Below, one piece after another: positions 1 to 64,000 of a stretch of 64,000 bases of DNA (within the stretch, counting starts at the first letter, position 1; each line of letters opens with the position of its first letter). The translations under genes and the position numbers were made by a program. The notes below the pieces were generated by a model. That model was given only the letters and a program-made list of their open reading frames with translations, made no database searches and was not told where the DNA came from. The DNA comes from Lachnospiraceae bacterium (lineage in GTDB: Bacteria > Bacillota > Clostridia > Lachnospirales > Lachnospiraceae): assembly GCA_017618195.1 (NCBI GenBank), contig JAFZUW010000027.1, forward strand, positions 1-64,000, read 5' to 3'.

Positions 1-11
1 ATAAATCGTTA

Positions 12-1154
12 TTACGGTACTTCATCCAGAAGCGCAAACCGGTAGCCCTGGCCTTCGAGGAAGGTCAGCACGGCGTCCAGTTCGTCCGCATTCTGCTGGC
101 AGTCGTTGTGCATAAGGGCAACGGCGCCGTTATGGTAATACGTCTTAAAGTGATTGGTTACATAGCCCGGTGCCGGCGGGTTGTTCTTATCGTAATCGCC
201 GTAGGCAATGCTCCAGAACACGGTCCGGTAGCCGGCGTCCCGAATCAGCGTTAAGAGGCGCACGGTGTAGGAACCCGAAGGCGTCCGGAAGAAAGGATCG
301 AACTCATAGCCGGTCTTATTGTAGAAGTACTCCGCGACATCGAGAATCTCGGCAACGATCTTCTCAACAGGCATGGTCCGAAGGTCCGAATGCGACACGG
401 TATGGTTGCACACCGCGTGCCCTTCCTGTTTCATGCGGATTGCGTAGTCGGAGCATTTCTCGAGATACATTTTTGTTACGAAGAAGCTTGCCTTCGCGTT
501 GTGCTTCTTAAGCGTATCCAGGATCTTGACCGTCTTGTCGGACGGATATCCGCAGTCAAATGTGAGATAGATAACCTTATCGTCATCGGTTACGGACTTG
601 TCCACGTAGAACCCGCCGTAATCCGCGATCGGCATGAACTCTCTCGTACCGGACTGCGTATGATCCTTCATGCGGATAAACTGCCACGTCCGCTCGGACG
701 TGTTGTCAAGCGAATTGTAATAATCGACGTTCGCAAGCAGCTTTGCCCTTGTCGCTTCGATCTTCTCAAGCGGCGACGGAGTCGGGGTCGGCGTCGGCGT
801 ATTGGTCGGCGTCGGCGGGTTGGTCGGTTCTATCGTAGGGGTAGGCGTATTGGCTGCAACCTTTCCCGAAGGTGTCGGCGCCCCTATCGGTGCTTCCCCT
901 TCCACGCGGATTTCGGTCTTGTTCCGTACAGTCAGCCCGAGAATCTGCAGTTTCGATCCGGTCTTACGGCCGGTTTCAACGGTGCCGTTTTTCTCCGTTC
1001 CGACAACCGTATTGTATTTCGTGTATCGGTAAAGAATCGCCTTATATTCGACAGTCCCGCCGTCCTCAAGCGTATTCTTCACCGGCGTCACCATCGCGGC
1101 AAATGCGACCGCAAGCGCAACGGCAACAATAATGATTCTTGTACGTTTACTCAT
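12..1154 (-). CDS. Membrane-anchored polysaccharide deacetylase (NodB fold, PdaA-like)
   Basis: Predicted de-N-acetylase acting on cell-wall or other surface polysaccharide outside the membrane. Residues 1-25 form an uncleaved-looking signal anchor. A small domain follows, then a Pro/Thr linker at about 100-128, then a NodB domain at about 195-375. Visible NodB motifs are TFDCG at about 198-202 (a Cys in place of the usual second Asp, reminiscent of PdaA's TFDNG), HTVSH at 251-255, FRTPSG at 289-294 and ALMH near 347. The start is supported by a GGGGGG-type ribosome site. It lies 38 bp downstream of a BceS-like kinase on the same strand, so the two may be co-transcribed. The family assignment is strong; the substrate is not determined. 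Confidence 0.88.
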   Translation of the reverse strand: MSKRTRIIIVAVALAVAFAAMVTPVKNTLEDGGTVEYKAILYRYTKYNTVVGTEKNGTVETGRKTGSKLQILGLTVRNKTEIRVEGEAPIGAPTPSGKVAANTPTPTIEPTNPPTPTNTPTPTPTPSPLEKIEATRAKLLANVDYYNSLDNTSERTWQFIRMKDHTQSGTREFMPIADYGGFYVDKSVTDDDKVIYLTFDCGYPSDKTVKILDTLKKHNAKASFFVTKMYLEKCSDYAIRMKQEGHAVCNHTVSHSDLRTMPVEKIVAEILDVAEYFYNKTGYEFDPFFRTPSGSYTVRLLTLIRDAGYRTVFWSIAYGDYDKNNPPAPGYVTNHFKTYYHNGAVALMHNDCQQNADELDAVLTFLEGQGYRFALLDEVP

Positions 1155-1192
1155 CTGAATCCCCCCGAATTCCTTAATTCTTCCATATCGTA

Positions 1193-2203
1193 CTACTCTA
1201 CCGTGATTTCTTCCTTCTGCATGTCGACGGTAAACGCGGTTCCTTTGCCGACTTCCGATTCCACCGAAAGCCCGATATTCAGCTTATGCGCCACCTTGTT
1301 GCAAAGGTAAAGCCCGAGTCCCGTGGCACGTCCGCCGTTCGACCCGTCGCCCGTATTCATCCGTCCGTTGGCTCCGGTAAAGCCTTTTTCAAAAACGCGC
1401 GGAACATCGTCCGGCGCGATGCCGATGCCGGTATCCTTAACGATGACCTTCGCATCTTCCGTAAGGGTAACCGTCACGCCGCCCTCGTAGGTGTATTTGA
1501 CCGCGTTTGAAAGCAGCTGCTCGAGTAAAAACGTGAACCACCTGCCGTCCGTCACAACCGTAACCTTGCTCGGTTCGTAGGAAAATGCGAGCTTCTTCGC
1601 GATAAACTGCGGCGCAAACCGGCGGATGGACGCACGGATCAGCTCGTCAAGGTCATATTCCCTTACCGTCAGGTCCGACGAATCCTCGCCGAGGCGGATA
1701 TACCCGAGCGCCATATCGACATACTGCTCCGTCCGGAACAGCTCGGCCGCAAGCGCGCGGCTCTGCTCGGTATCCTCCGATTTGACCGTCATCTGCATGA
1801 CGGCAAGTGGCGTCTTGATCTGGTGAACCCAGGTCGTGTAATAGTCTTCCGCTTCCATGCGTTCCCGGAACTGCTCATCCTCGAGCCGGTCGATCCGGTC
1901 CCAGAGCGCTTTCACAAGATCCGCGTAGTCATTGGCCGCGACACCGTATTCGTCCGGTATCTCGGTCTTCTCGTAGGCCGCCGTTTTAATGCTCTGAAGC
2001 CTTGCGAAGTGACGCCTCAGTTCCTTGAAATAATCCACCAGAGCGAACAGGACGCCGACGACAAAGCATAAAAGAACGGCATACGCAATCGCATCCGAGC
2101 GGATTCCGTAAAGCCAGAATACGGCCGCACAGACGCCGATGGCGACAAGCCCCCAGAGGATCGGATAGATCCGATCCTTTAAGAATTCACGGAAGAATCT
2201 CAT
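1193..2203 (-). CDS. BceS-like intramembrane-sensing histidine kinase
   Basis: A 336-aa sensor kinase with two membrane helices (about 14-32 and 37-57) separated by only a few residues. It therefore has almost no extracellular sensor domain, the hallmark of intramembrane-sensing (BceS-type) kinases. The phospho-acceptor lies in the VHQIKTPL motif (His about 127). The ATPase domain has an N box (LLSNAVKY), a DTGIGI motif and a GLGLYLC G2 box. It overlaps the upstream response regulator by 4 bp (ATGA), so translation is coupled. Such kinases usually sense through a BceAB-type ABC transporter, and none is adjacent here. A role in envelope or antimicrobial-peptide stress is inferred from family and from the deacetylase downstream. 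Confidence 0.9.
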   Translation of the reverse strand: MRFFREFLKDRIYPILWGLVAIGVCAAVFWLYGIRSDAIAYAVLLCFVVGVLFALVDYFKELRRHFARLQSIKTAAYEKTEIPDEYGVAANDYADLVKALWDRIDRLEDEQFRERMEAEDYYTTWVHQIKTPLAVMQMTVKSEDTEQSRALAAELFRTEQYVDMALGYIRLGEDSSDLTVREYDLDELIRASIRRFAPQFIAKKLAFSYEPSKVTVVTDGRWFTFLLEQLLSNAVKYTYEGGVTVTLTEDAKVIVKDTGIGIAPDDVPRVFEKGFTGANGRMNTGDGSNGGRATGLGLYLCNKVAHKLNIGLSVESEVGKGTAFTVDMQKEEITVE

Positions 2204-2871
2204 TCGATAATGTACCCGCTTCCTACTTTGGTGGTGATAAATCCGGTCAACCCGGCGCTTTCGAGCTTCTTACGAAGCCTTGTCACGTTGACCGTGAGCG
2301 TATTCTCCTCAACGTAGCAGTCATCCTGCCACAAAGCCGTCATCAGGCGGTCTCTTGATACGATCTTCCCGCGGTTCTCAAGAAGCGTGTGAAGGATCCG
2401 GAACTCGTTCTTCGTAAGCTCGATCCGTTCGCCGCCGTACGTCGCGGAATTGTCCCCGAGATTCAGCGTCAGTCCTTCATGCGACAAGGTCTGCGGCACT
2501 TCCCCGAGGTCATATGCCCGCCGTAAGATGGCCGAAACCTTGGCGGTCAGAACCATCGGATCGACCGGCTTCGGAATGAAGTCGTCCGCACCGAGATTCA
2601 TCGCCATGACGATGTTCATATTGTCCGCAGCCGAACTCAAAAACACGATCGGCACGTTCGAGACCTTGCGGATCTCGGTGCACCAGTGATAACCGTTGAA
2701 AAACGGCAGCATCACGTCGACAAGCACGAGCTGCGGATCGCAGGCGGTGAATTCCTCCATAACGTTTCGGAAATCCTTCGCCGTAACGACCTCATTGCCC
2801 CAGCTTTCAATCTGTTTTTTCACGGCCTGTGCGAGCGCATAGTCGTCTTCGATCAAAAAAATCTTCTTCAT
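2200..2871 (-). CDS. OmpR-family response regulator (BceR-like)
   Basis: A 223-aa regulator with an N-terminal receiver domain (phospho-acceptor Asp about 52 in LVDVMLP; acidic pair at the N-terminus; conserved Lys in FIPKPVDP). A C-terminal winged-helix DNA-binding domain follows (ELTKNEFRIL, RLRKKLE, GSGYIIE). It is the first gene of the coupled regulator-kinase pair and probably takes phosphate from the BceS-like kinase. Cytoplasmic. The gap to cdd upstream is about 70 bp and shows no clear terminator, so readthrough from cdd is possible. The target promoters cannot be identified from this window. Confidence 0.92.
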   Translation of the reverse strand: MKKIFLIEDDYALAQAVKKQIESWGNEVVTAKDFRNVMEEFTACDPQLVLVDVMLPFFNGYHWCTEIRKVSNVPIVFLSSAADNMNIVMAMNLGADDFIPKPVDPMVLTAKVSAILRRAYDLGEVPQTLSHEGLTLNLGDNSATYGGERIELTKNEFRILHTLLENRGKIVSRDRLMTALWQDDCYVEENTLTVNVTRLRKKLESAGLTGFITTKVGSGYIIE

Positions 2872-2942
2872 ATTCCTGTCCGTGATCCTTCCCTAAGAAA
2901 GGATTCGTGTACTTTTTCTTAAACCGCGTGAATGTTCCGCTC

Positions 2943-3356
2943 CTACAGTTCAAACGAATACGGCAACAGTTCCTTAAGGAGCAGTTCCTTCCGCTCCTCC
3001 CCTTCGGTTCCTAAGATCACAAGGAACTTATCAGGATCCCCGAACTCCGCCATGACCTGGCGGCAGCTTCCGCACGGCGGACAGATTTCCATAGCCTTCT
3101 CTCCCTGCGGCGCACCGACTACGGCGATTGCCTTAAACTTTCTCACGCCGGCCGCAACCGCTGCGAAGATGGCCGTCCTCTCCGCGCAGTTCGTAAGCCC
3201 GTACGAAGCATTCTCCACGTTGGCTCCCCGGTAGATGGTTCCGTCGTCGGCAAGAAGCGCCGCTCCGACGGCAAAGCCGGAGTACCTGCAGTAGCTGTTC
3301 TTCCGCGCCTCAAGCGCTTCGGCAATCAGTTTCTTCTTCATCTTCTCGCTGATCAT
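2943..3356 (-). CDS. cdd: Cytidine deaminase
   Basis: Homotetrameric-type cytidine deaminase (137 aa), converting cytidine or deoxycytidine to uridine or deoxyuridine in pyrimidine salvage. Zinc and catalytic motifs are visible: CAE (NCAERTAIF) and PCGSC (PPCGSCRQ). The N-terminal substrate-binding region YSGFAVGAALL is also present. A longer frame exists upstream, but the ATG at 3356 is chosen. It sits about 11 nt after a GGAGGTG site, overlaps the stop of the preceding gene as ATGA, and matches the family length. Translation is thus coupled to the metallo-beta-lactamase gene. Confidence 0.95.
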   Translation of the reverse strand: MISEKMKKKLIAEALEARKNSYCRYSGFAVGAALLADDGTIYRGANVENASYGLTNCAERTAIFAAVAAGVRKFKAIAVVGAPQGEKAMEICPPCGSCRQVMAEFGDPDKFLVILGTEGEERKELLLKELLPYSFEL

Positions 3357-4210
3357 TTCTCCGTCTTCACCTCCCATTTGGCTCCGTCCGTTGAAAACAC
3401 CACGGTTCCGCGTTCGTCCGTCCGCATAATCTCTACGGAAAATGCCTTCAAAACGCTTAACACGTCCTCGTCGGCGGGTTCCTCTTTGCTGCACGTGATC
3501 ACGGCGTACATCGGGGCAACCTCGCGGATAAACTTCTTGTTGGTCGCGTCGCCCTCTCCGTGATGACCGACCTTTAAAATCTCCGCGGAATACTCGTAAC
3601 CGTTCTCGCGCATCTCCTTTTCCGTCCTTGAAAGCGCGTCGCCCATGAAAAGTGCCGTGCGCTGTCCGTACACGTAGCGGAGCACAACGGACGAATCGTT
3701 GTCCGTCCCCGATTCCATCGCCTTTGCTCCGGGCGCAAGCACCGTAAAGGTTCCTTTGCCGAGCGTGAACGTGGACAGAAGCTCCGAAAATGCATACTTC
3801 GTCTTCGTGTCATTCAAAGCCTGCGCAAGCGCAATGTATTCGGGCGAATTCTCCTTCTTCGGAGACAGGTACACCTGCTCCGTAGGGAAATTCTTTATAA
3901 TATGCGCCATTCCGCCGATATGGTCCTTGTCCGCATGCGTAGCCACAACGTACTTGAGCTTGGCTACGCCCTGCTTTTTCAGATAGTCCGCGATAATCGT
4001 GCCCTGCATCGTATAGCCGGCGTCGATCAGCATCGCTTCTCCGTCCGCAAGGATCAGGATCGCGTCCGCCTTGCCGAGCGAGATCACATGAATCTGCAGC
4101 CCCTCCGCGGCAAATGTATTGTTGCTGTCCGGCTGTTTCGTGGGCTTTTCCTCACAGCCCGTAACGAGACACATGAGCAGGATCAGCAGAATCACAAAGA
4201 AACGTCTCAT
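3353..4210 (-). CDS. Metallo-beta-lactamase-fold lipoprotein (ComEC/Rec2 MBL-domain type)
   Basis: A 285-aa protein with a lipoprotein signal peptide (lipobox LVTG-Cys19), so predicted to be anchored outside the membrane. The mature part is an MBL-fold hydrolase with the metal motif THADKDHIGG, a GDALS motif and a later KVGHHGEGD segment. This is the pattern of stand-alone ComEC C-terminal-like MBL proteins. ComEC-type domains are thought to degrade the non-transforming DNA strand; whether this one is a nuclease is inference. It overlaps cdd by 4 bp, which would fit nucleotide scavenging. Its start lies just upstream of a short repeat tract behind sufD. Confidence 0.8.
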   Translation of the reverse strand: MRRFFVILLILLMCLVTGCEEKPTKQPDSNNTFAAEGLQIHVISLGKADAILILADGEAMLIDAGYTMQGTIIADYLKKQGVAKLKYVVATHADKDHIGGMAHIIKNFPTEQVYLSPKKENSPEYIALAQALNDTKTKYAFSELLSTFTLGKGTFTVLAPGAKAMESGTDNDSSVVLRYVYGQRTALFMGDALSRTEKEMRENGYEYSAEILKVGHHGEGDATNKKFIREVAPMYAVITCSKEEPADEDVLSVLKAFSVEIMRTDERGTVVFSTDGAKWEVKTEK

Positions 4211-4226
4211 TCTCTCTCCACCTTAT

Positions 4227-4340
4227 GCGGCTTGCTTTAAGAAACCGCATGTCTGCTGTTTGTGCGGTTTCTTTGGGAAGCCGCCGACAATCCGCCGTTT
4301 TCGCGGTTTACTTTAAGAACCCGCTGATAATCTGCTGTTC
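4227..4340. repeat. Three degenerate tandem copies of the sufD 3' end
   Basis: Three imperfect head-to-tail copies of 37-39 bp occupy 4227-4263, 4264-4302 and 4303-4340. The last copy contains the final codons and stop of the SufD gene (QQIISGFLK then stop). The other two lie in the 3' untranslated region and have drifted. Each copy keeps a GCGG start, a CTTTAAGAA-like core and a TCTGCTGTT-like end. The tract looks like local duplication of the gene's 3' end. Each unit can also fold as a short GC-rich hairpin. Confidence 0.75.
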
Positions 4341-5225
4341 CGCTTCCTCTTCGGTAAGGCCGAGCGTCATCAGCTTGATGATCTGGTCGCCGGCAATCTT
4401 TCCGATCGCCGCCTCATGAATTAGCGAAGCGTCCAGATGGTTTGCCGCAAGCGAAGGCGTCGCGACAACCCTGCCCTGATCCATCAGGATTGCGTCGCAC
4501 TCGGTATGACCGGTACACGCGTTGTTACCGTTGATCATAGAATAAAATTCCTGACGGGACTCACCCTTTGCAACCGAACGCGAAACAACGTCCGCGCCGC
4601 AGCCGACGCCGTTCAGATCAACCGTAAAATCGGTCTTCGCAAACTGCGTTCCGTGCGTCATGATCTTCTCGCGGATCACGAGGTTCGCTCCGTCCTTCAG
4701 ATCCGCCTTGGTTACGCGGATTGTGGAATCAACGCCCTTGATCTGAACCGTATCCATCTCAAGACGTCCGCCCTCGTCGATATGCACGATCGTCTGCGGA
4801 TTGAGGATACGGCTTCCTTTGCCGTCGCCCTCGCCGTAGTGCTTTTCGACATACTTCACGCGGGAGTTCTTTCCGACGAAAAACGTGTGGATTCCGTCAT
4901 GCTCGGAGTCGCTGTCGCCCGAGTTATGGATTCCGCAGCCCGCGATGATCGTTACATCGCAGTCCTCGCCGATATAAAAGTCATTGTAAACGCTCTCCTT
5001 AAGACCGCTCTGACTGAGAACGACCGGAATGTGTACGCTCTCGTTCTTCGTGCCGGGCTTGATGATAATGTCGATTCCGGGCTTGTCGGTCTTCGTAACG
5101 ATGTCGATATGCTCGGTCGTATTGCGGCCGGCGCCCTCTCCGTTTATGCGGAAATTATATGCCCCTGCGGGTACTCCGTGCAGGTCTGCGATCTGCATCA
5201 GCATTTCTTTCTGTATTGCGTCCAT
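4308..5225 (-). CDS. sufD: SufD/SufB-family Fe-S cluster scaffold component (short form)
   Basis: A 305-aa member of the SufB/SufD beta-helix family, shorter than classical SufB (about 470 aa) or SufD (about 420 aa). Typical features are the repeated beta-strand core (IIAGCGIHNSGD, LEMDTVQIKG) and a C-terminal helical part with HEAAIGKIAGDQI. With SufC it would form the scaffold that assembles and transfers Fe-S clusters in the cytoplasm. No separate full-length SufB, SufS or SufU is nearby, so this looks like a minimal two-gene SufC plus SufB/D system of the kind described in many anaerobes. The gap to sufC is 96 bp. Confidence 0.88.
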   Translation of the reverse strand: MDAIQKEMLMQIADLHGVPAGAYNFRINGEGAGRNTTEHIDIVTKTDKPGIDIIIKPGTKNESVHIPVVLSQSGLKESVYNDFYIGEDCDVTIIAGCGIHNSGDSDSEHDGIHTFFVGKNSRVKYVEKHYGEGDGKGSRILNPQTIVHIDEGGRLEMDTVQIKGVDSTIRVTKADLKDGANLVIREKIMTHGTQFAKTDFTVDLNGVGCGADVVSRSVAKGESRQEFYSMINGNNACTGHTECDAILMDQGRVVATPSLAANHLDASLIHEAAIGKIAGDQIIKLMTLGLTEEEAEQQIISGFLK

Positions 5226-5321
5226 ATGTTAACCGTCCTTTATTCTGTGTGGTATCTCCGTACTGCATCCGCGCACCGCACCGTCCTTTCAGATCACTTT
5301 CACGGCGCATGCCGTACGGCG

Positions 5322-6044
5322 CTATTCTTTATGAAACTGGCACTCCATCGAGCGGTCCAAAAGCTTCGGAAGGATCTTCGCGCTCGCATCTTCCGAAAGG
5401 ATTCCGCCGTCCGCGATCACGACGATACGGTCGGCGATGTTCAGAATGCGCTCCTGGTGGGAAATGATGATAACCGTTCCCTTCTGCTCCTTATGGATGC
5501 TCTCGAAAATCTTGATGAGGTTTCCGAAACTCCACAGATCGATTCCGGCCTCGGGCTCGTCGAAGATCGACAGAGGCGTCTTTCTCGCAAGAAGCGTCGC
5601 AATCTCGATACGCTTGATCTCGCCGCCCGAAAGGCTCGCGTTAACTTCGCGGTTGATGTAATCTCTCGCGCAGAGACCTACCGCGGAAAGATACTCGCAC
5701 GCGGTCGTCGTCGAAATCTTCTCGCCTGCCGCAAGCGCGATCAGGTCGCGCACGGTAATACCCTTAAAGCGGACCGGCTGCTGGAAGGCAAATCCGATGC
5801 CCATCTTCGCGCGTTCCGTAATGCTCGTATCCGTAATGTCCTGACCGTTGAACAGGATCCGTCCGGCCGTAGGCTTCTCGATACCCGCAATGAGTCTTGC
5901 AAGCGTCGACTTTCCGCCGCCGTTCGGTCCGGTCAGTACGACGAACTGATTGTCCGGTATTGTCAGGTTGATTCCTTTAATGATTTCCTTCTCTCCGGCA
6001 CCTTCGTCATAGACCCGGAAAGCAATATTCTGTAATTCAAGCAT
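5322..6044 (-). CDS. sufC: Fe-S cluster assembly ATPase SufC
   Basis: A 240-aa ABC-type ATPase that energises the SufB/D scaffold. Walker A is GPNGGGKST (about 39-47). The ABC signature is SLSGGEIKRIE, Walker B is LSIFDEPEAG, and the switch His lies in IISHQERIL. The start ATG at 6044 has a GGAGT ribosome site. It is the first gene of the sufC-sufD operon, behind a promoter with an extended -10 and a structured leader. SufC assignment rests on the SufC-like GEIKR signature and on the adjacent SufD. Confidence 0.93.
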   Translation of the reverse strand: MLELQNIAFRVYDEGAGEKEIIKGINLTIPDNQFVVLTGPNGGGKSTLARLIAGIEKPTAGRILFNGQDITDTSITERAKMGIGFAFQQPVRFKGITVRDLIALAAGEKISTTTACEYLSAVGLCARDYINREVNASLSGGEIKRIEIATLLARKTPLSIFDEPEAGIDLWSFGNLIKIFESIHKEQKGTVIIISHQERILNIADRIVVIADGGILSEDASAKILPKLLDRSMECQFHKE

Positions 6045-6067
6045 ATTAAATACTCCTTATGTTCCAT

Positions 6068-6105
6068 GCGCGGCAGGACGGCAAAGCCGCTTTTTCTGAC
6101 CGCGC
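6068..6105 (-). promoter_or_regulatory. Stem-loop in the sufC 5' leader
   Basis: On the minus strand, outer arms GCGCGGTCAG and CTGCCGCGC enclose an inner hairpin (CGGC-TTT-GCCG). The element lies between the predicted sufC transcription start and its ribosome site. There is no long T run after it, so it is not an obvious terminator. It may stabilise or regulate the mRNA; that is inference. Confidence 0.5.
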
Positions 6106-6130
6106 TTCATTACATACTCATACAGAGTAA

Positions 6131-6159
6131 ATTATAACATATAAAGAGGCAAATATCCA
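6131..6159 (-). promoter_or_regulatory. Predicted sigma-A promoter of the sufC operon
   Basis: The minus strand reads TGTTATAAT, an extended -10 (6131-6139). A weak -35 (TGGATA, 6154-6159) lies 17 bp upstream. It would start transcription near 6124, leaving a leader of about 80 nt. Confidence 0.6.
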
Positions 6160-6264
6160 CTCATTTTTCTCTCCCGTAAGGCTCCCCGCGGTTCCCGCGG
6201 AAACCGGAATCAGCCCGCCGCAAGGCTCAAACAGGCCCTGTTCCCGCCCGAATCCCCGCCCGAT

Positions 6265-6293
6265 TTGACAAGCCATTAAGAAACATATATAAT
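6265..6293 (+). promoter_or_regulatory. Consensus sigma-A promoter for the CNNM gene
   Basis: TTGACA (6265-6270) and TATAAT (6288-6293), both perfect consensus, are separated by 17 bp. Transcription should start near 6300, about 60 nt before the predicted coding start. Confidence 0.88.
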
Positions 6294-6359
6294 ATTTCAT
6301 TATCTCTGCAAAGAGAAACGGCATAAGCCGTGCATATCATTAAAGGAGTGTGATCTTTT

Positions 6360-7640
6360 ATTTTAGACCCTGACGCGCAATGGATCTTAATTGCTATTGT
6401 TATTCTGCTGCTTTTGTCAGCTTTCTTTTCTTCTGCGGAAACCGCTCTGGTTTCTGTCAACCGGGTGCGCATGCGCTCCCTCGCGGACGACGGGAGGAAG
6501 GCAGCCAAGCTCGTATTACGCCTTGAGGAGCACAATACGAAGATGCTGTCCGCCATTCTGATCGGCAACAACGTCGTAAACCTTTCCGCTTCCGCCCTAT
6601 CCGCACGATTCGTGAATATTCAGTTCGGGAACAACTTTTTAACGATTGCGACAGGCATACTGACATTTCTCGTAATCATCTTCGGCGAGATCGTTCCGAA
6701 AACCGCCGCATCGATGCATTCCGAGAAAATGGCGATGTTCTATGCCCCGGTCATTTATGCCTATATGACGGTCATGACGCCTGTTATCTGGCTGATCAAC
6801 GGCTTCGCGAAAATCTTCCTGTTCCTGTTCCGTCTCAATAAAAAAAGCCCTACGGCAATTACCGAGGACGAACTGTTAACCTATGTGGACGTAAGTCACG
6901 AGGAAGGCGTCATCGAAAGCGAAGAACGCGAAATGATCAACAACGTTGTGGATTTCGGCGACTCGCTTGCAAAGGACGTCATGGTTCCCCGTATCGACGT
7001 CGATTTCTTAGACGTCCGCGCAACCTACGATGAGGTTGTCGCACAGTTTCTGCAGAACAATTACTCCCGCCTTCCGGTTTACCGGAACTCGAGGGACAAC
7101 GTAGTCGGCATCCTCTTTTTGAAGGACTTCTTCCGCTATGACGGCGACCATAAGGCATTTGCCGTATCCGACATCATGCGGAAGCCTTTCTTCACGTTTG
7201 AGTTCAAAAAGACTTCCGACCTGCTCGCGGAGCTTCGTAAAAACTCCGTTACGATTGCCGTCGTTTTGGACGAATACGGCGCCACCGCCGGAATCATCAC
7301 GCTTGAGGACCTTCTCGAAGAGATCGTCGGCGAGATCCGTGACGAATACGACGCCGACGAGGAGGACGAGATCAAGCAGATTGATGACCGCACCTATCTC
7401 GTACACGGAAACGCCCGTCTGGACGACATTAACGAGGCGCTCGGCCTGAAGCTCGAGTCCGACGATTACGATTCGATAGCGGGCCATCTGATCCATCTGC
7501 TTGAGCATCTGCCCTCGACCGGCGAGACGATTTCAGACAACGACGTCACGTATGTTGCCGATCTGGTTGCCAAAAACCGTGTCATCCGCGTAAAGATCAT
7601 TCTTCCGCCGAAGGAAGAGGTTGAGGATACGGAGGACTAA
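6360..7640 (+). CDS. CNNM/CorC-type membrane protein (DUF21, CBS pair, CorC_HlyC)
   Basis: Probable ion-transport protein of the CNNM/CorC (hemolysin C-like) family, linked in other bacteria to Mg2+ efflux or homeostasis. An N-terminal DUF21 membrane domain (SAFFSSAETALVS motif, several helices) is followed by two CBS domains (VMVPRIDV; VLDEYG) and a C-terminal CorC_HlyC domain (about 350-415). The first standard start in frame is TTG at 6414, but it would delete the first half of membrane helix 1. In-frame sequence upstream encodes DPDAQWILIAIVILLL. An AAAGGAGTG site at 6343-6351 points to an ATT at 6360 as the start. I therefore extend to 6360. The CBS domains suggest adenine-nucleotide regulation. 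Confidence 0.85.
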   Translation: MLDPDAQWILIAIVILLLLSAFFSSAETALVSVNRVRMRSLADDGRKAAKLVLRLEEHNTKMLSAILIGNNVVNLSASALSARFVNIQFGNNFLTIATGILTFLVIIFGEIVPKTAASMHSEKMAMFYAPVIYAYMTVMTPVIWLINGFAKIFLFLFRLNKKSPTAITEDELLTYVDVSHEEGVIESEEREMINNVVDFGDSLAKDVMVPRIDVDFLDVRATYDEVVAQFLQNNYSRLPVYRNSRDNVVGILFLKDFFRYDGDHKAFAVSDIMRKPFFTFEFKKTSDLLAELRKNSVTIAVVLDEYGATAGIITLEDLLEEIVGEIRDEYDADEEDEIKQIDDRTYLVHGNARLDDINEALGLKLESDDYDSIAGHLIHLLEHLPSTGETISDNDVTYVADLVAKNRVIRVKIILPPKEEVEDTED

Positions 7641-7807
7641 GCGGTCACATTTGCCGCGATTCCGAGGAGCGCTCCGACCGCGCAGACGGCAGCAGCCGTC
7701 TCTCTTCCGAAGAAGAACATGGTTACGATTACGGCAAATCCCATAATGCACGCTGCGTCAACGCTCTCCTCTTTATGACTGCGGATCCATTCACTGATTT
7801 TATTCAT
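7637..7807 (-). CDS. Small two-helix membrane protein, 56 aa
   Basis: A short uncharacterised gene. ATG at 7807 is preceded by AAGGAGG with 9 nt spacing. The product begins MNKISEWIRSHKEES and then has two hydrophobic segments (about 18-33 and 38-53) separated by a GRET turn, suggesting a hairpin membrane protein. The stop is TAG at 7637-7639 and overlaps the convergent CNNM stop by 3-4 bp. I do not recognise the family. Its tight convergent placement suggests antisense interplay with the CNNM mRNA, but function is unknown. The strong ribosome site and clean topology argue it is real. Confidence 0.65.
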   Translation of the reverse strand: MNKISEWIRSHKEESVDAACIMGFAVIVTMFFFGRETAAAVCAVGALLGIAANVTA

Positions 7808-7860
7808 GTTATTAAGCCTCCTTCAACAGGTTTGTTCCTTGTTTCTGAGGCTAGGATACA

Positions 7861-7894
7861 AAAAGTGCTGTCCCATTTAACGGACAGCACTTTT
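7861..7894 (-). terminator. Intrinsic terminator after the DUF2298 membrane-protein gene
   Basis: Perfect 13-bp inverted repeat (7861-7873 with 7882-7894, arms AAAAGTGCTGTCC and complement) with an 8-nt loop. T runs follow on both strands. On the minus strand it ends the two-gene membrane-protein operon. Confidence 0.88.
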
Positions 7895-7991
7895 CTTGTT
7901 TTCATCAAAATCCGCAGTTCTGAACGGTTTCGGCGAAATACCGTTTATTCCATTGCCTGTTTCTGCCTGCAGTTTTCTCTGCAGGCCGCTT

Positions 7992-10547
7992 CTACTTCGC
8001 TGCGGTCTTTCGCACCTTGATCAGGTAAGTCGCGTAATTCTTCTTATCGGACGCGGGAATGTACTTCACGATTTCTCCGACCGACAGCAACACGTTGATG
8101 TTTGAATCCAGCCTCTGCCGGTACGCTCCGCCGACGTTTTTGATCGTCGAATAATTCGTCTCCTGATTCGGCGTTACGCTGCTGTGGCCGTTTACAAGCT
8201 CGCATTCGCCGTAATAGATGTAATCGATGTTGTATTTGTCGATGATCGCGCGGACCTCGTTTATATCCTGCGAACTGTACAGCTTCATTACATCGTCATT
8301 ACGTTCCTTCTGCTCGGCAGGCATCTCCGAAAGGCCCTTCGATCTCCAGAGGTATTCGTGCGTCCACCAGCCGACAACCGTCGGATTGCCGGTAAATACG
8401 GACACGCGGTTGAAATAGGTGTAGCTTAATCCGGTCATCTCCGCAATAACCGGTTGCCCTTCGATGTTGTCGTTGATGTACTGGATCATCTCCGCATCGT
8501 CGCTGTTCTCGTTCTTAATGAATGCGGTCGCATCCATGGACGTATGCTTGCCCATATACCAGTCCTCGTAGCACTGGTTGAAATAACCGAGGCAGAGGAA
8601 TACGCAGAACAGTGCAGCGCAGCCGAATCCCTTCTGGAACTTGCTCCTCGGCATGAACAGGAAGCGGGAAATGATATAGCCCATGCTGATACCGTACATG
8701 ATGAACGCCTGATAAGTCAGCTTGAACATCGTGTTGGAGCGCTCGTACGCGCCGCCGTAAATATCCCGTACGAAGATTACCTCGGGGATCAGCACAAGGC
8801 CGGCCGCGCAAAGCGCGATCGTCAGCACATACAGATCGCTTATCGTAAGCGACGTAAACAGTCTTTCAATAAAGCTGTCCGCATACTCATCATCGTCCTC
8901 TTCATAAGCAGCCTCCTCGGCAGCATATTCGGACCGGGGCGTAAGCATGATGCCTTCCTTCGGCCGTTTTGTTTTGCCGAGGGTCTTCGGCTTCAGTTCG
9001 AAAAGAAGCGCCGCGGCAAATGTCACAAGGCACGCGGTAGGAAGTCCCCAAACGACAAGGAACTCACGGAACAGAGTGTGACGGAACGTAATACCGATAC
9101 CGGTTGAAATGCTTTCAAAGTTCTTAATGTACGGAAGGCTAACCACATAGCCGATCACGAGGAATACGGCCGCCTGGATCGCCGTCAGCAGCCAGGCTTT
9201 TCCGCAGAATTCATAAACGATCAGATTCGAGAACAGGATAACCGCACCGGCTACAACGAAATAGATCGCGAAATCCCAGCCGTTCGTCATGCGGTACAGA
9301 CCGGTCAGAAACGCGCAGGTGATTACGGCCGGATGGAATGCTTCGGCTGCGAGCGATTTCGGATGCGCGGTCGCATCATTCAGCCGCATCTCGTCAATCT
9401 TCTCTTTTCTTCTAAGAAGCATTGCAAACAGGATGGCCAGCAACGACATGACAAATATCGTATTTACCACATGCGCATGCAGATCGCCGAGCGTATAGGA
9501 ATAAATCGGGAACTCGTGGATCGTCTTATCGTCGCGGTCATAGAAATAACCGATGTAACGGGTCGCGTTCGAGAAATAGTATTTGGCGGGATCCTTCTTT
9601 CCGAGGATCTTATAAAGCTTCGGGATAATGTGCTTGTAAATCGGATAATGCATGGTGCCGGCAAATGCCACCGCAAGTCCCGCGATCGTTCCGCCGATGA
9701 CGGGCCGGTAGAAAGGCTCTCCTTCGCGGATCTCGCCGAGCAGACGGCTCTTCTCGATCTGCCGGTCGGTAAGGATCTGCGCCTTACGGTCTTTGAGCTG
9801 GACGCGGACCAGATTGGACACGATGGAGTACGGCATGCAGAAGCCGAAAGCCGCAAGCATCGCCATCGCGATATTGTATCCGTGCGTAACCGGAACCGCG
9901 GCGAACTTCGTCAGATAAGCCGCGATATACTGTCCGAAATAATAATAGTTGATGCTCGAACCGGCATACCAGATGTCCTTCGGAGGCATGTATTCGGATT
10001 TGAAGATGGACAGCATGAAACCGTAGTCCATCATACGCTCCGTGCCGTATGCGGCCGCGTTAACGCCCTTCAGGTAGCACCAGAACGTGAAAATGCAGAA
10101 AAACACGACTTCGGAGCAGAACATCGAAATCAGACGTTCTCTCGTGTAAAACTCCGAGATGCGGAATTTGCGGTCCTTCTTCAGCAGAAGGAAATACAGC
10201 AGAACGACTCCGATACCGAATACCGGAATAACCACAACGATAGTTGCCGCATAAGTGAACTTCACGATATGAAGCGACGACAGGAACCACAAAAGCCAGC
10301 CGCATACGCCGATTCCGAGCGCTTTCGAGAAGATCCAGCCGCCGTCATGGAACTTGTTAAATAAGGCGATGCAGAGCGGCTGCATCACGATTCCGAGAAC
10401 GATGATCGCAAGCCACCAGGAAATCACATACGGCAGCTCCCTCGTTCCGATGAACCGCATTCCCAAAAACAGGAACAGGAAGAAAAACATACATGCGCAA
10501 AGGATTCTTCCGAGCCCTGCCTCTTCCAGTTTCTTCATGTCAATCAT
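7992..10547 (-). CDS. Large polytopic membrane protein of the DUF2298 (YYY) family
   Basis: An 851-aa integral membrane protein with roughly a dozen or more hydrophobic segments. Family-type motifs are INYYYFGQYIAAYLTKF (about 200-216), YSYTLGDLHAHV (GDLHxHV, about 350) and NGWDFAIY (about 420). The GDLHxHV and NxWDF motifs are characteristic of the YYY membrane family, which resembles GT-C glycosyltransferases; the reaction is unproven. A charged loop rich in E/D lies at about 540-560. The C-terminal region has a soluble-looking domain of about 150 residues. It overlaps the upstream membrane-protein gene by 4 bp (ATGA), so the two are probably made in fixed ratio. Confidence 0.8.
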   Translation of the reverse strand: MIDMKKLEEAGLGRILCACMFFFLFLFLGMRFIGTRELPYVISWWLAIIVLGIVMQPLCIALFNKFHDGGWIFSKALGIGVCGWLLWFLSSLHIVKFTYAATIVVVIPVFGIGVVLLYFLLLKKDRKFRISEFYTRERLISMFCSEVVFFCIFTFWCYLKGVNAAAYGTERMMDYGFMLSIFKSEYMPPKDIWYAGSSINYYYFGQYIAAYLTKFAAVPVTHGYNIAMAMLAAFGFCMPYSIVSNLVRVQLKDRKAQILTDRQIEKSRLLGEIREGEPFYRPVIGGTIAGLAVAFAGTMHYPIYKHIIPKLYKILGKKDPAKYYFSNATRYIGYFYDRDDKTIHEFPIYSYTLGDLHAHVVNTIFVMSLLAILFAMLLRRKEKIDEMRLNDATAHPKSLAAEAFHPAVITCAFLTGLYRMTNGWDFAIYFVVAGAVILFSNLIVYEFCGKAWLLTAIQAAVFLVIGYVVSLPYIKNFESISTGIGITFRHTLFREFLVVWGLPTACLVTFAAALLFELKPKTLGKTKRPKEGIMLTPRSEYAAEEAAYEEDDDEYADSFIERLFTSLTISDLYVLTIALCAAGLVLIPEVIFVRDIYGGAYERSNTMFKLTYQAFIMYGISMGYIISRFLFMPRSKFQKGFGCAALFCVFLCLGYFNQCYEDWYMGKHTSMDATAFIKNENSDDAEMIQYINDNIEGQPVIAEMTGLSYTYFNRVSVFTGNPTVVGWWTHEYLWRSKGLSEMPAEQKERNDDVMKLYSSQDINEVRAIIDKYNIDYIYYGECELVNGHSSVTPNQETNYSTIKNVGGAYRQRLDSNINVLLSVGEIVKYIPASDKKNYATYLIKVRKTAAK

Positions 10548-12646
10548 TTCTCCGATTCTCCTCCTTCATTGGCGGTAATCCGCTTGCTCGCATCGAAAAT
10601 GCGGGTGCTTCCGTCATTAAACACAAGTTTATAGGTCGCGATGATATTTTCCTCATTGACCGTATATTCATTGCTTTCCCGGTTCTGCCGGTCCACAACG
10701 ATGTATCGTATGCCGCACTCCTTCACGAGCGCGTCGAGCTCGTCCGGCGTGGATGCTTCGTACATCTTGTGCACAAGCGCCTCGCGTCCGTACGTATCAT
10801 AGCCGGCGGACCAGGCGTAATAAGGCCAGCCGTAATAAAGCATCGCGCCGCCGAGAACGAATTCATTCAGCGAATACCAGTCGGTCAGGAAGATATCCTT
10901 CGATGAAGCGTTGTCCATCACCCACCGGCACACGTCCGAATCCTCGTCCATGTTCATCGCGTTTCCGATCTTCTCGTCGTTCTTTATCAAAACGGTGCCG
11001 TAATCGAATACGCCGGTGACCGTCATGGCAAAAACGAGCATGACCGTTATGATCTTCGCGTATGCTCCCCTCTGCTGCCAGATCTTGTTAATCATCAGCG
11101 ATGCCGGAATGCATAAAAGCATCAGTCCGATCATAACATACTTATGGTTAACGGCGATATCGATCGTCATGGAAACGGTAAATGCAAGGATGATCGGTGC
11201 GGTAAATGCGAACGTCAGGAATTTGCCGACGCGGTTAAGGAAGAACAGTGCCGCGAGAATGACGAACGGCAGGAGGCCGCACAGGGTAATAATATACTTG
11301 ATCACGCCCGAAATCGTCCGGTTCTTTGCGAGGAAACCGAAATAGAATGTCGGGTGCACCGCGCTTCCGTCGATAAAGAAACGGGTCGAGAGATACGACA
11401 GGATTACTGCGATCGCAGCCGTCAGCGCGAACTCGAGTCTCCGGTCGGAAGCCCATGCCATCACAAACAGGATACAGAGACACGCGATCACGCAGGCTCC
11501 GTTAAAGAAACTGCATAACCCGAGCAGAATACCGCAGGCAGCCGCCTTCGTCCAGTTCGGGCTGATCCATCCTTCTTTGTGAAGGATCGATTCGCGAACC
11601 ATGTATTCCGCGCGTTCGCCGGGAAGCAGTTCCTCGTCCGGATGATCGGTTAAGAACAGAAGCATCTTCCGCTCCGCTTCCGCTTTGACCCTCTTCGCCT
11701 GCCCGAACAGGAACTGGGTGAAATAGATGATCAGGAAAAGCAGGACGCAGAGTCCGATCGCCAGATGCCTTTGGTTGCAGTATACGTTCAGATTCCAGAG
11801 TCCCCAGTCTTCATGCTCGGTCGTACCGATAAAACCGGGATTCTCTTCGAAATATTCGACAAAATTGGTGCCCTTCGGAAGCGACGACAGGAAATCCAGA
11901 AACGCAAACGAGCTTCTGAACGAGAACAGAACCGTAGTCAGAGTACCGATTGCCTTCTTTCCGGTCAGCTTGACCGCATAGAAGTAAAGAAGCATGTAGG
12001 TACATACCATAAACCAGATGCTCGGTACGTTAAACGCCCAGTCGAGGCGCATCCCGAGGTAGTTCAGGTTACCTACGAAGAATTGGAACAGGAAGTGGTA
12101 TTTGATGTCCGATCCTGCGAAATGCGAATAGGACGTCGGGAAATTGTTTCCGAGCGCGAACGAACGGATCATTCCGATGTGCGGGGCGAAATCGCTTGCG
12201 ACCGACCACCCGACATAGTATTTCGTATCGCGGCAGAAGAACGTCCAGAAGAACAGGAATATGTAGAACAGCGTCACAATCAGGAGAAATACGATCTCTC
12301 CCATGCCGAGTTCCGAAAACAGCTCCCGTAACGTCTGAAAGCGCTTCTTACGCTTCCATAGGAAGAATGCGGCAATCACGCCGATCGCAACCGGCATTAA
12401 GATCGCGTCCGCATAGAACAGCGGATGACGTTTGTTCTGAAACAGATATCCGAGAAGATACGTGAGCCACGTCATCGGGATTGTACCGAAGATGCTCCAC
12501 GCCGGAAAACACACGAACAGCGACGGAATTTCAGCTGATCTTCCGTCGTAAGTTGTTCTGCCGAACACGGAAAGCTTCGGAAAGCACATCTCACAGATGA
12601 CAAATCCGATTCCGAGACAGATCAATATGTACAAAAAGCCTAACAT
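10544..12646 (-). CDS. Large polytopic membrane protein, GT-C-like, partner of the DUF2298 protein
   Basis: A 700-aa membrane protein with many hydrophobic segments and a C-terminal soluble domain (about 570-690, including IRYIVVDRQNRES). The N-terminal loop contains a DTKYYVGWSVASDFAPHIG stretch, in the position where GT-C enzymes place catalytic acidic residues. This supports, but does not prove, a polyprenyl-sugar glycosyltransferase-like role. The last residues resemble the end of its partner in layout: membrane bundle plus a small alpha/beta domain. It is the first gene of a two-gene operon with the DUF2298 protein. Confidence 0.65.
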   Translation of the reverse strand: MLGFLYILICLGIGFVICEMCFPKLSVFGRTTYDGRSAEIPSLFVCFPAWSIFGTIPMTWLTYLLGYLFQNKRHPLFYADAILMPVAIGVIAAFFLWKRKKRFQTLRELFSELGMGEIVFLLIVTLFYIFLFFWTFFCRDTKYYVGWSVASDFAPHIGMIRSFALGNNFPTSYSHFAGSDIKYHFLFQFFVGNLNYLGMRLDWAFNVPSIWFMVCTYMLLYFYAVKLTGKKAIGTLTTVLFSFRSSFAFLDFLSSLPKGTNFVEYFEENPGFIGTTEHEDWGLWNLNVYCNQRHLAIGLCVLLFLIIYFTQFLFGQAKRVKAEAERKMLLFLTDHPDEELLPGERAEYMVRESILHKEGWISPNWTKAAACGILLGLCSFFNGACVIACLCILFVMAWASDRRLEFALTAAIAVILSYLSTRFFIDGSAVHPTFYFGFLAKNRTISGVIKYIITLCGLLPFVILAALFFLNRVGKFLTFAFTAPIILAFTVSMTIDIAVNHKYVMIGLMLLCIPASLMINKIWQQRGAYAKIITVMLVFAMTVTGVFDYGTVLIKNDEKIGNAMNMDEDSDVCRWVMDNASSKDIFLTDWYSLNEFVLGGAMLYYGWPYYAWSAGYDTYGREALVHKMYEASTPDELDALVKECGIRYIVVDRQNRESNEYTVNEENIIATYKLVFNDGSTRIFDASKRITANEGGESEK

Positions 12647-12701
12647 ATACCAATGCCCCCAGGTGTTTTGGACGCATCCGAACCGGAATTGCGCCCAACT
12701 T

Positions 12702-14717
12702 TTAGTATACTACAACATCCGATTGTTCCGCAATCAAAATATTGTACTGTGCCTCGGATTCCTCCGGTCCGAGGGCGTCGACATCCTCCTTCGCGTCCTT
12801 TAAAACGGCCGCGTCGCGGATAATGTCCGCAATCTTAAAGTCCATGCTTCCGCTTTGGCGGATTCCGAAGAAATCTCCGGGCCCGCGGAGCCGTAAATCC
12901 TCTTCCGCGATTTCAAATCCGTTCTTCGCTCTGAGCAGCACGTTCAGACGCTCCCTGCTCTCAGAGTCATCGTTACCCTGAATGAAGATGCAGTAGGACT
13001 GTTTTGCGCCTCTTCCGACGCGTCCGCGCAGCTGGTGCAGTGCGGAAAGCCCGAAGCGTTCCGCATTTTCTATCATCATGACCGTCGCGTTCGGCACGTT
13101 GATGCCGACTTCGATTACGGTCGTGCTTACTAAAACGGTAATCCTTCCCGCGGCAAATTCGCCGAGGATCCGGTTCTTCTCCGCTCCGTCCATCTGCCCG
13201 TGCAGGGCCGCTATGGAAAGACCCGGAAGTTCTTCTTTGAGCTTTTCGGTATACTCGGTCACATTTTCCCCTTCCGAGTTCTCGCTCTCCTCGATCATCG
13301 GGCAGATTACGTATACCTGTCCGCCTTCGGCCGCCTGATTCTTGATAAAGCGGTATGCGGTCGGCCGGTAGGAACCGTCCACGACGCAAGATTTGACCGG
13401 AAGCCGATCCGACGGCTGTTCGTCAAGAAGGGAAATGTCCATCTCGCCGTAAAGCATCATGCCGAGCGTTCTCGGGATTGGCGTCGCGCTCATGATGAGA
13501 AGGTGCGGCATCATGCCCTTTTTCAGAAGCGTCTCGCGCTGCTTTACGCCGAAACGGTGCTGCTCGTCAACGATCACGAGCCCGAGTTTACGGAATGCGA
13601 CGCTGTCTTGGAACAGTGCGTGCGTGCCGATTGCGATGTCGTATGCGCCTTCGGAAAGGCCCTGTAACGTCTTACGCCGCTCGGAAGCGCTCTGCGATCC
13701 GACCAGAAGGGCAATCTTCATGCCGAAAGGCTCAAGCGTCTTCTGAAACGTTTCAAAGTGCTGCCTTGCAAGCACTTCGGTCGGTGCCATCAGGCACCCC
13801 TGAAAGCCCGATTCCGCACACATCGAAAGCGCCAACAGAGCAACAATCGTCTTTCCGGAGCCGACGTCGCCCTGCAGCAGCCGCTGCATCGGATACGCTC
13901 CCTGCAGATCGTTCGTGATCTCCGCGACCGCCCTCTTCTGCGCTCCCGTCAGTACATACGGAAGGCTTCCGAGCACCGCGTCCGCAACCGAATGCTTTTC
14001 GATCACACAGCTGTTAGGCTCTCTGAGGATGCTCATCTTCATATGTCTTACCGACAGAAGGAAACGGTAGAATTCATCGTACGCAAGTCTGCGGATTGCC
14101 TCTTTCGTGACGCTCTCGTCCTTCGGGGCGTGGATCTCGCGGTAGGCATCCGAAAGCTTCATAAAACCGTGTTTCTTTCTCTTGCCCTGCGGCATCGGAT
14201 CGGGGATCTCTGTTACCGAAAGCGCCGCTGTTACGGCTTTTGAAACCGCATTGCTCGAAAGCCCCGCCGTCAGATGATACACCGGCCGCAGCGAGCGCAT
14301 GCGGGTCCGGTAGGCGTCCTCGGTAAAGACCTCGGGCTGCATCATGCAGACGGTCTTCCCGCGCTTACTGACCTTGCCGCGGAACAGAAGTCTGCGTCCG
14401 AGTGGAAGCTGCTTTAAGATATAGGGGCTGTTGAACCAGCGGAATTCCATTTCCCCGGAAACGTCGCGGACCCTCGCAAGGATCATGCGTCTTGCATTGC
14501 CGGGGATCGGTTTTGCGGATTCGGTCAGGATTCCTTCCACCGTGCATACCGAACCGTCCGTCACGGAGCCGATCAGTACGGGTGCCTCATAACGCTCGTA
14601 TTCCCTCGGAAAATACCCGAGCAGTTCGCCTACGGTGACGATTCCGAGCTTCGCGTAAAGCTTAGCGGATTTGTCTCCGATTCCCTTCAGTTTTACAACC
14701 GGATCAGACAGATACAT
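12702..14717 (-). CDS. recG: ATP-dependent DNA helicase RecG
   Basis: Fork-reversal and branch-migration helicase of recombinational repair (671 aa). The N-terminal wedge/OB region is seen at VKLKGIGDKSAKLYAKLGI and VEGILTES. Helicase motifs follow: GDVGSGKT (Walker A), DEQHRFG (motif II), MSATPIPRTL (motif III), STTVIEVGINVPNA and QLRGRVGRG (motif VI). The start chosen is ATG at 14717, behind AGGGAGGGC. A further 18 codons upstream do not match the family. It follows the yloU-yloV pair as in Bacillus, separated by a terminator. Confidence 0.96.
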   Translation of the reverse strand: MYLSDPVVKLKGIGDKSAKLYAKLGIVTVGELLGYFPREYERYEAPVLIGSVTDGSVCTVEGILTESAKPIPGNARRMILARVRDVSGEMEFRWFNSPYILKQLPLGRRLLFRGKVSKRGKTVCMMQPEVFTEDAYRTRMRSLRPVYHLTAGLSSNAVSKAVTAALSVTEIPDPMPQGKRKKHGFMKLSDAYREIHAPKDESVTKEAIRRLAYDEFYRFLLSVRHMKMSILREPNSCVIEKHSVADAVLGSLPYVLTGAQKRAVAEITNDLQGAYPMQRLLQGDVGSGKTIVALLALSMCAESGFQGCLMAPTEVLARQHFETFQKTLEPFGMKIALLVGSQSASERRKTLQGLSEGAYDIAIGTHALFQDSVAFRKLGLVIVDEQHRFGVKQRETLLKKGMMPHLLIMSATPIPRTLGMMLYGEMDISLLDEQPSDRLPVKSCVVDGSYRPTAYRFIKNQAAEGGQVYVICPMIEESENSEGENVTEYTEKLKEELPGLSIAALHGQMDGAEKNRILGEFAAGRITVLVSTTVIEVGINVPNATVMMIENAERFGLSALHQLRGRVGRGAKQSYCIFIQGNDDSESRERLNVLLRAKNGFEIAEEDLRLRGPGDFFGIRQSGSMDFKIADIIRDAAVLKDAKEDVDALGPEESEAQYNILIAEQSDVVVY

Positions 14718-14783
14718 GCTTGCCCTCCCTGGGTAAGAAACAACACGGTTTGCGGGCATTCCCGAAACCAACGAAAAAGAAAA

Positions 14784-14807
14784 AGAGGCTGATGTTACTC
14801 AGCCTCT
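14784..14807 (-). terminator. Intrinsic terminator after the DAK/FakA-like gene
   Basis: A 9-bp perfect stem (AGAGGCTGA and complement) with a 6-nt loop is followed on the minus strand by TTTTTCTTTTT. It lies 10 nt beyond the stop of the DAK gene and separates it from recG. Confidence 0.85.
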
Positions 14808-14816
14808 GAATCAACC

Positions 14817-16496
14817 TTATTCTACGGAAAGCAGGTAATAATATACCGGCTGACCACCGAAGTGAACTTCCACATCAACATCGGGGTTTTGCTCCGCGAT
14901 ACGAGAGGCGATTTCCTCGGCGTCCTTCTCGGTCGCATCCGCACCGTAGTAGATGCTTACCAGTCCGGACTCATCATCGATCAGCTTGCCTGCAAGCTCG
15001 ACCGTTACGTCACTGACTTCGCTGCCCACGTTCAGGATGCCCTTATCCGCAATACCCATGATGTCGCCCGATTTGATCTCGAGGCCTTCAAATACCGTAT
15101 CGCGAACCGCGTAGGTGATCTCGCCGCTCTTCACGGCCCCCAATGCTTCGGTCATCATCTGCTCGTTGGTCTCCACATCCGAATCGGCAAGGAATCCGAC
15201 CATCGCGCTGATGCCCTGCGGAGCGGTCTTCGAAGGAATAACGATGATGTTCTTGTCTTCGGTAAGCGCTTTCGCCTGGGTCGCCGCAAGGATGACGTTT
15301 CCGTTGTTCGGTAAAATGAAGATGTTCTTCGCATTTACCTGATCAATGGCCTTGAGCATGTCCTCGGTACTCGGGTTCATGGTCTGGCCGCCCTCGATCA
15401 CGTAGTCTACGCCGAGGCCGCGGAAAATCTCATTCATTCCTTCTCCGACGCTCACGGCGATAAATCCCATCTCTTTGGCCGGTGCCGCGGGAGCCTTCGG
15501 AGCTTCCTTCGCCTCAGCCTTCGCATCGCCCTCGACAACGAGCTCGCGATGCTCCTCACGCATGTTGTCGATCTTCATGCGCGACAGCTGACCGTAGGTC
15601 AATGCCTTCTGGATGGCAAGACCGGGGTCATTCGTATGTACATGCACTTTTACGACGTCCTCGTCCGCTACGCAGACGATGGAATCACCGATCGATGCAA
15701 GGAACGTCTTGAAATCGGTCTCCTCTTTCGCGGTAAAATCCTTCTCGAGGAGAATAATAAACTCGGTACAGTAACCGAACTTGATGTCGGCCGTCGAAAT
15801 CTCATCCGAACGAGCGCCGCCCGCCTTCTTGGCGGAAGACTCGCCGGTACGGTTCATCAAAGACTCGGGATCGATATCCTCTCCGCTTAAACCGAGTCTT
15901 GCGCCGCGCATAACGGAAAGAAGACCCGTTCCGCCGGAATCGACAACGCCTGCTTCCTTCAGAACCGGCAGAAGCTCGGGCGTATTATCGAGTGCGATCT
16001 GCATCCGCTCGATTACTTTATCAAGGAATTCTTCCACATCCTCGGTGTAATCCGCAATCTCGGCAGCTGCTTCCGCACCTGCTCTCGCTACGGTAAGGAT
16101 GGTTCCTTCCTTCGGCTTCATAACCGCCTTATATGCGGTATCGACTGCTTTATCGAATGCCTCTGCGGCAATCTGTACGTTCAGTTCCTCACAGCCCTTG
16201 ATTCCTTTGCAGAATCCGCGGAACAGCTGGGAAAGGATAACACCGGAGTTGCCGCGCGCTCCCTTTAAGGAACCGGACGAGATAGCCTTCGATACGGACT
16301 GCATTGATCCGTCGGGCATCTGACTGATCTCTTTCACCGCCGACATGATGGTCAGCGTCATATTCGTACCGGTATCCCCATCCGGAACGGGGAATACGTT
16401 CAGCTCGTTGATGATTTCCTTCTGTGATTCCAGATTCTTCGCTCCCGTCAGAAACATGCGTTTCAAAAGCGAAGCATCTACCGTTTTAAGTGCCAC
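14817..16496 (-). CDS. DAK2/DegV-type protein, FakA (YloV)-like fatty-acid kinase
   Basis: Homolog of YloV/FakA, the ATP-binding kinase subunit that phosphorylates fatty acids held by FakB (DegV) proteins. The N-terminal DhaL/DAK2 domain carries the phosphate and Mg2+ motifs NVFPVPDGDTGTNM and GARGNSGVILSQ. A middle domain (about 260-330) and a C-terminal FakA-type domain (about 355-555) follow. The start is GTG at 16496, 8 nt after AAGGAGG; a 17-codon upstream extension lacks support. It follows an Asp23-family gene, as yloU-yloV do in Bacillus subtilis. No FakB is in this window. Confidence 0.88.
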   Translation of the reverse strand: MALKTVDASLLKRMFLTGAKNLESQKEIINELNVFPVPDGDTGTNMTLTIMSAVKEISQMPDGSMQSVSKAISSGSLKGARGNSGVILSQLFRGFCKGIKGCEELNVQIAAEAFDKAVDTAYKAVMKPKEGTILTVARAGAEAAAEIADYTEDVEEFLDKVIERMQIALDNTPELLPVLKEAGVVDSGGTGLLSVMRGARLGLSGEDIDPESLMNRTGESSAKKAGGARSDEISTADIKFGYCTEFIILLEKDFTAKEETDFKTFLASIGDSIVCVADEDVVKVHVHTNDPGLAIQKALTYGQLSRMKIDNMREEHRELVVEGDAKAEAKEAPKAPAAPAKEMGFIAVSVGEGMNEIFRGLGVDYVIEGGQTMNPSTEDMLKAIDQVNAKNIFILPNNGNVILAATQAKALTEDKNIIVIPSKTAPQGISAMVGFLADSDVETNEQMMTEALGAVKSGEITYAVRDTVFEGLEIKSGDIMGIADKGILNVGSEVSDVTVELAGKLIDDESGLVSIYYGADATEKDAEEIASRIAEQNPDVDVEVHFGGQPVYYYLLSVE

Positions 16497-16547
16497 TTTA
16501 CTTCCTCCTTTTGCCAAAAACCCGACCGGGCCGGCGTGCAATATCAA

Positions 16548-16904
16548 TTAATCAATAACGCGGACGCCGTCCACAAAAATATTCAGCTTTTCGACATTCA
16601 ATCCGGAGAAATCCTCCACGCGGTATTTCACGTTCTCGTAAAGGTTCGTGCAGACCGCCTGAATGCTGATTCCGTATGAAACAATAATATGGAGATCGAT
16701 TGTGATGCGGTTCTCCGAAATTCTGACCTTAACGCCGTGCTTGAGCGAATCCTTGCGAAGGAGTTTGGAAAGACCGTCTTTCATGCTGACGGCAGCCATT
16801 CCGACGACGCCGAAGCATTCGGTAGCTGCGGAGCCTGCGTAATTTGCGATAACATCAAGATCAATATATACATCACCGTTGCAATTGGTAATCGTTCCGT
16901 CCAT
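16548..16904 (-). CDS. Asp23/Gls24-family protein (YloU-like)
   Basis: A 118-aa Asp23/Gls24 (DUF322) protein. It shows the short alternating beta-helix pattern, with YAGSAATECFGVVGM near the start and ISIQAVCTNLYENVKYRVE before the end. Family members are alkaline-shock or envelope-associated proteins; in Bacillus subtilis yloU precedes yloV as here. A TAGGAGG ribosome site precedes the ATG. The gap to the FakA-like gene is 51 bp, so the two form an operon. Confidence 0.9.
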   Translation of the reverse strand: MDGTITNCNGDVYIDLDVIANYAGSAATECFGVVGMAAVSMKDGLSKLLRKDSLKHGVKVRISENRITIDLHIIVSYGISIQAVCTNLYENVKYRVEDFSGLNVEKLNIFVDGVRVID

Positions 16905-16980
16905 AGGTTTCCTCCTAATCCGTGAAGCATAAAAACAAACTCATAGATATTCACATATTACCATTAAATGACAGAAAAAT

Positions 16981-17007
16981 AAACACATTTTTTCGTAAAA
17001 TGTGTTT
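16981..17007 (-). terminator. Hairpin upstream of the Asp23 gene
   Basis: Eleven-bp perfect stem (AAACACATTTT and complement) with a 5-nt loop. On the minus strand it is followed by ATTTTTCTG. It lies beyond the rpmB terminator and may act as a backup that insulates the Asp23 operon. Confidence 0.65.
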
Positions 17008-17041
17008 CTGAAGCCATTCTTATACCGAAAACAAAGAAAAA

Positions 17042-17069
17042 AGGGGTATCGCCGTGCGGCAACACCCCT
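17042..17069 (-). terminator. Intrinsic terminator of rpmB
   Basis: AGGGGT and ACCCCT arms enclose an inner GCCG/CGGC helix. On the minus strand this is followed by TTTTTT. It starts 6 nt after the rpmB stop. Confidence 0.85.
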
Positions 17070-17075
17070 GAATCA

Positions 17076-17273
17076 TTATGCTCTTTCCACTTTACCGGAA
17101 CGGAGACACGAAGTACATACATGCATCTTCTGGGTTCCGCCGTTAACCTTTACGCGAACAGTTTTAACGTTCGATTTCCACATCTTGTTTGCTCTTCCGG
17201 AAACCTGACTACGTGTAATGCTGATCTGTCTGCCGAAAAGTGCACCCTTATCACAAATCTCACATTTTGCCAT
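17076..17273 (-). CDS. rpmB: 50S ribosomal protein L28 (zinc-binding form)
   Basis: A 65-aa large-subunit ribosomal protein. It begins MAKCEICDKG and carries two Cys pairs (CEIC and CTSC), the zinc-ribbon or C+ form of L28. The basic core (KMWKSNVKTVRVK) is typical. Start ATG at 17273 follows AAGGAGGTG; the 23 upstream in-frame codons are not part of the family. It is monocistronic here, next to yloU/yloV as in Bacillus, although there it is on the opposite strand. Confidence 0.96.
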   Translation of the reverse strand: MAKCEICDKGALFGRQISITRSQVSGRANKMWKSNVKTVRVKVNGGTQKMHVCTSCLRSGKVERA

Positions 17274-17390
17274 GATACAAGCACCTCCTTCACTTGTGAA
17301 TTGGTTGCAATAACCCGAACATTCACATAATAACAGAAACACTTTTTAAATGCAAGAACTTTTTTCAGCTTTTTTCGGGCTGTCAGCCAA

Positions 17391-17828
17391 TCAGCTCTCA
17401 AGCAGTTCCTTTGCCGCCTCATCGACCTTGCTGTCGTCGATATTCAGGTCCTTATCCTTCTTCGAGAACATTGCTTTTACGCGGGTGATTACCTCGGGAG
17501 CCATGTCCACGATTCTCGTAAGCGTGTCGGTATCCTTTACCGTGATCAGTCTCGTGTTGCCGTCTTTGATCACGAGGATCGCGTTCGGGGACAATTTGCC
17601 GCCGAGTCCGCCTGCGACGCGGTCGCGAAGCGTGTTGCTCTTGTTGTCGGACTCCTTCTTCGCATCCTTATTGAATGCGCCTGCGGCTACGCCGAACGTC
17701 ACATCCACAAGCGGAAGAAGCACGGTTCCGTCATCCATGCGGATTGCCTCGCCCACTACGCTCTTCGTGGTAACAAATCCTTCCATTCCCTTCAAAAGTC
17801 CCTGTACGGTCTCATTCAAATTTGCCAT
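17391..17828 (-). CDS. gerW: Sporulation protein GerW (YtfJ)
   Basis: A 145-aa GerW/YtfJ-family protein, in Bacillus a spore-associated protein required for some germination responses. It shows the signature TTKSVVGEAIRMDDGTVLLPLVDVTFG split across about 17-45, the Gly-rich GGLGGKLSPNAILVI and a Lys-rich C-terminal tail. The start ATG at 17828 matches the family; a 6-codon GTG extension is possible. It lies downstream of a DUF2953 gene, the same pairing as ytfI-ytfJ. This indicates a spore-forming lineage. Confidence 0.9.
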   Translation of the reverse strand: MANLNETVQGLLKGMEGFVTTKSVVGEAIRMDDGTVLLPLVDVTFGVAAGAFNKDAKKESDNKSNTLRDRVAGGLGGKLSPNAILVIKDGNTRLITVKDTDTLTRIVDMAPEVITRVKAMFSKKDKDLNIDDSKVDEAAKELLES

Positions 17829-17914
17829 AATCCTGTTCCTTTCCACTTGTATATTTTATTACGCAAACTTTTTCGTACCTTTTCACCCGGCATTTCTGCC
17901 TTCCGCCGTCCTCT

Positions 17915-19054
17915 TTACGCGGCGCTTGTAAAGATGTCCTTTACCTCGTCCGGAGTTTCCATCAGCGTTTCCTTTACCTTTTCCGCTTCCTTGATGACCT
18001 TCCGGATGTTCTTGTCGCGGTAGAGCTTAATTGCCCGCACAACGAATCCCCAAAGCCGTATCCGCCCCTTCAGGTAAACGTCGCCTCGCGCCGTAAGCTT
18101 CCCGTCGAACACCGGCGTGATGCTTAACCGGTCGGCGATCAGTATGTACCAGGGCGAGATTGCCGCGCAGATCTCTCCGGTCAGCGACGGGTCCTCCAAA
18201 CCGAACTCGAGGTTTCCGGAATATTTCTTCGGACAAATGTGTTTCAGCACCCACCAAAGTACGTTCCATGCCGTCTTAAGCGCTTTTTTGGTCGATTTCT
18301 TGCGGATATAATCGGCAAGCAGTCCCTTCTTCTTTTTAAGAAGGATCAGAAGCGCCTCGAAGGAATCAAGCAGACCGGAAACCTTGTCCGTGATTTTCTC
18401 CTTAAGATCGGCGATCTTCTGTGAGAGTTTTGATTTCGGTTTATCCTCATCGGAGATAATATCGTCTCCGTCCTCTCCGTTCTCATCCGGTTCCGCTTCG
18501 GAGCTTTCGGGCTCTTCTAAGCCGTCCTCTTCTCCGGCGCTCTCCGCTTCCGAAGCTTCTTCGGGCTTTACGCTGACGGAAGTTTCTTCGGGTTTTGCGG
18601 CCTCCGGTTTTGCTTCGGGCTGATCCGCCTCGGCAGCTTCTTCGGAAGGATTGTCCTCTTCCTTCTTACCGTCCTGTTCCGTTACGGCTTCGTCTTGTTC
18701 GGCGGAAGCTTCTTCGGTATTCTCCGCAGAAGCCGTTTGCTCTTCGTCCTCTTCCTCATCGCCCGGCTTGTTGATTGCTTTCTTAACCGGGATGCCGAAC
18801 ACCCTTAAGATATATCCGTTCCCGTCTCCCGAGCCGTCCGGCGTTTTATTGAAAATGTATTTGAAACTGACGATCCTTAAGAGCCACCGCACCTTTGCCG
18901 CTGCCTGCACCTGCGGTCCGTCCTTGTCGCCCGCCGCCTCGATCTCATAGCGGAACGGACAGAATAAAAGCGCCGCAAGCAGAAGCAGGACGATCAGCAG
19001 GATTACAAGAAGCGTAATCCCAAGTATCTTCAATATCATTAAAACGATACCCAT
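17915..19054 (-). CDS. DUF2953 membrane protein (YtfI-like) with acidic linker
   Basis: A 379-aa protein with one N-terminal membrane helix (about 8-35), a DUF2953-type start (FCPFRYEIEA, VRWLLRIVSFKY) and a long Glu-rich low-complexity segment (about 105-215). A Lys-rich stretch and a conserved C-terminal domain follow (FGLEDPSLTGEICA, LKGRIRLWGFV). The start is ATG at 19054 after GGAAGGAGG. DUF2953 genes sit beside gerW in many spore formers. The roughly 110-residue acidic insertion is much longer than in typical members. Molecular function is unknown. Confidence 0.85.
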   Translation of the reverse strand: MGIVLMILKILGITLLVILLIVLLLLAALLFCPFRYEIEAAGDKDGPQVQAAAKVRWLLRIVSFKYIFNKTPDGSGDGNGYILRVFGIPVKKAINKPGDEEEDEEQTASAENTEEASAEQDEAVTEQDGKKEEDNPSEEAAEADQPEAKPEAAKPEETSVSVKPEEASEAESAGEEDGLEEPESSEAEPDENGEDGDDIISDEDKPKSKLSQKIADLKEKITDKVSGLLDSFEALLILLKKKKGLLADYIRKKSTKKALKTAWNVLWWVLKHICPKKYSGNLEFGLEDPSLTGEICAAISPWYILIADRLSITPVFDGKLTARGDVYLKGRIRLWGFVVRAIKLYRDKNIRKVIKEAEKVKETLMETPDEVKDIFTSAA

Positions 19055-19090
19055 GTCTCCTCCTTCCGCAAATCTCGGCACTGCCGTTTT

Positions 19091-19399
19091 TTATTTCAGG
19101 AAATAATCTTTTACGTCAAATCCGCCCGTTTCGCGGTATACTTCCCCGATCATGCTCTCCACGAGCTTAAGTGCTTCCTCTCTGCCCTCGCTGACGCCGA
19201 GGATCGTGATGTCATGGTCCTTAGCTTCAAGCCGCAGCGCAAAGATCGGAATCACTTCGAGGATTCCTCCCTCGGTTGTCGGAAGGATTACGCAGTAAAG
19301 TGTCCGCTCCGGATGCCTTTTACTGAGCTGGGCGGTCATCTTCTTACGATTCTCCTCCTGGCTTCCGGGGATAATCAGATTTTTGCTGATGGTAATCAT
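19091..19399 (-). CDS. Conserved-looking hypothetical protein, 102 aa
   Basis: Unrecognised small soluble protein, starting MITISKNLIIPGSQEENRKK. It has mixed alpha/beta character with no signal peptide, membrane helix or Cys motif. It overlaps the preceding 463-aa gene by 4 bp (ATGA), so it is translationally coupled to it. It lies 36 bp upstream of the DUF2953 gene, so it is probably in the same operon as the gerW pair. No function can be assigned. Confidence 0.7.
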   Translation of the reverse strand: MITISKNLIIPGSQEENRKKMTAQLSKRHPERTLYCVILPTTEGGILEVIPIFALRLEAKDHDITILGVSEGREEALKLVESMIGEVYRETGGFDVKDYFLK

Positions 19400-20787
19400 G
19401 ACTCCTCTGCTCCCTCCGTATCGGGTTCACTGTCCGCGCTCAAAAGGCTGCGGAGCATCTCCGCAGCGCCCCGCTTCTCACCGACATTGCTGCAGTTGTG
19501 AAGCGACTGGAGCACATAATTCATAACTTCCGTATGGGAATTGAAGAATACCGGCAGTTCCTTAAGAACCGAAGCCATAACCGAACGGTTGTAGCCGCGC
19601 GAACGGCCTTCGAGTCCCTTTGCAAGCGTCTCGATCGTCTCGGCGGCAACGCTCTCAAGCTTCTCGGGCGTAACCATAACGATCTTCTGCTCGGTAAGTC
19701 TTGCAAACAGCGAGGTCGACATCAGTTTCTTCGCAAGAAGGATCTGCGTTCCTTCCTCGCTTCCGGCAAATGCGGCATCGTGCTCGCAGTAAGCGTCAAT
19801 CTTTGCTTCCTCTTTCAAAACCTGCTCGGAAAGCTGCTCCATGCGGCCTTCCATGAAGGCAAATGCGGGTGCCAGCTCGCCTTCCGAAAGAGGAATCTGG
19901 CGTCCGCCGAGAATATTCAGACCGAACTCCGTGATTGAGCCGACTGCGGGAAGCATGAGCCCCTTTGTCTGCCCGTCGGCATTGTCCTTATCAAGAAGCG
20001 CGATCGTATAAAACGCGTTCACGCATTCCTGCAGTGCCATCAGGTACTCCGTGCATTCGCCGAGATCGCCGCCGCAATCCTTAACTGCATCCTGCAGGCT
20101 GAGACACGTATCCATGTCCATCCCGGTATCAACCGTCTTCTTCTCGAGCATGTCGATAAGACGGCCGTACTCTTCGAACACCTTTTCCTCAGGTCGGGTC
20201 TGCATGGCAGCCGCGGAAACAATCCGGTAACGGAAGCCCTCAAGAGCATCCACGTCGGAATTTCCGTAAATCGTAAAGGCCTCTTTCACGAGGTCGAAAA
20301 ATCTGGATTTCGTAATACGGACCGGAAGCTGTGATACCATCATCTGGATCCGGAGGTTCACCTCGGCCGCGTCCTTCGCGTCAAAAATCTTACGGAGAAG
20401 GTCTCTTGCCTCCTCTTCGTCATCGAACGGCTCTCCGTTGTCCGAAAGCGAATACTCCACACGGTTCAGCAGGTATTCGTAAATCGTCAGTGAGTCGCTG
20501 AATACCTGAATCTGCTCGGAACGGCGCACGATCTTCTCACGGATCGCGCTCATCTCGGAAAGGATCGACTCCCGCGCGCTCTCGCCGCGGTCCGAATAAC
20601 TGCGGATTGCCTCCAAAAGGCGTCCGTACAGCGTATTGGTCTCTCCCTGCAGTCCGGTAAATTCCATTCCGTACCGCCCGTCCCGAACGGCCTCCGTGAG
20701 GTCGTAAAGATGTGCGGTAAGATTCATCCATGCAAGCGAATCGTAAGCCTTCGAAAGCTTCTTGATCGCATTATTGTCAGATTTCAT
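19396..20787 (-). CDS. Hypothetical all-helical protein, 463 aa
   Basis: Unrecognised cytoplasmic-looking protein with almost continuous amphipathic helix content and no membrane segment. The N-terminal half has Lys/Arg-Glu rich helices (SAIREKIVRRSEQIQ). The middle has DMDTCLSLQDAVKDCGGD, and the C-terminal half includes RSRGYNRSVMASVLKEL. The C-terminal tail is acidic. It is coupled to the 102-aa gene by a 4-bp overlap. The layout suggests a scaffold or regulatory protein of the sporulation-adjacent operon, but nothing more specific can be said. Confidence 0.7.
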   Translation of the reverse strand: MKSDNNAIKKLSKAYDSLAWMNLTAHLYDLTEAVRDGRYGMEFTGLQGETNTLYGRLLEAIRSYSDRGESARESILSEMSAIREKIVRRSEQIQVFSDSLTIYEYLLNRVEYSLSDNGEPFDDEEEARDLLRKIFDAKDAAEVNLRIQMMVSQLPVRITKSRFFDLVKEAFTIYGNSDVDALEGFRYRIVSAAAMQTRPEEKVFEEYGRLIDMLEKKTVDTGMDMDTCLSLQDAVKDCGGDLGECTEYLMALQECVNAFYTIALLDKDNADGQTKGLMLPAVGSITEFGLNILGGRQIPLSEGELAPAFAFMEGRMEQLSEQVLKEEAKIDAYCEHDAAFAGSEEGTQILLAKKLMSTSLFARLTEQKIVMVTPEKLESVAAETIETLAKGLEGRSRGYNRSVMASVLKELPVFFNSHTEVMNYVLQSLHNCSNVGEKRGAAEMLRSLLSADSEPDTEGAEES

Positions 20788-20896
20788 AAACTATCGTTCC
20801 TTATATTGTATTCTTATCGTTTCTCATTCGAAACGCATCAATCGTTCCGGCCTGCAAGGCGCGCTGTCCGCTCCGCCCGGTTTTTTCAAAGGCGCA

Positions 20897-21862
20897 TTAC
20901 TCGTTCTGTCCGTCATTGTCCCCGGAAGCGGGCGTTTCGTCCTTCTTCTCTCTTACAACGTGCACATGCGTATAAAGGTGATCCATACAGTACTCGTAGT
21001 TGCCTTCGCATTTGCTGCAGAAACGGAATTCCAGTTCCGGATCATCGAGCTCGGTACGGCCGCATACTACGCAGCGGTGACGCGTAATCACCGTCTTGCC
21101 GGACTTACCGGTTCCGACCACCTGCGCCTCGCGCTCGCCCTTACGGACTTCCGACGCATACTCGAAACGGCGTTTTACATGCTTCAGCCTTCCCGTTCTG
21201 TACTTTCTCGTATTCACAAAGAACAGGATGAAGTTCAGCATCGCAACAATAAGCGCTATCGCCATGTAAACACCGGCTGCACTGCCGCTGAACAGATACG
21301 TCGCAATCATGAAAATGTGAATAGCAGCATATACGATTCCGATATACTTGACCTTTACCGGGATGATGAAGAACAGCAGCAGGCTGACTTCGGAAAATTC
21401 CACGGAGAACGCCAAGAACATGGACAGGTTGATGTATTCAAGCGAAATCGCGTACGAATAGCCCTCTCCCATTACGATAAGGGTTCCGAGATAGATGATC
21501 AGCACCGCGATAATGTTGAAGAAGATTCCCGAAAAATAAAACAGGTTGAACCGGAAGCTTCCCCACATCCGCTCAAGCATCGAGCCGATGAAGTAATAAA
21601 GATACAGCGAGATCAGCATGAACAGAATGTCCATTCCCGTCCCGTCACCCGAATCCACGCTGATCGGCTGGATCAGAAACGTTAAGAGTCTCCATACCTG
21701 CCCTTTCGTGAACACTTTCTCTACGTCAAGCATGAGCCAATCCGCATAAAACTGGGGGCTCATCTTCGAAATCAGCCACCCTACAACATAGGCGGCTGTT
21801 ACATATATCATAAGATTTTTAATCGCATATTTGCCGAATTTCTTCTCAAGGCGATAGATCAT
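20897..21862 (-). CDS. Rhomboid-like membrane protein with C-terminal zinc ribbon, no visible protease motif
   Basis: A 321-aa protein with about six membrane helices. The GQVWRLLTFLI segment and the loop after it (ERMWGSFRFNLFYFSG) match the first helices and L1 loop of rhomboid-fold proteins. The catalytic GxSG motif expected in helix 4 is absent; that region reads YINLSMFLAFSVEF. It is thus likely a pseudoprotease or derlin-like protein. The cytoplasmic tail has a four-Cys ribbon (CVVCG and CSKC), a nearby Cys and His-rich HLYTHVHV, and an acidic end. Start ATG at 21862 is chosen at the family-like MIYRLEKKFG; an upstream 14-codon extension is unsupported. Confidence 0.72.
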   Translation of the reverse strand: MIYRLEKKFGKYAIKNLMIYVTAAYVVGWLISKMSPQFYADWLMLDVEKVFTKGQVWRLLTFLIQPISVDSGDGTGMDILFMLISLYLYYFIGSMLERMWGSFRFNLFYFSGIFFNIIAVLIIYLGTLIVMGEGYSYAISLEYINLSMFLAFSVEFSEVSLLLFFIIPVKVKYIGIVYAAIHIFMIATYLFSGSAAGVYMAIALIVAMLNFILFFVNTRKYRTGRLKHVKRRFEYASEVRKGEREAQVVGTGKSGKTVITRHRCVVCGRTELDDPELEFRFCSKCEGNYEYCMDHLYTHVHVVREKKDETPASGDNDGQNE

Positions 21863-21957
21863 ATTTTCCTTTTCTCCTCGTTCCACACTCGCGCCGGAAC
21901 CCACATAATTATTCTAGTATATTATAAATATTTTGCATGGTAATGTCAAATGTAATG

Positions 21958-21966
21958 TGCTATAGT
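21958..21966 (+). promoter_or_regulatory. Extended -10 promoter for the rqcH operon
   Basis: TGCTATAGT forms an extended -10 element (TGnTATAAT-like). No good -35 sits at 17 bp; a TTGCAT lies further up at 22 bp. It would start transcription near 21973, directly before the leader fold. Confidence 0.55.
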
Positions 21967-21970
21967 ATGA

Positions 21971-22100
21971 CCTAGGAATGGGGAATACGTCCCAGGTGAA
22001 AGGATTCCTCAGGACCTTCGCACGCCGCTCCGCGCAACGCGCGGAATCTTAATACGGCGTGTTCCTTAAAAGGAGGGACCCGCAAGGCGGGACAAATATC
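21971..22100 (+). promoter_or_regulatory. Structured 5' leader upstream of rqcH
   Basis: About 130 nt of leader with two clear helices. Helix 1 pairs 21971-21979 (CCTAGGAAT) with 22004-22013 (one bulge) around an inner GGG/CCC hairpin. Helix 2 pairs CACGCCG (22021-22027) with CGGCGTG (22055-22061) around an inner CCGCGC-AAC-GCGCGG hairpin. An AAAAGGAGGG site at about 22069-22077 and a CCGC-AAG-GCGG hairpin follow before the ATG at 22101. I do not match it to a known riboswitch or T-box. Confidence 0.55.
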
Positions 22101-23861
22101 ATGGCATTTGACGGCATTACACTTTCCGCTCTCGTTTCCGAATGGAAACGCACGCTTCAAGGCGGCCGCATCCAGAAGATCAGCCAGCCCGAAGCCGATG
22201 AGCTTTTTCTTACGATCAAAACCGAAGGTTCGACTTATCTCCAGCTTTCTTCGAGCGCATCGCTGCCGCTCGCGTGCCTGCGAAGCGACAATAAGCCCGC
22301 TCCGCTTACCGCGCCGGCATTCTGCATGCTCTTAAGAAAGCATCTTTCGGGAGCGCGGCTTCTCGACATCATCCAGCCCGATCTGGAGCGTGTCGTGATG
22401 TTCCGGCTGCAGCACCTGAACGAGATGGGCGACACGTGCGTGAAGTATCTGATCGTCGAATTGATGGGCAAATACTCCAACATCATTTTCACAACCGAGG
22501 ATTATCAGATTATTGACAGCATCAAGCGTGTCAATTCCTTTGTAAGCTCGGTGCGCGAGGTTCTTCCCGGCAAGCCCTGGTTCATCCCGAAGACCGACGG
22601 AAAGCACTCTCTTCTTACGGAGTCGCCGTCCGAACTTTGCGACGCGCTGACCGCGCAAAGCGGACCGGTCTCTGCTGCGCTCTACCGGACCGTTACCGGC
22701 CTGAGCCCGGTTATCGCGAACGAACTCTGTTACCGCGCCGGGATCAATCCCGAACAGACCGCTTCGGAATTGAGCGGATCCGACCGCGATTCCCTCTGCG
22801 AGATTTTAAGCTGGCTCCATAGACAGATCGAGACGGAAGCTTATACTCCCGTAATCTATAAAAAGGACGGCGTGCCGGTCGAATTTGCCCCGATCCCGCT
22901 TCGGACGTTCTCCGATTATCCGGAATATACCGCGGTTGAGAAAACATCCATCAGCGACATCGTTCTGAGCTACTATCAGGAGAAAGACCGCGTGACGCGT
23001 ATGCGTGCCCGCTCCGCCGACTTGAGAAAGACCGTGCAGAACGCGATCGAGCGTACCGTCAAGAAGCTCGACCTGCAGCGCAAACAGATGGAGGACACCG
23101 GCAAGAAGGACAAGTACCGTGTCTACGGCGAGCTGCTGACGACCTACGGCTATTCCGCGGAGCCCGGAAGCAAATCCTTCACCTGCACGAACTATTACGA
23201 TAACAATGAAATTACCATCCCGCTCGATCCGACGCTTACGGCTCTCGAGAATGCGAAGAAATACTTTGACCGCTACGCGAAACTCCGCCGTACCGGCGAG
23301 GCGCTTACCGAGCAGCTTGCCGCAAGCGAGGCGGAACTTAAGCATCTGGAATCCGTAAGGGAGTCGTTAGCATTTGCCGGCGACGAAGCCGACCTGAACC
23401 AGATCAAGGCCGAACTCACGGACTGCGGCTACCTGAAGTTCCACCGGGAGGCCGGTTCCAAGAAGTCCCGCCCCCAGAAGAGCAAACCGTACCACTACCG
23501 CACAAAGGACGGCTTCGACCTCTATGTCGGCAAGAACAACTACCAAAACGACGACCTGACCTTTAATCTGGCAAGCGGCGGTGACTGGTGGTTCCACGCT
23601 AAAGGCATTCCGGGCTCGCACGTGGTTTTAAAGACCGGCGGGCGTGAGGTACCCGACGAGTTGTTCAATATCGCGGGAAGTCTTGCCGCTTACTACTCTT
23701 CCGGCCGTGAAGGCGGCGGCAAAGTGGAAATCGACTACCTGCTCCGCAAGAACGTTAAGAAGCCTAACGGCGCCAAGCCCGGCTTTGTCGTATACTACAC
23801 CAACTACTCTCTGGTCGCTTCGCCCGCGATTGATGAAACCCTGGAGGAAATAAAAGAATGA
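22101..23861 (+). CDS. rqcH: NFACT-family protein RqcH (Rqc2 homolog, fibronectin-binding-like)
   Basis: A 586-aa ribosome-quality-control factor that binds stalled 50S-peptidyl-tRNA and directs C-terminal Ala tailing of stalled peptides. It has an N-terminal NFACT-N domain (LSALVSEWKRTLQGGRI; ACLRSDNKP), helix-hairpin-helix and coiled-coil regions (about 300-430) and a C-terminal NFACT-R domain with the hallmark GGDWWFHAKGIPGSHVVL. The ATG at 22101 (MAFDGIT) fits the family. A GTG at 22059 would add 14 residues across a hairpin and is less likely. It overlaps the downstream PHP gene by 4 bp. Confidence 0.93.
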   Translation: MAFDGITLSALVSEWKRTLQGGRIQKISQPEADELFLTIKTEGSTYLQLSSSASLPLACLRSDNKPAPLTAPAFCMLLRKHLSGARLLDIIQPDLERVVMFRLQHLNEMGDTCVKYLIVELMGKYSNIIFTTEDYQIIDSIKRVNSFVSSVREVLPGKPWFIPKTDGKHSLLTESPSELCDALTAQSGPVSAALYRTVTGLSPVIANELCYRAGINPEQTASELSGSDRDSLCEILSWLHRQIETEAYTPVIYKKDGVPVEFAPIPLRTFSDYPEYTAVEKTSISDIVLSYYQEKDRVTRMRARSADLRKTVQNAIERTVKKLDLQRKQMEDTGKKDKYRVYGELLTTYGYSAEPGSKSFTCTNYYDNNEITIPLDPTLTALENAKKYFDRYAKLRRTGEALTEQLAASEAELKHLESVRESLAFAGDEADLNQIKAELTDCGYLKFHREAGSKKSRPQKSKPYHYRTKDGFDLYVGKNNYQNDDLTFNLASGGDWWFHAKGIPGSHVVLKTGGREVPDELFNIAGSLAAYYSSGREGGGKVEIDYLLRKNVKKPNGAKPGFVVYYTNYSLVASPAIDETLEEIKE

Positions 23862-24676
23862 TCACCGCTGATTTTCACACGCACACGTCCTTTTCCACCG
23901 ACAGCGACGCGTCGCCCGAAAGCATGATTGAAACGGCGATCGCACGCGGTATTAAGACGTACTGCATTACCGATCATATGGATTATCTGTTTCCGATCAA
24001 GGAAGAACCGTTCACATTTGACCCGGAGGACTATTTTGCGAAGCTGAACGCTTTGAAAAAGGCGTACCGCGGGCAGATTGACCTTCGGATCGGCGTCGAA
24101 CTCGGTCTCCGCGACGAGCCGGACATCCGCGACGAGGTAAAAAGACTCTGTGACCGGCTCACGACGGACTATCCGTTCGACTTTGTGATCGGCTCCACGC
24201 ACGTCATCGACCATTTCGACCCTTATCACAGGGACAAATGGAAAGGCCGTACCCCCGATGAGATTGTCCAGATGTATTTCGAATCCATCCTCTACAGCGT
24301 TCGAAACTATGACTGCTTCCACGTTTACGGCCACCTCGATTACATACTCCGCTATGTACCGGCCGGCGCGGAACTCGACATGTCCCGCTATGACGATATC
24401 ATCGACACGATCCTTAAGGAACTCATTGCGCGCGGCAAAGGTATCGAAATCAACGCTTCGTGGCTCATAAAGGGCGGGCCGTCGGCCAATCCGAGCCGCA
24501 GTATATTAAAGCGGTACCGGGAACTCGGCGGCAACATCTTAACGATCGGTTCGGATGCACACATTCCGGAACGGATCGGCGGACGGTTCGGAGAAATTGA
24601 AGCCGAGCTCCAAGAACTCGGCTACCGGGAATACTCCGTATTCAAAAAAGGCAAAGAAAGCCGGCGGAAACTGTGA
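23858..24676 (+). CDS. PHP-family phosphatase (histidinol-phosphatase HisJ-like)
   Basis: A 272-aa PHP-domain metal-dependent phosphoesterase. Motif I is DFHTHTSFSTDS, ITDHMD gives motif II, GVELGLR supplies the metal Glu, GSTHV follows, and GSDAH lies near the C-terminus (about 245). The length and the HisJ-type layout suggest histidinol-phosphate phosphatase, the last step but one of histidine synthesis. No other his gene is nearby, so another phosphomonoester is possible. It is translationally coupled to rqcH (ATGA overlap). Confidence 0.85.
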   Translation: MITADFHTHTSFSTDSDASPESMIETAIARGIKTYCITDHMDYLFPIKEEPFTFDPEDYFAKLNALKKAYRGQIDLRIGVELGLRDEPDIRDEVKRLCDRLTTDYPFDFVIGSTHVIDHFDPYHRDKWKGRTPDEIVQMYFESILYSVRNYDCFHVYGHLDYILRYVPAGAELDMSRYDDIIDTILKELIARGKGIEINASWLIKGGPSANPSRSILKRYRELGGNILTIGSDAHIPERIGGRFGEIEAELQELGYREYSVFKKGKESRRKL

Positions 24677-24693
24677 TCCGCCGGCTTTTTCTC
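24657..24693 (+). terminator. Terminator overlapping the end of the PHP gene
   Basis: Twelve-bp perfect stem (AAAGCCGGCGGA and complement) with the TGA stop in its loop region, followed by TTTTT. The 5' arm encodes the last residues of the protein. Confidence 0.88.
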
Positions 24694-24720
24694 ATGATAA
24701 ACCGCTGCGCGAACGATAAA

Positions 24721-24748
24721 AACCGGAGAGGTTTGCCCTCTCCGGTCT
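24721..24748 (-). terminator. Terminator after YD-repeat paralog 1
   Basis: Stem ACCGGAGAG with its complement and a 7-9 nt loop, followed on the minus strand by TTTTTATCG. It ends the operon of the first two YD-repeat genes. Confidence 0.85.
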
Positions 24749-24756
24749 TCCGATGA

Positions 24757-25770
24757 TCATCTATATGTTCCGCGGGCCGCTCCGACGGAATACGGATCCA
24801 CGGCTTCCTCTTTCGTTCTCCTCATCCATTCTTCCGGATTTTTAATCCGCAAGCGATCGGATTCGGTCAGATAAGCCTCCGGCACCTCCATCGTCTGATA
24901 CTTTCTTTCCAGAATCGTAACGTTTACTTTGCTTTTCGAAGTAAACGTTATATGCGTCAGACATCCTTCTTTATCATATGCAAACGTTTCCGTTCCTAAC
25001 GCGGAGCCGCTCTCCGCATATTCTTTCGAAATCAGATACCCGTCTTTATCATATCGGTAATACACTTCATTCCATTTCGGGACACTGGCATTGAATTCAC
25101 CCCTGCTGATCCGGACAGCCGACAGAAATCCGCTCTCATCATATTTGTAAAGCAGCGTCTTCTGCTCCTTTTCATAGAGCCCATCCCCGTAAGATGAAAA
25201 ATACGCCACTCGATAGTCCTTTCTTTCGGAAATCCTTCCCTGCTCATCATATTCGTAATAGAGACGGATTGCTTCGTTTTCCTTAATCGTCAAAATGATT
25301 GACCGGATTCTGCCGAGATTGTTTCGGAAGATTACCGGCCTCACGTTCTTATCGCAGACTTCTTCCATATCCCGATACGGAAAAGGTTCCGAATAATCGA
25401 TCTCCTTCTTTTCCACTTCGATTCCTTCCTGAAAGAGCGTTTCCGTAATTCCGATCGGGATTATCGACGATTCATCATAATAACGGTATTCGTCAACCAC
25501 AAGTTTTAATATGTCGGACTGCTTCTCAACTGACGCTATTCTGCCGAACCGGTCATAGGTATACTTCCGTTTTTCGCCGTTGATTGTTTCTTCCTGAATC
25601 CGTATGACCTCGCACATTCCGACTTTTTCGGCCTTTTTCTTCGTCTGTGAGTCCCGATTAAACACACATATTACAAGAATCAGCTCAATAAGAAGCGCTG
25701 CTGCGCATATCCCGATAAAGATAAGTGCCCACTTTTTATTCGTAAGCTTTGCGTGCCGCTTCTTTTTCAT
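24757..25770 (-). CDS. Membrane-anchored YD-repeat protein, paralog 1
   Basis: A 337-aa protein with one N-terminal membrane helix (about 13-33, signal-anchor type) after a Lys/Arg-rich cytoplasmic tip. The outside domain contains at least five YD/Rhs-type units (YTYDRFGRI, YEYDEQGRI, YKYDESGFL, YRYDKDGYL, FAYDKEGCL). The C-terminus has a diverged form of the motif shared by all four paralogs (EAYLTESDRLRI and VDPYSV). It is far shorter than Rhs toxins and has no toxin tip. It forms an operon with paralog 2 (37-bp gap). A role at the cell surface is inferred. Confidence 0.75.
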   Translation of the reverse strand: MKKKRHAKLTNKKWALIFIGICAAALLIELILVICVFNRDSQTKKKAEKVGMCEVIRIQEETINGEKRKYTYDRFGRIASVEKQSDILKLVVDEYRYYDESSIIPIGITETLFQEGIEVEKKEIDYSEPFPYRDMEEVCDKNVRPVIFRNNLGRIRSIILTIKENEAIRLYYEYDEQGRISERKDYRVAYFSSYGDGLYEKEQKTLLYKYDESGFLSAVRISRGEFNASVPKWNEVYYRYDKDGYLISKEYAESGSALGTETFAYDKEGCLTHITFTSKSKVNVTILERKYQTMEVPEAYLTESDRLRIKNPEEWMRRTKEEAVDPYSVGAARGTYR

Positions 25771-25807
25771 GACTGATTCCTCCCCCGGTGCCTGTCTGTG
25801 ATTCGGT

Positions 25808-26854
25808 TTAATACATTATACCAAAATCATCCGTAAAGCACCAGTACATCGGATTAATCAGCTGTTTTTCTTCCAGAATCCGGTCCGGATCATAGGAAAG
25901 GCCGAGTTCTTTCCGTTCCGAATCGGTAAGGTATTCTTCTTTCACGAGGATTGTCTCATACTCTCTTCGCTCAATTAGTTCCGCGGTTCCGCCGGACTCC
26001 GTGCGGATCGACTCAATCAGATATCCGTCTGCGTCAAATGTGCTTGTGATTTCATATCTTGCGTAGAACTCATTTCCGAAAGAAGACACCCGGGTCCGGT
26101 TTCCGCGAGCGTCATATTCAAAAGAGCATTCCCGATCGGCGGAGCCTTTCCCCGATACTTTCGCATGGATCAGCCGACCGCAATCATCATATTCATACCA
26201 ACAGATCCGGACAACCTCTCCGGTCGGATAGGTGTCGGTGCGCCTTATGAGGTTTCCTTCCTCATCATATTGGAAAAAGCATTGCCGCTCCATGGTATCT
26301 CCCGTTTTCAATATCCTTTTGATGATTCTCCCGTCTTCATCATAAGAATACTCGGTTTCTCCTAACATACCGGCTTCATTTGCCTCCAGATTCATGCCGT
26401 AAAGGTCCCATCCTCCGTAGAAGTCGGAAATGTAAGCAGTGGAAACGCCTCCGTGGGAGTCCGTAACCCACACGATTCCTTCACATACGTCTTCCGCATC
26501 GTCCCATTCCGACTCATTGGACACATGATGAATCCGGATCAGCTTTCCTGACGCATCATAAAAACAGGAAATGCGGCTCGTTCCGAAATTTGAATTGAAG
26601 TACGGCAAAGTGAACCTTATCATTCCTTCCGAAAGGATCTCCCGAATGCGGCCGTAACGATCGTAATGATACTCTCTCGTACCGTCGGATGTAACGCATC
26701 TGACCGTTCTCTTCACCCTGTAATACGCGGACGTGCGTTCCTTTGCCTTCGCGGGACTCTTCCCGCCGAACACAACGGCCATAAGAATTGCTTCCGCAAT
26801 CAGCACGACGCTGCATACGGCGACAACCAGAATCCTCATCGTTTTACTTTTCAT
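25808..26854 (-). CDS. Membrane-anchored YD-repeat protein, paralog 2
   Basis: A 348-aa protein whose N-terminus (MKSKTMRILVVAVCSVVLIA) forms a signal-anchor helix almost identical in plan to paralog 3. About seven YD units follow (YHYDRYGRI, YSYDEDGRI, FQYDEEGNL, YEYDDCGRL, FEYDARGNR and others). The C-terminal family motif is clear: EEYLTDSERKELGLSYDPDR, then a stretch ending NPMYW and a Tyr at the very end. Two Cys in the repeats are unusual. It is first in an operon with paralog 1 and divergent from a secreted InlB-repeat gene. Confidence 0.78.
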   Translation of the reverse strand: MKSKTMRILVVAVCSVVLIAEAILMAVVFGGKSPAKAKERTSAYYRVKRTVRCVTSDGTREYHYDRYGRIREILSEGMIRFTLPYFNSNFGTSRISCFYDASGKLIRIHHVSNESEWDDAEDVCEGIVWVTDSHGGVSTAYISDFYGGWDLYGMNLEANEAGMLGETEYSYDEDGRIIKRILKTGDTMERQCFFQYDEEGNLIRRTDTYPTGEVVRICWYEYDDCGRLIHAKVSGKGSADRECSFEYDARGNRTRVSSFGNEFYARYEITSTFDADGYLIESIRTESGGTAELIERREYETILVKEEYLTDSERKELGLSYDPDRILEEKQLINPMYWCFTDDFGIMY

Positions 26855-27167
26855 AACTCCCCCTTACCCGCGGTCAGACCGCGAACAAGCGGATATCTGT
26901 TCCGGAAAATGCAGCCGCACCTTCCTTCCGAACGAATATCTGCTATTTTCCTCTTAAATGATTACGTTTCCCGAACGGTCACAAAACAATACAATCCGGC
27001 GCCTCTTCCGGGTAAATAATTATCATTCTACTGGTAAATATTATTGACTTTTCAAGGCGGCAGTGATATATTTAATCAAGTGATCCTCATCCGGTAACGC
27101 CCGACCGGCTCCATGCGGCAGCTTCATCCGGACAGAGTTTCACGAATAATTATTTGGAGGGAAGAAT
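26855..27167. other. Divergent intergenic region between YD paralog 2 and an InlB-repeat gene
   Basis: This 313-bp gap holds a strong plus-strand promoter (27044-27072) and a small inverted repeat near 26868-26882 (CGCGGTC-A-GACCGCG) upstream of paralog 2. I see no additional coding sequence or RNA gene in it. Confidence 0.65.
27044..27072 (+). promoter_or_regulatory. Sigma-A promoter of the InlB-repeat gene
   Basis: TTGACT (27044-27049), 17-bp spacer and TATATT (27067-27072). The predicted start near 27079 leaves a leader of about 90 nt. Confidence 0.75.
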
Positions 27168-27788
27168 ATGAACTCAATCAGACACACACTCGGAAAGCCG
27201 GTTGCCGCTCTTCTTCTGGCAATCGCATTGCTTGCAGGCACCGCAGCGGCTGCGGGAACGGCCAAGGCCGGTTCGACCGCAAAGCCCTGGAAGATCACCT
27301 TTTACGCAAACGGCGGATACCGTTCTTCCGACGGCAAGCAAACTGTTGAAGTAAACACCAACCTCGGCTCTACGATCCACCTGCTTACCGGTTTTGTACG
27401 CCCCGGATTTACGTTCCTCGGCTGGAGCACGGATCCTCATGCCACCACGGCCCAGTACGCTCCCAATCAGCGTGTTACCGTCGGACCCAGTTTCCTTCTC
27501 TCCAAGCTTTATGCGGTATGGAAGCCCAATTTGATCACGATCACCTATAAGCCCGGAAGCGGCGTAACCTTGGGCGGTCATTACGGCCTGACCCAGACGT
27601 ATACCTACGGCACCACTCTTGTTCTTCATCCGCCGGTGTGCTCTAAACCCGGGTATTCCCTTGTCGGCTGGAACACTAAACCCGACGGATCCGGAACTAT
27701 GTATCATCTGCATGACACCAATATCCAGTTTGCTTACGATACTACCTTGTACGCAATCTGGGCGAAGGTAGTGGGCTACCATCATTAA
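27168..27788 (+). CDS. Secreted InlB B-repeat (Flg_new) protein, two repeats
   Basis: A 206-aa exported protein. The signal peptide (about 1-36) ends near AKAG. Two Listeria-Bacteroides (InlB B) repeats follow. One runs from ITFYANGG through GFTFLGWSTD to LYAVWKPN, the other from ITITYKPGSG through GYSLVGWNTK to LYAIWAK. This beta-grasp repeat is found in surface and adhesion proteins. There is no LPXTG, no membrane anchor and no lipobox, so it is released or held non-covalently. A GGAGGGAAG site precedes the ATG. Its 3' end is followed by a strong terminator. Confidence 0.88.
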   Translation: MNSIRHTLGKPVAALLLAIALLAGTAAAAGTAKAGSTAKPWKITFYANGGYRSSDGKQTVEVNTNLGSTIHLLTGFVRPGFTFLGWSTDPHATTAQYAPNQRVTVGPSFLLSKLYAVWKPNLITITYKPGSGVTLGGHYGLTQTYTYGTTLVLHPPVCSKPGYSLVGWNTKPDGSGTMYHLHDTNIQFAYDTTLYAIWAKVVGYHH

Positions 27789-27825
27789 GCTGCGGTTTTT
27801 AAAAGAAACATTTCTTGAAACCGAA

Positions 27826-27855
27826 AGCCGGATCCGTTAAGGGTCCGGCTTTTTT
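27826..27855 (+). terminator. Terminator of the InlB-repeat gene
   Basis: Stem AGCCGGATCC with GGGTCCGGCT (one T-G pair), 5-nt loop, followed by TTTTTTATTT. Confidence 0.88.
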
Positions 27856-28045
27856 ATTTGGGTTGCCATACCGTTCTTAACAGGTGCAAATGCATCCATT
27901 CTTTATTTCTGACGGTATGTATGTCATTTTCCGCGAATTCTTTACGGATAATGCCGTGCCCGCCTTTCCGTTTCTTTTCCTTCCCTTGCCATCTCTCCCG
28001 CCGTTATGTTACGCTCTGGGTGAGATTTAAGAAGGAGGTGCCATT

Positions 28046-29020
28046 ATGAACCGAATGAAACGACTGATTGCGTTCCTATCATGTACCGTTCTGGTCTTCG
28101 CTTTGACGGCATGCGGAACGAAAGAGCCCGCGGATACGCCGGCTCCGACCGAAACGGCTGTCACGAATACGCCCGGCGGAAGCACTCCCGCCCCTACCGC
28201 CTCCCCCATGGAACAGGCGCTGGCGGATGCTCCGGAGCATTACGATTTTGCCTTACAGGTAAGCATCAATCCGGACTTTCTGCTCTATGTGAGCGGTAAT
28301 GACGTCATTGCATATAAGGCGTTAAATGAGGATGCCAGGTCGATAGAGGACCGCTGCGCCATCATCGGACGAGGCATTGAAGGCGCGATTGAAGATATCG
28401 TACGTTTTTCCGAGCAGGACGGTTTTCTGAAGGAAGGCGGTACCGTGAACATGACGGTTGTCCGTGCAAACTGCGCCAAATCCCAAGCCGACGAGATGAT
28501 GAAACGTGCCGAGGAATCGGTTCAGCGTGCCTCGAAAGCTCCTGTAAAAACTGCGGTTCAGGTGGACAACAGCGTGGCATTTGCCCCGGAACCGGCTGAA
28601 CCCGGTCCGGACGATCCGAATAACAACCCGGGGCCTGACCCGAACGATCCGAACAGCGATCCCGGACCCGGCCCGAATGATCCGAACAATGATCCGGGGC
28701 CCGAAACTCACGAGCCGAGGAAGCAGGAGGGCTGCTCTGTTTGCCGGGGCACCGGCGAATGCGAGCGCTGTGACGGCACCGGGGTTGTGGAATGCATGGC
28801 CTGTCAGGGCACCGGTACGTTCGTGAAGGGCTGCTGGAAATGTAAGGGAACCGGCAAAGACGAGACCGGTAATGCGTGTCCGGAATGTGCCGGGACCGGA
28901 AACCACGGTGAAGAAACCTGTCAGGACTGCAAAGGAACCGGACGGGCCGAATGCGAGCAATGCCACGGCAGCAAGAAGTGCCCTGCCTGCGGCGGCACCG
29001 GTCAGAAACCGGAAGATTGA
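28046..29020 (+). CDS. Lipoprotein with RsgI-like domain and eight DnaJ-type CxxC motifs
   Basis: A 324-aa lipoprotein. The lipobox is LTAC near residue 23. A short Thr/Pro linker leads to an RsgI-type domain (about 68-165): VSINPDFLLYV, VIAYKALNEDA and an IEGAIEDIV...GFLKEGG helix, as in the extracytoplasmic part of SigI anti-sigma factors. An Asn/Asp/Pro/Gly repeat linker (about 188-232) follows. The C-terminal region has eight CxxC units (CSVC, CERC, CMAC, CWKC, CPEC, CQDC, CEQC, CPAC), most continuing xGTG as in the DnaJ zinc finger. Extracellular location of such a domain is unusual. No sigI gene is adjacent. An AAGGAGGTG site supports the start. Confidence 0.82.
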   Translation: MNRMKRLIAFLSCTVLVFALTACGTKEPADTPAPTETAVTNTPGGSTPAPTASPMEQALADAPEHYDFALQVSINPDFLLYVSGNDVIAYKALNEDARSIEDRCAIIGRGIEGAIEDIVRFSEQDGFLKEGGTVNMTVVRANCAKSQADEMMKRAEESVQRASKAPVKTAVQVDNSVAFAPEPAEPGPDDPNNNPGPDPNDPNSDPGPGPNDPNNDPGPETHEPRKQEGCSVCRGTGECERCDGTGVVECMACQGTGTFVKGCWKCKGTGKDETGNACPECAGTGNHGEETCQDCKGTGRAECEQCHGSKKCPACGGTGQKPED

Positions 29021-29031
29021 AGAACCCACAA

Positions 29032-29066
29032 AAATCCGGCGGAGCATTAAACTCCGCCGGATTTGT
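29032..29066 (+). terminator. Hairpin terminator after the CxxC-repeat lipoprotein
   Basis: Thirteen-bp perfect stem AAATCCGGCGGAG with its complement and a 7-nt loop. The T run is short (TTTG), so efficiency is uncertain. It may serve both converging genes. Confidence 0.72.
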
Positions 29067-29104
29067 TGCGTTTAAACCGATTCTAAATGCTATCGATGTA
29101 ACTC

Positions 29105-29779
29105 TTAGTAATACTGATTAAACGTGATCTGCGTTGCATTCGGTTTGCCAATGTCATTCAAAACTTGCTGAATAGTCTTACTGTTTAAATTCGATATCAG
29201 ATAACCTTTATAATCCTTTCCGTCAACATTCGGATACCAATAGGTTACCGTATACTTGGGATGAATACCATACTGCTGGATTTTAGGCATATCAGCGATA
29301 GTACATTTTGACGTCCGTGAACGACCATACTGATCCAGATGATTGGGGTAAACACCGCCGACCCCGATTCCATTGCTGTCAACAAACCAGTTATTTGAAT
29401 TGACATTGTAAGAAACGATTATGGTTGGTGCTGCATTCTTCTTCCAAATTGCATAAAGCGTCATATTTCCGGATACGGGAATCGGCTGTCCTGCAGGATA
29501 TTTTGCTGTCGTTGCGGTACTCGTCGTATTGTAACCGAGGAACGTGTACCCGGACCGAGTTGCCTTAGGGCATCCGATCACTGCCCCGCTGCCGGCGGTC
29601 ATCGTGAATGTAGTATAGGTATTTCCCCCATACGTAATCGTTCCGCCGTTACCTTTAAATGTAATCGTATAGGTGTAGGAACCTGCCTCGGCCTTTCTGC
29701 CGAATCCGGCCGCCATTCCGGCTGCCATTGCGATTACGAGCGCGAAAGCTGTAATCATTTTTAAAATTGTTCTTTTCAT
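29105..29779 (-). CDS. Secreted InlB B-repeat protein with unique C-terminal domain
   Basis: A 224-aa exported protein with a signal peptide (about 1-32, AEAG). One InlB B-repeat follows (ITFKGNGGTI through GYTFLGYNTT to LYAIWKKN, about 40-112). A C-terminal region of about 110 residues then appears that I cannot assign (SYNVNSNNWFVDSNGIG and WYPNVDGKDYKGYL). The last third is richer in A/T than neighbouring genes, consistent with a later-acquired segment. There is no cell-wall anchor. It is convergent with the CxxC lipoprotein gene. Confidence 0.8.
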   Translation of the reverse strand: MKRTILKMITAFALVIAMAAGMAAGFGRKAEAGSYTYTITFKGNGGTITYGGNTYTTFTMTAGSGAVIGCPKATRSGYTFLGYNTTSTATTAKYPAGQPIPVSGNMTLYAIWKKNAAPTIIVSYNVNSNNWFVDSNGIGVGGVYPNHLDQYGRSRTSKCTIADMPKIQQYGIHPKYTVTYWYPNVDGKDYKGYLISNLNSKTIQQVLNDIGKPNATQITFNQYY

Positions 29780-29987
29780 CTCTTGCCTCCCAGAATTATT
29801 TTTTGCGGAAATAATGCCGAAAGAATTGAAATCAGAGAATAACCCCTTTACATTCCCAATAACAAAAACCTTCTTCCGATATTACCCCTACAGCAACAAT
29901 ATACGACATTTTCAAGCCTTCATCAATAGTTATCGGGAATGAGTATTCTCAATTTTCCGTGAGAAACAAGATGTTTATAATTTAAAA

Positions 29988-30031
29988 TCGCGAGGATAAC
30001 GACCGGTTCTTCCGTGTCATTGTCCTCGCGA
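29988..30031 (-). terminator. Terminator of the GGDEF/HD-GYP operon
   Basis: Nine-bp outer stem TCGCGAGGA with its complement encloses an imperfect inner stem. On the minus strand it is followed by TTTTAAATT. It lies about 20 nt beyond the HD-GYP stop. Confidence 0.78.
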
Positions 30032-30050
30032 CTGTGTTATAAGAAAAATT

Positions 30051-32438
30051 CTAAACTCTTTGATTTTCGATCCGGATATTCGTAATTGCGCACTGGTCAC
30101 CGGACAGGGCAACATATACATCGCGCGCCTCTTCCGGAAGAATTGTCGTATTTTCGATGAACAGACCGAGGTTCTCGGTCGTTACGGTGATGCGGTTCTT
30201 CTGGCGCTTAAACGTAACGGAAACGTCTATTCCTTCCTTGTTGGTCTTCTTCCAACTCTCCCAGCCTGCGAAATTGTCTTTCTTCAGCATGGTCATCTCG
30301 TTCTTCACGCCGACTCCGTCCCAGTACTCTCCGTCAAGCCGTACCAGACCGTATTCGCGGCAGTTCTTATCCTTGACTTTGCCGTTATCGGACCAGAACA
30401 GAACCATGTACGGACAATGCCAGATCAGTCTGGCGGTCGGAAGGCTCATCGAATGGAAGGAAATCTTTAAGCCATCGGTAATCTTAATTCCTTCGGATGC
30501 TTCGGATCGGAAGCTGTCAACCTGGACGTTCGGGATATCTCCCTCGTTATCCGCGATATAGCAGATTTCCGGTGCGATTCTCGCAATCTCGGATGCGGCG
30601 GTTTCACGGTCCGCATGCTCGATCTTCACGCTGTCAATCGTGCAGTGCTCACCGCTAAGGCCGATATAAGAATATCTCGTGCAGTCGGGAAATGCGACGG
30701 TTACGTTGATCCTCTCCTGCCCGTTATTGATCCGGATCACCGCATGATCGCGTACCCGGACTGCCTCGACCTCATAAAGGCGCGACCTGCCGTCCGAAGC
30801 CTTTCCGGCATCCTTAAGGATGCTCTTTCGGACCTCGGTCTTACGGACTTCGCCCTCTTTTATCTTTCCGTCAAGACGGATTACCGCATACTCGGAATAA
30901 AACAGTTCTCTTGCCGACTTCTCATCCCTGTGATAATGGGAATCGAGCGAGTCAAACAGGATAATGCTCGGCTGCATTTCCTCACCGGAATATCCTTCAC
31001 CGGGCTCATAACGGAACTTCACCTTTACGGCATGCGCGGAAAGAAGGATTCCGTCCGAAACCTCACTTCCGAACTCATCGCACGTAAGCGTACCGTCGTC
31101 GATAACTTCCGTAACCGCTTTTCGCTCCTGCATCAGATACTTATTGTCGATATCGATCAGATACTGCATCACACGCGCCATCTTCGGATCGAACTGCGTA
31201 CCGGAGTTCTTAACGATCTCTTCGCGTACGATCTGCTGAGGGATGGCGGAACGGTAGCTTCGGTTGGACGTCATCGCGTCATACGCGTCCGCAACCGAAA
31301 TGATCCTTGCAACCTCCGGGATATCCTCTCCCTTCAGTCCGTCCGGATATCCTTTGCCGTCATACCGTTCATGATGATAATGCGCGCCGACTCCGAGATA
31401 CGGGTAGTCGTGAATGCTCGAAAGAATCTGGTCTCCGATAACCGGATGCTGCTTGATGGTCTGATACTCCTCGTCCGTCAGACGGCCGTTCTTCGTAATA
31501 ATGCTGTCCGCGATACCGATCTTTCCTACGTCATGAAGCAAAGCGGTATAGAAAATCTTCCGGCATTCCTCTTCGCTCTTTCCGATATGTCTTGCAATCT
31601 TCTCCGAATACTCGGCAACACGGAGCGAATGGCCTCGCGTATACTCGTCCTTCGCATCGATGGAGTTCGCGAGTGCCGTCGCGGTCTGTTCGAAAAGCCT
31701 CTGCGACAGTTTCCGCTGCTCTTCCAGATATTCGATTTTAATGCTGTTCGCCCGGTTAACCTTCTCATTGATGTCAAGATAAGCGAAGATATAGATCAGT
31801 ATGGACGTGATCACGATCGCAATGTTGAGAAGGGACAATCCGTAGGCAAAAACCTGCACAACCGCTGCCGCAACCGGTCCGAACAGAAACAGCAGAAGGG
31901 ACAGGAAAATCTTCGTACTGAAGCAGCGCCGGTACTGGATCACCACCGAAGCGATCAGCACCACCGTCACAACCGGAACCGCAAAACTGAGCATGAACAG
32001 CGATCCCCTGTGATATGCGTGTGCCTCATCATAATAGTAATACAGATCGGTAAAATGTGCCGCGATCACAATAATGATTCCGACCAGGGATACCCACATC
32101 GAAATCCAAAGCCGTTTCGGAATCTCCGTCTCCCGTTCTTCCGACATCAGATTCATGATATAATGCGCAAACACGAACGAGCAGAACGGCATCAACGCAA
32201 AAATCATGAAATTGCTGAGCCGCAGCACGAAAAAGCCCCTGTCAGTAAGATCACCGTCATAAAGATACGTAAGACGGTCAAATCCCAGCAGAAACATCGC
32301 TGTCAGTTCAATTGCAAGAATGATCAGCCGTCTCTTCCTCGGAAGCGCCTTCGAGAGGAGAACCAATACGGCAAATGCCATACAGATACCGATCAACGCG
32401 AGCATTATTTCCAATTGAAATTGTTCCAAATACTCCAT
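30051..32438 (-). CDS. Membrane HD-GYP cyclic-di-GMP phosphodiesterase with duplicated C-terminal domain
   Basis: A 795-aa protein. Residues 1-230 hold about seven membrane helices. An HD-GYP domain follows (GHSLRVAEYSEKIA, HDVGKIG, HHERYDGKGYPDG, DAYDAM), predicted to hydrolyse cyclic-di-GMP in the cytoplasm. After it come two homologous segments of about 150 residues each, both ending in a similar signature (YIGLSGEHCTIDSVKIE and YVALSGDQCAITNIRIE) and both with GLxRLDG-like strands. They look like a tandem beta-sandwich or lectin-like domain. This layout is not usual for HD-GYP proteins. The gene is 15 bp downstream of a GGDEF gene. Confidence 0.83.
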   Translation of the reverse strand: MEYLEQFQLEIMLALIGICMAFAVLVLLSKALPRKRRLIILAIELTAMFLLGFDRLTYLYDGDLTDRGFFVLRLSNFMIFALMPFCSFVFAHYIMNLMSEERETEIPKRLWISMWVSLVGIIIVIAAHFTDLYYYYDEAHAYHRGSLFMLSFAVPVVTVVLIASVVIQYRRCFSTKIFLSLLLFLFGPVAAAVVQVFAYGLSLLNIAIVITSILIYIFAYLDINEKVNRANSIKIEYLEEQRKLSQRLFEQTATALANSIDAKDEYTRGHSLRVAEYSEKIARHIGKSEEECRKIFYTALLHDVGKIGIADSIITKNGRLTDEEYQTIKQHPVIGDQILSSIHDYPYLGVGAHYHHERYDGKGYPDGLKGEDIPEVARIISVADAYDAMTSNRSYRSAIPQQIVREEIVKNSGTQFDPKMARVMQYLIDIDNKYLMQERKAVTEVIDDGTLTCDEFGSEVSDGILLSAHAVKVKFRYEPGEGYSGEEMQPSIILFDSLDSHYHRDEKSARELFYSEYAVIRLDGKIKEGEVRKTEVRKSILKDAGKASDGRSRLYEVEAVRVRDHAVIRINNGQERINVTVAFPDCTRYSYIGLSGEHCTIDSVKIEHADRETAASEIARIAPEICYIADNEGDIPNVQVDSFRSEASEGIKITDGLKISFHSMSLPTARLIWHCPYMVLFWSDNGKVKDKNCREYGLVRLDGEYWDGVGVKNEMTMLKKDNFAGWESWKKTNKEGIDVSVTFKRQKNRITVTTENLGLFIENTTILPEEARDVYVALSGDQCAITNIRIENQRV

Positions 32439-32453
32439 AAACCGGCCTCCCGT

Positions 32454-33860
32454 TTATCGTTTCAACTCCGGATGCTCCTTATAAAACCTGTCCTTATCCT
32501 CATACATCCGCTCATCCGAAATATGCAGCGCCTTAAAGATATCCTTGGAATCCTCTACGAAGCACCAGCCCACCGCAAAGCTCGCGGCATCAAAGCCGAG
32601 GCTGCTCTTTCTGAGCTTCTCCGCCTTCTCTTTCAGCGACTCTTCGGTCGTATCCGGCACGATTACCATGAATTCGTCGCCGCCGGCACGGAATATGTTG
32701 CTTGTCGTGAAGATTCCCTTTAAAACATCGGCCGCGTTCTTCAAAAGAACGTCGCCCGAAATGTGTCCGTTGTCGTCATTTACCCTCTTCAGACCGTTCA
32801 GGTCGGCAAATACGATGCCGAGGTTTTGAATGTGAATTTCGCCGTGGCTGATCCGGTCGATGCGGTTATTCATTTCGTTACGGTTCTGAACGCCCGTCAG
32901 CATATCGACGGAGCTCATGATCCGCAGTCTCTGCAGCAGAAGTTCGCTGGAAACCTCGGAAGTAACGAAATAGGTCGTCAACTCCATGATTTCCTTGATT
33001 TCATCCGCTTTGCCGGTATCGAAGTTGGTCGCCCAGATGTATCCGAGGAGCTCTCCTCCGGCCTTCAGCGGAAACAGCACAATGCTGGTGACCCCGTGAT
33101 TATATAAGGATTGATACCATTTGGGGTTCTTCTCACGGATATATTCCATGTCACTTTCGTTTTTAATGATGAGACAGTTGCTGCCGCCGATCGTATCCTC
33201 CCACGATTCCGCAATCCCGTAAAATGCGGGCTCTTCGTTCAGAATGGTACGCATCGTGGCTTCCTGGCGCGGATCCTTCCGGTGCTCCGCAAGAACCTTG
33301 CACGTTTTATTCTCCTTATCAATCAGGAGGATGGTGCATGCCCACGCATCACATATCTCGCGGATATCCTCGATGACTTTCCTGATGGATACGGAGAAAT
33401 CCTCGGTACCGTGCAGTTTGATGCATGTATTTAAAACCGCGGAAGCAGTGCTCTGCGAAATGTTGGACATCATCTTCGTGTCGGCATTATGCGTCACTTC
33501 CTGCGTATAGGTGCAGTAATACAGGTTTCCTTCGTTTTTCAGCGGAAGCAGAAACAGATTAAACCAGAAATCGAATCGGTCCGGATGCACATACGTATGC
33601 ACCGGGACCTTTTCTACCGCTGCACGGTAGCATACCGTTTCAAAGTTAAGATCCTTCGGAAAATAGTTTTGATAAAGGCTTCCGGGGACAAACTTGTTGC
33701 TCATCAGCTGCGGTCCGTCCCAAACCGATTCTATGGACTGCACGTATGCCTGATTGCCCGCCACCAGACGGATATCCCCATAAGATCCGTTGTCCAGCAT
33801 CTCAACGGAAATAACGCAGGTCATCGCATCAATTTGATCGACAAATGCCTGAAAATCCAT
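32454..33860 (-). CDS. GGDEF diguanylate cyclase with N-terminal PAS/GAF-like sensor regions
   Basis: A 468-aa cytoplasmic protein. Residues 1-130 resemble a PAS-like sensor, 140-300 a GAF-type domain (CDAWACTILLID), and 305-465 a GGDEF domain (VDMLTGVQNRNEM, VFADLNGLKRVND, FRAGGDEFMV). The intact GGDEF predicts cyclic-di-GMP synthesis. The RxxD inhibitory site is not evident five residues upstream. The ATG at 33860 after GGGAGT is chosen over a 9-codon longer form. It forms an operon with the HD-GYP gene, so one unit makes and degrades the messenger. Confidence 0.88.
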   Translation of the reverse strand: MDFQAFVDQIDAMTCVISVEMLDNGSYGDIRLVAGNQAYVQSIESVWDGPQLMSNKFVPGSLYQNYFPKDLNFETVCYRAAVEKVPVHTYVHPDRFDFWFNLFLLPLKNEGNLYYCTYTQEVTHNADTKMMSNISQSTASAVLNTCIKLHGTEDFSVSIRKVIEDIREICDAWACTILLIDKENKTCKVLAEHRKDPRQEATMRTILNEEPAFYGIAESWEDTIGGSNCLIIKNESDMEYIREKNPKWYQSLYNHGVTSIVLFPLKAGGELLGYIWATNFDTGKADEIKEIMELTTYFVTSEVSSELLLQRLRIMSSVDMLTGVQNRNEMNNRIDRISHGEIHIQNLGIVFADLNGLKRVNDDNGHISGDVLLKNAADVLKGIFTTSNIFRAGGDEFMVIVPDTTEESLKEKAEKLRKSSLGFDAASFAVGWCFVEDSKDIFKALHISDERMYEDKDRFYKEHPELKR

Positions 33861-33927
33861 ACTCCCAACACCTTCTTTCCTTCTCACACATCTTGCTGTA
33901 CATACCTTTCAGCAGGATATTAATTTC

Positions 33928-33956
33928 AGTATACGCTTTTCCTTTTTGAAATGCAA
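33928..33956 (-). promoter_or_regulatory. Sigma-A promoter of the GGDEF/HD-GYP operon
   Basis: On the minus strand TTGCAT (33951-33956), 17-bp spacer, TATACT (33928-33933). The start is predicted near 33921, about 60 nt before the ATG. Confidence 0.8.
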
Positions 33957-33969
33957 CGGATGGAAAAAA

Positions 33970-33993
33970 GAACATCGCACGCATGCGATGTTC
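33970..33993 (-). terminator. Terminator after YD-repeat paralog 3
   Basis: Ten-bp perfect stem GAACATCGCA with its complement and a 4-nt loop, followed on the minus strand by TTTTTT. It separates paralog 3 from the GGDEF promoter. Confidence 0.88.
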
Positions 33994-34022
33994 CTTTTAT
34001 TTGACATGATTTCTTTCCGTTT

Positions 34023-35090
34023 TCAGTAGATTATCAGATGGTCGCTCCACACTTCCCATGAATATGGGTCAACCACGCTGCTCCGGTTAGAAATAAACAC
34101 CGGATCATAAGGCAGACCGAGTTCTTTTCGTTCCTCGTTCGTGAGGTACTGCTCGGTCACGGAAAATTCCTCATAAAACTTCTCCATTACCGTCAGTTCG
34201 CTTCCGTTAATGCGTCTCACCCGTTTGGTAAGATGGTGCGAGCCGTCATAAGTGTTGTCATATTCGTCATAAAGCGTGTTGTCCGCGGTATAGTATTCCT
34301 CGTGCACAAGATCGCCCGCCGTATCGTACCGGTACACGATGCGCGACGTACGATCATAGCCGCAGTCCGAACTCTCCGCGGAAGTCATCTTCCTGCCTTC
34401 AATATAGGTAAACACGCACCGGCGCTTCTCTTCGCTTCCGTCGGAATCCATGTCGATCCGAAGAACGGCATTCCCGAACTCATCATATGCAAATGTGCTG
34501 ACACGCCCTTCGTCCGGATAACAGATCCGGGCGACCCTTCCTTCTTCATCAAACAGGTACATATCCGATTCCATCCCGGGCTCAACCACGGTCGCATAAG
34601 AATAGAAATCGGCCTTTACGGAGACGCCGCCGTTACTGTCGGTCTCAAGTACCTGAAACACAGGTGTCCTCTCCGAACGTTTCACAAAATCTCCGTTTGC
34701 TTCATAAACCTCCGTTACGATACTCTGAATGTTTCCGGTCTCATCATAAACATAGATTTCAATATTGTTGCGGGTGTAGACTCCCTTTGAATTGCCCGGG
34801 TTCAGTATGCCGCGCGACTCCGTCCGGATAACGCGTCCGTCCTCATCATACTGATAGCTGACGCTTCCCGACGTGGAGCGGGCGCTCACCATGCGGATTA
34901 CCGTGTAGCGCTTTTCCTTTTCCTCTTCCGCGCCCGTTACGGCTTCTTCGGGTGCTTCCGCCTTCCGGCCGTTCTCCGTCTTTGCCTTGGACTTCCCGTT
35001 TTTGAGTACGTTTATGATTAATACGGCTTCCGCGGCAACCGCAATCACACAAACCGCGAGTACCAGAATCCGAAAAGTTTTACTCTTCAT
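34023..35090 (-). CDS. Membrane-anchored YD-repeat protein, paralog 3
   Basis: A 355-aa protein with a signal-anchor N-terminus (MKSKTFRILVLAVCVIAVAA) closely matching paralog 2. A charged linker follows (about 32-62, EEAVTGAEEEKEKR). Five or more YD-type units come next (YQYDEDGRV, YVYDETGNI, FDEEGRV, FAYDEFGNA, YRYDTAGDL). The shared C-terminal motif is complete: EQYLTNEERKELGLPYDP, then VDPYSWEVWSD and LIIY. It ends with its own terminator. Paralog 4 lies 131 bp upstream on the same strand. Confidence 0.78.
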   Translation of the reverse strand: MKSKTFRILVLAVCVIAVAAEAVLIINVLKNGKSKAKTENGRKAEAPEEAVTGAEEEKEKRYTVIRMVSARSTSGSVSYQYDEDGRVIRTESRGILNPGNSKGVYTRNNIEIYVYDETGNIQSIVTEVYEANGDFVKRSERTPVFQVLETDSNGGVSVKADFYSYATVVEPGMESDMYLFDEEGRVARICYPDEGRVSTFAYDEFGNAVLRIDMDSDGSEEKRRCVFTYIEGRKMTSAESSDCGYDRTSRIVYRYDTAGDLVHEEYYTADNTLYDEYDNTYDGSHHLTKRVRRINGSELTVMEKFYEEFSVTEQYLTNEERKELGLPYDPVFISNRSSVVDPYSWEVWSDHLIIY

Positions 35091-35221
35091 AGCATCCCCC
35101 TCAGAAACACTTTTACGGATATAATGCGCGGGATGCTGCGGGAAGTCACATTTTCCGAAATACGGAACACACGATCACATCGTCCGAATACGTCGGACCG
35201 GTGCCGAAGGAAGTATTTTTC

Positions 35222-36424
35222 TTATTTTCCGGGATAGAGGTCGCTGAACACCTGCCAGAGATAAGGATCGATCGTATGCATCGGCTCCATCACCCATTCC
35301 GGATCATAAGGAAGACCGAGGTCCATCCGCTCCTTATTCGTAAGATAATCCTCTCTGACATTCACGATTTCGTATTGATAAGTAAGGACAATGTCCTCAT
35401 TACTGTCTTCGACACTCTCTCGGATCTCCAGGATATCTCCGTCCTCATCATAAAAGAACCGTTTATCCATCGCGACATTTCCGCCCTTACGATAGAATGT
35501 GCCTGTAAGAAGACGTCCGTCCGTGTCGTATTGATACGTGACATAATAGATATCCTGTTCGTCCGCGCTTGGATTTCTGGCACCGATCAGCTGCCCTGCG
35601 TCATTATACATAAACTCACAGCGGCGTATCTCGTGTCCGCTCGGATCGAAATCCGTCCGCTTCACGGGATTGCCCGCCTGATCATACTCCACACGGCTGA
35701 ATCGGTCATCGGCCTTCAGAAAATACATCGCCGTTACCCTTCCCCTGCTGTCGCGGTCCAGGTTCCATTCGCCGCCGCTCAGACAGAAATCAAGCGAATC
35801 CGGACGGTCGGCATGCCGCTCCCATGCTATACGGAGTATTCCGTCAAAATAGGTTTCCAGGGAACCGGTAAGACCGCCGTCTCCGACAAGCATGAATCCG
35901 CCAGCCCCATACCCGGCGCCTTCATCATAGGAGTGGTGCTCTCTGAATAACTTTATTCCTTCCAGATATTCATAGGTGTATTTACGAATAATACTTTCCT
36001 CCCATGGAGAACGGAACTCCAAATACGCTTTGCTGACCTTTTCGGTAAGCCGCCCGTCCTCCGGGTCATAACTGCAGACAACGCTCCCGTAAGGCGATTC
36101 CGCCCGGACCACGCGTTTCACAGGATAGGTGTTGAGTGCTTCCGGTGTCGGTGCCTCGGTCGGTGTGGGCGTCACGGTCGGTGTGGGCGTCACGGTCGGT
36201 GTCGGGGTCGGCGTAACTGTCGGGGCCGCAGTCGGTGTCGGGGTCGGCGTAACTGTCGAGTCAGGAGCCGTTGTAGGCGTCAGGCCGGCTTCTGCGGTCG
36301 GATTTTCCGTATCGGTTTCCGTCTTCGTCTTCTTTCCGCCAAGCACTCCGGATCCGATCAGGATTCCGAGTCCCAAAGCAGCGCAGATACATACGATGAG
36401 TACAATCAAGTGTGTTTTCTTCAT
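35222..36424 (-). CDS. Membrane-anchored YD-repeat protein with Thr-Pro linker, paralog 4
   Basis: A 400-aa protein with a signal anchor (MKKTHLIVLIVCICAALGLG), a long Thr-Pro linker (about 45-98) and six YD-like units (VEYDQAGNPV, FMYNDAGQL, YQYDTDGRL, FFYDEDGDI and others). The family C-terminal motif is present: EDYLTNKERMDLGLPYDPEW, then IDPYLWQVFSD. The linker suggests the repeat domain is held away from the membrane, perhaps across the peptidoglycan. The start is ATG at 36424 rather than a 12-codon upstream extension. The linker DNA is a recent tandem repeat. Confidence 0.78.
   Translation of the reverse strand: MKKTHLIVLIVCICAALGLGILIGSGVLGGKKTKTETDTENPTAEAGLTPTTAPDSTVTPTPTPTAAPTVTPTPTPTVTPTPTVTPTPTEAPTPEALNTYPVKRVVRAESPYGSVVCSYDPEDGRLTEKVSKAYLEFRSPWEESIIRKYTYEYLEGIKLFREHHSYDEGAGYGAGGFMLVGDGGLTGSLETYFDGILRIAWERHADRPDSLDFCLSGGEWNLDRDSRGRVTAMYFLKADDRFSRVEYDQAGNPVKRTDFDPSGHEIRRCEFMYNDAGQLIGARNPSADEQDIYYVTYQYDTDGRLLTGTFYRKGGNVAMDKRFFYDEDGDILEIRESVEDSNEDIVLTYQYEIVNVREDYLTNKERMDLGLPYDPEWVMEPMHTIDPYLWQVFSDLYPGK
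36158..36258. repeat. Tandem repeats encoding a Thr-Pro linker
   Basis: Two perfect 18-bp copies (36158-36175, 36176-36193) and two perfect 28-bp copies (36195-36222, 36231-36258). They encode Thr-Pro-Val units of the linker in YD paralog 4. The identity of the copies points to recent slippage-type expansion. Confidence 0.85.
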
Positions 36425-36459
36425 GAAACATTTCCCCTCAAATTTTATATCATACTTCA

Positions 36460-36487
36460 AGCCGGCGCAGTTTTCCTGCAGCCGGCT
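36460..36487 (-). terminator. Hairpin after the cysteine desulfurase gene
   Basis: AGCCGG plus GCAG arms pair with CTGC plus CCGGCT around a small internal mismatch and a 5-nt loop. It lies 6 nt past the desulfurase stop. There is no strong T run, so termination is only probable. Confidence 0.6.
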
Positions 36488-36492
36488 CTTTT

Positions 36493-37698
36493 TCAGAACT
36501 TAGCTTTCCGTAACTTCGTAACAGTCTCCCGAAGCACGTCGGCCGCATAATCGGCCTCTTCTTTCGTATTGTCCGCGGAAAATGTGAAACGCACGGTTCC
36601 GGTCCGGTACGGCTCCTCACGTCCGATCGCCCGGAGTACTTCCGACGGCTTGTTCTCTGCGGACGAGCATGCCGAGCCGCCCGATGCGGCAATCCCGGCA
36701 AGGTCCAGAAAGACAAGCACCGTTGCGGCTTCGACGCCTCCGATACTGACACTTAGCGTTCCCGGAAGCCGAGGTGCCCCCTCGCCGTTTATGATAACAT
36801 CCGGAATTTCGGCACGGATGCGTGATTCCATATGATCGCGGAGGGACTGAATGTATGCGGCTGTAGGACTGCAGGTCTGCGGGATTTCCTTTCCCGCAGA
36901 CATTCCGCCGTCTGCATTAACCGAACCGCTGTCCGAACCGCATGCCGTAAGCTCAAGCGCTCTCGCCATTGCGGCGATGGCGGGCACATTTTCCGTACCG
37001 GCACGAAGCCTCTTCTCCTGCGGTCCGCCGTGGAGGAGCGGCTCGAGCTTCGTTCCGCTTCTCACATATAAAAAGCCGATTCCTTTCGGGGCGCCGAACT
37101 TATGCCCGCTTGCGGAAAGCATTGTCACGGGGAGTGTTTTCAGATCGATCGGCAGCTGGCCGGCCGCCTGTACCGCATCCGTATGAAAAGCGATACCGTG
37201 CGCCGCAGCCGCCTTCGCGATCTCTTCGACCGGCTCAATTACGCCGATCTCGTTATTGGCATATTGAATGCTGATGAGCGCCGAGTCCGGACGGATGGCT
37301 CGTTCCGCGGCTTCCGCGGAAATGATGCCGTTTTGATCCGGTTTCAGCACCGTCAGCTCATATCCGAGTTTCTTCATGAACTCACAGCTTCGAAGCACGG
37401 CAGGATGCTCGATTGCGGAAGTGATGATATGCTTCCCCTTCGACGGGTTCGCAAGCAGGTATCCCTTCACCGCAAGATTGTCCGCCTCGGTTCCGCCCGA
37501 AGTGAACAGGATCTCGTTGGTCTCGCATCCGAGAATCCCCGCAATCCGCTCTCTCGCGCTCTGCATCGCCTTCTTCGCGGCAAGCCCCGGTCCGTGCAGG
37601 CTCGACGGATTGCCGAACTGCTCCTTAAGAAACGGGAGCATTGCCTCATAAGCTTCATTTTTGACACGCGCCGTTGCCGCGTTGTCCAGATAAATCAT
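36493..37698 (-). CDS. Cysteine desulfurase (NifS/IscS-like)
   Basis: A 401-aa pyridoxal-phosphate enzyme removing sulfur from cysteine for Fe-S clusters, tRNA thiolation or other uses. It shows YLDNAATA at the N-terminus, GGTEADN, the HTDAVQAAGQ segment and the PLP-lysine motif SASGHKFGAPKG. The catalytic Cys is in SGGSACSS (about 345), in the longer-loop style of NifS/IscS enzymes. A 25-30 residue stretch at about 250-278, rich in Gly/Ser (GSDSGSVNADGG), appears inserted relative to relatives. No IscU or thiI is adjacent. It could supply sulfur to the SufC/D system 31 kb away. Confidence 0.92.
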   Translation of the reverse strand: MIYLDNAATARVKNEAYEAMLPFLKEQFGNPSSLHGPGLAAKKAMQSARERIAGILGCETNEILFTSGGTEADNLAVKGYLLANPSKGKHIITSAIEHPAVLRSCEFMKKLGYELTVLKPDQNGIISAEAAERAIRPDSALISIQYANNEIGVIEPVEEIAKAAAAHGIAFHTDAVQAAGQLPIDLKTLPVTMLSASGHKFGAPKGIGFLYVRSGTKLEPLLHGGPQEKRLRAGTENVPAIAAMARALELTACGSDSGSVNADGGMSAGKEIPQTCSPTAAYIQSLRDHMESRIRAEIPDVIINGEGAPRLPGTLSVSIGGVEAATVLVFLDLAGIAASGGSACSSAENKPSEVLRAIGREEPYRTGTVRFTFSADNTKEEADYAADVLRETVTKLRKAKF

Positions 37699-37733
37699 TC
37701 GATTACCCCCGGATATGTCTTATTGGGCTCCGA

Positions 37734-39272
37734 TCAAGGCTCCTCCACCACACCGACGAAAAGCGGAATGTTGTCGTAAGTCTGGATGGAGAACAGAAAC
37801 GGTCTGTCTAACGTAAAATCAATCTCTTCTGTCGAAAGCCCCATGCCGGCAACCTGCAATTCCGTGAATGCCGCTGCCTTAACGCCTTCCTCATCCACCA
37901 TCACACGAATCGCATGTCTTGCATCCGATACGAAGAATCCTCTGGCGGTCTTAAAAAGAGGTGAGAAATCGGCCTTCTTATCATCAAAGACATCCGTCAC
38001 GCCCATTTTCTGAAGAGACTCTTTCAGTTTGAACGAGCATGCAATGTCATACTTCGGAACGGTAAGGTGTACAATAGCGGAATGTCCCTTGCCTTCCATA
38101 CCTTTCTCCATCAGACGGTGTACCTCGGTATCCGCCAGCAGCTCGTCCGTGGTCACGCCTTCATTCGGAAGGATAAACCACATAAAGGACGACGATTCAT
38201 TCTTGAAGTATTTCGGAACGGCGATGAACTTCTCTCCGCGATAATACAAGCCGCCGTGTGCGGACTGATGCATATAGGAAACTTCACGGTCTCCCGAAGC
38301 CGCATGGAATATTCCGGTATCGGTAAGTCCCTTTGCAAATTCCGTGTCCCATTTGGCCTGATACAGAATCGTGGTAATCAGTCCGAGCACCGTATTGTCG
38401 TCAAAGCTGATATCGCTGACTTCCTTTTCAAGCAATCCGCCGGTCCGGCCGTTGATCCAGCTCTGAACCGCCTTATTGTACGCGCTGCTGCCCATCTTTC
38501 CGCGGAAGGAAGATGCGTGATAATATAACGCCAGGTTTTCAAGCGCCTTCTTGTCGTAGGAATCCGAGTCGTCACGGAGCCATAAGGACGAGCCGAGAAC
38601 ACATTTGCCGGTTGCATCGTCCTTATAAAGCACGTTCCAAAGCAGGTCGGCACGCGTCCTGAGATCCGCCGCGCTGTCTGCTCCGGTAAGTGAAAGTATC
38701 TGCTGTCTCGTGCTGCCGTCGGTAACATCCGCAAGCATCGCAAGCGTCAGATAGATATTGATCGGGGAAAATGCACGGTTCTTTCCGCTCTGTCCGGCAA
38801 GAATGTTCATCATGCCGGAAGCGGTAAACTTTGCCACGGGACCGATTGCCTTATCCATCCCGTAATCGATCAGCTTATTCCGATGAGCACCCGCCTCGTC
38901 CATCCATGCATTCACCGCAGCGGCATATTTTTCCCAATCGTCGCCTTCCAAATCATAATCGGCAGGGTCGGGCCATGCGGACAGTTTCGGATAAACCGCT
39001 GACGCAATCGTGTAGTCCTTCAGTTTCGGGTCTGCGTACGGATCGAGATTAATGCCGGATTTTTTGAGAATTCCCGATTTCATTAAGAAAATACCTCCCG
39101 TGATCACAGCAACAACTGCCGCCGCTGCGGCCATGGGTGCGATCCAGCGCGTGAATCCTTTCTTCTTTCCGGTCTTTTCGGTACCGGCGAGACTGTTCTT
39201 AACGCCTTCACTCCGTTCCAGAAGGTCTTCCTCAACCGTCCCGATGCCGTCCATTAAATCTTTTTCTTTCAT
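37734..39272 (-). CDS. Membrane-anchored serpin, putative anti-sigma partner
   Basis: A 512-aa protein directly downstream of an ECF sigma gene. Residues 1-40 (MKEKDLMDGIGTVEEDLLER, then basic) resemble the short cytoplasmic segment found in clostridial anti-sigma-type proteins. A membrane helix spans about 43-64. An outside serpin domain (about 145-512) follows, with typical strands (AFSPINIYLTLAML, VPKYDIACSFKL, DRPFLFSI). The reactive loop has an inhibitory-type hinge: EEG, then AAA, then T (about 461-470). By position, Met477 would be P1. The start is ATG at 39272 after AAAGGAGAC. Anti-sigma function is inferred from gene order and topology. Confidence 0.8.
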   Translation of the reverse strand: MKEKDLMDGIGTVEEDLLERSEGVKNSLAGTEKTGKKKGFTRWIAPMAAAAAVVAVITGGIFLMKSGILKKSGINLDPYADPKLKDYTIASAVYPKLSAWPDPADYDLEGDDWEKYAAAVNAWMDEAGAHRNKLIDYGMDKAIGPVAKFTASGMMNILAGQSGKNRAFSPINIYLTLAMLADVTDGSTRQQILSLTGADSAADLRTRADLLWNVLYKDDATGKCVLGSSLWLRDDSDSYDKKALENLALYYHASSFRGKMGSSAYNKAVQSWINGRTGGLLEKEVSDISFDDNTVLGLITTILYQAKWDTEFAKGLTDTGIFHAASGDREVSYMHQSAHGGLYYRGEKFIAVPKYFKNESSSFMWFILPNEGVTTDELLADTEVHRLMEKGMEGKGHSAIVHLTVPKYDIACSFKLKESLQKMGVTDVFDDKKADFSPLFKTARGFFVSDARHAIRVMVDEEGVKAAAFTELQVAGMGLSTEEIDFTLDRPFLFSIQTYDNIPLFVGVVEEP

Positions 39273-39283
39273 ATTGTCTCCTT

Positions 39284-39841
39284 TCACAGAAAATGTCTGC
39301 TTAAAAGATGATCGTGCAGCTTCTTTCTGGTGCGGTTCAATATGACGCTCACATTATTCTGCGAGATGCCGTACCGAAGCGCAATCGACTTCACGTCTTC
39401 CAAAAAGAAATACCGTCTGAGAAATACGTCTCCCTCCCGTTCGGGAAGCGCTCGGACAAATGCGCGGATTTCTTTCGACAATTCCTCCGCAAGCACTGTT
39501 TTTTCGGGGTCGGATCCGCCGGCGATACACTCGCTCAGTTCTTCGAGCGCCATCGTCATTTCCCCGCTTCCGCGCTTCTTTGCATGCTCCTCATTGTAAC
39601 GGTTGATTGCACGATTTCGCGTGAGTTTGGCAAGAAACATGCGAAATACCGTAGGTTTCTGCGGCGGGATGCTGTTCCAGGCACTGTTCAGTGCGTCGTT
39701 GACGCATTCTTCGGCGTCCTCCCGGTTTCCCAAAATCCGGTAAGCGATTGCCTGCAGATACCGGCTGTACTTCCGGTCCGTTTCGGCAATTCCCTGTTGA
39801 TTACGCTGAAAGAACAAATCGATGATCTGATTATCTTCCAT
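39284..39841 (-). CDS. ECF-type RNA polymerase sigma factor
   Basis: A 185-aa sigma-70 family protein. Region 2 is seen at YSRYLQAIAYRILGNREDAEECVNDA split over about 23-48, and MFLAKLTRNRAINRYNEE follows. Region 4 is at about 130-180 (LPEREGDVFLRRYF, GISQNNVSVILNRTRKKL). It would direct RNA polymerase to a small regulon, probably responding to an outside signal through the membrane serpin encoded 11 bp downstream. No third gene follows in the same direction with an obvious regulon link except the cysteine desulfurase 35 bp after the serpin. Confidence 0.92.
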   Translation of the reverse strand: MEDNQIIDLFFQRNQQGIAETDRKYSRYLQAIAYRILGNREDAEECVNDALNSAWNSIPPQKPTVFRMFLAKLTRNRAINRYNEEHAKKRGSGEMTMALEELSECIAGGSDPEKTVLAEELSKEIRAFVRALPEREGDVFLRRYFFLEDVKSIALRYGISQNNVSVILNRTRKKLHDHLLSRHFL

Positions 39842-39992
39842 AGAACAATCCCCCTTGTCGCATTTTCCTGTCTCTCACCCTACAAGACAGCAAATGAAGA
39901 CAAATGTTACAAACAAATTTCTGCTCGGGACAATATTTTTATATGCAGGTTCCGAAAATGCGGCAAATCCGCTGCTTTCGGGCCGTTTTTGT

Positions 39993-40892
39993 TTATCTTT
40001 CTTCCGTGATTTCCTTTATCGTGTCCGCGATCCAACCGGTCATTCCGCGCGGCAGGCGCTCGTCCATCGGCGTGCCGTCGTCAAGCATCAGGTTCGCGTG
40101 AACACCGTTCATCAGGCAGTGCTGCCCCATCTCTACGCCGAAATTGATCGAAGCGATACCGCCGTCTCCGTTCCGCACCCAGTCGGGGTTAAACAGGAAG
40201 TTTCCTTTCATTGACGCAAGCTTCGGAAGGCGCGGTGCGGCATCTTTTTCGAAGTTGCCGAACTCGTCGCGCTTGCCTTCGGCATAGAATATCCGAACAC
40301 CGTGCTTCGCCATCCGGTCGAGATCCTCGTCGGTCGAAATGCTCATCGTACCGACCGGAATCAGCACGTCGCACGCTTCGGGATGGGCATCGGCAAATCG
40401 GAACGTAAGTCTCGCTCCGGCGGAATTACCGAACAGGAAACGGACGCCTTTACCGTCGGTCTCCTTCGCAATCACGTGCTCCATCAGCTCATAAAGCGGC
40501 TCGATGTATTCATTTGCCCAGGTGCCCTGCGTCTTTCCTTCCTCGTCGCGGTATTCGTTCGCAAGCGGAATCAGGATGTAAGCGCCGCCCATCGTCTTCT
40601 GGTAGGCATCGGACGCGTAAAGCTCCGCGCCCGTATAGTTGATGCAGATGTCGCCCTCAAGCGCGTTGCTCTTTCCGTGCAGGAATATGAGTACCGGATA
40701 CGTTCCGCCCTTCGGATAACCGTAGCCGGTCGGATCAAACCAGTAATACTTCATATTTGTCCCGTCGGACGCGGTGAATCCGCTCTTCGTAAACCGCGGG
40801 AACAGTTCCCCCAGTTTGTAGGTCGGCCCGTACGAAATAAAGCTTCCTTCGGGCATCTGATCCGCCCAAGGCGGTGTCGGTCTTTCTGCCAT
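39993..40892 (-). CDS. Alpha/beta-hydrolase, esterase-like
   Basis: A 299-aa cytoplasmic hydrolase with no signal peptide. The oxyanion-side motif VLIFLHGKSN is near residue 72, and the nucleophile elbow GNSAGA is near 155. A plausible acid in the AEGKRDEFG segment and a C-terminal His (GVHANLM) complete the triad. It resembles carbohydrate-esterase or PHB-depolymerase-type proteins; the substrate is unknown. ATG at 40892 follows GGAGGTAATT, and the stop of the upstream kinase gene lies inside that ribosome site, so the two are coupled. Confidence 0.78.
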   Translation of the reverse strand: MAERPTPPWADQMPEGSFISYGPTYKLGELFPRFTKSGFTASDGTNMKYYWFDPTGYGYPKGGTYPVLIFLHGKSNALEGDICINYTGAELYASDAYQKTMGGAYILIPLANEYRDEEGKTQGTWANEYIEPLYELMEHVIAKETDGKGVRFLFGNSAGARLTFRFADAHPEACDVLIPVGTMSISTDEDLDRMAKHGVRIFYAEGKRDEFGNFEKDAAPRLPKLASMKGNFLFNPDWVRNGDGGIASINFGVEMGQHCLMNGVHANLMLDDGTPMDERLPRGMTGWIADTIKEITEER

Positions 40893-40894
40893 AA

Positions 40895-41989
40895 TTACCT
40901 CCATGTCACCCCGAGAAGCTCCCGCACTCTTGTGAGCCGGTATCCCGGGTATTTTTCTTTGAATGTTTTATCTTTGGAAATCACGTCCGTGTAATAGCGG
41001 AGCGCAAGCTCGAAATTGATCTTGTCAAACGCCCGCGGCAAATCGGACACAACTGATTTGGGTTCACCCGTTTCAATCATTCCCGTCACGGACTTTACCG
41101 TTTCGGACAGTCCGTTTTCGGCGGATTCCGCCATCCCGTTTCGATATCCTTCAACAATAACTTCGGCTGCTTCCCGGTCGAAAGTTCCCCTGTTCACGCA
41201 GCATGACCGGATGCAGTCCGCAAGTTCTTCGGATGCGGAACCGGCCATAACCGTGTCCCAGTCAAGCATTCCGATCACTGCCCCGTTCCGAAACAGAATG
41301 TTGGAAAGCTTCGCATCTCCGTGAATGATACGGACATTATTTGCCGCAGCTCCCGGTTGAATATCTTCGCGACCGGCGGTTTTCGGCGGATTATCATCGT
41401 TTTCTGCGGCTTTTCTTTCAGCCATATGCCCGCACGGCAGGAACCGAGCGATTCCCTGTTGAATCTGCTCCTCTATCTCCGGAACCCTGTTCTTTTCGCA
41501 CAGGTTATTGCCCGAAAGAGTCGTCCGGTACCGCTCGTAATAAACTCCGAGATCATGTAACATCGGGTATACCGGCTTCGGCTCTGCGGGGAGCTCTTGC
41601 AGGAACCCGTGAAGAATCGCCAGTCCTTTTCCGCAGGCGAAAAGCTGCTCTTTCGTAAGAGGCGCCTTCAGTGTTTCCGCTTCGATATACGGATACATGC
41701 GCCACCGTCTTCCAAAGGAATCGGTATGGAAATACGTACCGTCTTTACAGCGCATCCATTTCGGATAAGCCCACCCGGCCGACTCGCAAATCTTTGAATA
41801 CAGTTCGAAGTTAAAGCGGAGTTTCTCCGGATCCATCTTCGGCTGCAGCCGTTGCAGCACATAGCGGCCTGCCGCGGTCCGAACGAAATAGGTATCGTTG
41901 ATGTGTCCCTCCGAAACCGCTTCGGTTTCCGTCACGGCTTCGTCCGTAAACTGCCGGCAGATTGTAGTTAAAGAATCCTCATAACTCAT
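40895..41989 (-). CDS. APH-family small-molecule kinase (NahK-like)
   Basis: A 364-aa aminoglycoside-phosphotransferase-fold kinase. Conserved motifs are VSEGHINDTYFV (nucleotide-binding start), YVLQRLQP, the catalytic loop IIHGDAKLSNILF and the metal-binding IGMLDWDTVMAG. The pattern is closer to N-acetylhexosamine 1-kinase or homoserine-kinase-like enzymes than to resistance enzymes. An insertion of about 30 polar residues (about 195-225, RKAAENDDNPPKT) precedes the catalytic loop. It is followed by an esterase in the same operon, which suggests sugar or amino-sugar use; that is inference. Confidence 0.82.
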   Translation of the reverse strand: MSYEDSLTTICRQFTDEAVTETEAVSEGHINDTYFVRTAAGRYVLQRLQPKMDPEKLRFNFELYSKICESAGWAYPKWMRCKDGTYFHTDSFGRRWRMYPYIEAETLKAPLTKEQLFACGKGLAILHGFLQELPAEPKPVYPMLHDLGVYYERYRTTLSGNNLCEKNRVPEIEEQIQQGIARFLPCGHMAERKAAENDDNPPKTAGREDIQPGAAANNVRIIHGDAKLSNILFRNGAVIGMLDWDTVMAGSASEELADCIRSCCVNRGTFDREAAEVIVEGYRNGMAESAENGLSETVKSVTGMIETGEPKSVVSDLPRAFDKINFELALRYYTDVISKDKTFKEKYPGYRLTRVRELLGVTWR

Positions 41990-42095
41990 CCGTGTTTCCC
42001 CGATATTCTTCGTAACTTCTTAAAAAAGCCCTTGAATCGAACGAAATGCATATTCAATTTATTATACCATACTTAAGCTGTCCTGTCACGAAAAA

Positions 42096-42123
42096 ACAGC
42101 CGTCCGAAAAACCGGACGGCTGT
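42096..42123 (-). terminator. Terminator of the decarboxylase operon
   Basis: Eleven-bp perfect stem ACAGCCGTCCG with its complement and a 6-nt loop, followed on the minus strand by TTTTTTCGTG. It ends the five-gene biotin operon. Confidence 0.9.
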
Positions 42124-42146
42124 CTGTAAATTCTGTAACTTTGAAA

Positions 42147-43559
42147 TTATACCGGGTATGCCTTGTTCGCAGCGTCGGCCTTGGTTACGTCAACGCCGGT
42201 CTGCTGAGCCTGGCGATACTTGAAGAAGTCCGTAGCAACCTGCGGGAACAGTGCGTAGGAAAGAACATCCTCATCCTGTTCTATCCACTGCTTGCACTCT
42301 TCCTTGAATTTCGGAAGCTGGGGCTCGATCAGGTCTGCGGGACGGCAGGTGATCGGCTTAACATCGCCGATGCACTTCTTCTGAACCTCGGGATCGAACG
42401 GCTTAATGGTCTGGCCGAACTCACCGGAAAGGATCTTCTTACTTTCTTTCGTAACCATCTTGTAGCGCTCACCCTGCAGAACGTTGAGAACGGCCTGGGT
42501 ACCTACAATCTGGGACGAAGGAGTAACCAACGGGGGCTCACCGAAGTCTTTACGAACTCTCGGAACTTCCTCCAAAACGGCTTCGAATTTGTCTTCAGCA
42601 CCTGCTTCCTTAAGCTGGGAAACAAGGTTAGAAAGCATACCGCCGGGTACCTGATACATAAGGGTCTTAATGTTAACACCGAGAACCTTCGGATTCAGAA
42701 GACCGTTCTTCAGGCACTCTTCACGGTAAGGACGGAAGTACTCCGCGATCTCAGCGAGAAGGTTCTGATCAAGGCCGGAATCGTAAGGGGTTCCGCGGAA
42801 CGTCTCAACCATAACTTCGGTAGCAGGCTGGCTGGTACCGAGAGCCAGAGGAGACATCGCGCAGTCGATGATGTCGCAGCCTGCCTCTACGGCCTTCAAG
42901 TAGGTCATCGAAGCAACACCGGACGTATAGTGCGTATGAAGCTGAATCGGAAGGGAAGAACCTGCCTTCAGCGCGGTAACAAGCTCGGTTGCCTTGTAAG
43001 GAACCAGAAGGCCTGCCATATCCTTGATACAGATGGAATCGGCACCCATCTCCTCGATTGCCTTTGCCGTCTTCTCCCAGTACTCAAGCGTATAAGCATC
43101 GCCGAGAGTGTAAGAAAGAGCAATCTGAGCATGTCCGCCTTCCTTCTTGGTTGCCTTAACGGCGGTCTCAAGGTTGCGGAGATCGTTCAGACAGTCGAAA
43201 ATACGAATGATGTCGATACCGTTTGCGATGGACTTCTGTACGAAGTACTCAACAACGTCATCTGCATAGTGGTTGTATCCGAGAATGTTCTGTCCGCGGA
43301 ACAGCATCTGCAGCTTGGAATTCTTAAATCCGGCACGCAGTTTGCGGAGTCTCTCCCACGGATCCTCCTTCAGGAAACGAAGGCAGGAGTCAAATGTAGC
43401 GCCGCCCCAGCACTCAACGGAATGATAGCCGACCTTGTCCATCTTCTCAACAATGGGAAGCATAAGCTCGGTAGGCATTCTGGTGGCGATCAAAGACTGA
43501 TGGGCGTCACGCAAAATGGTTTCGGTAATCTTTACAGGCTTTGCTGTAATATCTGCCAT
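42147..43559 (-). CDS. oadA: Oxaloacetate decarboxylase alpha / transcarboxylase 5S-type carboxyltransferase
   Basis: A 470-aa carboxyltransferase of the OadA/PycB/5S family, moving the carboxyl group between oxaloacetate (or pyruvate) and carrier biotin. The TIM-barrel metal site is seen in TETILRDAHQSL (Asp) and LHTHYTSG (His pair). The carbamylated-Lys-type motif is DSICIKDMAG. Family motifs ECWGGATFD and MLFRGQNILGY are also present. It lacks a fused biotin domain, which is encoded separately in the operon. The start MADITAK (43559) is favoured, with AGAGGT upstream. It is the last gene of the operon. Confidence 0.9.
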   Translation of the reverse strand: MADITAKPVKITETILRDAHQSLIATRMPTELMLPIVEKMDKVGYHSVECWGGATFDSCLRFLKEDPWERLRKLRAGFKNSKLQMLFRGQNILGYNHYADDVVEYFVQKSIANGIDIIRIFDCLNDLRNLETAVKATKKEGGHAQIALSYTLGDAYTLEYWEKTAKAIEEMGADSICIKDMAGLLVPYKATELVTALKAGSSLPIQLHTHYTSGVASMTYLKAVEAGCDIIDCAMSPLALGTSQPATEVMVETFRGTPYDSGLDQNLLAEIAEYFRPYREECLKNGLLNPKVLGVNIKTLMYQVPGGMLSNLVSQLKEAGAEDKFEAVLEEVPRVRKDFGEPPLVTPSSQIVGTQAVLNVLQGERYKMVTKESKKILSGEFGQTIKPFDPEVQKKCIGDVKPITCRPADLIEPQLPKFKEECKQWIEQDEDVLSYALFPQVATDFFKYRQAQQTGVDVTKADAANKAYPV

Positions 43560-43642
43560 AATCAATACCTCTTTCTGCTGCTCTGTTTCAAATGTGATGT
43601 GTTCGCAGCGCCGTCACAATCACCTTATCATTTCTATAACGC

Positions 43643-45109
43643 TTAAACTCCGAATACGGCCATAAATACGCCGGCCGCTACTGCGGTACCGATAACGCCC
43701 GCAACGTTCGGTCCCATGGCATGCATGAGAAGGAAGTTCGAGGGATCGGCTTCGGCGCCGACTTTCTGGGAAACACGAGCCGCCATGGGAACCGCGGATA
43801 CACCGGCGGAACCGATCAGCGGGTTGATCTTGCCTCCGGAAAGCTTGCACATCAGCTTGCCGAACAGTACGCCGCCTGCGGTACCGACTGCAAATGCGAT
43901 CAGACCGAGGGCAACGATCTTAAGCGTATCGAGCTTCAGGAATGCTTCCGCGCTGGTCGTTGCACCTACGGAAGTACCGAGCATGATAACTACGATGTAC
44001 ATCATGGCATTTGACGCGGTCTCCTGCAGCTGGCGGACAACGCCGGACTCACGGAACAGGTTACCGAGCATCAGACAGCCGATCAAAGGAGCGGTGTCCG
44101 GAAGCAATGCTACAACAACGATTGTAACGATAACGGGGAACAGGATCTTCTCAAGCTTACTAACCGGACGAAGCTGTTCCATCTTGATCTTCCGCTCTGC
44201 CTCAGTCGTGAAGAGTTTCATGATCGGAGGCTGAATAATCGGAACGAGGGACATGTAGGAGTATGCGGCAACCGCAATGGCTCCCATATATGCCGTCTGC
44301 CCGAGCTTGCCGGCAAGGAATATGGATGTAGGTCCGTCCGCGCCGCCGATGATGGAAATCGCGGCAGCCGCCTTGTCGCCGAAGCCGAGGAATATAGCGG
44401 AAAGATAAGCAAAGAAAATACCAAGCTGTGCGGCAGCACCGAGAAGAAAGCTTCTCGGGTTTGCGATCAAAGGACCGAAGTCGGTCATTGCGCCTACGCC
44501 CATGAAGATCAGGCAAGGCAGGATCGCCCATTCGTCGAGCTGGAAGAAATACCGAAGGATACCGCCGGCGCGCTTGCTCTGCTCGGTCTTCGTGCAGTCA
44601 GCAACATTGAAGTTGCTGAGCTCGCCTTCGTGGATATCGTATTTCATAACCGACTGTCCGTCATGGAAAAATTCATAAGTAACGGTGTCCATGAAGTACT
44701 TTTCGTTGATAAACTGAAGGACCTCTTCCTGACTGGACTGGTTTACACTGTCCGGAATCTCCAGTGCGGCACCGTTCAGCTTATAAGCGATTGTAATCTT
44801 CTTTTCATCGTATACTGCGCCTTCGCCCTGATAGAATTCCACAATTCCGTCGGAAATGGAAACAATCTGTATGTCGTCCTTATAGAAGGTATAAACCTTG
44901 TCTACAGGCTCCGCCATAATGGACGGATACAGGTTTACCAAAAGCATTCCGAAGGAAATCGGAACCAACAGGAGAGGCTCATAACCCTTGGCAATAGCCA
45001 GGTACAGGAAGAACAAGGCGACGCCGATCATCAGCAGGTTGCCCCAGGAAAGAGAGGCAAATGCGGTGGCTCTTACCAAGTTCCCACATGTATCAATAAT
45101 ATATTGCAT
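43643..45109 (-). CDS. oadB: Na+-translocating decarboxylase beta subunit (OadB-type) with inserted domain
   Basis: A 488-aa multi-pass membrane subunit that decarboxylates carboxybiotin and pumps Na+. Family motifs are present: LIFMGVGAMTDFGPLIANP, IGGADGPTSIF, GNLFRESGV and AMGPNVAGVIGTA. After the first two helices (about residue 65), an extra region of about 115 residues not seen in standard 430-aa OadB precedes the core (starting AEPVDKVYTFYKDD, ending near TKTEQSKRA). It looks like a soluble alpha/beta domain with DEKKITIAYKLNG. A GGGAGGT ribosome site supports the start. Confidence 0.88.
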   Translation of the reverse strand: MQYIIDTCGNLVRATAFASLSWGNLLMIGVALFFLYLAIAKGYEPLLLVPISFGMLLVNLYPSIMAEPVDKVYTFYKDDIQIVSISDGIVEFYQGEGAVYDEKKITIAYKLNGAALEIPDSVNQSSQEEVLQFINEKYFMDTVTYEFFHDGQSVMKYDIHEGELSNFNVADCTKTEQSKRAGGILRYFFQLDEWAILPCLIFMGVGAMTDFGPLIANPRSFLLGAAAQLGIFFAYLSAIFLGFGDKAAAAISIIGGADGPTSIFLAGKLGQTAYMGAIAVAAYSYMSLVPIIQPPIMKLFTTEAERKIKMEQLRPVSKLEKILFPVIVTIVVVALLPDTAPLIGCLMLGNLFRESGVVRQLQETASNAMMYIVVIMLGTSVGATTSAEAFLKLDTLKIVALGLIAFAVGTAGGVLFGKLMCKLSGGKINPLIGSAGVSAVPMAARVSQKVGAEADPSNFLLMHAMGPNVAGVIGTAVAAGVFMAVFGV

Positions 45110-45195
45110 TGTGAATTACCTCCCGGTTCTATGTGTCTTCTTTGAAACAATGCCTTGCTTCTCAAAGAAGAATGTCGTCTTTGAAGCAAAATCGA

Positions 45196-45558
45196 TTAGT
45201 TCAAAGAAACAAGCAGTTCACCGGGCTCAAAGCTCTGACCGACACTTACGTTAACGCTTGCAACCGTTCCGTCCTGAGGAGCGGTGATGTCATTTTCCAT
45301 CTTCATGGCCTCAAATACGAGGAGAACGTCACCCTTCTTAACAGCTGCGCCTGCGGAGGTGTTTACCTTCAAAACCTTGCCGGGCATGGGAGCCGAGATC
45401 TTAACGCTTCCTGCAGCACCTGCAGCAGCCTTGGGAGCGGCCTTCGGAGCAGCCTTGGGAGCAGCAACGGAAGCAGCGGGAGCGCTTACGGCACCGTCAG
45501 CTTCCTCTACACATACATCATAAACATTACCATTTACCGTAATCGTATAATTCTTCAT
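45196..45558 (-). CDS. Biotin carboxyl carrier protein
   Basis: A 120-aa biotinyl carrier subunit (GcdC/1.3S/MmdC type). An N-terminal segment (MKNYTITVNGNVYDVCVEE) leads to an Ala/Pro/Lys hinge (about 27-50). The biotinyl domain follows, with the EAMKM biotin-lysine motif (about 87) and the half-turn GTVASVNVSVGQ. It moves CO2 as carboxybiotin between the two soluble transferases and the OadB membrane subunit. TAGGAGG precedes the ATG. Its hinge DNA is Ala/Lys repetitive. Confidence 0.93.
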   Translation of the reverse strand: MKNYTITVNGNVYDVCVEEADGAVSAPAASVAAPKAAPKAAPKAAAGAAGSVKISAPMPGKVLKVNTSAGAAVKKGDVLLVFEAMKMENDITAPQDGTVASVNVSVGQSFEPGELLVSLN

Positions 45559-45571
45559 AGTATCCTCCTAA

Positions 45572-45913
45572 TCAGGCATTCTGCCATTTTGATTTATTCA
45601 CTTTACGAATAGAGCGGACAACCAGGCTGTCCGGAGAAACCGCATTGCCCTGCGCCTGTTCATAAGCACAAATGGCAGCCGCGATAACCGCAACCAGTTC
45701 GAGATCGTCAGTCTCCTCTGCCGCGGGTGCGGGAGCGGAAACGGGCTTCTTCTCAACCGGAGCCGTCTTCGCGGGACGATTGACAAGTTTCAGAAGGGAT
45801 ATGATCGTGCTGATCAGTATCAGCATGATAAACACGATGCCGATACCGAGTGCGGTATTGAGTCCGGCCCGTTCTATAACCTTCGCGGAAATGCAGAAAT
45901 TAAACATTGCCAT
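45572..45913 (-). CDS. OadG-family gamma subunit of the decarboxylase pump
   Basis: A 113-aa small membrane subunit with one N-terminal helix (about 19-42, LGIGIVFIMLILISTIISLL). A Pro/Ala linker and a C-terminal segment resembling OadG/MmdD proteins follow (DDLELVAVIAAAICAYEQAQG). It should anchor the soluble transferases to OadB. It sits between the carboxyltransferase and the biotin carrier gene, as in decarboxylase operons. Confidence 0.85.
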   Translation of the reverse strand: MAMFNFCISAKVIERAGLNTALGIGIVFIMLILISTIISLLKLVNRPAKTAPVEKKPVSAPAPAAEETDDLELVAVIAAAICAYEQAQGNAVSPDSLVVRSIRKVNKSKWQNA

Positions 45914-45928
45914 AATCTCTACCTCCGA

Positions 45929-47359
45929 TTAAACCGTACCGTGTTTCTTGGCGGGTCTCAATTCCTTCTTGGTACAAAGCATTTCAAAAGCGTAGATAAC
46001 CTGTGCGCGGACTTCCGATGCGGAAATGATTGCGTCAACATAGCCTCTCTTCGCTGCGTTCTCGGCGCTGTTAGCTTCCTTGCGGTACTCTTCCGCCTTC
46101 TCGTTAAGAGCGGCATCGGTATTAACCTGACCCGCATAAACGATCTGAGCGGCAAGCTTCGCGTCCATCGTTCCGATCTCGGCACCTTCAAGGGCAAATT
46201 CTATATCGGCGCCCAGAGACTTGCTGTTGAAAGCCGCATAAGCGGTTCCGTAAGACTTGCCGGTAACGACATTGATCTTCGGAACGGTTGCGCCGGCAAA
46301 TGCGAACGTCATCTTCGCTGCTTCCGTAGCAACTGCCTTCGCGTCAGCTGCGCTTGCGCTGTAGCCTGCAACGTTCGAAAGGGTCAGTACGGAAATGCCG
46401 TAAGCGTCACAGTAGTTTACGAAAGCGGCTGCCTTGCGGCATCCGTCAGCGGTAAGAACCGCGTCAAACTTCTTCTTATCCTTGCCGTCAACCAGCATCG
46501 TGCGGTTGCCGATTGCGCCGATGGTCGCACCGTTCAGCTTAATGAAGCCGGTAACCATCTCCTTAGCGTAATCGCCCTTAACCTCAACGAACTGTCCGTT
46601 ATCGGAAAGATCGGCAAATGCGGCAGCGGGATCCGCAATCTCGTCATCGTACAAAGCCGTTGCGCGATTGAGATCGTCCGTGCACTGCATAACGGCATCA
46701 TCCTCGTTGTTTCCGGGAAGGATGTCTACCATCTTACGGATCTGGTTCAAAACGTCAACCTCGTCCTCGCCGACATAGTCAACGGCGCCCGAAGTTGCCA
46801 TATAAGAAGCGGAAGCCGTATCAAGCTTTCCTTCATTGTTGCCCGCGATTGCGTTCGGAGCCGTAACGAAAAGCTTCGCGTCTTTCGCCATCAATACAAA
46901 ATCACTCATCTCGGCAAGAACTGCAAGACCGCCGCCGCACTGTCCGAAAACTGCGGTAATCTGCGGGATCACGCCGGATGCCATTGCTTCCGCCTTGTAC
47001 AAACGACCGAAGCTTGCAAGCGCGTCAGATGCTTCCTGAAGACGAAGTCCTGCGCAATCAATCAAGCCAATCACAGGGGCACCGGTCTTCATGGCAAGAC
47101 GATAAAGATTGATAATCTTCTTCGCATGCATTTCACCGATTGTACCATTCAATGCAGAGGCATCCTGGCTATATACATAAACCAGATTCTCATTGATCAC
47201 ACCGTAACCGGTAACAATACCGTCGCCCGGAGCGCTCATCTGCTGCATGTTAAAATCGGTATTGCGCTTCGTTACCAGAGCACCGATTTCAACAAAACTG
47301 TTGTCGTCAAGCAAAGTATAGATGCGATCCTTTGCCGACAATTTTGCTGTACCACTCAT
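45929..47359 (-). CDS. CoA carboxyltransferase (MmdA / transcarboxylase 12S-like)
   Basis: A 476-aa carboxyltransferase (crotonase-fold pair) of the methylmalonyl/propionyl-CoA type. It shows YVYSQDASALNGTIGEMH, PVIGLIDCAGLRLQE and GQCGGGLAVLAEMSDFVLM. The C-terminal half has NVAGY, the VTGKSYGTAYAAF segment and GAEIGTMD. It would move the carboxyl group from an acyl-CoA to biotin. It is the first gene of the operon, behind a promoter at 47432-47459. The start ATG at 47359 follows GGAGGGC; the longer in-frame extension is leader. Sequence is somewhat diverged, so acyl-CoA preference is unsure. Confidence 0.85.
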   Translation of the reverse strand: MSGTAKLSAKDRIYTLLDDNSFVEIGALVTKRNTDFNMQQMSAPGDGIVTGYGVINENLVYVYSQDASALNGTIGEMHAKKIINLYRLAMKTGAPVIGLIDCAGLRLQEASDALASFGRLYKAEAMASGVIPQITAVFGQCGGGLAVLAEMSDFVLMAKDAKLFVTAPNAIAGNNEGKLDTASASYMATSGAVDYVGEDEVDVLNQIRKMVDILPGNNEDDAVMQCTDDLNRATALYDDEIADPAAAFADLSDNGQFVEVKGDYAKEMVTGFIKLNGATIGAIGNRTMLVDGKDKKKFDAVLTADGCRKAAAFVNYCDAYGISVLTLSNVAGYSASAADAKAVATEAAKMTFAFAGATVPKINVVTGKSYGTAYAAFNSKSLGADIEFALEGAEIGTMDAKLAAQIVYAGQVNTDAALNEKAEEYRKEANSAENAAKRGYVDAIISASEVRAQVIYAFEMLCTKKELRPAKKHGTV

Positions 47360-47431
47360 GTTCAGCCCTCCATTTATATATTCCTCAAGGGTCACTTCTT
47401 TTTGGAAATAACCCAACTTACACCGAATACC

Positions 47432-47459
47432 ATTATACATAAATCGCCGGAAAATGCAA
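47432..47459 (-). promoter_or_regulatory. Promoter of the biotin-dependent decarboxylase operon
   Basis: On the minus strand TTGCAT (47454-47459), 16-bp spacer, TATAAT (47432-47437) with a TG just before the -10. The leader to the first ATG is about 65 nt. Confidence 0.72.
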
Positions 47460-47544
47460 ATCAAAAAACAGCAAAATATTGGGTTTTACTAAAGTTTTAC
47501 ATACCGAATGTTGCCTTATGCATACACTTCCGCGGAAAATGAAA

Positions 47545-47574
47545 GCGCCCCGGCCGGTAAAGCGGCCGAAGCGC
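47545..47574 (-). terminator. Terminator after recX
   Basis: GCGC and CGGCCG arms pair around a 6-nt loop with a small internal mismatch. On the minus strand a TTTCATTTTCC stretch follows. It lies about 10 nt after the recX stop. Confidence 0.72.
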
Positions 47575-47584
47575 ATAAATTATT

Positions 47585-48253
47585 CTAGTCGGATTCACAG
47601 GTCGGATACTCTTTCAAGACCGTTCTGACGGTATGATTTCCGAATCCTTTTCGAAGAAAAGAGGCATATAACTTCTCCTTCTCTTCTCTTGTAAGCGGGG
47701 TCCCTTTCGGAACCTTTTTGGAAAGAAGTTTGCGGAGCGTCTCCGTCTCAAGGTCCTCGTTTCCGAGACCGTCCGCATCCGCACCGGGATCGGCATCGCG
47801 CCGTTCCGCACGGTACTTTTCAAGAGCCGTTTCGTAATCGGTGTCCGACACGCCCTTCTCCTGAAGCTTGCGGCGGATCTCCATAAGGCTCTTCTTCTCT
47901 CCGACGGACTCCATGTAACGGAGCGCGTAGCGTACGTCATCGAGATAAGGGAACTGTTTGAGGTATTCGAAGACGGAATCGGCAACCGCCTCACCGTAGC
48001 CTGCCTGCAGAAGCCGGCTGCGGAGTTCCGATTTTGTACGGAACTGCGCGGTCAGAAGGTCCATTGCCTTCCTTCGTCCGCCCGGAAGGATCACTTCGCG
48101 TACGAGCTGCTCGACCGTTTCCTCCGAAACCGAAACGCCGTCGGCAAGTCCGTACTGCAGCACTTCGCCGCTCGTCACGGGACCGGCATCGTCACCGTCG
48201 AGTTTCAAAAGGAACGTCCTCTTTCCCTTCGGGATTAATTGTACCTTAGGCAT
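47585..48253 (-). CDS. recX: Regulatory protein RecX
   Basis: A 222-aa RecX protein, modulator of RecA filament activity. Three-helix repeats are visible: AMDLLTAQFRTKSELRSRLL, a segment around YLDDVRYALRYMES with KKSLMEIRRKLQEKG, and a C-terminal repeat (LYASFLRKGFGNHTVR). It lies 80 bp downstream of recA without a visible terminator between, so it is probably co-induced by DNA damage. The repeat plan matches long clostridial RecX. Start ATG at 48253. Confidence 0.9.
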   Translation of the reverse strand: MPKVQLIPKGKRTFLLKLDGDDAGPVTSGEVLQYGLADGVSVSEETVEQLVREVILPGGRRKAMDLLTAQFRTKSELRSRLLQAGYGEAVADSVFEYLKQFPYLDDVRYALRYMESVGEKKSLMEIRRKLQEKGVSDTDYETALEKYRAERRDADPGADADGLGNEDLETETLRKLLSKKVPKGTPLTREEKEKLYASFLRKGFGNHTVRTVLKEYPTCESD

Positions 48254-48333
48254 ATTTCCTCCCGGACCGGAGGCTCGTCAAAACCCTGCGGCACGCCCGG
48301 AACGCATCCGATACGCACCGGCAAGCGGATTCA

Positions 48334-49380
48334 TCAGAAATCCTCTTCCTCTTCTTCATCGTCCTTCTCAGTGTGGTTCGGGTCGATCACGATCAGATTG
48401 TCGCGCACGCGCTGCTCAATCTCGGCAAGAAGCGCGGGATTCTGCTTCAAATATGCCTTCGTATTCTCACGGCCCTGACCGATCTTCTCGCCGTTATAAG
48501 CGAACCACGCACCGCTCTTATCAACAATATTGCAGTTTACGGCAAGATCGAGAACGTCTCCTTCACGGGAGATTCCTTCGCCGAACATGATGTCAAATTC
48601 CGCTTCACGGAACGGCGGAGCCACCTTGTTCTTAACGACCTTAACGCGGACATGGTTTCCGACAACCTCGCCGTTCGCCTTCAAAGACTCTACGCGGCGT
48701 ACGTCAAGACGGATGGTCGAATAGAACTTCAGCGCACGGCCGCCGGTCGTCGTCTCGGGGTTGCCGAACATAACGCCGACCTTCTCACGAAGCTGGTTGA
48801 TGAAAATAACGATCGTATTGGTACGGCTGATAACCGCCGTCAGTTTACGAAGTGCCTGGGACATAAGACGCGCCTGAAGGCCGACATGGGAATCGCCCAT
48901 ATCGCCGTCAATCTCCGCCTTCGGAACCAAAGCCGCAACGGAGTCCACGACAACGATGTCCACGGCGCCGGAACGTACAAGCGTCTCGGTGATCTCAAGA
49001 GCCTGCTCGCCGTCGTCGGGCTGGGAAATGTAAAGATTATCGATATCAACACCGATATTGGCTGCATAAACCGGATCAAGCGCATGCTCGGCGTCAATGA
49101 AGCCCGCGATACCGCCCTGCTTCTGAACCTCCGCGATCGCATGAAGTGCAACGGTCGTCTTACCGCTGGATTCCGGTCCGTAAATCTCGATCACGCGTCC
49201 CTTCGGGAAGCCGCCGATTCCGAGTGCCACGTCAAGGCTCAAAGAACCGCTCGGAACAGCCTGTACGTTGTAGGTTGCTGCCGAATCACCGAGTTTCATA
49301 ACGGAACCCTTTCCGAAAGATTTCTCAATCTTCGCAAGCGCGGATTCCAGCGCTTTCATCTTGTTATCGTCTGCTGCCAT
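48334..49380 (-). CDS. recA: DNA recombinase RecA
   Basis: A 348-aa recombinase for homologous pairing and SOS co-protease activity. Signatures are GPESSGKTT (Walker A), [11 protein letters not shown] (Walker B), [14 protein letters not shown] (L1/L2-adjacent) and the C-terminal acidic tail (DDEEEEED). Start ATG at 49380 (MAADDNK) is preceded by AAAGGACG. A LexA-type operator and a consensus promoter precede it. Confidence 0.98.
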
Positions 49381-49403
49381 ATCGTCTCGTCCTTTCTTAA
49401 AAG

Positions 49404-49417
49404 CGAACAAATGTTCT
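49404..49417. promoter_or_regulatory. LexA (SOS) operator of recA
   Basis: CGAACAAATGTTCT matches the Gram-positive SOS box (CGAAC-N4-GTTCG) except the last base. It lies 7 bp downstream of the -10 element, over the expected transcription start. Confidence 0.85.
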
Positions 49418-49424
49418 GTTTTTT

Positions 49425-49453
49425 ATATTATCCTCTTTCCGGTGTTTTGTCAA
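49425..49453 (-). promoter_or_regulatory. Sigma-A promoter of recA
   Basis: Minus strand TTGACA (49448-49453), 17-bp spacer, TAATAT (49425-49430). The LexA box follows immediately, so LexA would block initiation. Confidence 0.85.
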
Positions 49454-49604
49454 CAGGAAAATGGAAACATTTCAAACTTTTTTCGACGGGCTGACGCCGC
49501 TTCGTCCCGCCCGCGTCCGACTACCATCATACCGCATCCGGGTACGGAATTCCATCGGCATAAGTCACATTTTCCGCGGAAGATTTACAGCATTAAAGAG
49601 AGAA

Positions 49605-49655
49605 AGCCGGCCCGGTGCCGCTGACGCTTTCGTCAGTCTGCACATGGGACCGGCC
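49605..49655 (-). terminator. Large hairpin after the GNAT acetyltransferase operon
   Basis: A long interrupted stem: GCCGG with CCGGC, CCC with GGG, TGC with GCA, and an apical CTGACG-CTTT-CGTCAG hairpin. On the minus strand it is followed by CTTTCTCTCTTT. It lies about 100 bp past the GNAT stop, so it could be a distal terminator or a separate RNA element. Confidence 0.5.
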
Positions 49656-49758
49656 TGTTTTACAACATAATAACGGACACAGCCTTCCGGACGGACCGTC
49701 TTCCTGTCCGGACTAACACGGATTCCTTCCCTGAAACCGCTCACCTGCCCGCAATTTT

Positions 49759-50631
49759 TTACGCATGCGATAATTCCGGGAAATACAGTTTCTCCCGTTC
49801 CACCGCTTTAAGCTTCTCTCCTCTGAAGAAGAGGCGGTAATCGTCCGCGCCGTCGTACAGCTCGCAGGTGCAGAGATCCCTTTCCTCTACGCACGGCGTG
49901 AAGCCGAGGCGGCAGCGTCCGTCTTCGATCGGCAGCCGCTTTAAAATTTCCGCAAGCGGAACCTTCTTTTCACAGATCACCGACTGCAGAACCGTACCGT
50001 TCTCCGTATCAAGAACCGCAAAACAGTCGATATCCGGTGCGTAGTATACGTTATCGAACCAGCAGGTGTAGAACATCTGGAGTCCGAACTTATTAATCTG
50101 CTCAAAAGACGACTGGACGGCGCTTTTCCGCACCGCATCCATGTATCGTGCCTTAAACTCTTCGCCGAACTCCGCAACCGGCTTAAAAGCGGTTCCGGAC
50201 TTTTCCGTACGGTACTCTTCCTTCACGGAATAACGGTACTCATTCATCGTCTGAAAGCCCTGCTTCCGGTAGAAACCGAGTGCGTCGGGATTTCCGAACA
50301 GGTAGATGCCGTCGCATCGGCCCTCATATTCGTCAAGGACGTGCCGGATCAGCTTCGCCGCAAGCCCCTGCCTGCGGAACGCTTCGTCCGTCATAACGGT
50401 TCCGAGCTGGATGTAATCCCTGCGGACGCCGTTTTCGATAAATGTCATCCGGTTCGCGGACACGTTCGATACGATCTTCCCCTCGTGCACAAAGGAATAC
50501 GGGATATAATCGCCTTCGAAATATCCTTTCGTGACCCAGTTTTCGAAGTCAAATCCGAACGTCTTCCGGGTCAGTTCATTCAGCATATGACGGGATTTCT
50601 CATCCCGCATATAGTTACTTATCAATTCCAT
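49759..50631 (-). CDS. GNAT-family N-acetyltransferase
   Basis: A 290-aa protein with an N-terminal GNAT domain. The acetyl-CoA loop is seen in RRQGLAAKLIRHVL (about 88-101), after VTDEAF-like strands, with YLFGNPDALGFYRKQGF in the last part of the fold. The C-terminal 140 residues (FEQINKFGLQM, LCTCELYDGADD) form an additional domain, as in Eis-type or SCP2-tailed acetyltransferases. The substrate is unknown. It is 20 bp downstream of the metallopeptidase-like lipoprotein and probably in its operon. Confidence 0.83.
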   Translation of the reverse strand: MELISNYMRDEKSRHMLNELTRKTFGFDFENWVTKGYFEGDYIPYSFVHEGKIVSNVSANRMTFIENGVRRDYIQLGTVMTDEAFRRQGLAAKLIRHVLDEYEGRCDGIYLFGNPDALGFYRKQGFQTMNEYRYSVKEEYRTEKSGTAFKPVAEFGEEFKARYMDAVRKSAVQSSFEQINKFGLQMFYTCWFDNVYYAPDIDCFAVLDTENGTVLQSVICEKKVPLAEILKRLPIEDGRCRLGFTPCVEERDLCTCELYDGADDYRLFFRGEKLKAVEREKLYFPELSHA

Positions 50632-50651
50632 AATATTTCACTTTCTTTCAT

Positions 50652-52112
50652 TCAGCGTGCTTCAATGATCCATTTCTGGACGCCTTCGGCTGCCCCCAAC
50701 GTGTTAAGAAGCGCCTTCTCGCCCTTCTTCGCGGTAACGACGCGTCCGCTCGGATACGGCGTCTTGATGGAGTACGTTCCGTCATCGTTTAAAGACAAAT
50801 GCCAGCTCTGCGCGTCGTCATAGCCCGTGTAAACCCATATCCCGACGGTGTTTCCTTCCGCGTCCCATGCATTTCCGAGATCAATCCGCTTATTCGGAAT
50901 ATCCTTCGGTTTCAGGACGAAACGGCCGTTACCGGAATAACTGATGTTCCATACGCATTCCTCATCTCCGAGGGTCAGACCGATCTCGGCTTCCCGTCCG
51001 ACCAGATATCCGCTGCCGTCGGCCGCTTTGATGGTAAAGTTGCCGAGATTGAAGACATTCCGCTTAATAAGAGGCCACATTTTCGGATACATGCCGACGT
51101 GCTTGACGCTGCCGTTTCCGGTATACGGGCATCGGCCGGAAAGAACAAGCTTGTAAAACTCAAAAAAGTCGTAATCATTAAGATCAGCAGTGTATTTCTG
51201 ATAGCCCGGGAACGATTCCGGTCCCATGTAGGCATGGGTATCGGGATACTCGACGCCGAGAAGCGTCTCCAGGTACTCGAGCTGGTGCATCCACTCGTGG
51301 ACGGCAACCGCGGTCGCGTAAAGCGACGGAATCTCCGGATCCGCCAAAGGATACGTTCCCGCAGCAGGCGTTACAAGGTTAAATGTGGAATACCCGAGCG
51401 GCGACTCGATACCGTCCGTTTTGAGGCCGAGCATCACGTCATGGACGCCGTAGCCGTCCTTGCCCTCATTCCGCGCGCGGTTCTCCTCGCCCGCCGTCTG
51501 CACGGTTGTCAGCACCGTATCGATCTCGCGTCCTTCCATATAATGCGTGATATAAGGCATAACGGTCTGCATATCAAGGTAAAGCCAGTCCGCGCCCGCT
51601 GCCTGCGTGAGCGGTACCGTGTCATCAATCAGATGAAAATACACCGTGATATCCACGTTATGATTGGAAATGCTCTCCAGGCTCTTCTCGTAATTGAGCG
51701 TAACCGCCTGCAGATACTCCCTGTCAAAATCGGTCATCTGAAAGTCAAGATCCCCGAACGTGACATGCGTGAAGCCGAGCCAGAGCACATAGTATTTGAC
51801 CGGCTCGTCAAGAGGCGTATAGTCCTCTTTGTTATACTGCTCTACCGCTTCGCGGATCATCTTCCCGATATTGGAATCCATCGAGCTGAAATCGTAAGAA
51901 ACGGGTTTTGCGGGCTCCGCCGTGGGAGTCGGTTCCGCAGTAGGCACTACGGTGGGTTCCGAGGTCGGATCCGGTTCCGTAACGGTCGGTTTCGGTGCTT
52001 CGGTTGCCTTCTTCTTTTTCTTACCGTTTCCGTCATCGGACGCGCAGCCCGCAAAAAGCATGACCGCGCAAAGTATCAGGCACAGGAGCCGGATCAGTTT
52101 ACGGTTTTTCAT
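50652..52112 (-). CDS. Metallopeptidase-like lipoprotein with C-terminal beta-trefoil
   Basis: A 486-aa lipoprotein. The signal peptide ends in a lipobox (MLFAGC about 23), then a Lys-rich and Thr/Pro/Glu linker (about 30-70). The central domain contains AVHEWMHQLEYLE, an HExxH zinc motif near residue 270, preceded by segments with no membrane helices. The C-terminal 130 residues end with two QxW-like strands (AQSWHLSL, VQKWIIEAR), as in ricin-type beta-trefoil lectins. It may be a cell-surface glycan-binding protease. The third zinc ligand is not obvious, so activity is unproven. It overlaps the Dabb gene by 4 bp. Confidence 0.75.
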   Translation of the reverse strand: MKNRKLIRLLCLILCAVMLFAGCASDDGNGKKKKKATEAPKPTVTEPDPTSEPTVVPTAEPTPTAEPAKPVSYDFSSMDSNIGKMIREAVEQYNKEDYTPLDEPVKYYVLWLGFTHVTFGDLDFQMTDFDREYLQAVTLNYEKSLESISNHNVDITVYFHLIDDTVPLTQAAGADWLYLDMQTVMPYITHYMEGREIDTVLTTVQTAGEENRARNEGKDGYGVHDVMLGLKTDGIESPLGYSTFNLVTPAAGTYPLADPEIPSLYATAVAVHEWMHQLEYLETLLGVEYPDTHAYMGPESFPGYQKYTADLNDYDFFEFYKLVLSGRCPYTGNGSVKHVGMYPKMWPLIKRNVFNLGNFTIKAADGSGYLVGREAEIGLTLGDEECVWNISYSGNGRFVLKPKDIPNKRIDLGNAWDAEGNTVGIWVYTGYDDAQSWHLSLNDDGTYSIKTPYPSGRVVTAKKGEKALLNTLGAAEGVQKWIIEAR

Positions 52113-52426
52113 GCCTGCTCCTCCGACACTTCGTAATCCATGCAGGTGCGGCTTGCCGTAAACGGTCTTACCTTCGTATTTGCTACCTCCACATGTGCGG
52201 GATGAACCGCGTATCCCTTTAACGACGCTTCATCAACAAATGCGGAATCCAGCATTACGTCGCAGTTTGAGGACGTGAGCGGATTCGTATTGACCTTGAT
52301 GTCAAGAAGTCCCGGAATCTGTCCCTTAAGACCCTCAAGACCGCTTTTGATGCCTGCCTTAACGGTTTCCTTTTCCGCGCCGGCCAGTTCTTCCTTCAGT
52401 TTCCAAAGAATCACATGTTTTACCAT
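52109..52426 (-). CDS. Dabb (stress-responsive alpha/beta barrel) domain protein
   Basis: A 105-aa ferredoxin-fold dimeric alpha/beta barrel. The typical start MVKHVILWKLKEE is followed by LEGLKGQIPGLLDIKV, and YAVHPAHVEVANTKVRPF comes near the C-terminus. Family members are small stress-linked or polyketide-related proteins; no specific reaction is assigned. GGAGGATAGG precedes the ATG. Translation is coupled to the metallopeptidase-like lipoprotein gene through an ATGA overlap. Confidence 0.88.
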   Translation of the reverse strand: MVKHVILWKLKEELAGAEKETVKAGIKSGLEGLKGQIPGLLDIKVNTNPLTSSNCDVMLDSAFVDEASLKGYAVHPAHVEVANTKVRPFTASRTCMDYEVSEEQA

Positions 52427-52504
52427 TTTCCTATCCTCCGTAATAAGTTTTTACACACATATCAAAGAATAACACATCCGCCCTCCGAAAGGAAGGCTTT
52501 TCTA

Positions 52505-52539
52505 ACGGAAAAGGGAAGCCCCCAAGCTTCCCCTTCCGT
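52505..52539 (-). terminator. Terminator after ftsY
   Basis: Long stem: ACGG then AAGGGAAGC pairs with GCTTCCC then CCGT around a small loop, with one or two mismatches. It lies about 25 nt beyond the ftsY stop and separates it from the Dabb operon. Confidence 0.72.
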
Positions 52540-52562
52540 GTAAACCTCAATATGTAAATCCC

Positions 52563-53561
52563 CTATTCGTCCTTATCCGAAACGTCGAACAATGCTCTGA
52601 CGTATGCTTCGGGATCGAACTTCTGCATGTCGCGGACCGATTCGCCGACACCGATGTATTTGACCGGAATGCCGAGTTCCTTCTGGATTGCGATCGCAAT
52701 TCCGCCCTTGGCCGTTCCGTCAAGTTTCGTGATCACGATACCCGTGATATTGCAGATCTCATTGAACTGCTTTGCCTGCGCAAGCGCGTTCTGACCGGTC
52801 GTTCCGTCGAGAACAACGAGCGTTTCACGCTTTGCTCCGGGATATTCGCGGTCGATCACGCGGTTGATCTTGCCGAGCTCGTCCATCAGGTTCTTTTTGT
52901 TATGAAGACGTCCCGCGGTATCGCAGATCAGCACGTCTGCTTTTCTCGCCTTCGCAGCGGATACGGCGTCAAATACGACTGCTGCCGGGTCCGCGCCTTC
53001 CTTGGCCGCAATGATATCGCAGCCCGCACGGTGGGACCATTCCACCAGCTGCTCGGTTGCCGCCGCACGGAACGTATCGGCTGCCGCAAGCAGCACCTTG
53101 CGTCCGTCGTTTTTCAAAAGCCATGCGATCTTGCCGGTCGTGGTCGTCTTGCCGACGCCGTTCACGCCGACAACCAGAAGCACGGACGGACCTTCTTCAA
53201 AGTCATACGCGTCGTCCGGCACTTCCATCTGCTCACGGATTGACTCCATCAGCAGCTCACGGCACGCTTCGGGCTCCTTGATATGAAGTTCCTTCACCTT
53301 TGCGCGGAGATTGTCGAGAATCTCGCCCGTGGTAGCCACGCCGATATCGGCCATGATAAGAACTTCTTCCAGTTCTTCGTAAAAATCTTCGTCAATCTTC
53401 GAGAAACCGTGGAAGATGGAATTCAGACCGCTCGCAATGCTGTTGCGGGTCTTCGCCATTCCTTCCTTCAGCCGGCGGAAAAACCCTTTCTTCTTCTGGG
53501 GCTCCTCCTGCAGTTCTTCACTGGTTTCTTCGAAAAACTCATCCTCATATTCCTTGCTCAT
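52563..53561 (-). CDS. ftsY: Signal recognition particle receptor FtsY
   Basis: A 332-aa SRP-receptor GTPase that brings ribosome-nascent-chain-SRP complexes to the membrane. The acidic N-terminus (about 1-30) is followed by the NG domain: GVNGVGKTTT (G1), DTFRAAATEQL (G2), CDTAGRLHNKKNLM (G3) and TKLDGTAKGG (G4), then a GVGE closing motif. The N-terminal A region is short, as in many Firmicutes. It is co-directional with smc 47 bp upstream, matching the Bacillus rnc-smc-ftsY order. Confidence 0.97.
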   Translation of the reverse strand: MSKEYEDEFFEETSEELQEEPQKKKGFFRRLKEGMAKTRNSIASGLNSIFHGFSKIDEDFYEELEEVLIMADIGVATTGEILDNLRAKVKELHIKEPEACRELLMESIREQMEVPDDAYDFEEGPSVLLVVGVNGVGKTTTTGKIAWLLKNDGRKVLLAAADTFRAAATEQLVEWSHRAGCDIIAAKEGADPAAVVFDAVSAAKARKADVLICDTAGRLHNKKNLMDELGKINRVIDREYPGAKRETLVVLDGTTGQNALAQAKQFNEICNITGIVITKLDGTAKGGIAIAIQKELGIPVKYIGVGESVRDMQKFDPEAYVRALFDVSDKDE

Positions 53562-53608
53562 TCGGATAATGTTCCTCCGGTTTTATCCGCCCTTATATGT
53601 GAGCGGTA

Positions 53609-56600
53609 TTATTTGTCCAATTCGTTTTCGATCAGGTTTACGGACACAAGCGTCGAAACGCCCTTCTCCTGCATCGTGATGCCGTAAAGGGCATCGGCCG
53701 CCGCCATCGTACCGCGCCGGTGCGTGATCACGATGAACTGCGTATCCTTTGTCAGCTTGTGCAGATACTGCGCGAAACGGCTGACATTACTGTCGTCGAG
53801 CGCTGCCTCGATCTCGTCGAGCAGACAGAACGGGGACGGCTTCAGATCAAGGATCGCGAACAGCAGCGAAATCGCCGTGAGCGCCTTCTCACCGCCGGAA
53901 AGCTGCATCATGTTCTGCAGTTTCTTGCCGGGGGGCTGCGCGATAACGGAAATGTCCGCCTCGAGAATGTCCGCACCCTCCTCAAGCTTCAGCGTTCCTT
54001 TGCCGCCGCCGAAAAGTTCGCGGAATACCTTGTCAAAGCGTTCCTGCACCTTCGTAAAGGTTTCGGTAAACTGTCTGCGCATTTCGGCATCGAGCGTTAC
54101 GATGATCTCCTGGAGGGATTTCTCCGCGTTTACGATGTCGTCGCGCTGGGATGACAGAAAATCATACCGTTCCTTGTTCGAGCGGTAATCCTCGATCGCG
54201 TTCACGTTAACGTCTCCGAGAGCGCGGATCTTGTTCTTCAGTTCGTATACGGCCTTGCGGTTCAGCGTCGGATTGTCGATCGTTTCGTCACGAAGCTTTA
54301 CGGCTTCGGAATAGGTCAGCTCGTACTCTTCCCACATGTAGTGCGTCTGGAAATCGAGCTGCTCGGTCATCTTCTCCTGCTGGTTCTCCAAACGGAACAA
54401 TTCCTTGTCCAGTCTGGACATATCGGCGGAAAGTGCCTCGCGGCGCTCAAAGAAGCTCTTGTTGCGGCTTGTGATCTCCTCGGCGGAGGTGTTCTTCGCC
54501 CCGATCAGCTCCTCGAGTTCCGAGATCTCCCTGCGGAGCTTCTCCTGCTCGGTGATCAGTGCTTCCGCTGCCTCTTCCTTCGCGGAAATCTCCTCTTCGG
54601 ATGCCTTCACGCGTGCAAGCAGTTCGTTACGCTCTTCGTCGAGTTCGCGGATCTCGCCGCGGATACGCTTCGCGCTGTCCTTCTGGTAGGCAACGTTCTG
54701 CTGCAGTCCGGAATATTCGGACAATACGCGCATTGCTTCCGCACTCGCGTCGTCCTCTTTCAGACGGGTGGATTCCATACCGGCATGTACTTCGGCCGCG
54801 CGCGCCTTCTTCTGCTCGCTCGCCTCGGTATTGGCACGGATCCGCTCCGTTACTTCATCGACGGATCTCTTCGTTTCGGCGGCAACCGCCTCCGAAGCGG
54901 CGCTCTCCTGTAAAAGAGCCTCCCGCTTTCCGAGAATGTCGCTGTTCTGCTCCGTTATATGGTTTAAATTGATCTTCGCGGTATTCTGCGCAACATAGCG
55001 CTCCTGCAGTTCCTTGCGGGACTCCTCGTAAGCGCTCCGCATCGTTTCACGCTCCTTACGGAGTGCGGCAAGCTTCTCGCCTGCTTCCTGCAGCTCTTCC
55101 TTCTCGGTTACAAGAGACTGTTCGAGTTCCTCCGCTTCCCTGCGCTTTCCGAGCAGGTTGCTGGTGCTCCTAAACGCACCGCCCGAGATGGCTCCGCCGG
55201 GCTGGAACAGTTCGCCTTCAAGCGTTACGATACGAAGGGAATAGCGGTTCTGCTTCTCAAGCTTGATCGCGTTGTCGATCGTATCCATAACGAGGAAGCG
55301 TCCGAGCAGATACTTTACCGCCTCGCGGAACCGGTCTTCGGTCGAAACGAGGTCGGACGCGATTCCGATCACGCCCTTCGCGGAAAGTACTTCCTTTTCG
55401 AACTCGTCCTGCTTCGCGCGGATATCCGAAAGCGGGATAAATGTGGCACGTCCGAGCCGGTTCGCCTTCAGATATTCGATCATCTGCTTGGCGGTTTCGG
55501 CCGTATCCGTGATGATATTCTGGATGTTGCCGCCGAGCGCGGTTTCAATCGCCGTCTCATAGCGGGGGTCTACCGAAATGACGTCCGCGACAACGCCGTA
55601 CACGCCGCTTCCGTCCTTCTTCTCCATGACCTTCTTAACGGCATTGCCGTAGCCGTCGTAATGCTCCACGAGGTCCTTTAACGTCTCCATGTGGGACGTC
55701 TTCTGGATCACGCGCTCCTGCTTGCGGTCATAGATATTCTTCTGTTCCTGGATGGCGTCGGTCAGTTCGCGGATCTTCGCTTCCTGTCCTTTGACGCGGT
55801 CCGCTCCTTCGATTACGCGGTCGCACGCTTCCTTTAAGATGCGCTCCGCTTCCGCCACCTGCGCGGCTGCCTCATCGGCTTCCGCCTTTAACGTAAGAAG
55901 GCGTCCGCTCACGTCGGCCTTCCGGATCGTCTGCTGCTCTAAGATCGCCTTATAGCGTCCGAGCTCGGACTGCAGGATCGTATTCTCATTCAATAAAGCG
56001 ACATACGCTTCGTTGCATTCCTTCTCTTCAAGAAGCATGGCATTGATGCCCGCCTTCATCTCGCCGAGAAGGGCGTCCGCCTTTTCCTGCTCCGTAAGTA
56101 AAGCAGCCAGCTGTACGTTCTGCTTTTCGATATTCTCTTCTAAGCCCGCAAGCGTCTTTCTGCGCTCGTCAATCTGTCCGGCAAGACGTTCCGCGCGCTC
56201 TTTCGACTGCTCGGCTACGCCTTTCAGTCCGGTGATCTGCTCGCTTAACAGGTTCTTCTCGCCGCTTGCCTTCTCAACCGAAAGCTGTTTCTCGGCAAAC
56301 TGTTCCTTCGCGTCCCTGATCTGCTCGCGATACTGCTCAAGCTCGCCCAAAAGCCTGTCATAGTCTTCCTTGGCAAGCTCATACTGCGTCTTTGCTTCTT
56401 CGAAGTCCTTCTTCGCAACGGCAATCTTCGCGTCCAGGTCTTCCTTCACGGAAGCGCTCTTCTCGTATTCGAGAAGGAACTGGTTGACTTCCATCCGCTT
56501 CAGGTCTTCTTTATATCCGAGATAAATCTTGGCTTTCTCACTCTGCTTTTCAAGAGGAGCAAGTCTCGTCTCGATCTCCGAGATGATGTCCGTGATACGG

Positions 56601-57166
56601 GAGAGGTTCTGCCGCTCCGTCTCAAGGTTCTTCTCGGTCATTGCCTTTCTCTTCTTGACCTTCGTGATCCCCGATGCCTCGTCGAAGAGCTCGCGGCGTT
56701 CTTCGGGCTTTCCGGAGATGATCTTGTCGATCTGGCCCTGTCCGATGATCGAGTAGCCTTCCTTACCGATACCGGTATCATAGAAAAGCTCCTGTACGTC
56801 TCTCAGACGGCATTCCGCACCGTTGATCAGATATTCGCTTTCCCCCGAACGGTACACGCGGCGTCCCACAACGACTTCCTCGTAGTCGATCGGCAGCCAG
56901 TGGTCGCTGTTGTCAAGCGTCAGGGCAACGTAGGCAAATCCGAGCGGTTTCCGCGTTTCGGTTCCCGAGAAAATGACATCCTGCATGCTGCTTCCGCGGA
57001 GCTGCTTCGCGCTCTGCTCGCCGAGCACCCAGCGAACGGCATCGGCGACATTACTCTTACCGCTTCCGTTCGGGCCGACAATACCGGTGATTCCGGGCTT
57101 AAACCCGAACACGATCTTGTTGGCAAATGCCTTAAACCCGTGCACCTCAATGCTTTTCAGATACAT
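53609..57166 (-). CDS. smc: Chromosome segregation ATPase SMC
   Basis: A 1185-aa SMC protein for chromosome condensation and segregation with ScpAB (not in this window). The N-terminal Walker A is GPNGSGKSNV (about 32-41), with QLRGSSMQDVIFSG after it. Long coiled coils run about 165-500 and 660-1000. The hinge is at about 510-640 (YETAIETALGGNIQNI; GELFQPGGAISGG). The C-terminal signature LSGGEKALTAISLLFA and Walker B CLLDEIEAALDD complete the head. The ATG at 57166 follows GGAAGGAG; a 20-residue longer frame is rejected. Its start overlaps the end of rnc by 20 bp. Confidence 0.98.
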   Translation of the reverse strand: MYLKSIEVHGFKAFANKIVFGFKPGITGIVGPNGSGKSNVADAVRWVLGEQSAKQLRGSSMQDVIFSGTETRKPLGFAYVALTLDNSDHWLPIDYEEVVVGRRVYRSGESEYLINGAECRLRDVQELFYDTGIGKEGYSIIGQGQIDKIISGKPEERRELFDEASGITKVKKRKAMTEKNLETERQNLSRITDIISEIETRLAPLEKQSEKAKIYLGYKEDLKRMEVNQFLLEYEKSASVKEDLDAKIAVAKKDFEEAKTQYELAKEDYDRLLGELEQYREQIRDAKEQFAEKQLSVEKASGEKNLLSEQITGLKGVAEQSKERAERLAGQIDERRKTLAGLEENIEKQNVQLAALLTEQEKADALLGEMKAGINAMLLEEKECNEAYVALLNENTILQSELGRYKAILEQQTIRKADVSGRLLTLKAEADEAAAQVAEAERILKEACDRVIEGADRVKGQEAKIRELTDAIQEQKNIYDRKQERVIQKTSHMETLKDLVEHYDGYGNAVKKVMEKKDGSGVYGVVADVISVDPRYETAIETALGGNIQNIITDTAETAKQMIEYLKANRLGRATFIPLSDIRAKQDEFEKEVLSAKGVIGIASDLVSTEDRFREAVKYLLGRFLVMDTIDNAIKLEKQNRYSLRIVTLEGELFQPGGAISGGAFRSTSNLLGKRREAEELEQSLVTEKEELQEAGEKLAALRKERETMRSAYEESRKELQERYVAQNTAKINLNHITEQNSDILGKREALLQESAASEAVAAETKRSVDEVTERIRANTEASEQKKARAAEVHAGMESTRLKEDDASAEAMRVLSEYSGLQQNVAYQKDSAKRIRGEIRELDEERNELLARVKASEEEISAKEEAAEALITEQEKLRREISELEELIGAKNTSAEEITSRNKSFFERREALSADMSRLDKELFRLENQQEKMTEQLDFQTHYMWEEYELTYSEAVKLRDETIDNPTLNRKAVYELKNKIRALGDVNVNAIEDYRSNKERYDFLSSQRDDIVNAEKSLQEIIVTLDAEMRRQFTETFTKVQERFDKVFRELFGGGKGTLKLEEGADILEADISVIAQPPGKKLQNMMQLSGGEKALTAISLLFAILDLKPSPFCLLDEIEAALDDSNVSRFAQYLHKLTKDTQFIVITHRRGTMAAADALYGITMQEKGVSTLVSVNLIENELDK

Positions 57167-57860
57167 TGGCGCTGCTCCTTCCCGAGATAATCCTGATGGC
57201 CTTTCTTGCCGCTTCCTGCTCGGCACCCTTCTTTGAAGAGCCGGTTCCGGTCGCGAGAGACTTTCCGCTCACTCTGAGTTCGATTGTAAACGTTCTCATG
57301 TGGGCGGGTCCTTCTTCCTTCACAAGCACATACTCCGGCATGCAGCGGTACTTCTCCTGCGTGATCTCCTGCAGAAGCGTCTTGCTGTCCTTGAAGAGTC
57401 TCGCGTCATCCAGTTTCGTCAGGGCATATTCCTTGATGAACTTTCCTGCGGGTTCGAGCCCGCCGTCAAGATAGATGGCGCCGATCACTGCCTCAAACGC
57501 ATCGGAAAGAATGGAATCCCTTCCTCTGCCGCCGGTCATGTCTTCTCCTTTTCCGAGACGGAGATAGTCCCCGAGACCGATCCCCTTTGCGCAGAATGCA
57601 AGGGACGGCTCGCATACCATGCTTGCACGCAGTTTGCTCATACTGCCTTCGGGCATGTCCGAATGTGTCTCGAAAATAAATTCACTCGTCACAAGTTCAA
57701 GAACGGCATCCCCGAGAAACTCGAGCCGTTCGTTAAATGCGATTTCTCCTTTGCGGCGACTGAATTCATTTGCATAAGAGCTGTGCGTCAAAGCCGTAAC
57801 GAGCAGGTTTTCGTCGGCGAAAGAATAGCCGATCTTCTGCTCCAAATCCGCAATATTCAT
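57147..57860 (-). CDS. rnc: Ribonuclease III
   Basis: A 237-aa double-strand-specific RNase for rRNA processing and RNA decay. The catalytic signature NERLEFLGDAVLEL is at about 40-53, and DAFEAVIGAIYLDGG follows (second metal site). A C-terminal dsRNA-binding domain is at about 160-228 (YVLVKEEGPAHMRTFTIEL, GSSKKGAEQEAARKA). The ATG at 57860 is preceded by AAGGAG; the longer frame includes the leader. It overlaps smc by 20 bp. Confidence 0.96.
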   Translation of the reverse strand: MNIADLEQKIGYSFADENLLVTALTHSSYANEFSRRKGEIAFNERLEFLGDAVLELVTSEFIFETHSDMPEGSMSKLRASMVCEPSLAFCAKGIGLGDYLRLGKGEDMTGGRGRDSILSDAFEAVIGAIYLDGGLEPAGKFIKEYALTKLDDARLFKDSKTLLQEITQEKYRCMPEYVLVKEEGPAHMRTFTIELRVSGKSLATGTGSSKKGAEQEAARKAIRIISGRSSANVSEKH

Positions 57861-57897
57861 ACACTCACTCCTTATATTATGGTGTTCTTCCGATCCT

Positions 57898-58137
57898 TCA
57901 ACCGATTCCCAAAAGATCCGCAACACGGTTGTATAACGCGCCCGCCGTCTGCGGCATGTAGCCGCTCACGGCATCACTGACCTCAACGGAAAATTCATCT
58001 TCAACAGCCGTAATGATCTGATATACCTCCAATGAATCCGCTCCGAGATCATCAAAAAACGAAGAATCCATCTGCACGTCCTCCGGACGCACATGCAGCG
58101 TCTCTCCGATGATGTTCTGAATCTTCTCCCATTCCAT
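57898..58137 (-). CDS. acpP: Acyl carrier protein
   Basis: A 79-aa acyl carrier for fatty-acid synthesis. The phosphopantetheine Ser is in the DLGADSLE motif (about 35-42). Helix II reads VYQIITAVEDEF, less canonical than the usual VELVMALEEEF, so a specialised ACP cannot be excluded. It sits between plsX and rnc as in Bacillus, but the fabD and fabG genes that lie there in Bacillus are missing. AAAGGAG precedes ATG 58137. Confidence 0.92.
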   Translation of the reverse strand: MEWEKIQNIIGETLHVRPEDVQMDSSFFDDLGADSLEVYQIITAVEDEFSVEVSDAVSGYMPQTAGALYNRVADLLGIG

Positions 58138-58148
58138 AACAATCTCCT

Positions 58149-59147
58149 TTAGATTGACTCGCGGATCTTGTCCGTAACGCCCTGCTTCGTGAAGGTAATG
58201 CACTGCAGAAGCGAATTCCGAACCTCCGCCGCCTTTGAGCTTCCGTGCGTCTTAACGACAAGCCCGTTCAATCCGAGCATCGGCGCTCCGCCGTATTCCG
58301 CGGAGTCGAACGACTTCATCGTCTTCTTCAATGCGGGCTTTGCAAGCGCTCCGCCGATCTTGCCGCGCAGGGAACTCATCATTCCCTCCTTGATTTTCGA
58401 AACAAGCGTCTTTGCAAGTCCCTCATAAAGCTTCAGAATAACGTTGCCGACAAATGCCTCGCACACGATGACGTCCGCAGCGCCGTGCGGGATCTCTCTC
58501 GCTTCCACGCTTCCGATGAAATTGATGTCCTTCTGCTCCTTAAGAAGCGGGTAGGTATCCTTCACGAGCTGGTTGCCCTTTTCCTCCTCAACGCCGATGT
58601 TGACAAGTCCGACCGTCGGATTCTTCACGCCGACAACCTGCTCCATGTAAATGGAACCCATGCGTGCGAACTGCACGAGCTGCGACGGCTTCGCGTCCAC
58701 GTTGGCGCCGCAGTCAATGAGGAGCGATACACCCTTTTCGGTCGGGATGAGCGGTGCAAGAGGCGTCCGTTCAATGCCGCGGATCCGCTTGATGTAAATA
58801 ACGCTTCCGACAAGGATCGCGCCGGTGCTCCCCGCGGAGACAAATGCGTCCGCTTCCCCTTTATGTACGAGGTTCATCGCAACGACGAGCGACGAATCCC
58901 GCTTTGTCCGAACGGCATATACCGGTGCCTCGTCGCAGGAGATTTCTTCGGATGCGTGAACGATGCTGAGGCGTTCCTTCGGATAAACCGCTCCCTCAAG
59001 TTCCTTCTTAATCGCATCTTCCTTCCCGACCAGGATAACCTGGAGCTCATCGGATGCCTGTAAAGCTTCCAAAGCGCCTTTCACGATCTCTCCGGGCGCA
59101 TTGTCGCCTCCCATGGCATCTAACGCCACACGAACCAAACCGGCCAT
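58149..59147 (-). CDS. plsX: Phosphate acyltransferase PlsX
   Basis: A 332-aa enzyme converting acyl-ACP to acyl-phosphate, the first step in PlsY-dependent phosphatidic acid synthesis. Family motifs are VALDAMGGDNAP at the start, DAFVSAGSTGAI, LLIDCGANVD, NIGVEEEKG and DVIVCEAFVGNV. The ATG at 59147 follows GGAGGAT. It is 11 bp upstream of acpP, which could supply its acyl-ACP substrate. Confidence 0.96.
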   Translation of the reverse strand: MAGLVRVALDAMGGDNAPGEIVKGALEALQASDELQVILVGKEDAIKKELEGAVYPKERLSIVHASEEISCDEAPVYAVRTKRDSSLVVAMNLVHKGEADAFVSAGSTGAILVGSVIYIKRIRGIERTPLAPLIPTEKGVSLLIDCGANVDAKPSQLVQFARMGSIYMEQVVGVKNPTVGLVNIGVEEEKGNQLVKDTYPLLKEQKDINFIGSVEAREIPHGAADVIVCEAFVGNVILKLYEGLAKTLVSKIKEGMMSSLRGKIGGALAKPALKKTMKSFDSAEYGGAPMLGLNGLVVKTHGSSKAAEVRNSLLQCITFTKQGVTDKIRESI

Positions 59148-59185
59148 AACCATCCTCCAAATCGTTTTTCATACAGAATGAAAAG

Positions 59186-59212
59186 AGCACAATGGGAAAA
59201 TCCCATTGTGCT
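59186..59212 (-). terminator. Terminator after ispH-rpsA
   Basis: Eleven-bp perfect stem AGCACAATGGG with its complement and a 5-nt loop. On the minus strand it is followed by CTTTTCATT. It separates the fusion gene from plsX. Confidence 0.85.
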
Positions 59213-59237
59213 GCTGTTCCCAAGTGTTTAATTCCTT

Positions 59238-61238
59238 CTATTCGGCATCGGCCGGAGCGGTCTCGCCCTCTGCTGCCTCTGCGCTTTCTTCGGCATAAGC
59301 TACGGTCTCGTCGTCATACTCCTCTTCGGGAGCTGCCTCGAGTGCTCTCATGCTGATGCTGATCTTCTTCTCGTCAGCCTTCAGATCAAGAATGGAAGCT
59401 TCGATCTCCTGACCGATTTTCAGAACGTCGCTGGGCTTCTCAACGCGCTTGCGGGAGATCTGCGAAACGTGAAGCAGTGCGTCAACGCCGGGATAGATCT
59501 CAACAAATGCGCCGAAATCGGTCATACGTGCCACGCGTCCGGTAACGATCGTTCCGGGTGCGAAACGCTCCTCAGCGTTAGCCCAGGGATTCTCATCCTC
59601 AAAGCGCTTGCTGAGCGCAATCTTGTCGTTCTTGATATCCTTGATGAATACCCGTACGGAATCTCCGGTCTTGAAGAGCTTTCTCGGGTTGCCTACGCGG
59701 CCCCAGCTCATCTCGGAGATGTGAAGCAGACCGTCAACGCCGCCGATGTCGACAAATGCGCCGAAATCGGTAACGTTCTTAACGGTACCCTCAATTACGT
59801 CGCCTACCTGGATCTTAGCGAGAGCTGCCTCAAGGGCTGCCTTCTTCTCTTCGGCAACGATAGCCTTGCGGTTACCGATAATGGAGCGCTTCTTCGGGTC
59901 ATAATCCGTAATGATGAAGGAAATCTCCTGTCCCTGATACTTGGTGAGATCCTTCTCGAAAACATCCGAAACAAGACTTGCCGGGATAAATACGCGGCAC
60001 TCGTCAACGAGTACGGTAAGTCCGCCCTTAACAACTTCGGAAACCTTTGCGGTAAGAACGGTCTTGTTCTCGAATGCATCCTGCAGCAGCTGGCTGCTGC
60101 GGTCCTGTGCAAGCTTTCTGCGGCTGAGGAGAACCTGTCCCTCACCGTCATTTACCTTAAGCACCTTAACGGCGATCTTGTCGCCTTCCTTGACAACCTC
60201 GCGAAGATCGGCGATCGGCTGGGCGGAATATTCGCTCTTCGAAAGAATGCCGTCCGCTTTGTATCCGATGTTAAGCGCGATTTCGTCTTCTTTAACACGA
60301 ATGACTGTGCCTTCCACTACCTCTCCGTTATGTATTGTCTTAAATGATTGTTCCAACATCTGTTCAAAATTCTCTTCCGACATGCGATTTTGAACCTCCT
60401 CAATAATATTTCTTGGGGTAGATGCACCTGCTGTAATACCGACGCAACGAAAAGATTGTAAAGCACCATGATCCAGATCGGCAGCCGACTGAATGTAGAA
60501 TGCATGCGGACAAGCCTGCCTGCAGATCTCGTAAAGCTTACGCGTATTGGAACTGCTTTTGCTTCCGATCACCACCATGGCATCACATGCCGCAGCCAGC
60601 CGGTTGGCCTCCGTCTGTCTCTCCTCCGTGGCATTGCAGATAGTATTTACCACACTATCGTTCTTATCATACCCCAGATTGTCAAAAAATGCAATAATTG
60701 ATTTAAATTTATTATAATTAAAAGTTGTTTGCGCGACAATGCAGACGGATTTCGGCAGAGAACCGGAAATCAAGGCCGCATCTTCGGTTGACGCGATGAC
60801 GATCGCGGGTGACGCGCACCATCCCATGATGGCGATCACCTCCGGATGGGAAGCGTCTCCGCATATGATAATCTGCTTTCCGGCAAGGCTCTCCCGCTCC
60901 ACCGTGTTGTGAATTTTTTTAACAAACGGACAGGTCGCGTCGACGATCTTCACTTTGCCGTCCGTTTCCGCTTCGCGCCGCTTGAGTTTCTCCCAGACCG
61001 CCTTCGAAACGCCGTGGGAACGGATCACGACGGTTCCCTGCGAAACATTCTCCAAACTGTCCTCTTCATTGAGGACGGATACGCCGCGCGACGCAAGGTC
61101 CGCAACAACCGTCTCATTATGGATGATCGGTCCGTACGTATATACTTTTTGCTCCGTTTCCGTAAGCGCAAGCACCGTATCGACGGCACGCTTCACACCG
61201 AAACAGAATCCGGCCTTTTCCGCCAGTCTGATCTCCAT
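59238..61238 (-). CDS. ispH: IspH (LytB) - ribosomal protein S1 fusion
   Basis: A 666-aa fusion. Residues 1-285 are 4-hydroxy-3-methylbut-2-enyl-diphosphate reductase, the last MEP-pathway step, with the three cluster cysteines (KAGFCFGVKRA Cys12; DATCPFV about 98; NTICNAT about 195). Residues 286-666 hold four S1 RNA-binding domains (about 308-380, 390-460, 477-545 and 560-632; for example GTVKNVTDFGAFVDIGG) and an acidic tail. This fusion is known from Clostridia. An internal ATG (60383, residue 286) is preceded by an AGGAGG site, so free S1-like protein could also be made. Confidence 0.95.
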   Translation of the reverse strand: MEIRLAEKAGFCFGVKRAVDTVLALTETEQKVYTYGPIIHNETVVADLASRGVSVLNEEDSLENVSQGTVVIRSHGVSKAVWEKLKRREAETDGKVKIVDATCPFVKKIHNTVERESLAGKQIIICGDASHPEVIAIMGWCASPAIVIASTEDAALISGSLPKSVCIVAQTTFNYNKFKSIIAFFDNLGYDKNDSVVNTICNATEERQTEANRLAAACDAMVVIGSKSSSNTRKLYEICRQACPHAFYIQSAADLDHGALQSFRCVGITAGASTPRNIIEEVQNRMSEENFEQMLEQSFKTIHNGEVVEGTVIRVKEDEIALNIGYKADGILSKSEYSAQPIADLREVVKEGDKIAVKVLKVNDGEGQVLLSRRKLAQDRSSQLLQDAFENKTVLTAKVSEVVKGGLTVLVDECRVFIPASLVSDVFEKDLTKYQGQEISFIITDYDPKKRSIIGNRKAIVAEEKKAALEAALAKIQVGDVIEGTVKNVTDFGAFVDIGGVDGLLHISEMSWGRVGNPRKLFKTGDSVRVFIKDIKNDKIALSKRFEDENPWANAEERFAPGTIVTGRVARMTDFGAFVEIYPGVDALLHVSQISRKRVEKPSDVLKIGQEIEASILDLKADEKKISISMRALEAAPEEEYDDETVAYAEESAEAAEGETAPADAE

Positions 61239-61337
61239 TCCCGCTCCTTTCCGGCCGGTAAGGCACCTCTTCGTCCGTTCACGGTCGCTGCCTCCGCCGT
61301 TTATTCTTTCCGGCTCATCTGCCGGCCTTAACGCTTC

Positions 61338-63299
61338 TCAGATCTTCTTTCCGAGCTTTTCTTCAACAATTTTGATCATTGCCTCTTCGACTTCCTCAAT
61401 CGTCATGTCGGAGGTATCGAGAAGGACCGCGTCTTCCGCGCGGCACAAAGGCGCGTGCTCGCGGTGCATGTCGCGGTAATCGCGCTCGGCGATATCCTTT
61501 GCCACCTGCTCGTAATCGGCTTCGATGCCCTTCATCTCGTATTCCTTCACGCGGCGGCGCGCACGCTCTTCGATCGAAGCGGTCAGGTAAACCTTCACCT
61601 GCGCGTTCGGGAGCACGTTCGTGCCGATGTCGCGTCCGTCCATAACGACGTTCTTCGTTGCCGCGAGCTCTCTCTGGAGGTCCGCCATCTTGTCGCGCAC
61701 GTCCTTATTGACGGACGAAGCGCTTGCCATGTTGCCGACTTCTTCGGTGCGGATCAGGCCGCTCACATTTTCCCCGAAGAGAAGCACCTGCTGCTCTCCG
61801 TTCACATAATCAAGAGACACCTCGCACTCGCGTCCTGCTTTCGAAATGGCTTCCGCGTCGTCGGCCGAAATGCCCTTGCGGAGCAGATAAAGCGCGATCG
61901 TACGGTACATGGCGCCGGTATCGACGTAAATGTATCCAAGTCGCTTTGCGACCGCCTTTGCGATTGTGCTCTTGCCGGCACCCGCCGGTCCGTCGATTGC
62001 GATATTGATGCTTGCGTTCTTCATAACCTTCTCCTTTTCCTCGCGGATGCGGCCGGCAAGAAAGCCGGTGCTCCATGCGATCTGCAGATTGAATCCGCCG
62101 GTCAGCGCGTCAAGGTCGAGCACTTCGCCGGCAAATCTGAGTCCTTTGACAAGTTTCGATTCCATCGTCGACGGGTTTACCTCGTCCACGTTGACGCCGC
62201 CCTTCGTAACAACCGCTTCGTTGTATCCGCCCATGCCGGAAATGTGAAGCGGCAGGCCCTTGAGCGTCTGTAAAAGAGCCGCCCGCAGTTCCTTCGTAAG
62301 GTCCGAACAGCGCTTCTCGGGATTGACCCCCGCGCAGTTTAAGATGACCGGACCGAGCGAAGCGGGAACATAGGCGCCGATAAAGTTCTTCATCTGTTTC
62401 GAACCGGCTGCCGACAGTTCGCGGACAAGCCTTGCGTCGAGCTGTTCTTCGCTTAATGCGGGCTTCAGATCGATCTTTAACGTGCTGTCCGTAAGCGCGT
62501 CCGAAACCGTTCCGGTCGCGGAAAGGATCACGGGACCGCTGACACCGCGGTGCGTGAATAATAATTCACCGAAATCCTCGTATAAAACCTGTCCGTTCTT
62601 TTCGAACCGGACAGCGATATTTTTAAGCGTGAGGCCGCTGATCTCAGCCGGATAATCCTCTTCGGTGAGGAGGGAAACAAGCGACGGAACAAGCCTCGTA
62701 ACCGTATGTCCCGCGGCTTTCGCGAAGCGGTATCCGTCACCCGTGGAGCCGGTCGTCGGGTACGATAAGCCTCCGGTCGCGACAATGACCGTATCACAGC
62801 CGAGACGCTCGCCCGAACGGAGCTTCACAGCCGTCACACGAGCCTTATAGGAAGGCTTCTTTCCGGCTGCCGGTGCTTCGTAAGGCTCGGTCTCGATTTC
62901 CTTCACCTCGGTGTTGAGACGTACCTTCACATGCAGCTCGCGCATGCGTGCGGCAAGCGCTTTCGTAACATCCGAAGCATGGTCCGAAACGGGAAAAGCC
63001 CTTCCGCCCCGCTCCACCTTGACCGGCATTCCGTTTTCTTCGAAAAATGCCATCGCGTCATAGTTGGAGAAAGCGTGAAAGGCACTGTAAAGAAACCGGG
63101 GGTTCGTCATCACGTTGTCCGAAAACTCCCGCGCGTCGCAGGCATTCGTGAAATTGCAGCGTCCCTTCCCGGTAATATAGATCTTCTTCCCGAGCTTCTC
63201 ATTTTTCTCAAGAAGCAGGACGTCACAGCCGCTCTGCGCGGCTGAGATTGCCGCCATCATGCCGGCCGCCCCGCCTCCGATAATAATCGTTTTATTCAT
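61338..63299 (-). CDS. cmk: HI0933/BaiN-type flavoprotein fused to cytidylate kinase
   Basis: A 653-aa two-part ORF. Residues 1-425 are an HI0933/YhiN-family FAD-binding oxidoreductase: IIIGGGAAGMMAA dinucleotide motif, KIYITGKGRCNFTNAC, VIVATGGLSYPTTGSTGDGY and a C-terminal GGFNLQIAWSTGFLAG. Residues 426-653 are (d)CMP kinase (AIDGPAGAGKSTIAK P-loop; YVDTGAMYRTIALY; MDGRDIGT), needed for CTP/dCTP supply. The two genes are usually separate neighbours. Here there is no stop between them. The cmk part retains its own ATG at 62024 and an AAGGAG ribosome site, so independent Cmk translation is possible. Confidence 0.9.
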   Translation of the reverse strand: MNKTIIIGGGAAGMMAAISAAQSGCDVLLLEKNEKLGKKIYITGKGRCNFTNACDAREFSDNVMTNPRFLYSAFHAFSNYDAMAFFEENGMPVKVERGGRAFPVSDHASDVTKALAARMRELHVKVRLNTEVKEIETEPYEAPAAGKKPSYKARVTAVKLRSGERLGCDTVIVATGGLSYPTTGSTGDGYRFAKAAGHTVTRLVPSLVSLLTEEDYPAEISGLTLKNIAVRFEKNGQVLYEDFGELLFTHRGVSGPVILSATGTVSDALTDSTLKIDLKPALSEEQLDARLVRELSAAGSKQMKNFIGAYVPASLGPVILNCAGVNPEKRCSDLTKELRAALLQTLKGLPLHISGMGGYNEAVVTKGGVNVDEVNPSTMESKLVKGLRFAGEVLDLDALTGGFNLQIAWSTGFLAGRIREEKEKVMKNASINIAIDGPAGAGKSTIAKAVAKRLGYIYVDTGAMYRTIALYLLRKGISADDAEAISKAGRECEVSLDYVNGEQQVLLFGENVSGLIRTEEVGNMASASSVNKDVRDKMADLQRELAATKNVVMDGRDIGTNVLPNAQVKVYLTASIEERARRRVKEYEMKGIEADYEQVAKDIAERDYRDMHREHAPLCRAEDAVLLDTSDMTIEEVEEAMIKIVEEKLGKKI

Positions 63300-63855
63300 T
63301 TTTCTCCCGAAGTACTTCGCGGTTGTCCCAGAGATAAACCATCAGACTCACTACGGTCAGGATCAGTGCAAGCCACATCGCGATCTCGCCGAGCACGTTT
63401 GCGATCTTAAAGATGATTGAATTGTATTCGGGATCGGCTGTGAACAGAAGCAGCACGCACATGACCATCTGAACGACGGTCTTCACTTTTCCGACCCAGC
63501 CCGCGGCGATAACGACGCCCTTGTCGGATGCGATCAGACGGAAGCCGCTGATGATGAAATCGCGCGCAATGATGATCGCAACAATGACTGCCGGAATCTT
63601 ATCGAATTCAATCAGCATGATCAGCGCGGTACATACGAGAATCTTGTCCGCAAGCGGATCCATGAATTTTCCGAACGTCGTAACGAGGTTGTATTTTCTC
63701 GCGATATGTCCGTCTAAGAAATCCGAAAAACTTGCAATGATGAACACGCCCAATGCAATGAAATTGTAATAGGGCAGGTCTTCAAACAGCAGAAGAAACA
63801 CAAATACCGGAATCATACATACCCGGAAGATAGTGATTTTGTTCGGCAGATTCAT
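63292..63855 (-). CDS. pgsA: CDP-diacylglycerol-glycerol-3-phosphate 3-phosphatidyltransferase
   Basis: A 187-aa membrane enzyme making phosphatidylglycerol-phosphate, the precursor of phosphatidylglycerol and cardiolipin. The CDP-alcohol phosphotransferase motif is complete: DFLDGHIARKYN then a Gly then DPLADK. Four to five membrane helices follow and precede it. ATG 63855 (MNLPNKIT) is chosen because it overlaps the upstream rimO stop as ATGA. The C-terminus overlaps the flavoprotein start by 8 bp. The operon order rimO-pgsA is common in Firmicutes. Confidence 0.94.
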   Translation of the reverse strand: MNLPNKITIFRVCMIPVFVFLLLFEDLPYYNFIALGVFIIASFSDFLDGHIARKYNLVTTFGKFMDPLADKILVCTALIMLIEFDKIPAVIVAIIIARDFIISGFRLIASDKGVVIAAGWVGKVKTVVQMVMCVLLLFTADPEYNSIIFKIANVLGEIAMWLALILTVVSLMVYLWDNREVLREKNE

Positions 63856-64000
63856 TCGATACACTCTCCAATCAGATCATATTTCTCTGCCCCGTTGATC
63901 CGAACCGGGACAATATCGCCCGACATTAACGTGCGGGCGGTTTCCACATAAACCGTTCCGTCGATCCCCGGAGCATCCATGTACGTCCGTCCGACATACA
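63852..64000 (-). CDS. rimO: Ribosomal protein S12 methylthiotransferase RimO, C-terminal part
   Basis: Partial gene cut by the window edge; the last 48 residues before the stop at 63852-63854 are present. They read as a TRAM domain end: GRTYMDAPGIDGTVYVE, SGDIVPVRI and YDLIGE. This matches the C-terminus of RimO, the radical-SAM enzyme that adds methylthio to S12 Asp88. The radical-SAM and N-terminal domains are outside the window. The TGA overlaps the pgsA ATG. Confidence 0.85.
   Translation of the reverse strand, partial: YVGRTYMDAPGIDGTVYVETARTLMSGDIVPVRINGAEKYDLIGECIE

Follow-up and report, generated by a model that had tools for sequence, protein, structure and literature searches.

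The closest described counterpart of the locus analysed here is the sigma-V/RsiV pair of Bacillus subtilis and Clostridioides difficile. RsiV binds and inhibits lysozyme and is made from the operon transcribed by its sigma factor (PMC5014341, accessible part), and in C. difficile, according to the accessible part of PMC9044953, release needs a site likely cut by signal peptidase as well as RasP. Exchangeable outer sensor domains, which we also describe here, are known from the sigma-I/RsgI systems of cellulolytic clostridia, where they include CBM and others (PMC12484212 and PMC3413522, accessible parts). Unlike the outer domain of the present pair, the RsgI sensors bind carbohydrate. SigI belongs to another sigma type, and RsgI reportedly undergoes autoproteolysis, as the title of one study has it. 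Serpin production in Bifidobacterium breve is induced by protease (papain) treatment, as stated in the accessible part of PMC8012564, which cites Alvarez-Martin 2012; the protease-inducible serpin is thus similar, but the B. breve sensor is a separate two-component system and not the serpin. Tengpin, cellulosomal PinA and the B. longum serpin have the serpin fold in common with our protein, and an anti-sigma role for them was not found in the literature searched, as far as its accessible text extends. Nor was any description found there of a serpin joined to an anti-sigma factor; the accessible parts of PMC12484212 and PMC3413522 name both a serpin and an anti-sigma factor, but apart. A serpin as the sensor of an anti-sigma factor was not an arrangement known to an earlier, sequence-only reading of this DNA, and as far as the literature was searched, that statement holds.

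The locus lies in the window, by which we mean the whole stretch of 64,000 nucleotides of Lachnospiraceae DNA that was analysed, and comprises the following features.

39876..39911, minus strand: promoter-like element TGTAACA-N15-TGTCTTGTAGGGTG, probably autoregulatory
39284-39841, minus strand: ECF sigma factor, 185 aa
37734-39272, minus strand: putative membrane-anchored serpin anti-sigma factor, 512 aa from its ATG (open-reading-frame list, Pfam, tip profile)
39144..39272, minus strand: N-terminal tip of the serpin protein, about 43 aa, with the motif MKEKDLMDGIGTVEEDLLERSE
39087..39143, minus strand: transmembrane helix, at the hydropathy maximum
38826..39071, minus strand: membrane-serpin linker of about 80 residues, between the helix and the Pfam match and presumably outside
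37737..38825, minus strand: serpin domain PF00079
37863..37892, minus strand: reactive-loop hinge P17-P8, EEGVKAAAFT, from the alignment of sigma-linked serpins
37842..37844, minus strand: predicted P1, a Met numbered 477 from the ATG and 482 from a GTG start

The 39284-39841 product contains both region 2 and region 4 of an ECF sigma factor, with Sigma70_r2 (1.5e-10), Sigma70_r4_2 (2.2e-7) and Sigma70_r4 (3.8e-6) all above the Pfam cut-off and the sigma70-ECF superfamily model above that of NCBIfam, and in the genus 14 sigma factors that are 60-71% identical to it stand ahead of serpin fusions. The partner gene has an alternative GTG start at 39287, which would give 517 aa in the open-reading-frame list, but its homologues line up at the ATG (39272), and the gap between the two genes is therefore 11 bp. 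The strongest hydrophobic stretch of the partner, residues 49-67, has a mean Kyte-Doolittle value of 2.12, compared to 1.09 for the runner-up elsewhere, with five K/R in the 15 residues before it and three after. The PF00079 match is that of a complete domain (residues 155-517 of the 517-aa reading, profile positions 7-370 of 370, E 5.1e-57), and the closest PDB sequences are 2pee and tengpin 2vh4 (2e-40); judged by these Pfam and PDB sequence matches, the partner is a serpin in fold. Pfam, NCBIfam, hydropathy and the homologue starts thus bear out the layout that had been read from the letters, a sigma gene followed 11 bp on by a protein with a tip, a helix and an outside serpin. The partner adjoins its sigma gene, has a single helix and carries an N-terminal tip like that of other sigma partners (18.3 bits to the tip profile), the attributes by which a transmembrane ECF anti-sigma factor is recognized. 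No known anti-sigma family model was found on it, the serpin being its sole Pfam model above cut-off and NCBIfam giving none. Its tip of about 43 aa compares with 50 aa or more for the anti-sigma domain of class I, and anti-sigma domains under 50 aa have been set aside as possibly divergent class II (PMC7406223, accessible part).

When the fusion protein was searched against 22 genomes of the genus, long-type serpins, defined by at least 340 bits plus a split copy in G189, were found at 23 places. On our reading of the loci, the tip motif with a sigma gene directly upstream is present at 15 of these places, in 11 of the 22 genomes, and a sigma gene without the tip was found at none of the 23. 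One of the 15 pairs (G189 C7) has a frameshifted serpin; this fusion copy stands behind an intact sigma gene (L063/L107), and an intact pair is also present elsewhere in that genome. Tip and sigma gene are both missing from six places, namely those of G305, G299, G315 and G317 and two second copies in tandem. In G302 the sigma gene is missing and the tip is degenerate, and G303, whose serpin is the one most closely related to that of the window, has kept the tip without the sigma gene. The sequence TGTAACATTTGTCTTCATTTTGCTGTCTTATAAG, which resembles the window promoter element, still stands just ahead of the G303 serpin gene, and because of this promoter-like relic G303 seems to have lost its sigma gene. 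The genomes G303, G305 and G317, all without a serpin-linked sigma, carry elsewhere a sister sigma with a non-serpin partner, which is in none of the 11 serpin-pair genomes among the matches listed and which, since G303 keeps tip and relic, may have taken over the G303 serpin (L099 of G303, 4803-4889, and L080-L082).

Profile searches covered 397 genomes of the family (159 matched) and 391 of the class (155 matched at E 1e-20), and the wider serpin sample is not random because its loci are the best matches plus 20 further stretches that were chosen. Tip and sigma occur together in 33 of 152 distinct serpin frames, the tip alone in 2 (G303 and L180 of G723), the sigma without a recognized tip in 8 and neither in 96, and the 13 others were not judged because the sequence stretch ended too near; the association of tip and sigma is strong when kinship is ignored (Fisher 5e-22, on the 152 frames with these 13 not judged). 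The sigma of one of the 33 (L142) is a 66-aa fragment. The 33 span 16 genera: the window's genus accounts for 15 loci, 13 further genera of its family for 16, and two further families within the class for the last 2, which among the loci examined places 18 pairs in 15 genera outside the genus. The sequence-only reading had made its proposal depend on conservation of the pair in related genomes; with 15 loci in the genus and 18 beyond, the pair is conserved, and the pairing is therefore not due to chance. By eye, two of the sigma-only frames (L154, L163) carry a divergent form of this tip, the other six (L014, L056, L064, L166, L189, L205) have other N-termini before the hydrophobic segment, and in many relatives without sigma a lipoprotein-type signal takes the place of the tip.

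On balance, we favor the reading that the locus encodes an ECF sigma/transmembrane anti-sigma pair with an inhibitory serpin outside, in which protease attack frees the sigma factor and the sigma factor remakes the serpin. At rest, the short tip would keep sigma at the membrane. Once a serine protease outside the cell, with elastase- or subtilisin-like preference, attacked the reactive loop, the serpin would spring and trap the protease, and the irreversibly changed or consumed anti-sigma factor would let sigma go, probably after being cut at site 1 and site 2 in the manner of RsiV. Freed sigma would then transcribe its own operon, replacing the spent serpin, and the result would be a shield against proteases that renews itself and doubles as the sensor. 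The protease as signal, its inhibition and the route of sigma release are what we infer here. An M50 site-2 protease is present in the window's genome, and says little for the model because all 14 of 14 control genomes have one. As in sigma-V/RsiV, as far as accessible texts describe it, the outer part of the anti-sigma factor would block the attacking enzyme (lysozyme for RsiV, a protease as proposed here) and sigma would be autoregulated. Unlike RsiV, the outer domain is a serpin, which would be aimed at proteases as an irreversible trap, and the protein matches no anti-sigma family model. With the logic of RsiV shared and a protease trap outside, the pair can thus be described as a candidate ECF/anti-sigma system with a new outer domain.

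The promoter-like element of the window has counterparts in the genus, upstream of the 15 sigma genes that are linked to serpins; by eye these regions have a TGTAAGA-15-TGTNNTATAGGG-like sequence in common, and in several of them the -35 part is weak or there is an indel. The window contains a single site at up to three mismatches (0.02 expected) and its own genome a single site at up to two. At up to two mismatches, the consensus gave 11 matches in the 22 genomes, compared to 0 for the reversed control; 10 stand before the sigma-serpin operon, one each in 10 of the 11 pair-carrying genomes, and the eleventh (G306) looks like chance. It matched neither the G313 pair nor the additional pairs that G300, G308 and G189 carry. 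A shorter core gave 10 matches at zero mismatches, nine of them at the operon, with five for the control. Since the pattern was derived from these promoters, the matches at the operon come by construction, and the weight therefore rests on the absence of other sites. No second strong site was found in the window's genome at the thresholds used, which leaves room for weaker targets. The circuit is likely autoregulation of one operon, with the 39284-39841 sigma presumably reading the promoter-like element. A narrower first pattern, which matched the window's sigma only, was replaced after the upstream regions had been read, and a consensus promoter scan of the region produced sites no more numerous than in shuffled sequence. 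Control of the genome's three other serpins by the window sigma was rejected, since none of them has a site at the thresholds that were set. A fixed link with a cysteine desulfurase gene was also rejected, as this gene is downstream in the window and G303 and upstream in G305, G299 and G315. Downstream of it in the window (34023-36460, minus strand), two proteins have a signal-like N-terminus, RHS/YD repeats and similar C-terminal endings.

An operon that is the only strong site found also fits a circuit for serpin production under any signal, and hence a reading that we consider unlikely, in which the partner is a true anti-sigma factor whose serpin is shield or effector only, a signal such as envelope stress, unfolding or another protease acts on the linker or helix, and sigma upkeeps the serpin stock. 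Consistent with it, a sigma, a separate anti-sigma factor and a lipoprotein serpin are encoded in a row in L006 and L151, which makes fusion unnecessary for serpin control. The tip gene of L006 (4229-7266, from a rumen clostridial MAG) is of the same kind as that of the window, and the row is an unfused version of the pair. The argument on the other side is that the serpin is fused to more than one type of anti-sigma-like tip, which goes beyond the needs of co-expression. A second type (MKSSDEM...) gave 12 matches in 10 of the 22 genomes in the genus search, comprising 10 other serpins, one non-serpin with an ECF sigma upstream and one weak cross-match to a first-type serpin. Five of the 10 serpins have an ECF sigma upstream and five do not; in four of the latter the tip is weak or shortened, and L225, with a strong second-type tip and no sigma found, is a real exception. 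The second-tip fusion of L014 (697-2856) has a leucine-rich-repeat-like C-terminal region, a match below cut-off. In L005 (6612-11862) and L057 (1162-3715), lipoprotein serpin genes stand ahead of another kind of sigma-like gene and of a gene for a membrane protein that may be its anti-sigma factor; three tandem lipoprotein serpins are present in the window's own genome, and their order with the sigma-like gene recurs in G310.

Tips of the first type are also found without a serpin. By eye, 15 of the 16 serpin-free sigma loci that were retrieved then encode a protein with a similar tip, and none was seen at L098, in the window's own genome. Among nine serpin-free partners that were scanned, two carry a beta-propeller (PF09826), which makes the outer domain swappable, and seven have no family above cut-off. 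In a tree of 57 sigma factors (34 serpin-linked, 23 not), supported branches force at least three switches, and the best tree has eight.

The window hinge has Gly at P15, small residues at P12-P10 and the predicted P1 as the 17th residue from P17, as in inhibitory serpins, along with Val at P14 and Phe at P9. In an ungapped alignment, hinge and predicted P1 Met match up with the Conserpin-AATRCL loop (PDB 6ee5), whose Met is the P1 of alpha-1-antitrypsin. Both the inhibitory-type hinge and a P1 at Met477 with classical spacing had been proposed from the letters, and both are upheld by these alignments. In the alignment of 36 sigma-linked serpins, P15 is Gly in 36, P12 Ala/Gly in 36, P10 Ala in 31 and P8 Thr in 30, and much the same conservation is seen in 37 unlinked relatives; a hinge kept equally without sigma argues for loop insertion, not for signaling. 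The predicted P1, taken from fixed spacing along the loop, was counted in 35 of the linked serpins, L172 being excluded as its loop is not hinge-like by eye, and is Ala in 15, Gly in 7, Thr in 5, Glu in 3, Met in 2 and Val, Leu and Ser in one each, with Ala, Gly and Thr together making up 27 of the 35. Elastase- and subtilisin-like proteases differ from trypsin-like ones in P1 specificity, and since Lys/Arg occurs at this position in 0 of 35 linked and 0 of 37 unlinked serpins, an elastase- or subtilisin-like target fits better than a trypsin-like one. The center of the loop is partly conserved, with Gly at 481 in 27 of the 36, and animals are known to have non-inhibitory serpins; both points lean toward a serpin fold that acts as a non-inhibitory ligand-binding domain and senses something other than a protease. 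Given the small-residue hinge that is kept and P5 and P4, which rank among the domain's most variable positions in the 36 sigma-linked serpins, we regard this as quite improbable.

The remaining evidence concerns the tip and its sigma factor. The tip profile was built from 14 sigma partners without a serpin domain, which makes it independent of the fusions (L006, with a separate serpin gene next door, excepted), and it detects the window tip at 18.3 bits. On a tree of 73 serpin domains that excluded the tip, a quick tree with 29 of 70 inner branches weak, the best topology has 20 changes in sigma linkage, and supported branches force at least 10. In 10 independent pairs taken across supported branches, tip and sigma change together in 8 (7 in some random pairings) and in opposite directions in 0 (median p 0.008). 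Leaving out three rows with other tips gave 9 pairs, a mean of 7.9 in the same direction and 0 opposite, and purely automatic tip labels gave 10 pairs, a mean of 7.5 and 0 opposite (p 0.008 to 0.07). In 32 sets of sigma, tip and serpin, distances over 26 tip residues correlate with those of sigma at r 0.80 and with those of their own serpin at r 0.44; the partial correlations are 0.74 for tip and sigma (p 0.0005, the floor of 2000 permutations) and -0.003 for tip and serpin (p 0.49). Weaker values, 0.53 and 0.34, were obtained with 45 N-terminal residues and uncorrected start sites. The tip thus tracks sigma and not its own serpin, which indicates that sigma and tip form a co-evolving unit and the serpin an exchangeable part. 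At the level of sequence, the coupling of sigma and tip is well supported, and so now is the anti-sigma layout of the sequence-only reading, through the tip on serpin-free partners, the linkage on the tree and the co-variation; the tip presumably binds sigma itself. Tip-bearing serpins without an adjacent sigma (G303, L180) would suit a sigma and a serpin that are mere operon neighbors with no anti-sigma relation, which the tip profile, the joint gain and loss and the co-variation make highly implausible.

In a wider form of the favored reading, which we offer tentatively and at somewhat less than even weight, a suicide inhibitor would serve as a transmembrane receptor, the intact pool of serpin anti-sigma factor would count protease hits because each trapping event is irreversible, sigma would restore that pool via a one-operon loop, and bacteria of this class would have arrived at the arrangement more than once, with different tips. 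If true, this would show how these bacteria sense protease attack, would give bacterial serpins a role in signaling and would provide a naturally occurring switch from protease to transcription whose sensor can be swapped.
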